This document shows, one piece after another, positions 1-35,237 of a stretch of DNA of 35,237 nt. The stretch comes from a bacterium. GTDB lineage: Bacteria; DYJV01; JALVYZ01. How positions within the stretch are numbered: the stretch's first letter is position 1; every line of letters starts with the position of its first letter. The stretch spans positions 1-35,237 of the forward strand of contig JALVYZ010000238.1 in assembly GCA_027037705.1 (NCBI GenBank). The letters run 5' to 3'. The translations under genes were made by a program, and so were the position numbers. Below the pieces are notes generated by a model. The model made no database searches. It was not told where the DNA came from and saw only the letters and a program-made list of their open reading frames with translations.

Positions 1-89
1 ATATTATAGACATGACAGGGCAATATTTGCCAAAAGATTATTTACTCCCCGCCATGTCTTTATTTAAACATGATAGCCTCTAAAAAAAT

Positions 90-1145
90 TTAAAGGTCAT
101 AACCTCTTCTTTTAAATGCAAAAATTGCAACAATTCCCATAAGGAATGTAAGTATTATTGCTCCCCATTCACTTATAGTTGGCACAGGTTGAGCTGGCAT
201 TGGGCCTATTGCTACAGCACCTCCTCCCACTCCTGGGCCTCCCTGGTCACTAATAGCACCATTCTCACTTCCATCTTCGTCATATGGCCCTCCATCTGTT
301 AAATCAAAGGTAATTACTGTCTTGTTACCTTCAGTTGTTATTGAGGTAGCTATATTTTCCCATTCGCCTGTATTTATGTTTTTCTTCCAGTAACCATTAA
401 TAGCATCGTTTTGAGGGACATATATCTTCATATGGGCAGTGCCTCCATTTTGAAGACCACTTATATCAAACTTGAACATTCCATAAGGAAATGTTACATT
501 TGAAGGTGCATCTGAAGGAGGGTCTGTTGCCTGAACATTGGTTTGTGTTAGATTATCAGTATTAGAAATTGTAACATAAGCACTTCCAGCTCCCTGAAGA
601 GATGTTACATTGCTTTGTTCCCTATCAGGTGTGCCATCACCATTTCCATCTCCTGCGCCTGAACCTGTCAGATTGGGAACATTATCTTCTGTTTCAGGAG
701 ATACTCCATCTCCATCATCTACCCAAACAAGACCAAAAAGATAAGTTGTAATCCCAGTGTCTGGATCCTGATTGAGGATATAAGAATTTCCCGGATTATT
801 AAAAAAACCAGACATCCCATTACCAATAGTTGTAGGACTAATATTATCAAAACCATATGTATTTGTACTATCATTAAGGTCATTAATGATAGAAGGTCCT
901 TTATTTATAAGAGAGAGATTGTCTACTGAAATACCAAATACCAGGGCTTCAAGATATAAAGTATTTACAAGCATTTCCACTTCAGCTGAGTTATTATCAA
1001 TTCCATAATACCAGATTTGAAAATAGTTTTGTCCCCCTACACCCTGAACAGCATAGCATCTATCTTTCATTCCTCCAGATAAAATGACTATAAAAAATAC
1101 TACGATTCCCAGAAGAAAAGATAATAGAGAATGGTTTCTTTTCAT
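90..1145 (-). CDS. Secreted protein with choice-of-anchor U-like domain and C-terminal IPTL-CTERM-type sorting signal
   Basis: N-terminal hydrophobic signal (MKRNHSLLSFLLGIVVFFIVILSGG); DGDGVSPETED / DGNGDGTPDREQ and LTDGGPYDEDGSENGAISDQGGPG resemble choice-of-anchor U proteins; C-terminus VPTISEWGAIILTFLMGIVAIFAFKRR matches the IPTLxxWG-TM-basic tripartite signal. Strong SD (GGGAGGGG) upstream of the start. Confidence 0.85.
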   Translation of the reverse strand: MKRNHSLLSFLLGIVVFFIVILSGGMKDRCYAVQGVGGQNYFQIWYYGIDNNSAEVEMLVNTLYLEALVFGISVDNLSLINKGPSIINDLNDSTNTYGFDNISPTTIGNGMSGFFNNPGNSYILNQDPDTGITTYLFGLVWVDDGDGVSPETEDNVPNLTGSGAGDGNGDGTPDREQSNVTSLQGAGSAYVTISNTDNLTQTNVQATDPPSDAPSNVTFPYGMFKFDISGLQNGGTAHMKIYVPQNDAINGYWKKNINTGEWENIATSITTEGNKTVITFDLTDGGPYDEDGSENGAISDQGGPGVGGGAVAIGPMPAQPVPTISEWGAIILTFLMGIVAIFAFKRRGYDL

Positions 1146-1220
1146 GATCCCCTCCCATGAAATAATGAATAATTCACATCTTATACACTATATTTAAGAG
1201 CTTTTAAAATAAAATAATTT

Positions 1221-1249
1221 TTTTTAACAAAAGAAAATACTTATGTCAA
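1221..1249 (-). promoter_or_regulatory. Candidate sigma70-type promoter for the IPTL-CTERM gene (-35 TTGACA at 1244-1249, weak -10 TAAAAA at 1221-1226)
   Basis: Consensus TTGACA on the minus strand with 17-nt spacer to TAAAAA; -10 match is weak in AT-rich DNA. Confidence 0.3.
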
Positions 1250-1310
1250 GGAGACTTATTAAAGATATGTAGCTTTATGTGTACTTAATATCAAAGAGTT
1301 AGAGGGATTA

Positions 1311-1973
1311 TTAAGATTGGGGATGAAATTTAATTTCAGCATCTGATGGTTTTAAATAGAGAGGATTTATATCTGCAGTAATCTTATTGTTAGTCAAAAA
1401 CTTTTTGTATCCTAAGATTCCATAATTATGAGCAAATAAATTTCCATTGAATACTTTATCAATTTTAAATTCTGAATGTTCATTTTTTGATATAAATAAA
1501 GAATCTTCTAAAATTACAGCAATTTTTTTCATTGGTAGATTTTCAAATTTACAAACATTATATTCTGAAATTCTTTTAAAATTTAAATTTTCCCATTTGT
1601 AAATAGCATAAAAATATTCCTTATTTCTGCCCTCAATAATTGAAAGATATTCATCTTCAAAGTAATAGTTAAATGCAAGTGCATCAAGAGAACTTATACC
1701 TATTAAAGGTTTTTTCAATGCAAAAGAAAATCCTTTTGCAATTGATAAACCAATTCTAATTCCAGTAAAAGATCCTGGACCAATACCTGAGACAAACAAA
1801 TCAATTTCTTTTATATCTATATTTGCAAAATTTAAAAGATAATCAATAATTGGTAGAATTCTTTCTGAATGTGTTTTGTCAAGATTAAAATATAACTCTC
1901 CAATTATTGTCTCATTTTCAAGTAAACAAACACTTCCAGCTTTTGTTGAGGTATCAAATGCAAGTATTTTCAT
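1311..1973 (-). CDS. tsaB: tRNA threonylcarbamoyladenosine biosynthesis protein TsaB
   Basis: MKILAFDTSTKAGSVCLLE...ERILPIIDYLL...GIGPGSFTGIRIGLSIAKGFSFALKKPLIGISSLDALA, typical TsaB motifs. Confidence 0.93.
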   Translation of the reverse strand: MKILAFDTSTKAGSVCLLENETIIGELYFNLDKTHSERILPIIDYLLNFANIDIKEIDLFVSGIGPGSFTGIRIGLSIAKGFSFALKKPLIGISSLDALAFNYYFEDEYLSIIEGRNKEYFYAIYKWENLNFKRISEYNVCKFENLPMKKIAVILEDSLFISKNEHSEFKIDKVFNGNLFAHNYGILGYKKFLTNNKITADINPLYLKPSDAEIKFHPQS

Positions 1974-3037
1974 TAGCGATTATGTAAAATTCTCAATATA
2001 TCATTATAAAACACAAAAACCATTAACATAATTAATATGGAAAATCCTATTTTATGAATTAGCTCTAATTTATTTATATCAAATTCTTTTCCTCTGATTT
2101 TTTCAATTAATAATATTACAATTCTTCCTCCATCAAGCACAGGAAAAGGCACAAGGTTTAAAACACCAAGATTCACACTAATTACAGCCAAAAAATATAA
2201 AAAATTAAAAACTCCCTGTTTGGCGCTTTCACCTGCAATCTGTCCTATTAAAATTGGCCCTCCAAGTGAACTAAAAGGTACAATTCTCTCAATTAACTTA
2301 ATTATACTTAAAACTGTTAATTTAGTCCATCTATATGTTTCAGAAAATCCTTTAACTAACGCTTGAAATGGATTCAAATGTACTATTTTTACCTTTGATG
2401 TATCTGCAACTATTCCAATAAAATATCTTTTTTTTGTTTCTCCAAAAATATTTTTATACTCTTTAATTATTGGTTTTAATTTAAAAGTTAAAATTTTATT
2501 ATTCCTTAATACTTGAATCGTTAAAATATCTCCTTGAAAATTTTTTATAACTTTTGGAATATCATCCCAGGTTTTTATGCTTTTATTATTAATAGCTATA
2601 ATTTTATCACCTTTTTGTAGTCCAGCACTATATGCAGGCATATTTTTCTGTACTTCTCCTATATATGGTTGTAATATTGCAACTCCTTTTAAAAATACAA
2701 TTGAAAAAAATATTGCTGCAAAAATAAAATTAAATAATGGACCTCCAAGAACAATCATTATCTTTTGAAAAGTTGTTTTTTTAGGAAATGAAAATTCTTC
2801 AAGTTCTACTGGAACATCATCATCTTCTTCTCCTAATAATTTTACATAACCGCCAAATGGGATAGCTGAAATTTTATATTCAGTTTCATTTTTTTTAAAA
2901 GAAAAAAGTTTTGGACCAAAACCAAGAGAGAATTCAAGCACATAAACTCTAAAAAGTTTTGCCATTGAAAAATGTCCAAATTCATGAACAAATATTAAAA
3001 CTGCAAGAACAACTATAGTTGATATTATATAAATCAT
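1973..3037 (-). CDS. rseP: RIP metalloprotease RseP (site-2 protease family, PDZ domain)
   Basis: HEFGH zinc motif near N-terminus, PDZ-like central region, C-terminal NLVPFPVLDGGRI. Confidence 0.95.
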   Translation of the reverse strand: MIYIISTIVVLAVLIFVHEFGHFSMAKLFRVYVLEFSLGFGPKLFSFKKNETEYKISAIPFGGYVKLLGEEDDDVPVELEEFSFPKKTTFQKIMIVLGGPLFNFIFAAIFFSIVFLKGVAILQPYIGEVQKNMPAYSAGLQKGDKIIAINNKSIKTWDDIPKVIKNFQGDILTIQVLRNNKILTFKLKPIIKEYKNIFGETKKRYFIGIVADTSKVKIVHLNPFQALVKGFSETYRWTKLTVLSIIKLIERIVPFSSLGGPILIGQIAGESAKQGVFNFLYFLAVISVNLGVLNLVPFPVLDGGRIVILLIEKIRGKEFDINKLELIHKIGFSILIMLMVFVFYNDILRILHNR

Positions 3038-4158
3038 TTTTCTAACCTCTTTTTTATCTCCTCATTTATTATAAACACATCTTCAATTCTGTCAAATTTT
3101 TCAGGGAAATTATATTTAAATATTTTCTCAATAATTTTAAAAATATCTAAAAATTTAATCTCATTTTTTAAAAACTTATTTACTGCAATTTCATTTGCCA
3201 TATTTAAAGCAGCAGGATAACCTTTCCCTAACTTTAAAACATCATAGGCAAATTTTAAAGTTGGAAATTTCTCATAATCAGGTTCAAAAAATTCAAGGCT
3301 TTTACCTGCTAAATTTATACTTTCATTTAAAGTACTTCTTTCAGGGTAAAAAAGAGCATAACTAATTGGTATTTCCATAGAGGGTTTACCAAGTTGAGCA
3401 ATTATACTTCCGTCACTAAAACTTACCATTGAATGAACAATACTTTGAGGATGAATTAATACTTCAATATTTTCAGGTCCAATATTAAAAAGCCATTTAG
3501 CTTCAATAATTTCAAGTCCTTTATTCATTAATGTTGCAGAGTCAACTGTAATTTTTTTCCCCATTTTCCATGTTGGATGATTTAACGCATCATTAACTGT
3601 AATTTCTGAAAACTTTTCCCTTTTTAACTTAAAAAAAGGTCCACCTGAGGCTGTTAGTATTATTTTATTAACAAACTTTTTATTCTCTCCATTTAAACAT
3701 TGAAAAATAGCACTATGTTCGCTGTCAACTGGGATTATTTCAACATTTTGTTTTTTTGATTTTTCAATAATAAATTTTCCTGCAGAGACTAATGATTCTT
3801 TATTTGCAAGAGCAATTCTTTTCGAATAATCAATTGCAAGAAATGTAGGTAAAATTCCTGCAACTCCAGAAATTCCAATAACACAAATATCAACATTTTT
3901 ATAAGAACAGAAGTCTTTTATTCCATTTTTTCCACTGAATATTTTACCTTTGAAATTATCTTTTATTTTTTTTAAATTTTTTTCCTCTGAAATATACACA
4001 ATCTCTGGCGAAAATTCATTAATTTGAGACAGTAATAAATCAATATTTTTCCCAGCAAATAATCCTACTATTTTAAATTTATCTTTATATTTTCTAACAA
4101 TATTTAATGTTTGAACTCCAATAGAACCTGTTGAACCAAATATATTTAATGTTTTCAT
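3034..4158 (-). CDS. dxr: 1-deoxy-D-xylulose 5-phosphate reductoisomerase
   Basis: GSTGSIGVQTLNIV, ALANKESLVSAG, PVDSEHSAIFQCL, LTASGGPF, NHPTWKMGKKITVDSATLMNKGLEIIEAKWLF. Confidence 0.97.
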   Translation of the reverse strand: MKTLNIFGSTGSIGVQTLNIVRKYKDKFKIVGLFAGKNIDLLLSQINEFSPEIVYISEEKNLKKIKDNFKGKIFSGKNGIKDFCSYKNVDICVIGISGVAGILPTFLAIDYSKRIALANKESLVSAGKFIIEKSKKQNVEIIPVDSEHSAIFQCLNGENKKFVNKIILTASGGPFFKLKREKFSEITVNDALNHPTWKMGKKITVDSATLMNKGLEIIEAKWLFNIGPENIEVLIHPQSIVHSMVSFSDGSIIAQLGKPSMEIPISYALFYPERSTLNESINLAGKSLEFFEPDYEKFPTLKFAYDVLKLGKGYPAALNMANEIAVNKFLKNEIKFLDIFKIIEKIFKYNFPEKFDRIEDVFIINEEIKKRLEK

Positions 4159-4938
4159 TTAGAAACCTAATAAAATATAAAATATTGGAATAGCAAAGAA
4201 TAAACTATCTATTCTATCTAACATTCCGCCATGCCCTGGAAATATATTTCCTGAATCTTTTTTGTTATTATATCTTTTTAGAGCAGATTCAAACAAATCT
4301 CCTAAAATACAGGAAATAGAGAGAATAAAGGATATAAAAATTATTTTAAGAAATGGAAGTTTTAATACAAAAAAATTAAAAATCAAAGATACCAATAAAG
4401 AACCTATAATACCTCCAATTGCACCTTCTACTGTTTTATTTGGACTAATTTTAGGACATAACTTATTTTTACCAAATTTTGTGCCTGCAAAATAAGCAAA
4501 AGAATCTGTACTCCATGCTATCAGAAGTATAAACATTATTAAATTTTTTCCTTCTCCATTAGCAATAATTGGTATTGAAAAACATAAAAAGAAAGAAATA
4601 TACACATTTGAGATAATAAAGATTAAAATTTCATTAATATTTGAAAAAGACTTTTTAACAGAAAGAATAAATAAACAAAATGAAAAAATAAATAGTATTA
4701 TAAGGCAATAAATAACTAAATTAATTGACAAAGCAAAACTTATTACAAAGAAAATTGAAAAAAAAGAAGAATATAAAAAATATTTTAAATTGAAATTTTC
4801 AAATAAATTGAAAAATTCATAATGAGACATCAAAAGAACAGCAAAAAGCAATAAGTAGAAAAAATAGATAGGTAAAAAATAGATAATTAATATTAATAAA
4901 ATAATTCCTATTATTCCAGTTATTATCCTTTTTTGCAT
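4159..4938 (-). CDS. cdsA: Phosphatidate cytidylyltransferase
   Basis: Multi-TM protein with CdsA signature SPNKTVEGAIGG...GDLFESALKRYNNKKDSGNIFPGHGGMLDRIDSL. Confidence 0.95.
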   Translation of the reverse strand: MQKRIITGIIGIILLILIIYFLPIYFFYLLLFAVLLMSHYEFFNLFENFNLKYFLYSSFFSIFFVISFALSINLVIYCLIILFIFSFCLFILSVKKSFSNINEILIFIISNVYISFFLCFSIPIIANGEGKNLIMFILLIAWSTDSFAYFAGTKFGKNKLCPKISPNKTVEGAIGGIIGSLLVSLIFNFFVLKLPFLKIIFISFILSISCILGDLFESALKRYNNKKDSGNIFPGHGGMLDRIDSLFFAIPIFYILLGF

Positions 4939-5651
4939 TAATTATTAATCTGTTCTGAAATTTTACCAAATCTTCGTTCTCTTTTAGAAAAATCTTCCAA
5001 AGCTTTCTTAAATTCATTTTTATCAAAATCTGGCCAAAGAGTATCAGTAATATATAACTCTGTATATGCTATTTGCCACAAAAGAAAATTACTAATTCTA
5101 TATTCTCCACTTGTTCTTATTAATAAATCAGGATCTTTAATTCCTTTTGTATAAAGAAAGTTTGAAAAAAGCTGCTCATTTATTTTTTCTTCATCAATTT
5201 TTTCAGCAACAATACGTTTAACAGCTTGAAGAATATCAGCTCTTCCACCATAATTCAAAGCAATATTAAGCATTAAATCACTACAATTTGAGGTTATTTC
5301 CATTGAATTATTAAGTAAATTTTTAATGTCATCAGGAAATTTTGATAAATCTCCAATAAAATTTAACTTTATGTTATTTTTTTTTAATTCTTTAACTTCT
5401 TTTTTAATGTATTCTTTTAAAAGTGACATTAAAAATGATATTTCTTCTTTTGGCCTTTCCCAATTTTCTGTTGAAAATGCAAAAAGAGTTAATACTTTAA
5501 TCCCAAATTCTTTTGAAGCTTCAACTATTTCTTTAACTCTTTTCATTCCTTCTTTATGACCATAAAATCTGGGCTTATTCCTATTTTTAGCCCATCTTCC
5601 ATTGCCATCCATTATTATTGCTACATGTTCTGGTATATTTTTCATTGTCAT
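4938..5651 (-). CDS. uppS: Isoprenyl (undecaprenyl) diphosphate synthase; start may be the second ATG at 5645
   Basis: HVAIIMDGNGRWAK...RFYGHKEGMKRV...LTLFAFSTENWERP...DLLIRTSGEYRISNFLLWQIAYTELY. Confidence 0.96.
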   Translation of the reverse strand: MTMKNIPEHVAIIMDGNGRWAKNRNKPRFYGHKEGMKRVKEIVEASKEFGIKVLTLFAFSTENWERPKEEISFLMSLLKEYIKKEVKELKKNNIKLNFIGDLSKFPDDIKNLLNNSMEITSNCSDLMLNIALNYGGRADILQAVKRIVAEKIDEEKINEQLFSNFLYTKGIKDPDLLIRTSGEYRISNFLLWQIAYTELYITDTLWPDFDKNEFKKALEDFSKRERRFGKISEQINN

Positions 5652-5657
5652 GTGAAT

Positions 5658-5690
5658 AAAAAAAAGGTGCTTCCAAAAGGAAGCACCTTT
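5658..5690 (-). terminator. Rho-independent terminator downstream of the ferredoxin gene
   Basis: Perfect 12-bp stem AAAGGTGCTTCC (5663-5674) / GGAAGCACCTTT (5679-5690) with 4-nt loop; on the minus strand followed by a T-tract (complement of the A run 5658-5665). Confidence 0.85.
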
Positions 5691-5703
5691 CTAAATTTTT
5701 TAA

Positions 5704-5874
5704 TTATTTTTCAATTATAGCACCAGTTGGGCATACTTCTACACAAGTTCCACATTCTGTGCATTTGTCTTGATCAATAACATATTTGTCTTCACCTTCT
5801 GAAATTGCTTCACTTGGGCATTCTTCTGCACATGTTCCACATGCTACACATTCATCTGTAATTTCATAAGCCAT
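5704..5874 (-). CDS. Small 2[4Fe-4S] ferredoxin, 56 aa (absent from the supplied ORF track)
   Basis: Manual translation MAYEITDECVACGTCAEECPSEAISEGEDKYVIDQDKCTECGTCVEVCPTGAIIEK with two CxxCxxCxxxCP clusters; SD AAGGAGGT upstream. Confidence 0.95.
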   Translation of the reverse strand: MAYEITDECVACGTCAEECPSEAISEGEDKYVIDQDKCTECGTCVEVCPTGAIIEK

Positions 5875-5901
5875 TTTTTTACCTCCTTAAATTAATTTGT
5901 T

Positions 5902-5923
5902 ATTCTGGGTTTTTATCCAGAAT
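5902..5923 (-). other. Short hairpin in the frr-ferredoxin intergenic region
   Basis: ATTCTGG (5902-5908) / CCAGAAT (5917-5923), directly after the frr stop codon; no T-run follows, so not a standard terminator. Confidence 0.4.
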
Positions 5924-5924
5924 G

Positions 5925-6491
5925 TTAAATTTCCCTGATTTCTCTTTCTTTCTCTTCAAAAATCTTATCTATCTTCTCAATATATTCATCAGTTATTTCC
6001 TGAACTTTTTCTTGAGCCTTCTTTAACTCATCTTCTGTGATAACCTTATCTTTCTGCATAGATTTTAATTTATCATTCATATCTCTTCTAATATTTCTAA
6101 TTGCAATCTTTGCCTGTTCTATAATTTTTTTTGTCTGTTTTACAAGTTCATTTCTCCTCTCTTCTGTAAGAGGAGGGATATTCAATCTAATAACTTTTCC
6201 ATCATTAACAGGAGCTAATCCAATATCTGAATTAGCAATTGCTTTTTCGATTTCTTGAATAAATTTTGGTTCCCATGGTTGAATCATTATTGTTTTACTA
6301 TCAGGAATGGATAAAGAAGCAACCTGATTAATTGGAGTTAAAGTACCATAATAATTGATTTTTATCCCATCTAAGATAGCAAGAGAAGCTCTTCCTGTTC
6401 TAATCTTTCCAAGGTCTTTTTTCAAGGTTTCAATTGTCTTATCCATTCTTTTTTTATCTTCTTTTAAAACTTTATCTATTTCGGGATTCAT
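5925..6491 (-). CDS. frr: Ribosome recycling factor
   Basis: LGKIRTGRASLAILDGIKINYYGTLTPINQVASLSIPDSKTIMIQPWE...IRLNIPPLTEERRNELVKQTKK. Confidence 0.97.
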   Translation of the reverse strand: MNPEIDKVLKEDKKRMDKTIETLKKDLGKIRTGRASLAILDGIKINYYGTLTPINQVASLSIPDSKTIMIQPWEPKFIQEIEKAIANSDIGLAPVNDGKVIRLNIPPLTEERRNELVKQTKKIIEQAKIAIRNIRRDMNDKLKSMQKDKVITEDELKKAQEKVQEITDEYIEKIDKIFEEKEREIREI

Positions 6492-6508
6492 TTTATCCCT
6501 CCTATTTT

Positions 6509-7216
6509 TTAATGGACAATTGTGCCTATCTGTTTTCCTTCAATAATCTTTTTTAAATTCCCTTTTTCAAAAAGATTGAAAACAATTATTGGCAATTTGT
6601 TATCCTTGCATAAACTAAAAGCAGTTAAATCCATAATTTTTAAATTTTTTTCATATGCCATTGAAAAAGTTAATTCAGTAAATTTTTCTGCATCTAAAAA
6701 TTCATTTGGATCTTTATTATATATTCCATCAACATTTGTTGCTTTTAATAAAATATCTGCTTCAATTTCTATTGCCCTTAAAGCAGCTGCTGTATCTGTG
6801 GTGAAAAATGGATTACCTGTGCCACCACCAAAAATTACTATTCTCCCTTTTTCAAGGTGTCTTATTGCTCTTCTTCTAATATATGGTTCTGCAATCTGTC
6901 TCATTTCGATAGCTGTCTGAACTCTTGTATCCATTCCTGCTTTTTCAAGAGCATTTTGTAAAGCAAGACTATTTATAATAGTTGCCAGCATCCCCATATA
7001 ATCGCCTGTAGCTCTATCAACACCAAGAGTAGTGCCTTCTATTCCTCTAAAAATATTTCCACCACCAACTACTATAGCAATCTGAACACCTTTATCATGT
7101 ATATTTTTAATTTCACTACTTAAATGTGTCAATACTGAATCTTGAATACCATATCCTTGATTTCCTGATAATGCCTCACCACTTATTTTTAGAAGAATTC
7201 TTTTATATTTTGTCAT
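6509..7216 (-). CDS. pyrH: UMP kinase
   Basis: [12 protein letters not shown]...[11 protein letters not shown]...[24 protein letters not shown]...[20 protein letters not shown]. Confidence 0.97.
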
Positions 7217-7217
7217 T

Positions 7218-7820
7218 TTATTTTATTTCTTCACCTAAAACAAATCTAACAAATCTTCTAACAACAATATTTTCTCCTAATTTTGCTATTGCTTCATTAA
7301 TTAGATCTTGCACTGTTTTTTCATCATCTCTTATATATGGTTGTTCTAAAAGACAAACTTCTTTATAATATTTTTGAATTTTACCTTCAACTATTTTATC
7401 AACTATTTTTTCAGGTTTTCCACTTTCTAAAGCCTGAGCTTTATAAATTTCTTTCTCTCTTTGAAGAACATCTTCTGGGATATCTTCTCTTTTTACATAC
7501 AATGGATTTGCTGCAGCTATTTGCATTGCAATTTCATTAACTAAAGTCTTAAAGTCATCTGTTTTTGCAACAAAATCAGTTTCACAATTAACCTCTACTA
7601 AAACTCCTATCTTACCACCATGATGAATATATGATGCAATTAATCCATCTGATGCTGTTCTTGAAGCTTTTTTAGCAGCCTTTGCAATTCCTTTCTTTTT
7701 CAAAATATCAATTGCTTTTTCAATGTCACCATTTGCTTCTTGCAGTGCTTTTTTACAATCCATAAATCCTGCACCTGTCTTATCTCTTAACTCCTTAACA
7801 ACTTTTGCTGAAATTTCCAT
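7218..7820 (-). CDS. tsf: Elongation factor Ts
   Basis: [38 protein letters not shown]...[19 protein letters not shown]. Confidence 0.97.
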
Positions 7821-7843
7821 TTATCTTAATCCTCCTTTCATTT

Positions 7844-8647
7844 TTAGTTTGCAACTTCTGTTTGATCCATTTCAACTGAATCTTTTTGTTCTTCTTGAGT
7901 TTCTTCCATAAATTCAACATCAACATCTGCTTCTTTGTCAGAATCTGCTGCAACTGTTTCTTTATACATTTCCATTCCTTCAATACATGCATCAGCTATT
8001 TTTGAACAATATAGTTTAATAGCTCTAATAGCATCATCATTTCCTGGAATAGGATAATCAATTTCTTCTGGATTACAATTTGTATCAACAACTGCTACAA
8101 TAGGGATTTCTAACTTTCTGGCTTCTTGAACTGCAAGATGTTCTCTTTTAGTATCAATTATAAATAATGCTCCAGGTAGATCTTCCATTTCTTTTATTCC
8201 ACCAATTAATGCTTCTAATTTTTTCATCTTCTTTTCAAGTTTTAATGCTTCTTTTTTTGGTAATAAATCAAAAATACCTTCTTCTTTCATTTGTTCAAAC
8301 TTTTTCAATTTATCAATTGACTTTTTAATAGTCTGGAAATTTGTTAATGTTCCGCCAAGCCATCTTTTATTAACATAAAACATCCCACATCTTTGAGCTT
8401 CTTCTTTCACTGCTTCCTGAGCTTGCTTTTTAGTACCAACAAAAATTATTTTTTTTCCTTTTCCAGCAATTTCATCTCTTACAAAATCACAGGCTTGTTT
8501 GAAAAGTTTTACAGTTTGTTGAAGGTCAATGATATAGATTCCATTACGAGCTGTATAAATATACTTCTTCATTCTTGGGTCCCATCTTCTTGTCTGATGA
8601 CCAAAATGGACCCCTGCTTCTAACAGTTCTTTCATAGTTATAGACAT
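7844..8647 (-). CDS. rpsB: 30S ribosomal protein S2 with acidic C-terminal extension
   Basis: [41 protein letters not shown]...[17 protein letters not shown]...[20 protein letters not shown]. Confidence 0.97.
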
Positions 8648-8674
8648 AATTCTCCTCCTCTAAGGTTTTTTCCA

Positions 8675-8735
8675 CCGCTTCAAGCTTTCTTATACCTTAA
8701 TAATAAGGCACCTTCGAAAGCTATAAAAGAAGCGG
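8675..8735 (-). promoter_or_regulatory. Structured 5' leader of rpsB (candidate ribosomal-protein autoregulatory RNA)
   Basis: Three nested perfect stems: CCGCTTC 8675-8681 / GAAGCGG 8729-8735; AGCTTTC 8683-8689 / GAAAGCT 8716-8722; CCTTA 8695-8699 / TAAGG 8704-8708; located 27 nt or more upstream of the rpsB start with SD GGAGGAG between. Confidence 0.6.
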
Positions 8736-8770
8736 CTGAATTTAAAATTTTACCTGCCTTTAGCATAACA

Positions 8771-9394
8771 TTATCTATTTTGCAAGTGTTTTAAAATTTC
8801 TGAATGTTTATTAATTTTCGGACAATTATTGAAACTTTTTTTATATCCTATAAATGGTATTTTAGCTTCTTTGCTCGCAATATAATCTATTTCAGCATCA
8901 CCTACATATAAAGCCTCAAACGGTTTTAAATTATTTCTATTTAATAGATATAAGAGCATATCTGGAGCAGGTTTAGGATTTTTAATTATTGATACAGTTG
9001 CATAATCATCAATTACTTTATCTAAATTAAAATATTTAAATAAATGAGGGAAAGTTTTACTTCTATTTGTAGCTATTGCAATTTTAATCCCGTATGATTT
9101 TAATAAGTTACAAGTCTCAAAAAATTCAGGTTCCATTGTCATATATTTATAAAATTGTGAATAATCTACACTTTTTGAAAATTCAATAGCTTTTTTTGCA
9201 ATATCTTTATCTTCAAAAAGGTTTAATATAACATTATCATTTGAATATGTATGTATAATCAAAAGTTTTTCTTTATCATTTTCATTAACTGGTGGATATC
9301 CAAAATGTTTTAATATATAATTGTAATATTCAAGATTTGCTTTCTTGGAGTCAAATATAACTCCATCACAATCATATATTACCATTTTTACCAT
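8771..9394 (-). CDS. HAD-superfamily hydrolase (phosphoglycolate phosphatase-like)
   Basis: VIYDCDGVIFDS (motif I), IAIATNRS (motif II), KPAPDMLLY (motif III), YVGDAEIDYIASKEA (motif IV). Confidence 0.88.
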   Translation of the reverse strand: MVKMVIYDCDGVIFDSKKANLEYYNYILKHFGYPPVNENDKEKLLIIHTYSNDNVILNLFEDKDIAKKAIEFSKSVDYSQFYKYMTMEPEFFETCNLLKSYGIKIAIATNRSKTFPHLFKYFNLDKVIDDYATVSIIKNPKPAPDMLLYLLNRNNLKPFEALYVGDAEIDYIASKEAKIPFIGYKKSFNNCPKINKHSEILKHLQNR

Positions 9395-10410
9395 ATTTCT
9401 TTCCCCACAATGATATAATCAAAACAAGCATGAATTTTTATAGAATTAACTTTAAAGTCTGGAGGAAATGGAGGATAGGGTGCAGCTTCTTTAATTGCCC
9501 TAATTGCTTCTTCATCTAAAATTTTTGCTCCAGAAGATTTTAAAAGTTTAATCATTTTAAGATGGCCATTTTTATCAATCTCAAATTTAACAAATAATCT
9601 TCCCTGAATTCCCATTTCTCCAGCTAAAGGTGGATACTCCCATACAAGTTCTATTTTTCTTTTAACTTTGTGCAAATACGAAGCATAACGACTTGCTTGA
9701 GTAGAAATAGAAATTGAATCACTAATATCAATATCATCTGGATATATATGTGAAGGTTTAAAAAATCCAGGAGCTATAAGTTCTGGATTCGATTTAAAAT
9801 TTTTAGAGCTCTTTTTTGAATTATTTTTTTGTGGTTTCTTTTGTTTAAAATTACTACTATTTTTTATAAGACCTTTTTTTAACAATTCTTCATAATTTGG
9901 GTTAATTTTATTAAGACTAATCAACTCATTTTTCTTTTTTTTAATCTCTTTTATAGGATTCTTTTTTACTATTCTGGCCTGTTTCTGTTTGACTTTATTA
10001 ACTTTTTTTTCTATTTTTTTAGATTTTTTTGGTTCTATTTTATTTACTTTTTTAGGTTGAGTCTTTTTAGGTTTACTTTTTTTTGAACTTATTTTTGGTT
10101 TAGAATTAATATAATTTGGAATAACATCTTTTATAACAACACTTTTATTTTTAATTAAAGGATTTTCTTTTTTAGTGTTTTTCTTTGCTTTAAAAGATTT
10201 CTGGGCAATATAAGGAGTTTTTTCTTTATGTTTTATTTCAGGTAATTTATCAGGCAAATCAATAAATTTTACTTTAATTGGAGATTTTTCTTTATTTTTA
10301 TTTAACTTTTTTGTATTAATATTTAGAGTTAAGAAATTAAAGTAATAGATTAATATTAAATGCAAAATAATTGAAATTATAATAAAAATTTCAATTTTAT
10401 TTTTTGTCAT
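9388..10410 (-). CDS. TonB-like protein (N-terminal TM anchor, Lys-rich linker, TonB C-terminal domain)
   Basis: N-terminal TM helix; long KK/PKK-rich linker; C-terminal GRLFVKFEIDKNGHLKMIKLLKSSGAKILDEEAIRAIKEAAPYPPFP typical of the TonB C-terminal family. Confidence 0.85.
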   Translation of the reverse strand: MTKNKIEIFIIISIILHLILIYYFNFLTLNINTKKLNKNKEKSPIKVKFIDLPDKLPEIKHKEKTPYIAQKSFKAKKNTKKENPLIKNKSVVIKDVIPNYINSKPKISSKKSKPKKTQPKKVNKIEPKKSKKIEKKVNKVKQKQARIVKKNPIKEIKKKKNELISLNKINPNYEELLKKGLIKNSSNFKQKKPQKNNSKKSSKNFKSNPELIAPGFFKPSHIYPDDIDISDSISISTQASRYASYLHKVKRKIELVWEYPPLAGEMGIQGRLFVKFEIDKNGHLKMIKLLKSSGAKILDEEAIRAIKEAAPYPPFPPDFKVNSIKIHACFDYIIVGKEIW

Positions 10411-11347
10411 GGAAAAATTTTTGCATAAAAAAGATTTTTTAGCAACAGAAAAGTTATTAAATTCTTTTAAAGTCTACCTAAGTTTTGTTAAAAATTATTC
10501 AAAAAATACAATTGAATCTTATATTAGAGATATTACACAATTTTATGATTTTGTAAAAGGATTAAATAACTTAGAAATGATAGATACAGATACTTTTTAT
10601 GAGTTTGTAAAATATCTTGAAACTAAAAATAGATTAAATAAAAGATCAATAAACAGGAAAATTTCAGCTTTAAAATTATATTTCAAATATTTAGTTTCAC
10701 ATAATTACATTAACATAAATCCAATTTCAGATATACAACATTATAAAATAGATAAAAAAACCCCAACCTTTTTAAATATAGATGAAATTACAATCCTTTT
10801 AAAGGAAGACGAACATGAAAAAAATTTAGAAAAAAGGATTAGAGACTCTGCAATAATAGAACTTTTATATTCTACAGGACTCAGGGTCTCTGAGATTGTA
10901 TCATTAAATATAGGAGATATAGACTTTAAAGAAAATATTATTAAAGTAAAAGGTAAAGGACAAAAGGAAAGAATTGTGATATTCGGTAATTATGCAAAAA
11001 AAAAGATAAAAAAATATTTAAGAATTATAAAAAAAGAAAATAATTTTGACTTGAATGAACCATTATTTAGAAATTTAAAAGGGAAAAGACTTACTCCAAG
11101 AGGGGTACAATTAATTGTTAAAGAAAAAGCAATAAAAGCTGGGATCACAAAAAATGTTACTCCTCATGTTTTAAGACATACTTTTGCAACTCATTTGTTA
11201 AACCAAGGCATGGATTTAAGATTAATCCAACAACTATTAGGACACGCAAATTTATCAACAACTCAAATATACACACAAATTAGCATAAATAAATTAATTG
11301 AGGTATATGATAAAGCACATCCAAAAGCGAGCAATATTGACACTTAA
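10409..11347 (+). CDS. Tyrosine recombinase XerC/XerD
   Basis: ELLYSTGLRVSEIVSLNIGDID...TPHVLRHTFATHLLNQGMDLRLIQQLLGHANLSTTQIYTQIS; R...HxxR...H...Y catalytic set and N-terminal SAM-like core-binding domain. Confidence 0.93.
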   Translation: MEKFLHKKDFLATEKLLNSFKVYLSFVKNYSKNTIESYIRDITQFYDFVKGLNNLEMIDTDTFYEFVKYLETKNRLNKRSINRKISALKLYFKYLVSHNYININPISDIQHYKIDKKTPTFLNIDEITILLKEDEHEKNLEKRIRDSAIIELLYSTGLRVSEIVSLNIGDIDFKENIIKVKGKGQKERIVIFGNYAKKKIKKYLRIIKKENNFDLNEPLFRNLKGKRLTPRGVQLIVKEKAIKAGITKNVTPHVLRHTFATHLLNQGMDLRLIQQLLGHANLSTTQIYTQISINKLIEVYDKAHPKASNIDT

Positions 11348-11371
11348 TTTATAGTATGATAATTTTTCTTA

Positions 11372-12049
11372 ATGAAAAAAATAAATCTCTTGTTTTTATT
11401 ATTGTTACTTATTTTCACCACTTCCTGTGCAGTAAAGAGACATCATAGAATAAGTTATTTTAAAAAATATCCTCCCAAAAAATATGTAGAAATAGGTTAC
11501 GCATCATGGTATGGAAAAAAATTTCATGGTAGACCCACAGCAAGTGGAGAAATATATAATATGTATGATTTAACTGCTGCACATAAAAAACTTCCACTTG
11601 GCACATATGTAAAAGTAACAAATCTTGCTAACAGGAAGAGTGTAATTGTAAAAATAAATGATAGAGGGCCATTTGTAAAAGGACGAATTATAGATTTAAG
11701 TTATGCTGCTGCCAAAAAAATTGGGATGGCAGAAAAAGGAGTACAAAAAGTAAAAATAGAAATTGTTTCAGTTCCAAAATATGCAAAAAAATATAAAAAT
11801 TTTTTTAAATATAAAAAGATTTATTCGGTACAGGTGGGTTCTTTTAAATTTAAAAACAATGCAATAATTATGTTATCTTCTTTGAAAAAAATTACAAAGA
11901 CTGTTTTTTATAGAAAAGTTAAAATTAATGGCTCAATTTTTTATAGAGTTTATGCAGGAAAATTCAAATATAAAAATAGTGCCAAAAAATTACTTCAAAA
12001 ACTTTTAAAATATGGATTTGACGGATTTGTGGTAGAAATTGATGAATAA
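11372..12049 (+). CDS. rlpA: Septal ring lytic transglycosylase RlpA family lipoprotein (DPBB + SPOR)
   Basis: Lipobox [84 protein letters not shown]-terminal SPOR-like [14 protein letters not shown]...YRVYAGKF. Confidence 0.93.
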
Positions 12050-13124
12050 CATTATTTTTAAACATAATGAGGAATTAGCAAAAAAATTTTTAAAAAAAAT
12101 TGAAAAGAGTAGGGCACTTTTTATATGCACAATAGCCCATACAGAAACATGTAAAATTCCAGGGATTTCAGCAGCAGGTGCAAGTATTGAATTAATTGAT
12201 TATACTCCTGCTGCTGATGTAGAAGCAATTTATTATGGTAAAGCCTATTGTTTAGATAAAATTCCAGAAAATCCAGTTGGTCCTCCATCACCAGTAATTA
12301 TCACAATGGCATCATTAAAGCTTTTAAATATCCCTGCGATAATTATTAATGCTGGAGTAAAAGTAAAACCATTAGCACCAATGATTGTTGTAAATGAAAA
12401 ATATGGTGAAAATATTGAAAATGGGAAAGCTCTCTTTCATATTGATTTAGAAAAATTAAAAAATTATGCAAAAATATTAGCAAATGAATTTTCAAAAAAT
12501 TTTGATTGTTTAATTTTGGGAGAGAGTGTTCCAGGCGGGACCACAACTGCAATGGCATTAATAAATGCATTAGGAGTTGAATCATTTTATCAAGTAAGCG
12601 GAAGCATGCCTACAAATAACCATGATATAAAAAAAGAGGTTGTTAAAAAAGCCTTATCTTATATAAATAAAGATGATTCCATATATGATAAAATAAAAAA
12701 AATTTGCGATCCAATGCAACCATTTCAAGCCTTTTTTGCATTAGAAGCATCAAAGTTAGGTGTGAATGTTTTACTTGCTGGAGGATCACAAATGATTGCC
12801 GTTGCAGGCTTAATAAAAGCATTAGATAAAAATTATAATTATGAAAATATATGCATTGCAACAACTAAATGGGTTACTGAAGATAAATATTCTGATTTAA
12901 AAAGTCTAATGGATAGATTAAATTTAGAAATACCATTAATAAGTTCTAATTTAGATTTTTCTAAATCAAGATATAAAAATCTTCAACTTTATGAAGAAGG
13001 TTATGTAAAAGAAGGTGTTGGTGCAGGTGCATTAGCATGTTCAGTATTTAATACTTTAAAAGTCTCAAATAAGGAATTTTTAATAGAAATAGAAAAAATA
13101 TATGAAAGGATTTATTTAAGATGA
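12039..13124 (+). CDS. UPF0284 / CobT-like (nicotinate-nucleotide-dimethylbenzimidazole phosphoribosyltransferase-related) protein
   Basis: [50 protein letters not shown]...[30 protein letters not shown] characteristic of the archaeal/cyanobacterial-type family. Confidence 0.85.
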
Positions 13125-13696
13125 TTAGCATAATTTCTATAATAACAGGATTAATTGGTTTATTTTTAAATGGATTATATTGTATTGCTATAGCTTTAAT
13201 CACTGTATTTTTATCAATAATTGCAAAGAAAAGAAAAGAGAAATTTTATTTAATTGGTATGATTTTAGGTGTTATTGGAGTGATATTTGTAAATTTACAA
13301 AATATGGGTATAATAAGGAGTAATCTTGAATTAAAAAGTTTGTACAAAATGATAAATATAACAAATCAGGGATTTGAAAAATTAGTAAATGAAAACGACA
13401 AAGAAATTCTTTTAAAAAATTTAAATATTGCGTATAAAATTGGCAAAAAGATAAAAGTGGAAAAAATAGAGAAGAAAATTCCCAATTTTACAAAACATTT
13501 CAAAGAGGAATATTTAAAAGGATTAAAATTTATTATTGATGGATATAAAAATAAAAGTCAAATAACAAAAGTAACTGGAGTAGCATTAATAGAGAGATGG
13601 AGTATATGGTATAACAAAAATAATCCATTATTCAAAAAGGCTTTTCAAGAGAAAGATTCTTTTTTTGAATTTATAAAATCTGTTTTTTCAAATTAA
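13121..13696 (+). CDS. Small membrane-anchored hypothetical protein (two N-terminal TM segments, soluble C-terminal part)
   Basis: Hydrophobic [37 protein letters not shown]...FYLIGMILGVIGVIFVNL; starts in a 4-nt ATGA overlap with the upstream gene. Confidence 0.6.
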   Translation: MISIISIITGLIGLFLNGLYCIAIALITVFLSIIAKKRKEKFYLIGMILGVIGVIFVNLQNMGIIRSNLELKSLYKMINITNQGFEKLVNENDKEILLKNLNIAYKIGKKIKVEKIEKKIPNFTKHFKEEYLKGLKFIIDGYKNKSQITKVTGVALIERWSIWYNKNNPLFKKAFQEKDSFFEFIKSVFSN

Positions 13697-13760
13697 ACTT
13701 GAGATAATTTAGGGTTTATTTTATAATATTTTTTTGAATTTTTACACGAAAATTACTTCG

Positions 13761-13776
13761 CATAATATATATTATG
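13761..13776. promoter_or_regulatory. Perfect 16-bp palindrome immediately upstream of a TATAAT box in the trkA leader
   Basis: CATAATATATATTATG (13761-13776) followed by TATAAT (13777-13782). Confidence 0.3.
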
Positions 13777-13838
13777 TATAATTTTTTGTTTATATAAAAA
13801 ATTGACTTTTCCCCTTTCATCTATTAAAAGATAAAAAT

Positions 13839-15176
13839 ATGAAAATAATAATTATTGGTGCTGGTGAAGTTGGAATAAATTTAGCCCAAAAATTATCCCA
13901 AGAAGAACATGAAGTTGTGGTAATTGAAAAAAACGAGGACATAATTAATAAATATTCCGATCAAATAAATGCATTATTTATTTTAGGCAGTGGAACATCT
14001 ATTGAAACCTTAAAAGAAGCTGGCATAGAAAATACAGATTTATTTATTGCTGCCACTAATTATGACGAAGTTAATTTAATTTCATGCTTTATTGCAAATA
14101 AATTTAACATTCCTCATATCATATCAAGATTAAACAAAGAAGATCTTCCTTTATCTGATTATCAACAATTGGGGATACATCAAATTATTAATACTAACAC
14201 AGCTGTTGTAGATGAAATTACCAATTTAATCCAATTTGAAGGTGCTCATGAATTTATTCAATTTGAAAATGGACAAGTATTACTATTTGGTTTTATAGTT
14301 GAAAAAAACAATCCATTTATTGGAAAATCTTTAATAGAATTAAATGAATTTAGAAAAAAAATTCCTTTTTTAATTGCATGCATATACAGAGATAATCAAG
14401 TTATCATTCCTAAAGGTTACGATAAAATTCTTCCAAACGACCACATCCTTCTTTTAACACTGGGGAAAAATCTACCTATTTTAAAAAGGACTATTTTAAA
14501 AACCCCTTCAAGATTAAAAAAGATATTTATTTTAGGAGCAAGTAAAATTGGTATTGAATTAGCAAAGAGATTGGAAAAATTTAAAGAATTAAAAATAATA
14601 ATTGCTGATAAAAATTTTAACAAATGCCTCGAACTTAATGAAATATTAGAAAATTCTTTAATTTTAAATATAGACGGTCTTGACATTCAAAGTATAATTA
14701 CTGAGCAACTTGACAATTCAGACATTTTTATTGCAACAACCAATAATGACGAAGTAAATATAGTAACATCTACCTGCATGAAACAATTAGGTATTAAAAA
14801 AACCATTTCAATAATTCGTAGAGCTGGATATTCAAGATTTATGAATGTTTTTGGAATTGATATTATTTTATCCCCACGACTTTTAACTGCTTCCAACATT
14901 TTACAATATGCAAGAAAAGGTGAAATAATCAAAGCTATTCCGCTTTTAGAGGAAAATGCTGAAATCATAGAGTTTAAAGTCAACTCTAATAATGATAAAT
15001 TAATTAATAAAAAAGTTAGCGAATTAGAATTTCCACCTGGAGCAATTATATGTGCTATTATCAGAAATAATAATGCAATTATCCCTTCTGGTGATACTTT
15101 AATCAAAGAAAATGATATACTAATAATCTTAATAAAAAGCGAATTAATAATGGAAATTCAAGATATTTTACAATGA
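13839..15176 (+). CDS. trkA: Trk system potassium uptake protein TrkA (two RCK_N/RCK_C modules)
   Basis: MKIIIIGAGEVGINLAQKLSQEEHEVVVIEKNED...GSGTSIETLKEAGIENTDLFIAATNYDEVNLI duplicated in the second half (IFILGASKIGIELAKRL). Confidence 0.95.
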   Translation: MKIIIIGAGEVGINLAQKLSQEEHEVVVIEKNEDIINKYSDQINALFILGSGTSIETLKEAGIENTDLFIAATNYDEVNLISCFIANKFNIPHIISRLNKEDLPLSDYQQLGIHQIINTNTAVVDEITNLIQFEGAHEFIQFENGQVLLFGFIVEKNNPFIGKSLIELNEFRKKIPFLIACIYRDNQVIIPKGYDKILPNDHILLLTLGKNLPILKRTILKTPSRLKKIFILGASKIGIELAKRLEKFKELKIIIADKNFNKCLELNEILENSLILNIDGLDIQSIITEQLDNSDIFIATTNNDEVNIVTSTCMKQLGIKKTISIIRRAGYSRFMNVFGIDIILSPRLLTASNILQYARKGEIIKAIPLLEENAEIIEFKVNSNNDKLINKKVSELEFPPGAIICAIIRNNNAIIPSGDTLIKENDILIILIKSELIMEIQDILQ

Positions 15177-16639
15177 ATTTAAAGCTTTGCATTAAAATTT
15201 TATCAGGAATTGTTGTAATTTCAGGCTTATTTTTAATATTACCTGCAATTGTATCAATAATCTATAATGATGGAGAGTTTACAAGATTATTCCTAATTGC
15301 AATAAGTTGCATTTTTATTGGAGCTGTACTATTCTTTCTTATAAAACAGGGGAACATAAATCTTTCTCATAGAGACGGTTTTTTTATTGTATCTTCATCA
15401 TGGATACTTTTTTCTTTAATAGGCGCCCTTCCCTTTTATTTTAGCAAATATTTTAATTCCTTTGATGACGCTTTTTTTGAATCAGCATCAGGATTTACAA
15501 CCACAGGCTCTACTATATTAACCAATATTGAATCTGTCGCGCCAAGCTTGCTTTTCTGGAGAAGCCTTATTCAATGGCTGGGAGGCATGGGGTTTATTGT
15601 GCTTTCAATAGCAATTCTTCCTTTTTTAGGTATAGGAGGAATGCAACTTTATAAAAGCGAAGTTCCTGGTCCCACAAAAGATAAACTCACTCCAAGGATT
15701 GAAGATACAGCAAAATTATTATGGTTAGTATATGTTATATTAACAATATTTGAAATAATACTACTTAAAATTGGAGGAATGAGTTTATTTGACAGCATTT
15801 GCCATTCTTTTACCACTATGGCTACAGGTGGATTCTCCCCAAAAAACGCCAGCATTGCAGCTTATAATTCTGCTTACATTGACTGGGTTATAACTCTTTT
15901 TATGTTTTTAGCTGGAATAAATTTTAAAATACATTATTTAATCATCATAAAACATCGTTTTAGCAGAGATATAATAAACAATGAAACAATGTTTTACTTT
16001 ATTTTTACCTTTTTAACTATTGGAATCTTTACCTTTTTTAATCTTTTTACAAATGTGTATGGTGATATATTGTCTTCTTTAAGATATTCTGCTTTTCAGG
16101 TAGTTTCCATTTTAACAACTACAGGTTTTGGTACTGCTGATTATGAAAAATGGCATCCTGTATTGCAATTCATATTAATACTTTTAATGATTGTAGGAGG
16201 TTGTGCTGGATCAACTGGAGGAGGGATAAAAAACATCAGGATATATATTTATTTAAAATATACTTTAAATCAAATCTTAAAAGTAATTCATCCAAATTCT
16301 GTTAAACTTATCAAAATTGATGGGAAAATTGTTGATAATAATATTATTTCAAGTATTATTAGCTTTATCTCTTTATATTTTCTGGTTTTTGTGATTTCAT
16401 CGATTTTAGTTACTGCTTTTGGTGGACAAGATCTGATTACTTCATTATCTGCTGTTATTGCAACAATGAGTAATATTGGACCAGGATTAGGAAATGTTGG
16501 ACCAGTTGATAATTTTTCAGGATTTACCCCTTTTGCAAAGTTTATCCTTTCATTATCAATGATTATAGGCAGACTTGAGTTTTATACAGTTATTGTCTTA
16601 TTTTCTCCAACATTCTGGAAAGGTGTAAAATTTAAATAA
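15173..16639 (+). CDS. trkH: Trk potassium transporter membrane subunit TrkH
   Basis: FESASGFTTTGSTIL, WLGGMGFIVLSIAILPFLGIGGMQLYKSEVPGP, MATGGFSPKNASI, STGGGIKNIR. Confidence 0.95.
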   Translation: MNLKLCIKILSGIVVISGLFLILPAIVSIIYNDGEFTRLFLIAISCIFIGAVLFFLIKQGNINLSHRDGFFIVSSSWILFSLIGALPFYFSKYFNSFDDAFFESASGFTTTGSTILTNIESVAPSLLFWRSLIQWLGGMGFIVLSIAILPFLGIGGMQLYKSEVPGPTKDKLTPRIEDTAKLLWLVYVILTIFEIILLKIGGMSLFDSICHSFTTMATGGFSPKNASIAAYNSAYIDWVITLFMFLAGINFKIHYLIIIKHRFSRDIINNETMFYFIFTFLTIGIFTFFNLFTNVYGDILSSLRYSAFQVVSILTTTGFGTADYEKWHPVLQFILILLMIVGGCAGSTGGGIKNIRIYIYLKYTLNQILKVIHPNSVKLIKIDGKIVDNNIISSIISFISLYFLVFVISSILVTAFGGQDLITSLSAVIATMSNIGPGLGNVGPVDNFSGFTPFAKFILSLSMIIGRLEFYTVIVLFSPTFWKGVKFK

Positions 16640-17227
16640 ATGCCAGAAATATACAAAGTATCAAAACTTAAAAAAAATGATTATGAAAATATTGCATATA
16701 GATTAAAAAAAGATGAAATTATAATTTACCCCACTGAAACAATTTATGGGATTGGAGGCAATGCTTTAAATAATAATGTTCATAAAAAAATTTTATCAAT
16801 AAAAGAAAGAGATAAAGATAAAAATTTTATCTGGCTTTTTAAAGATATTAATATGATAAAAAATTTTGTAATTACAAATAATATAGAAGAAGAAATAATA
16901 AAAAAATATCTTCCTGGAGCTTTAACTATTATATTAAAATCAAAAATTCCAGACTTTGAAACAATTGGAGTTAGAATTTCCCCCCACCCTTTTTTAAAAA
17001 ATTTATTTAAATATATACATTTTCCAATAATTTCCACAAGTGCTAATATTTCAAATCAAAACTATATTCATAATTTTAATAAGATTTTAGATATATTTAA
17101 GGATAAGATTAATATTTTTATTGAAGATGATATATTTAAAAATAGTAACTCTAACCAACCTTCAACAATTGTAAAGGTTGTAAATAATAAAATAGTTGTT
17201 TTAAGAGAGGGAAAAGTAAAATTATAA
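16640..17227 (+). CDS. Sua5/YciO/YrdC family L-threonylcarbamoyladenylate synthase (TsaC-like)
   Basis: IIYPTETIYGIGGNALNN...KERDKDKNFIWLF...LPGALTIILKS...IGVRISPHPFLKNLF...PIISTSANISNQ. Confidence 0.9.
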   Translation: MPEIYKVSKLKKNDYENIAYRLKKDEIIIYPTETIYGIGGNALNNNVHKKILSIKERDKDKNFIWLFKDINMIKNFVITNNIEEEIIKKYLPGALTIILKSKIPDFETIGVRISPHPFLKNLFKYIHFPIISTSANISNQNYIHNFNKILDIFKDKINIFIEDDIFKNSNSNQPSTIVKVVNNKIVVLREGKVKL

Positions 17228-17231
17228 AAAA

Positions 17232-17942
17232 TTACATACCTAAATAAACCTTTTTTACTTCAGGGTTTTGTAATAAATCCTTTGATAGACCTTCCATTGC
17301 AATTTTACCAGTATCTAAAACATATGCATAATCTGAATTTTCAAGAGCAAGCTGAACATCCTGCTCAACTAATAATACAGTTTTACCATCTGAATTTATC
17401 TTTTTTATAATTTCAATTAAATTATCAACTATTAAAGGAGCAAGCCCAAGAGACATTTCATCTACTATAAACACTTCGGGTTTTCCCATTAATCCTCGAC
17501 CTATTGCAACCATCTGTTGCTCTCCACCAGAAAGAGAACCAGCTTTTTGTAACCTTCTCTCCTTTAATCTTGGAAAAGTTGTATAAACATAATCTAAATC
17601 CTCTTTTATAGAGGGATCATTGCCTCGAATATACGCTCCCATTAAAAGATTTTCTTCAACTGTCATATCAGGAAACAATCTTCTACCTTCAGGCACATGA
17701 ATAATTCCTCTTTTTACAATATCTTCTGAAGTTAGACTTTTTAAAGACTCTCCTTTAAAAATAATATCCCCTTCTTTATATGGCAATAATCCTGATAATG
17801 CTTTTAAAAAAGTTGATTTCCCAGAACCATTTGAACCTACAAGTGCAATTATTTTTCCTTCTTCTATTTCTAAATTTATTCCCCATAAAACCTGCACATC
17901 ACCGTATGCAACAGATAAATTTTTAACTTCGATAAGTGCCAT
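17232..17942 (-). CDS. livF: Branched-chain amino acid (HAAT) ABC transporter ATP-binding protein LivF
   Basis: GSNGSGKSTFLKALSG Walker A; LSGGEQQMVAIGRGLMGKPEVFIVDEMSLGLAPLIVDNL; in livHMGF order. Confidence 0.93.
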   Translation of the reverse strand: MALIEVKNLSVAYGDVQVLWGINLEIEEGKIIALVGSNGSGKSTFLKALSGLLPYKEGDIIFKGESLKSLTSEDIVKRGIIHVPEGRRLFPDMTVEENLLMGAYIRGNDPSIKEDLDYVYTTFPRLKERRLQKAGSLSGGEQQMVAIGRGLMGKPEVFIVDEMSLGLAPLIVDNLIEIIKKINSDGKTVLLVEQDVQLALENSDYAYVLDTGKIAMEGLSKDLLQNPEVKKVYLGM

Positions 17943-17952
17943 TTTTCTCCTC

Positions 17953-18708
17953 TTAAGCAGTTAATTGTTTATATCTTTTACCAAGATATGCTTTTATTAC
18001 TTTTTCATCATTTAAAACTTCTTCAGGTGTACCATCTGCTATTTTTTCGCCATGATGTAAAACAAAAATTCTATCACAAATAGCCTTTATTGCTCTCATA
18101 ACATGCTCTATTACAAGTAATGTTACACCTCTATCTCTAATTTTTTTAATAATATCAACAGCTTCATCAATTTCTCCTGGGTTTAACCCAGCCATAACTT
18201 CATCAAATAAAATTACTTCTGGATCCATTGCCAATGCTTTTGCCATTTCAAGTCTTTTTCTCTGAGCCACATTCAAACTATCAGCTTTCACATCTTTAAA
18301 TTTTCCTAATCCTAAAAACTCAATAACTTCTTCTGCGATTTCAAGGCATTGCTTTGTATTTCTTTTGTTTCCACCTCTACCAAACATTGCTCCAACAGAC
18401 ACATTTTCAAGAACTGTCATTCCTGGAAAAGGTTTAACTATTTGATATGTTCTTGCTATGCCAAGTCTACCAATTTGATAAGGTTTTAATCCTTTTATTG
18501 ACTTCCCTTTAAATAAAACATCGCCACTGGTAATAGAGGTGGTTCCAGATATCATACTTATCAAAGTGGTTTTTCCAGCACCATTTGGCCCAATTAGTCC
18601 AAGAATTTCACCTCTATAGAGTTCAAAATCAACCTCACTATTCGCTCTTAACCCACCAAACTCTTTTGTTAATTTAATTCCCTGTAAAATTGGTTGTTCA
18701 TTTTTCAT
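17953..18708 (-). CDS. livG: Branched-chain amino acid ABC transporter ATP-binding protein LivG
   Basis: [58 protein letters not shown]. Confidence 0.93.
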
Positions 18709-18718
18709 CTATTTACCT

Positions 18719-19681
18719 CTAAATTCTATGTTTTCTAATATTTTCTAAAAAGTATGACATCCCAATCTTTTTCCTTCCGCTAAATATGTCATATATACCT
18801 TTAGGAGAAAATAGAATCATTAAAATTATTATTGTTCCAAAAAATAAAGCATGTGCAACAAGAAAATAATCTGATAAAACTTCAGATATGATTTGAATTG
18901 TTGCAGCTCCAATTAATGGTCCAAATAAACTTCCTATACCACCAAAAACAGCCATAACAATCATTTTCACTGTTACAAGAACATCAAAAACAGGTTCCGG
19001 TTTAATAAAACCTTGTTGATATGCATAAATACTGCCTGCTAACGCTGTAAAAAAACCACTTATTGAAAATGAAATACTTTTAAATAAAGTTGTATTTATC
19101 CCCATAGAGTTTGCAGCATCTTCATCTTCTCTAATTGCAATAAATCCATACCCTAATTTTGTTTTTAAAATAATATAGGTTATAATCAATAAAATTATTA
19201 ATACTCCCAGTGCAACAAAATAGAAAAATTTATATGAAGCATCGATACTTAAGTTAATCATTGGTAAATACATTCCTGAATTCCCTTCAGTAATATCTAA
19301 ATTTTGCACAAGTGCTTTCATAGCTTCAGCAATCCCTAAAGTTGCAATAGCAAAATAATGACCTTTTAATCTAAGTATTGGAAGTCCCATTAAAAAAGCA
19401 AAAATAGCACATATAACACCACTAAAAAACATTGAAATAAAAAAGTTTAAATGCATTAAATCTTCTGACATAAAAATTGCTGTTAAATACGCTCCTAATC
19501 CGAAAAATACAACATTACCAAATGAAGCATATCCTGTATATCCACCAATTATATTCCAAGCACTTGCCATAATTGCGAATATTAAAATATCTGTTGCAAA
19601 TCTAAGTGTATAATTCCCTGTAAGATAAGGTATTATACATGAAATAATGAATAAAATTGCCAAAGCTGTATACTTCTTCAT
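18719..19681 (-). CDS. livM: Branched-chain amino acid ABC transporter permease LivM
   Basis: Multi-TM; GYTGYASFGNVVFFGLGAY; GYGFIAIREDEDAANSMGINTTLFK; AVFGGIGSLFGPLIGA. Confidence 0.93.
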   Translation of the reverse strand: MKKYTALAILFIISCIIPYLTGNYTLRFATDILIFAIMASAWNIIGGYTGYASFGNVVFFGLGAYLTAIFMSEDLMHLNFFISMFFSGVICAIFAFLMGLPILRLKGHYFAIATLGIAEAMKALVQNLDITEGNSGMYLPMINLSIDASYKFFYFVALGVLIILLIITYIILKTKLGYGFIAIREDEDAANSMGINTTLFKSISFSISGFFTALAGSIYAYQQGFIKPEPVFDVLVTVKMIVMAVFGGIGSLFGPLIGAATIQIISEVLSDYFLVAHALFFGTIIILMILFSPKGIYDIFSGRKKIGMSYFLENIRKHRI

Positions 19682-19682
19682 A

Positions 19683-20540
19683 TTAACCTTCCTTTCCTAA
19701 AATTCCTTTAGGTTTAAAAATTAAAACAAGGACAAGAATTGTGAAACTTATTAAACTTTCATAAGTTGTTCCAAGCCAGTTAGTTCCAAGAGATTCAACA
19801 ATTCCAAGAGTTAATCCTCCTACAATTGGTCCCATCATTGTCCCAAGACCACCTACTATACAAACGACAAAAGACTTTAAAGTTAAATGACCTCCCATTG
19901 CAGGAGAGATTGGGAAAAGAATTGCCCATAAAGTTCCTGCTGCTGCAGCTAATGCTGTACCAATTCCAAAAGTTATTGCATAAATATGAGAAACATTAAC
20001 ACCATTGAGCCTTGCAGCATCCAAATCTTGTGATGTTGCTCTAATAGCTCTTCCAAGTCTTGTTTTATTTAAAATTATATAAAGGATTAAGGTAATTATT
20101 AAAGCTAATACAAATGCAAACAACCTCACATAAGGAATTGTGGCTCCTAAAAAATTAAAATTTGAAGCTGCATAAGCAACTTTTACTTTTCTAACATCAG
20201 CTGTCCACAAAAGTAATGCTGTATTATTTATAAAAATTTCTATTCCAAATGTTAAAATTAATGTAATAAATATTTCAGCTCTGATAACTAAATTTATAAT
20301 TCCCTTTTGGATAATATAACCTAAAATAAACATTATTAACATTGCAGCTAATAAACTTATAAATGGGTCTATCCCATAAAGGGTGAAAAGCCAATAAGTG
20401 GTATATGCTCCAAGCATAATAAAAGCGCCATGTGCAATATTAATTATATCCATTACTCCCCAAATTAATGACATACCAAGAGCCATCAATGCATATAAAC
20501 CACCTTTTAAAATTCCATTAATTATTATCTGTAAATACAT
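19683..20540 (-). CDS. livH: Branched-chain amino acid ABC transporter permease LivH
   Basis: GGLYALMALGMSLIWGVMDIINIAHGAFIMLGAY; RLGRAIRATSQDLDAARLNGVNV; GGLGTMMGPIVGG. Confidence 0.94.
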   Translation of the reverse strand: MYLQIIINGILKGGLYALMALGMSLIWGVMDIINIAHGAFIMLGAYTTYWLFTLYGIDPFISLLAAMLIMFILGYIIQKGIINLVIRAEIFITLILTFGIEIFINNTALLLWTADVRKVKVAYAASNFNFLGATIPYVRLFAFVLALIITLILYIILNKTRLGRAIRATSQDLDAARLNGVNVSHIYAITFGIGTALAAAAGTLWAILFPISPAMGGHLTLKSFVVCIVGGLGTMMGPIVGGLTLGIVESLGTNWLGTTYESLISFTILVLVLIFKPKGILGKEG

Positions 20541-20555
20541 TTATAACTCCTCTTT

Positions 20556-20573
20556 AAAATTGTATACAATTTT
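20556..20573. promoter_or_regulatory. Perfect 18-bp palindrome, candidate GntR (FadR-subfamily)-type operator upstream of livH
   Basis: AAAATTGTATACAATTTT between the predicted start of transcription and the livH SD; core TTGTATACAA fits GTnnAC-type GntR operators. Confidence 0.5.
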
Positions 20574-20583
20574 CATGAAGGCA

Positions 20584-20613
20584 ATTATTAATATTATTAC
20601 TATAATTTGTCAA
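20584..20613 (-). promoter_or_regulatory. Candidate sigma70-type promoter of livHMGF
   Basis: Minus strand TTGACA (20608-20613) - 18 nt - AATAAT (20584-20589). Confidence 0.5.
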
Positions 20614-20621
20614 GAAAAAAA

Positions 20622-21998
20622 TTAAAAAATTGTTAATTCTAATTTTTTTAATATTTTTGGGAATTTGACTGGATAATCTCCATCGAAACATGCATAACAA
20701 TAACAGTTTTTGTCTTCTTTAACAGCCTTTTTTAATCCATCTAAAGAAAGGTAGTACAAAGAATCAGCTGTAATATATTTTCTTATTTCATCTACTGTAT
20801 GACTTGATGCAATTAGTTCTCTTCTTGTAGGAGTATCAATACCATAAAAACAAGGATAATTTGTTGAAGGGGAGCTTATACGCATATGAACTTCCTTGGC
20901 TCCAGCTGCTTTTAACATTTTTACAATTTTTCGTGAAGTTGTACCTCTTACAATTGAATCATCAATTAAGACTATTTTTTTGTTTTTTAAAACATCTTTT
21001 AATGCATTTAATTTTAATTTTACCCCAAAATGTCTAATTGATTGTTTTGGTTCAATAAAAGTTCTTCCAATATAATGATTCCTGATTAGTCCAAGTTCAA
21101 ATGGGATCCCTGATTCTTCAGAATAACCAATTGCAGCTGGAATTCCTGAATCTGGAACAGGTACAACTAAATCAGCATCAACTGGAGATTCTTGAGCTAA
21201 AATTTTACCAAGATTTTTTCTTAAAAGATAAACATTTTTACCAAACACTATACTATCTGGACGAGCAAAATAAATATGTTCAAAAATACAAAAAGAATTT
21301 CTTGGTTTATCTGAAGGGATTCTATCAGAATAAATTCCTTCTCTGTCAATGATTAAAATTTCACCTGGATTTATTTCTCTAATAAATTCTGCTTCAATTA
21401 AATCAAATGCACATGTTTCTGAAGAAACAACATATCCATCTTTTATCTTTCCAAGAACAAGCGGTCTAAAACCATAAGGATCTCTTGCAGCAATTAATTT
21501 ATTTTCTGTTAAAAAAATAAGACTATAAGCTCCTTTAACTTGATAAAGAGCCTCTTTAATTCTCTCTATAATACTATTTGAATTTGATTTTGCAATTAAA
21601 TGAACTATAACTTCTGAATCCATTGTTGATTGGAAAATGCTACCTTCTTTTTCTAATTCTTCCTTTAATGTCTCATAGTTTACAAGATTCCCATTATGAG
21701 CAATTGCAAGGTATCCTCTAAAATAATTAACTAAGAATGGTTGAGCATTTTGTAAAAGACTTGAACCAGTTGTTGAATATCTAACATGTCCAATAGCCAT
21801 ATGCCCTTTTAATTTTTCTAAAATTTCCTTTTTAAAAATATCAACTACATGTCCCATTTGAATATGAGAATAATACTCCTCTCCATCAGAGGAAACAATA
21901 CCTGCACTTTCCTGCCCTCTATGTTGTAAAGCATGTAAACCAAGATATGTTAAATTAGCTGCTTCAGGATGACTAAAAACTCCAAAAATTCCACACAT
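20622..21998 (-). CDS. purF: Amidophosphoribosyltransferase
   Basis: [36 protein letters not shown]...[11 protein letters not shown]...[38 protein letters not shown]...[17 protein letters not shown]. Confidence 0.97.
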
Positions 21999-22007
21999 TA
22001 TTCACTC

Positions 22008-24020
22008 CTATATAACATCATATCTATAGAAAAGCATAGAAAATTCACCTTTACCTTTTGTTAATGTTCTTAAATCTGTTGCATATCCAAATAACCTTGA
22101 AAGATAAGAATAAGCTTTAATTCTTGTTGAAAAATCTTCTTTTACTACATCTATAACCTTAGCACCTCTTGAATTTAAATCTCCAATAACTTCTCCAGTA
22201 CATTCATCTGGTACAATAACTGTAACTTCCATTATTGGTTCTAATTTAATTGGACCTGCTTTTTGATAAGCTTCTTTAAATGCATTTATTGCAGCTACTT
22301 TTAAAGCACCTTTTTCATATTTTCCTGTTTTATCCTCAATTAAATTGATTACAACTTCTGTATCAATTATTTCTGCTCCAATTAATTGTCCAGAGATAAA
22401 ACTTTCATTTATCCCTTCTTTTACAGCCTCTATGGCTTTTTCTGGAATTGTATCTAAATCTAATTCAAATAAAATTTTATTAGAATTATCTTTACCTGTC
22501 CTTGGCAGTGGTTTTACTTTTAAACCTACATGGCCATATAAATTCTCATCTTCAATTTTTATATCATATACATATTCACCTTCAGCTTCTTTAGTAATTG
22601 TTTCTCTATAAACAACCTGTGGTTTTCCTAATTTAATGCGCAAGTTATACTCTCTCAAAAGTCTCTTTGTGATTATTTCAAGATGAAGTTCACCCATCCC
22701 TGAAATAATTAGCTGATTTGTTTCTTCATTGTATGTGTATTTAAAAGATGGATCTTCTTCAGCAATATTTTTTAATGCATTAAAAAGGTCATTTAATTCT
22801 TTTAACGAATATGGTTCTATTGCAAATGAAATTACAGGATTATTTATTTCTATATTTTCAAGATAATATGGGAAGTCTTTTTTATCAGTTAGAGTATCCC
22901 CTGTATTCCCACTTTTTATTAAAATCCCTACTACATCTCCTTCTTTAGCTAACTCAATCTCTTTTCTTTTATTTGCATGAAGCTTATAAATTTTTGAAAT
23001 TTTTTGTCTTTCTCCAGTTGTTAGATTAAAAACATTTTCACCTAATTTTAAATCACCAGAATAGATTCTTGTATAGCAAATTTTTCTATTATTAATTATT
23101 TGTGCTTTAAAAATGTATGCGAGCAATGTATTTTTAGGTTTTTCAAAAAAAAGTTTTTCTCCAGTTTTTCTATCAAAACCTCTAAACTCTATTATTTCAT
23201 CTGATTTTGGTAAAAAATTTATAACTCCGTCAAGTACTGGTTGAACCCCTTTATTTTTTAAAGCACTACCACAATAAACAGGTGCAATTTTTAACTCATA
23301 ACATCCTTTTTTTATTGCATTAATTAACTCTCTATTTTCAATAGGCTCACCTTCGAGATATTTTTCCATTATTTTATCATCAAAATCTGCAGCTGTTTCA
23401 ATTAAATCATTTTTAAAATTTTCTACAATTTCGTGGTAATCTTCTGGTAATTCTTTTTCAATAATTTCTTCTCCATGTTCTCCTTCAAAATATAATGCCC
23501 TCTCTTTTAATATATCTATAACACCTTGAAATTTATCTTCTTTTCCGATTGGATATGTAATAATTACTGGTTTAATATTTAATTTTGATTTTATCTGATT
23601 TAAAACATTTTCAAAATTAGCTCCAATTCTATCAAGTTTATTTATAAACAAAATTCTTGGAATTCTATATCTATTTATCTGCCTCCATACAGTCTCTGTT
23701 TGAGGCTCTACTCCACCTACTCCACAAAGTACAATAATAGCACCATCAAGAGCTCTCATACATCTTTCAACCTCAATTGTAAAATCTACATGACCTGGAG
23801 TATCAATAAGATTTATATTCTGATTTTTCCATTTTAGAGATGTCACTGCAGAGGTGATTGTAATTCCTCTTTCTTTCTCTTCTTCAAGATAATCCATTGT
23901 AGCAGAGCCATCGTGCACTTCACCTATTTTATGAATTACCCCTGTATAATAAAGGATTCTCTCAGTAAGAGTTGTTTTTCCTGCATCAATATGGGCTGCA
24001 ATCCCTATATTTATAAACAT
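22008..24020 (-). CDS. Elongation factor G-like GTPase (divergent paralogue; possibly EF-G2/spdEFG-like)
   Basis: AHIDAGKTTLTERILYYTG, EERGITITSAVTSLKW-type G2, DTPGHVDFTIEVERCMRALDGAI, NKLDRIGANF; domains III-V present, but the canonical domain IV GGRGQYG loop is missing. Confidence 0.88.
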   Translation of the reverse strand: MFINIGIAAHIDAGKTTLTERILYYTGVIHKIGEVHDGSATMDYLEEEKERGITITSAVTSLKWKNQNINLIDTPGHVDFTIEVERCMRALDGAIIVLCGVGGVEPQTETVWRQINRYRIPRILFINKLDRIGANFENVLNQIKSKLNIKPVIITYPIGKEDKFQGVIDILKERALYFEGEHGEEIIEKELPEDYHEIVENFKNDLIETAADFDDKIMEKYLEGEPIENRELINAIKKGCYELKIAPVYCGSALKNKGVQPVLDGVINFLPKSDEIIEFRGFDRKTGEKLFFEKPKNTLLAYIFKAQIINNRKICYTRIYSGDLKLGENVFNLTTGERQKISKIYKLHANKRKEIELAKEGDVVGILIKSGNTGDTLTDKKDFPYYLENIEINNPVISFAIEPYSLKELNDLFNALKNIAEEDPSFKYTYNEETNQLIISGMGELHLEIITKRLLREYNLRIKLGKPQVVYRETITKEAEGEYVYDIKIEDENLYGHVGLKVKPLPRTGKDNSNKILFELDLDTIPEKAIEAVKEGINESFISGQLIGAEIIDTEVVINLIEDKTGKYEKGALKVAAINAFKEAYQKAGPIKLEPIMEVTVIVPDECTGEVIGDLNSRGAKVIDVVKEDFSTRIKAYSYLSRLFGYATDLRTLTKGKGEFSMLFYRYDVI

Positions 24021-25163
24021 TTATTCTACTTCAAAGCCTAATAATGTAATATCGTCATTAATATTATTTTCAGAAAAATTGCTAACTTCTTCAATTATTG
24101 CGTTTTTAGCTTCTTCTAATGATAAATCCTTTGTCTTTTTAATAAGTTCTATTAATCTCTCCTCTTTGAAAAGCTCTCTATTTTTATTTTTTGCTTCAAT
24201 AATTCCATCAGTAAACACAAATATTCTTAAACCTGGTTCTAATAATAATTGTTTTTCAGGATATGTTTCATCTGTACTTGGAAATAATCCAACAGGAAAT
24301 CCTCTCTTTGATTCTAACTCTTTTACTTCTCCACTTTTTTTATTTAGAAGTAAAGGGAAAGGATGCCCACCATTAGCAAAGTTTAAAATTTTATCTTTTT
24401 TATTAATTACTCCATAAAAGACAGTTGCAAATTTTGTTTCTGTTGTTAATGATAAAATATGATTGTTTAAATTATTTAAACTTTTTCCTGGTGAATATAT
24501 TTTTCTTAAACCAACATTTAAAATTGTTTTAATAATTGCCATAAAAACTGTTGAATAAATCCCATGCCCCTCAACATCTGCTACAATAATAGCTACATTA
24601 TCATCATCAAGTGAAATTATATCAAGATAATCCCCTCCAGTTTTATTCATTATATTATAATATGCTGAGAAATTAATATTCTCTATTTTAGGAAATTCTT
24701 CAGGAACAAATGATAACTGTATCTTCCTTACAATTTCTAATTCTTTATTTATTTTATCTAAAGCTTTTTGTAATTCATCAGTTAATATTTTTATCCTTAA
24801 ATGTGTTGCAATTCTTGCAATGACTTCCTGAGAATTAAACGGTTTAGTTATATAATCATCAGCTCCAACTTCAAAACATTTAACTTTATTATCAACATCC
24901 GTAATAGAAGTCACAAGAATAAATTTTACATCCTTTTTCTCATGCTTTTTTACAATCTCACAAAATTCAAATCCATTCATTTCTGGCATCATAAAATCAG
25001 ATAAAATAATATCAGGTTTGAAATTATCTATATCATTTTTAGCCTCAATAGCTGATTCATAACTCTTTACGCTGTATCCTTCTTTTTTTAAAATACTCTC
25101 TAATAACATTCTCATGAATTTTGAATCATCAACAACCATAATTTTACAATCTTTATTTTCCAT
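24021..25163 (-). CDS. Response regulator receiver fused to PP2C-type (RsbU/SpoIIE) serine phosphatase
   Basis: Receiver: CKIMVVDDSKFMRMLLE...PDIILSDFMMPEMNGFEF...FILVTS...DDYITKPF; PP2C: KTGGDYLDIISLDDDNVAIIVADVEGHGIYSTVFMAIIKT...FVFTDGIIEAKNKN...NDDITLLGFEV. Confidence 0.93.
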   Translation of the reverse strand: MENKDCKIMVVDDSKFMRMLLESILKKEGYSVKSYESAIEAKNDIDNFKPDIILSDFMMPEMNGFEFCEIVKKHEKKDVKFILVTSITDVDNKVKCFEVGADDYITKPFNSQEVIARIATHLRIKILTDELQKALDKINKELEIVRKIQLSFVPEEFPKIENINFSAYYNIMNKTGGDYLDIISLDDDNVAIIVADVEGHGIYSTVFMAIIKTILNVGLRKIYSPGKSLNNLNNHILSLTTETKFATVFYGVINKKDKILNFANGGHPFPLLLNKKSGEVKELESKRGFPVGLFPSTDETYPEKQLLLEPGLRIFVFTDGIIEAKNKNRELFKEERLIELIKKTKDLSLEEAKNAIIEEVSNFSENNINDDITLLGFEVE

Positions 25164-25164
25164 T

Positions 25165-26187
25165 TTAACTCACAAATACTTTTTTAAATCTTTTATATTC
25201 TTCTAAGGCTCTTCCTGTCCCTTTAACTACATCTGTTAAAGGATCTTCTGTAACAGTAACATATAATCCTGTTTCTTTTGAAATTAATTTATCTAATCCT
25301 TTTAATAAAGCTCCACCACCTGTTAAATATATTCCTTTGTCTAAAATATCAGCTGAAAGTTCAGGTGGAGTGTTTTCTAATGCTCGTTTAATAGCATTAA
25401 CAATTGCTTTAACAGGCTCCTGCAACGCTTCTCTAACTTCTTTATCTGTTAAAACAATACTTTTGGGAATTCCTGAAACTAAATCCCTTCCAGAAACTTC
25501 ATATGTTAACTCTTCATCAAGCTCATAAGCACTACCTATAGCAATTTTTATTTTTTCTGCAGTATTCTCACCTATTATTAAATTATACTTTTGTCTTAAA
25601 TATGACATTATAGACTCATTTGCTTCATCACCAGCAACTCTAACGGACTCACTGTATGTTATTGCACTTAAGCTTATTACTGCTACTTCAGTAGTTCCAC
25701 CACCAATATCAACAACCATATTCCCAGACGGCTCTTCAATATTTAATCCTGCACCTATAGCTGCTGCCATTGGTTCCTCAATTAATAAAACATCTCTTCC
25801 TCCTGCCATTAAACATGAATCTATAACTGCTTTTTTCTCAACCGCAGTAATTCCTGCAGGGATACATACTGCAATTCTTGGTTTAAAAAATTTTCTTTTT
25901 TTTAGAACCTGACCAATAAAATATTGAATCATTGCTTTAGTTACATCAAAGTCTGATATAACCCCATCTTTTAAGGGCCTTATAACCTCAAGGTCTGGGG
26001 GGGTTTTACCCATCATTTCTTTTGCAGCTTTACCTATATAAACAATCTTATTTGTGCTTCTTTCAACAACAACAACAGAAGGTTCATTTAAAAGTATACC
26101 ATCACCTTTCACATAAAAGAGAGTATTTGCAGTACCTAAATCTATTGCTATATCCTTTGATAGAAAACTAAAAATTGAGCCAAACAT
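25165..26187 (-). CDS. mreB: Rod shape-determining protein MreB
   Basis: DIAIDLGTANTLFYVKGDGILLNEPSVVV...RPLKDGVISDFDVTKAMI...IEEPMAAAIGAGLNIEEPSGNMVVDIGGGTTEVAVISL...YLTGGGALLKGLDKLI. Confidence 0.97.
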   Translation of the reverse strand: MFGSIFSFLSKDIAIDLGTANTLFYVKGDGILLNEPSVVVVERSTNKIVYIGKAAKEMMGKTPPDLEVIRPLKDGVISDFDVTKAMIQYFIGQVLKKRKFFKPRIAVCIPAGITAVEKKAVIDSCLMAGGRDVLLIEEPMAAAIGAGLNIEEPSGNMVVDIGGGTTEVAVISLSAITYSESVRVAGDEANESIMSYLRQKYNLIIGENTAEKIKIAIGSAYELDEELTYEVSGRDLVSGIPKSIVLTDKEVREALQEPVKAIVNAIKRALENTPPELSADILDKGIYLTGGGALLKGLDKLISKETGLYVTVTEDPLTDVVKGTGRALEEYKRFKKVFVS

Positions 26188-26196
26188 TATTTTCTC

Positions 26197-27456
26197 CTAT
26201 AAAAAAAGGTATTTTATAACATCATTTAATGTATTAAATATTATTATTTCAAAATTAACATTTAAGTTACGTTTTTCATTAATCTTTAAATAAGTGTTTT
26301 TCAGATTTTTTTCAATAAAATTTTTAATATCTATTATTTTTTTATTTTCAACTATTAATAATATTATATTAGGGGAAATTTTAACTTTTATAGATTTTAT
26401 CTTAAAAATATTTTCTATGTTTTCTATTAAATTAGAAAATGCTCTAAATATAACTTTTTCTGGAAACTCTTTTAAAAGTTTATAATATGATTTTAATTTT
26501 ATTAAAATAAATCCATTATCAACAAATTTATTTTTATATGTTAAAAAATCCTCAACACTCATTATTGAGCTAACTTTTTTAAAAGCTTCAAATTTAAAAA
26601 CTTCTTCATAAAATTTTAATTCAAAAATCTTTTTAAAAATTTCTAAATTTCTCTCTATTAATTGATTATCGTCTTGTTCTCCATTTATCAAAATAATTGC
26701 TCCCACTAAAACATTCTGGGATGTTATAGGAATTACAGCAAAATTTTTTATTTGATTAAAAATGTTTTTTTCATTTTTATTTATTATAATTGAATTATCA
26801 TTGTAATCCCTTTGAATAAATGAAATTTTATTTATGTTTCTTTTGAAAAGAAAATTTAATTTACTGTCTTTTTCTATCTTTGAAGGGACTATTGATTTAT
26901 TGCTTGAAATAATTATAAATTTATCACCTTCTCTTTTTATAATTATTGCACATTCAAATTTAAAAATACGACATATGTAATTGAGAAAATCTCTGTAGTC
27001 TAATTTTTTTATAAATTCAATATGTTTAATGTTTTCTTTATTTTTATTTAAATACTCAAAAAGATTAATTAAATTATCCAAAAATTTTGCACATAAAAAT
27101 AATATCTTTTGCTGTTTTTCTGTGATTGAATAACTTCTTTTTGAATCTAAATACAAAACTCCTTTATTTCCAACTGGTAAAATAAAGTAAGTTTTTATCT
27201 CTTCATCTCTATCGTATATCTCTAAAATCTTATAAGAAAATTTATCTCTTTTAATATTAATAGGTTTTTTATGCTTTGCTATCCATCCTATAATACTTTC
27301 ATCAACTTTAATTTTTATGTCTTTTTTTAAGGAATTACTTAATGAAAACGAATACTTTAAGTGAAGAGTTTCCCCATCTATTTCAAAAAAACATACAGTA
27401 TAAACATCAACAAAACTCCCTATTATTTCTAAAAAACTTTGAAATATTTTTTCCAT
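26197..27456 (-). CDS. GAF-domain protein with uncharacterised, possibly degenerate GGDEF-like C-terminal region
   Basis: VCFFEIDGETLHLKYSFSLSN...VDESIIGWIAKHKKPINIKRD...YFILPVGNKGVLYLDSKRSYSITEKQQKILFLCAKFL is GAF-like; no GGDEF motif seen at C-terminus. Confidence 0.65.
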   Translation of the reverse strand: MEKIFQSFLEIIGSFVDVYTVCFFEIDGETLHLKYSFSLSNSLKKDIKIKVDESIIGWIAKHKKPINIKRDKFSYKILEIYDRDEEIKTYFILPVGNKGVLYLDSKRSYSITEKQQKILFLCAKFLDNLINLFEYLNKNKENIKHIEFIKKLDYRDFLNYICRIFKFECAIIIKREGDKFIIISSNKSIVPSKIEKDSKLNFLFKRNINKISFIQRDYNDNSIIINKNEKNIFNQIKNFAVIPITSQNVLVGAIILINGEQDDNQLIERNLEIFKKIFELKFYEEVFKFEAFKKVSSIMSVEDFLTYKNKFVDNGFILIKLKSYYKLLKEFPEKVIFRAFSNLIENIENIFKIKSIKVKISPNIILLIVENKKIIDIKNFIEKNLKNTYLKINEKRNLNVNFEIIIFNTLNDVIKYLFL

Positions 27457-27980
27457 TATTTAATCTTTTTTAATTTTACATGATATTCTTTAGCAAGAGT
27501 TTTATAGAGCTCTTTTACATAGCTCCATCTTTTTTTATGAAATGATGTTACATCTGAAATAATTTTATAAGGATTGCCTACAACAATTTTATTAGAAGGA
27601 ATTATCTTTGAATTTGGGATAACACATCCTTCTCCAATTATAGTCCACTCTCCAATAACTACATCAAAACTTATTATTGAGCCTAATCCAACAACAGCAT
27701 AATCTTTAATTTCTTTGCAATGTATAGTTGCGCTATGACCTATTGTTACTTCTTTGCCAATGAATATCGTATCATTTGGTCTAATATGAATCATTACATT
27801 TTCTTCTACTGCAGTTCCATCTCCAATTACAATATTACCATAATCTCCTCTTAAAATTGAACCATGGCCTATATAACAGTTATCCCCGATTACTACACCA
27901 CCAATAATAATTGCTGTTTCTGAAATATAAGAATCTATCCCTATCTTTGGAATTTTATGGCCATACTGATATATTGGCAT
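27456..27980 (-). CDS. Gamma-carbonic anhydrase family (left-handed beta-helix hexapeptide) protein
   Basis: Hexapeptide repeats IIGGVVIGDNCYIGHGSILRGDYGNIVIGDGTAVEENVMIHIR...GHSATIHCKEIKDYAVVGLGSIISFDVVIGEWTIIGEGCVI; His residues of the metal site retained (VMIH, GHSATIH). Confidence 0.88.
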   Translation of the reverse strand: MPIYQYGHKIPKIGIDSYISETAIIIGGVVIGDNCYIGHGSILRGDYGNIVIGDGTAVEENVMIHIRPNDTIFIGKEVTIGHSATIHCKEIKDYAVVGLGSIISFDVVIGEWTIIGEGCVIPNSKIIPSNKIVVGNPYKIISDVTSFHKKRWSYVKELYKTLAKEYHVKLKKIK

Positions 27981-27981
27981 A

Positions 27982-28392
27982 TTAATGTTCTTCTGGAACC
28001 TGACAAAGTTCTGTTAACACTCCATTTGTTGATTTTGGATGAACAAATGCAATTAAAGTATTATGAGCACCTTTTCTTGGTTCTTCATTTATTAATTTTA
28101 CACCTTTTTCTTTTAATGTTTTTAATGCATCTTCAATATTATCCACTTCATAAGCAATATGATGAATACCTTCTCTATTTTTTTCTAAATATTTTGCAAT
28201 AGGAGAATCGTCGCTAATTGGAGAAACTAATTCTATATTTGTTTCTCCAATTTTAAAGAAAGCTACTTTTACCTTTTGTTCTTCAACAACATCAGTTCCT
28301 TTAAATTCCAACCCTAATTTATCTCTATACAACTCAATTGCTTTATCTAAATCTTTCACAGCAACTCCAATATGATTTATTTTTTTATACAT
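27982..28392 (-). CDS. mce: Methylmalonyl-CoA epimerase
   Basis: KKINHIGVAVKDLDKAIELYRDKLGLEF...NIELVSPISDDSPIAKYLEKNREGIHHIAYEVDNIEDALKTLKEKGVKLINEEPRKGAHNTLIAFVHPKSTNGVLTELCQ. Confidence 0.92.
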   Translation of the reverse strand: MYKKINHIGVAVKDLDKAIELYRDKLGLEFKGTDVVEEQKVKVAFFKIGETNIELVSPISDDSPIAKYLEKNREGIHHIAYEVDNIEDALKTLKEKGVKLINEEPRKGAHNTLIAFVHPKSTNGVLTELCQVPEEH

Positions 28393-28442
28393 ATTTTATT
28401 CCTCCTTATTTTTGTAGGTGTGTTAATATATCATAATAACTA

Positions 28443-29243
28443 TTAATTTAAATCTAAAACATCAAACATATTATATAAACCTATATTTTTCCCTTTTAAC
28501 CATTTTGCAGCTCTAATTGCACCTCTTGCAAAATTTTCTCTATTATGTGCTCTATGAGTAAGCTCTATCCTTTCGCCAATTCCACCAAACATTACAGTGT
28601 GATCACCAACTATATCACCTGCTCTAAGAGTTTGCATTCCAATCTCTTCTTTAGTTCTTTCTCCTATTATTCCACGTCTTTCAAATTTAGCAACTTTTTT
28701 ATAATCTCTACCAAGTGCTTCAGCAATAATCTGACCTAATTTCACAGCAGTTCCACTTGGTGCATCTTTTTTAAATCTATGATGAGCCTCAACTATTTCT
28801 ACATCATAATCATCACCTAACACTTGTGCAACTATTTTAGAAATTTTAAATAAAACATTTACTCCAACGCTCATATTTGGAGATTGAATAATTGCTATTT
28901 TATTAGAAGCTTCTTTTATTTTATTTAAATCTTCTTCTGATAATCCTGTGGTTCCAATTACCATATTAACTTTCTTTTCAACAGCAAATTCTAAATTTCT
29001 CATTGTAGCTTCAGGCATTGTAAAATCAATTATAACATCAGCATCTATATCTTTTAATTTCCATATATCATCAACAATTTTAATTCCAATTTCCCCAATA
29101 TTTGCAGGAATTCCTGCATCTATTGGCTCAAATCCTTTTCTTTCAACAGCACCAACTAATTCTAACTCACTATCATTTACAACAAGCCTAACATTTGTAC
29201 TTCCCATCCTTCCAGCAGCACCTGTAACAATTACTTTTTGCAT
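28443..29243 (-). CDS. dapB: 4-hydroxy-tetrahydrodipicolinate reductase
   Basis: VIVTGAAGRMGSTNVRLV...DVIIDFTMPEAT...VIGTTGLSEE...SPNMSVGVNVLFKI...EIVEAHHRFKKDAPSGTAVKLG. Confidence 0.97.
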   Translation of the reverse strand: MQKVIVTGAAGRMGSTNVRLVVNDSELELVGAVERKGFEPIDAGIPANIGEIGIKIVDDIWKLKDIDADVIIDFTMPEATMRNLEFAVEKKVNMVIGTTGLSEEDLNKIKEASNKIAIIQSPNMSVGVNVLFKISKIVAQVLGDDYDVEIVEAHHRFKKDAPSGTAVKLGQIIAEALGRDYKKVAKFERRGIIGERTKEEIGMQTLRAGDIVGDHTVMFGGIGERIELTHRAHNRENFARGAIRAAKWLKGKNIGLYNMFDVLDLN

Positions 29244-29256
29244 TTATTCCTCCTAA

Positions 29257-30135
29257 TTACTTTAAAATTCCTTCTTTTTTCAAAATCTCTTTTAACTTTT
29301 CTAAAGGCTCACCATTCAAACTAACAAGAGGAAGTCGAATTTCATCTTCAATCATTCCCATTAAATAGAGAGCTTTTTTTACTGGAATTGGATTAGTTTG
29401 AAGAAACATTGCTTTAGAAATATTATATACTTTAAAGTGGAGCTCTTTAGCTTTTTTATAATCATTATTCTGAACTGCATCATAAAGGTCTCTCATTAAT
29501 TTTGGTGCAACATTTGAAACTACAGAGATTACTCCATGGCCACCTACACATAAAAATGGATAATAAATAAAATCATCACCTGAAAGAAAATAAAACTCTT
29601 CTCCTTTTGTGAGTTCAATCATCTCTGTTAAAACATTTATACTTCCAGTAGCATCCTTGATTCCCAAAATATTAGGAATCTTTGCTAATTTGGCAACAGT
29701 TTCAGGGAGTAAATTAACTGCAGTTCTACCAGGAACATTATACATAACTATTGGGATATTCACTTCTTCTGCAACTTTTTTGTAATGATAATATAGGCCT
29801 TCCTGAGTTGGCTTATTATAGTATGGAGTAATTAATAACGCTGCATCTGCACCAGCTTCTTTTGCTGCTTTTGTTAATTCAATTGCTTCTTTTGTGTTGT
29901 TTGAACCTGTTCCAGCAATAACAGGGATTCTTTTATTCACTTCATCAATAACAATTTCAATAACTCTCTCATGTTCCTCATAACTTAATGTAGCACTTTC
30001 TCCAGTTGTTCCACATGGAATTATGCCCATTGTCCCATTTTCAATATGAAAATTAACAAGTTTTCTTAATGCTTCTTCATCAATTTCATTGTTTTTAAAT
30101 GGTGTAACAATTGCAACCATTGGGCCTTTTAACAT
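29257..30135 (-). CDS. dapA: 4-hydroxy-tetrahydrodipicolinate synthase
   Basis: GPMVAIVTPFKNNEIDEEALRKLVNFHIENGTMGIIPCGTTGESATLSYEEH...YYNKPTQEGLYYHYKKVAEEVNIPIVMYNVPGRTAVNL...GIKDATGS. Confidence 0.97.
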   Translation of the reverse strand: MLKGPMVAIVTPFKNNEIDEEALRKLVNFHIENGTMGIIPCGTTGESATLSYEEHERVIEIVIDEVNKRIPVIAGTGSNNTKEAIELTKAAKEAGADAALLITPYYNKPTQEGLYYHYKKVAEEVNIPIVMYNVPGRTAVNLLPETVAKLAKIPNILGIKDATGSINVLTEMIELTKGEEFYFLSGDDFIYYPFLCVGGHGVISVVSNVAPKLMRDLYDAVQNNDYKKAKELHFKVYNISKAMFLQTNPIPVKKALYLMGMIEDEIRLPLVSLNGEPLEKLKEILKKEGILK

Positions 30136-30152
30136 AATTAACTCCTTTTTAA

Positions 30153-30983
30153 TTATTTTATTGAATCTTTGAATAATTTTCCTTTAAATACTATATTTGC
30201 ATCTCCTTCTAAATAAACCTTTTCAAAATTGCCTTCTTTTTCTATAAAATCTATTATCAATGTTTCTCCACCCATATTTTTAACATAAATAGGAGTTTCA
30301 ACAAATCCTTTCTTATAAGCAATTAATGCAGCAGCCACTGAACCTGTTCCACAAGCTAAAGTCTCATCTTCTACACCTCTTTCATAGGTCCTTATTTTAA
30401 TAGTATTTTTATTTTCAACAGAAACGAAATTTACATTTGTCCCATTTGGCTGAAATAATTCATGATACCTGATTAAACGCCCCATTCTTTTAACATCATA
30501 ATTTTCAAGTTCCTTAACAAATTTTACAACATGAGGGACACCTGTATTAATACTTGAAATGTAATATTTTTTATCATCAATAAAGATTTCGTAATCGAGC
30601 TTCAAGTCAAAAGGCTTAGTCATTAAAACTTTTACTGTATTTTCCTTAACTTCAGCTTCAATTATTCCAGCTAAAGTTTCAAATTTTAAGTTTCTACCAG
30701 CAATTCCTTCTAAATATGCAAATTTTGCTGCACATCTTGAACCGTTTCCACACATTTCTGCTTCTGAACCATCAGAATTAAAAAATCTCCATTTGAAATC
30801 ACATGTTGATGATGGCTCTAATATAATAACGCCGTCTGCACCAACAGAAAATTTTCTTCTACAAATCAAAGGAACATATTTTCTGAATTCATCAGACGAA
30901 AAATATTTAGTAAAATTATTTATAATAATAAAATCATTTCCACTTCCATTCATTTTTACAAATTCTATTTTTTCAACATCCAT
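30153..30983 (-). CDS. dapF: Diaminopimelate epimerase
   Basis: FVKMNGSGNDFIII...GADGVIILEPS...FFNSDGSEAEMCGNGSRCAAKFAY...YERGVEDETLACGTGSVAAAL. Confidence 0.97.
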   Translation of the reverse strand: MDVEKIEFVKMNGSGNDFIIINNFTKYFSSDEFRKYVPLICRRKFSVGADGVIILEPSSTCDFKWRFFNSDGSEAEMCGNGSRCAAKFAYLEGIAGRNLKFETLAGIIEAEVKENTVKVLMTKPFDLKLDYEIFIDDKKYYISSINTGVPHVVKFVKELENYDVKRMGRLIRYHELFQPNGTNVNFVSVENKNTIKIRTYERGVEDETLACGTGSVAAALIAYKKGFVETPIYVKNMGGETLIIDFIEKEGNFEKVYLEGDANIVFKGKLFKDSIK

Positions 30984-30984
30984 C

Positions 30985-32244
30985 TTAAACCTCTACAATT
31001 TTTTCTTTTGCAATTAAATCTTGATAAGATTCTCTTTCTCTTATTATAAAATATTCATCATCTTTAACTAAAATTTCAGATGGTCTTGGCCTTGAATTAT
31101 AATTTGAGCTCATAGTAAAACCATATGCACCTGCACTCCTAACTGCAAGATATCCTTCCTTTTTCACCTCAATTTCTCTATCTTTCGCAAGATAATCTCC
31201 TGATTCACAAATTGGTCCAACAACATCAGCTTTAATTTTATTGCAATTATTTTTATCTACTGGAATTATTTCCTGGTAAGCTTGATACAACGATGGTCTT
31301 ATCAAATCATTCATCCCTGCATCTACAATTACAAAATTTTTAAAATCATTACTTTTGAAATATAAAATCTTTGTAACTAAGATCCCTGCATTTGCTACAA
31401 TAACCCTTCCTGGTTCAAATATCATCGTCAAATTAAGATCTTTAACTTCATTTTTTATTGCATTAGCATACTCTTGAGGAGATGGTGGATTTTCATCTTT
31501 ATATTTTACACCTAACCCACCACCTATATCAAAATATTTCAAATTTATACCAATTTGATTTAAATCTTTTATTAAATTTTTAACTCTTTTTATAGCATCA
31601 ATAAAAGGAGCAACCTCAGTTAATTGCGAGCCGATATGACAATCTATACCAACTATTTCAATAAATTCTAAACTCTTAGCTCGTTTATATAAATCTACTG
31701 CTTTTGTTATATCTATACCAAATTTGTTCTGTTTTAAACCTGTTGAGATGTATGGATGAGTTTTAGGGTCAACATCTGGATTAACTCTAAACGATATTGG
31801 AGCTTTTTTATTTAATTTCTTTGCTATTTCATTAATAGATATTAACTCTTCATAACTCTCAACATTAAACATTAAAATATCACTAAATAATGCAAATTCA
31901 ATTTCTTCAGGTGTTTTTCCTACTCCAGAAAAAACAATTTTTTTGGGATCTGCATTTACTTTTAAAGTTCTATAAAGTTCACCTCCAGAAACAATATCAA
32001 AACCACTACCTAAATTTTTGAATATATTTAATATAGTCAAATTAGAATTTGATTTAACAGAAAAACATGTGATGTGATTGATATCTTTAAAAGAATTATC
32101 AAAAACATTAAAGTGATTTTTTAAAGTATTATAACTATAAACATAAAATGGTGTTTTAATGTCATTAGTCAAGTCTGTAATTTTTATATTTTCACAATAC
32201 AATAAACCATCTTTATACTCAAAACTATCCATGCCTACCTCCAT
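30985..32244 (-). CDS. lysA: Diaminopimelate decarboxylase; translation start more likely the second ATG at 32232
   Basis: TPFYVYSYNTLKNHFNVFDNSF...CFSVKSNSNLTIL...GFDIVSGGEL...IDCHIGSQLTEVAPF...FDIGGGLGVKY...EPGRVIVANAG...GPICESGDYLAKDRE; GGAGG lies within the first four annotated codons. Confidence 0.96.
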   Translation of the reverse strand: MEVGMDSFEYKDGLLYCENIKITDLTNDIKTPFYVYSYNTLKNHFNVFDNSFKDINHITCFSVKSNSNLTILNIFKNLGSGFDIVSGGELYRTLKVNADPKKIVFSGVGKTPEEIEFALFSDILMFNVESYEELISINEIAKKLNKKAPISFRVNPDVDPKTHPYISTGLKQNKFGIDITKAVDLYKRAKSLEFIEIVGIDCHIGSQLTEVAPFIDAIKRVKNLIKDLNQIGINLKYFDIGGGLGVKYKDENPPSPQEYANAIKNEVKDLNLTMIFEPGRVIVANAGILVTKILYFKSNDFKNFVIVDAGMNDLIRPSLYQAYQEIIPVDKNNCNKIKADVVGPICESGDYLAKDREIEVKKEGYLAVRSAGAYGFTMSSNYNSRPRPSEILVKDDEYFIIRERESYQDLIAKEKIVEV

Positions 32245-32263
32245 TATATTATTGGTTAATATT

Positions 32264-32272
32264 ATTATAACA
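32264..32272 (-). promoter_or_regulatory. Candidate extended -10 promoter element (TGTTATAAT) of the lysA-dap gene run
   Basis: Minus strand TGTTATAAT with consensus TATAAT at 32264-32269. Confidence 0.5.
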
Positions 32273-32275
32273 GTT

Positions 32276-32281
32276 TATAAT
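32276..32281 (+). promoter_or_regulatory. Candidate -10 (TATAAT) for the divergent MCP-like gene
   Basis: TATAAT at 32276-32281 with weak TTGGTT at 32252-32257. Confidence 0.3.
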
Positions 32282-32301
32282 TTTATTCAAGAATTTTTTC
32301 C

Positions 32302-34089
32302 TTGAAAAAAAAAGAAAAATATTTTACTTCTCTAAACATGAAATTAAAAATCAGGCAAAAAACAATTTTAATACTTGTTTTATATCTAATAATACCTTTT
32401 ATTATTATCATATCTTTTATGAGTTATAATTTAGATAAAATAATTAATGATAAATATTATAATGAATTAAATGAAAAAAAACAATTTATAATAAATTTTT
32501 TAAATTTCGAACTTAATAACTTGCAAAAAATTTTTAAACAACTTTCATACAGTAAAGAGTTAATATCTATTTTCAGTGAAATTACAGTATATGAAAATAA
32601 TTTAAAAGCAAAAAATGAACTAAAAGAGTTATTAAAAAATTTAAATTTTGATTATATAATACTATTTACATCCAACAAAGATGAATTAATGAAAAGTAAT
32701 AATATTGAACTCATTTTTCCTAAAAAATTTCTCCAAAATAAAATTAATCTTTTTTATTCTGAATATAAAAATCAATTTTATCTCATTGGTACTACTCCTT
32801 TATATGTAGGAAATATAGAAAAAGCAATTTATGGATATATTACGCTAATAAAAAAATTAGATAAAAATTATTTTAAAAAATTAGAATATATATTTAATAT
32901 AAAAAATATATCTTTAAGCTTTGAAAAAGACCCCAAAAAGAATCTTCATATTACTTTAGGTGAAACTATTACTGGAAAATCAATTATTCTTAATGGAGAA
33001 GTAGAACATAATTTTTATGAAATAATTAAAAATCAAAATAAATTTTTATTTATATCTTTGATAATATTAATTTTTTTATTCTGTTTAATTACTTCATGGC
33101 TTTTAACTAAAAATATATTAAAGCCTTTAAAATTTTTGGAAAATTCATTAGATGAATTGCCGAATAAAGATATTTATAAAAAATTACCTAACTACGCAAA
33201 AAACAATGAAATTTCATTAATAATTGATAAGCTTTCAAATTTTATAAACAAATTAAATTCAGACTTACATACAATTTGGAGTAAATTATATCAGGAAAAA
33301 AATGAAATTAATAACTTCAAGAAGAATATTCAAGTATTAGAAACTAATAAAATATCTATTGAAGACAAATGCCAGGAAATTCATGATAACTGTAATAATG
33401 TAAATAAACAGGTAAAATTAATTAAAAATATTAATGATAGATTCCTTAATAATTTTGAAAAAACTTTATTAGTTTATAATAAAATTATAGATTTATCAAA
33501 TGAAGTTACTTCAACTTCTGATGTTTCAAATGTTACTTTTAAAGAGATTAATAGAAACTCAGAAGAAATTAAAAATCTTTTAACATTTATTACCGAGATA
33601 TCATCTCAAATTGATATATTAAGTGTAAATGCTTCTATTGAAGCTATTAAATCAGGGGAGGTAGGTTCAGGTTTTTCTGTTGTAGCTGATGAAATTAAAA
33701 GTTTAGCTGGGACCACAAAGGAATTTGTAGAAAATATTCAAAAATTAATTGAAAATAATTATAATATTGTAAAACAAGGAATGGAATATTCAGATAAAAT
33801 AAATAATATCTTAAAAGAACTAAATGAAGAAGTTAGTAATTTGTTTAAAACATTAGAAAAATTTAATAACGATATAAAAACACAAAAAGAAATTATTTTA
33901 TCTTTAGAGGATAATACTAATAAACCTGATGAGATAAAAGACTTTATAAAAGAGTTAATGAATAATATAGAAATAGTAATTAAGGAACTTGAAATTAAAA
34001 TTGATAATATTTCAAATTTAAACAAAGAATCAATTAGTAAAATAAAAAGCTATATAAATATAAAGGAAAAAAATGAAAACGACAACTAA
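32302..34089 (+). CDS. Methyl-accepting chemotaxis-like protein (divergent); TTG start in track, possible ATG start at 32338
   Basis: Two TM segments flanking an extracytoplasmic sensor; HAMP-like region; coiled coil; signalling tip SSQIDILSVNASIEAIKSGEVGSGFSVVADEIKSLAGTTKEF. Confidence 0.82.
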   Translation: MKKKEKYFTSLNMKLKIRQKTILILVLYLIIPFIIIISFMSYNLDKIINDKYYNELNEKKQFIINFLNFELNNLQKIFKQLSYSKELISIFSEITVYENNLKAKNELKELLKNLNFDYIILFTSNKDELMKSNNIELIFPKKFLQNKINLFYSEYKNQFYLIGTTPLYVGNIEKAIYGYITLIKKLDKNYFKKLEYIFNIKNISLSFEKDPKKNLHITLGETITGKSIILNGEVEHNFYEIIKNQNKFLFISLIILIFLFCLITSWLLTKNILKPLKFLENSLDELPNKDIYKKLPNYAKNNEISLIIDKLSNFINKLNSDLHTIWSKLYQEKNEINNFKKNIQVLETNKISIEDKCQEIHDNCNNVNKQVKLIKNINDRFLNNFEKTLLVYNKIIDLSNEVTSTSDVSNVTFKEINRNSEEIKNLLTFITEISSQIDILSVNASIEAIKSGEVGSGFSVVADEIKSLAGTTKEFVENIQKLIENNYNIVKQGMEYSDKINNILKELNEEVSNLFKTLEKFNNDIKTQKEIILSLEDNTNKPDEIKDFIKELMNNIEIVIKELEIKIDNISNLNKESISKIKSYINIKEKNENDN

Positions 34090-35237
34090 ATTAAAGTTAA
34101 TTTTTTTAATTTATCTATTATTCAGTTATTCTTTATTACATTCTGAGATTACTAACATTACACTTAAAAACGGTTTAAAAATTTATCTTATAAAAAAGTC
34201 AAATCTCCCAATTGTTAGTATTAATGTTATATATAAAACTGGGTGTAAGGATGAGTATAATGGAATTACCGGAATTGCACATATGTTAGAACATATGAAT
34301 TTTAGAGGAAGCACACATTTCCCTGATGGGTACTATGAAAAATATGTGGTTAGCCATGGTGGAATTGAAAATGCTTCTACATCTTTTGATTATACAAGAT
34401 ATTTTACGATAATTAATAAGAAATCATTGCCTGTTATTTTAAAAATATATGCAGATAATATGAATAATCTATTAATTGATAGGAAAAAATTTTTAAAAGA
34501 AAGAAATGTTGTATATCAGGAAAGATTATGGAGGATTGATAATTCTCCAGATGGATATTTATATTACACATTACATAGAGCAGCATATATGGAGTCTCCT
34601 TACAGATGGACTCCAATTGGTTTTTCATATGACATTTTGCACTGGACAAGAGATGATGTATATAATTTTTACAAAAAACACTATGCTCCAAATAATGCTG
34701 CAATTGTAATTTGCGGAGATATTGATATAAAAAACACAAAAAAGATTATACAGAAATATTTTGGTAAAATAAAAAAAATTAAAATTAATGAAAAATTCAC
34801 CAAAGAGCCTGAACAAAAAGGTGAAAGAAGAATAAATTTAAAATTTGTATCATCAAATAAAAAATTAGCAATGGCTTTTCATATTCCACCACTATCTGAT
34901 AATTCAACACCCGCTCTTGATGTTATTACATATATGTTATTTGCAAGAGAAAATTCAATATTAACTAAAAAATTAAAGAGAGAAAAAAAACTATGCACAT
35001 CAATTTATGGCGGCAACCAAGAAAGAAAACATTCTGGATTGTACATCATATTTGCAACTTTAAATAAAAAAGCAAAATACTCCCAAGTTGAAAAATTAAT
35101 ATGGAATGAGTTTGAAAAATTAAAAAAAGGTAAATTTTCAGATAAAGATTTTCAATACTCTAAAAAAAGAGCAATATTTGACTATCTGTATTCAAAAGAG
35201 ACTATTTCTGGATACGCTTCAGCAGTAAGTTTCTATG
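34073..35237 (+). CDS. M16 family zinc peptidase with signal peptide, truncated by the window edge
   Basis: Manual translation MKTTTKLKLIFLIYLLFSYSLLHSEITNITLKNGLKIYLIKKSNLPIVSINVIYKTGCKDEYNGITGIAHMLEHMNFRGST...; HMLEH inverted zinc motif; SD AAGGA; overlaps the upstream gene by 17 nt and is open to the window end. Confidence 0.9.
   Translation, partial: MKTTTKLKLIFLIYLLFSYSLLHSEITNITLKNGLKIYLIKKSNLPIVSINVIYKTGCKDEYNGITGIAHMLEHMNFRGSTHFPDGYYEKYVVSHGGIENASTSFDYTRYFTIINKKSLPVILKIYADNMNNLLIDRKKFLKERNVVYQERLWRIDNSPDGYLYYTLHRAAYMESPYRWTPIGFSYDILHWTRDDVYNFYKKHYAPNNAAIVICGDIDIKNTKKIIQKYFGKIKKIKINEKFTKEPEQKGERRINLKFVSSNKKLAMAFHIPPLSDNSTPALDVITYMLFARENSILTKKLKREKKLCTSIYGGNQERKHSGLYIIFATLNKKAKYSQVEKLIWNEFEKLKKGKFSDKDFQYSKKRAIFDYLYSKETISGYASAVSFY

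Follow-up and report, generated by a model that had tools for sequence, protein, structure and literature searches.

The leader of the rpsB-tsf operon described here most likely belongs, as a divergent member, to the known rpsB motif, through which that operon is autoregulated, and it is very probably an element responsive to ribosomal protein S2 (uS2). It is ordinary in kind and divergent in detail, and it comes from a poorly sampled phylum; this assignment places an rpsB control element in a bacterial phylum of which two draft genomes were available for comparison. The element lies on the minus strand of a 35,237-nt stretch of contig JALVYZ010000238.1 (the whole stretch is called the window), in the spacer separating a HAD-like hydrolase gene (8771-9394, confirmed by Pfam) from rpsB (ribosomal protein S2; 7844-8647 (-), start codon 8647-8645; PF00318, E = 2.7e-101) and tsf (elongation factor Ts; 7218-7820 (-); PF00889, E = 4.9e-45).

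Structure of the rpsB leader

Three nested stems occupy positions 8675-8735 (-), 61 nt overall. The complementary segments reported by the first-pass annotation match the sequence exactly: CCGCUUC (8735-8729) with GAAGCGG (8681-8675) on the outside, AGCUUUC (8722-8716) with GAAAGCU (8689-8683) in the middle, and CCUUA (8708-8704) with UAAGG (8699-8695) innermost. That this is more order than chance would give a spacer also holds. The leader RNA (8661-8740 (-)) reaches -31.4 kcal/mol, whereas its shuffles average -16.2 (z = -5.4; none of 200 equally stable). None of 3000 dinucleotide-shuffled leaders contained the perfect 7/7/5 trio, which has no second instance in the window either. The minus strand folds more stably than the plus strand (-29.0 vs -20.9). 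The leader is present once in the genome, and a repeat element was accordingly rejected.

The earlier description had the stems right and was incomplete in three respects. Stem 1 is one pair longer, through a G.U pair (8736-8674); the sequence of stem 3 can be extended to GUGCCUUA/UAAGGUAU; and a third copy of CCUU (8665-8662) stands just 5' of the Shine-Dalgarno sequence, making a pseudoknot possible. This pseudoknot, overlooked in the first reading, is the most diagnostic feature of the element. With these additions, the outer stem P1 is formed by the arms GCCGCUUC (8729-8736 (-)) and GAAGCGGU (8674-8681 (-)), as found by both the fold and the model alignment, and is preceded directly by CA (8737-8738 (-)), as in the family leaders treated below, and followed by GGAAAAAACC. 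On its 3' side it carries GCGGUGGAAAAAACC, one base off the GCGGAGGAAAAAACC of other leaders. The middle stem, P1b, is equivalent to helix 2 of the family, and UGAA (8682-8679), 3' of its 3' arm, resembles the internal-loop strand of the family. The innermost stem belongs to a P3 hairpin, GCCUUA-UUAU-UAAGGU (8694-8709 (-)). The J2-3 strand AAGGU (8710-8714 (-)) overlaps a conserved GGUGCC and is complementary to ACCUU (8662-8666 (-)), directly 5' of the Shine-Dalgarno sequence GAGGAGGAG of rpsB (8652-8660 (-)).

A compensated stem in a related genome

The phylum sample consisted of the source genome and one relative, G001, both drafts. On the contig of the relative, DYJV01000027.1, which bears the label 'Candidatus Methylomirabilis sp.', the genes are ordered as in the window, and the matching position carries a P1 of CACUUACC...GGUAAGUG, then GAGGAUAAAACCAAGGAGG. 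MAFFT by itself misaligned the two leaders. Of the eight pairs in P1, six differ between the two genomes in both partners and two are identical, so that every pair is kept; when the leader of the relative was shuffled 20000 times, an 8-bp stem appeared at that position 250 times. A loop UGGUU in the relative is complementary to AACCA before the Shine-Dalgarno sequence, in the same place as AAGGU/ACCUU in the window. The leader of the relative is minimal, consisting of P1 and the knot without P1b or P3. Covarying substitutions in orthologous leaders, the test that the first-pass annotation had itself proposed, are thus found between the two genomes, and covariation is strong across other lineages (below). 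Its reading of the region as a structured rpsB leader is borne out by the fold together with the covariation in P1.

The rpsB motif across lineages

In the published rpsB motif, which is located in the 5' UTR of rpsB or tsf, variable P2 and P3 helices sit on a long P1, and J2-3 forms a pseudoknot of about five pairs with a 3' extension after P1 (Meyer et al. 2009, BMC Genomics 10:268, PMC2704228); the motif had already been reported in several phyla at that time (PMC2704228). In rpsB leaders of unrelated genomes, CA, P1, an internal loop, GGUGCC, P3 and GCGGAGGAnAAAACC can be recognised by eye, and each of 34 family leaders chosen by hand has CA before P1. As MAFFT misregistered P1 in parts of the wider leader set, out-of-register rows were dropped before models were built. 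The first model (R1) was made from 16 of the hand-picked leaders, all of other lineages, with the window and G001 left out. In this alignment 90.3% of cells pair, compared with 62.6% in shuffles, and double-change cells number 75 compared with 26. The core of the pseudoknot, GGU:ACC, is almost invariant across leaders, with GGU at this place in nearly all family members, and the pair flanking it covaries, being Watson-Crick in 28 of 44 leaders where 13.3 would be expected (0 of 10000 shuffles).

A second model (R2) was built from 33 leaders, with G001 included and the window excluded. Of 192 genomes, 60 contained a match to R2 with E <= 0.01, and these belong almost entirely to different families. 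The best match of R2 lay directly upstream of rpsB in all 25 matched genomes in which rpsB was located. The E. coli leader, known in Rfam as t44 (RF00127), was found by R1, which was built without it. The element is thus widespread, and t44, the sole Rfam model found for it, catches almost none of the tested leaders: of 20 loci (G001 and 19 other leaders), one reached the t44 threshold. A better model would therefore annotate many genomes. The gap in Rfam is one of models and not of description, the motif having been known from several phyla by 2009 (PMC2704228).

Two further observations were made among these leaders. In one of them (L022, genome G044) the pseudoknot core is wholly replaced, CAAGCUU:AAGCUUG standing for GGU:ACC, a natural double compensation. 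In Treponema and other spirochaetes, the rpsB leaders (L038, L046, L054, L070, L079, L105) have another conserved element in common, CGAGAAAnAGAGUnnGG and then a hairpin upstream of GUGAAGGAG, which is possibly a second type of rpsB leader.

Probable placement of the window leader in the family

R1 recognised the leader of the relative with 26.8 bits (E = 1.7e-5). In the window, its best match was the leader at the correct position, with 11.9 bits (E = 0.11 over 35 kb), and R2 gave the window leader 12.9 bits (E = 0.064 over 35 kb, 2.4e-4 over the leader stretch alone). Over the whole genome, the window leader was the third-best match of R2 and not significant (E = 3.7), these scores coming from models built here and not from the published one. 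The model alignment took in only P1 and its 3' flank, leaving the second helix unaligned, and the pseudoknot cannot be used by such a model. The score by itself is no proof of membership, which, given the weak genome-wide value, leans on position, the relative and the pseudoknot.

In these respects the window leader agrees with the published motif. It stands directly 5' of rpsB-tsf, with which it would be transcribed; its paired P1 is long (8 bp, with 7 bp more in P1b); and the sequence provides a 5-bp J2-3 pseudoknot, AAGGU:ACCUU, with the 3' extension after P1. P2 is absent and P3 (GCCUUA/UAAGGU) is present and short, both of which the motif permits. GGUGC and the GGnGGA-AAAACC sequences are shared with the leaders aligned here. 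Beyond the model score, evidence for membership comes from the GGUGCC junction, the knot and the CA that precedes P1, as well as from the position and the relative. Unlike the usual form, the window leader has P1 interrupted by a 6-nt/1-nt interior loop that lacks the customary GGA strand, and GGUGGA stands in place of GGAGGA.

The missing internal-loop sequence, along with the low model score, the lack of an Rfam match and the extended nested helix, would fit an independent, lineage-specific leader binding S2 or something else and merely resembling the rpsB motif. We consider this unlikely. GCGGUGGAAAAAACC, GGUGCC, CA before P1 and the 5-bp pseudoknot all occur in the right order and spacing, and a descriptor of such features (CA, P1, AACC spacing and the knot flanks) was satisfied by 2 of 20000 shuffled leaders, a count that is only indicative as the descriptor was written after seeing the window. 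Moreover, the relative gives a significant model match at the same locus. The suggestion of the first-pass annotation that the element could be lineage-specific is not supported: the rpsB motif stands immediately 5' of rpsB in many unrelated genomes, and a model from other lineages finds the relative. That it recognised no named Rfam family is in keeping with the searches, in which no credible family was obtained for the window leader, either at the gathering threshold or at E <= 5, t44 included; the architecture itself, however, matches that of the published rpsB motif (PMC2704228), whose E. coli version is in Rfam as t44. The E. coli rpsB 5' UTR belongs to the same gene and has the same layout of P1, junction and pseudoknot, GGGGU:ACCCC there corresponding to AAGGU:ACCUU here. 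Leaders of the S15 gene (rpsO), compared here through the literature, likewise hold an autorepressive pseudoknot near the ribosome binding site, but concern another gene and another protein.

Proposed control of rpsB-tsf expression

In E. coli, S2 represses translation of rpsB-tsf through the leader, with S1 as a helper, and its mode of repression has been called unclear because the ribosome binding site lies outside the operator (review, PMC10931766). The gap between ACC of the knot and the Shine-Dalgarno sequence has a median of 4 nt in 33 leaders. The window has 3 nt here, and E. coli has 14 nt. The short distance in most leaders offers a testable answer to the question of how S2 represses, left unclear for E. 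coli (PMC10931766).

In the mechanism that we propose, the element would be transcribed within the rpsB 5' UTR and would fold into a P1/P1b stem bearing the small P3 hairpin, while the junction strand AAGGU would pair with ACCUU just 5' of the Shine-Dalgarno sequence to form the pseudoknot. S2 in excess of its sites on 16S rRNA would then bind and stabilise the knotted leader, a step in which S1 helps in E. coli. With the 3' strand of the knot abutting the Shine-Dalgarno sequence, the 30S subunit would be blocked, and output of rpsB and of the downstream tsf would drop. The simplest reading, and a likely one, is that S2 covers the Shine-Dalgarno sequence by stabilising the knot. What the analysis demonstrates is the structure, its covariation, its location and its resemblance to the family; S2 binding, repression and occlusion are inferred.

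A more elaborate version, which seems rather unlikely, is offered by the 3' arm of P3, which could alternatively pair with ACCUUAG (8666-8660); P3 would therefore be excluded. In such a lineage-specific two-state switch, UUAAGGU would either close P3 or form 7 bp with ACCUUAG up to the first base of the Shine-Dalgarno sequence, S2 choosing between an open and a closed site; more generally, the knot strand that abuts the Shine-Dalgarno sequence in most leaders other than that of E. coli would let the family act by direct occlusion, of which E. coli shows no obvious sign.

Perhaps the element is a stable 5' hairpin that serves only to protect or insulate the rpsB mRNA and is not regulated by S2, as could be said of the minimal form kept by the relative (P1 and the knot). 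This is quite improbable: the conserved unpaired sequences and a pseudoknot covarying across lineages exceed the needs of a generic stabiliser, and the homologous E. coli leader confers repression by S2 (PMC10931766). A long stable hairpin within an intergenic spacer could also suggest an intrinsic terminator at the end of the HAD transcript, or an attenuator that controls read-through into rpsB. This is very improbable here and was rejected: after the stem come GGAAAAAACC and the Shine-Dalgarno sequence, a U-run is absent on both strands, and a terminator scan finds nothing at the leader. A leader peptide of 28 residues (MLKAGKILNSAASFIAFEGALLLRYKKA) beginning with the ATG at 8766, whose open frame spans the structure so that the stems would reflect coding, can practically be dismissed, since a convincing Shine-Dalgarno sequence is absent and the relative has no counterpart peptide.

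Promoter-like element and transcript

Upstream of the stem, TTGCAAAA-N9-TTATGCTA (8761-8785 (-)) forms a putative -35 and extended -10 element, and the same layout is seen in the relative, where TTGCAAAA-N9-TTATG(C/G)TA describes both genomes at a similar distance from the stem. The pattern matches twice in this genome, three times in the relative and never in the reversed control. Conserved in both genomes and absent from the control, it makes a promoter just 5' of the leader element likely, and the element would therefore lie within the transcript, with a start predicted at about 8750 (-) from the promoter-like element.

A wider form of the pattern, TTGCAAAA-N(8-10)-TTNTGNTA (L176, L178, L179), lies upstream of rpsB in both genomes; in this genome it also precedes a NapC/NrfH-like multihaem cytochrome gene, and in the relative an acylphosphatase-like gene. 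Possibly, these sequences represent an extended -10 promoter of the lineage.

Other features of the window

Between frr (5925-6491) and uppS (4938-5651), both named from their open reading frames, lies a strong terminator-like hairpin of 14 pairs followed by a T-run (5661-5692 (-)), which ends about 10 nt before the listed uppS start. This hairpin may mark the end of the rpsB-tsf-pyrH-frr operon, or it may act as an attenuator for uppS-cdsA-dxr-rseP. At 90-1145 (-), the sequence predicts a secreted protein with an IPTL-CTERM-like sorting signal at its end (IPTISEWGAIILTF...FKRRG).
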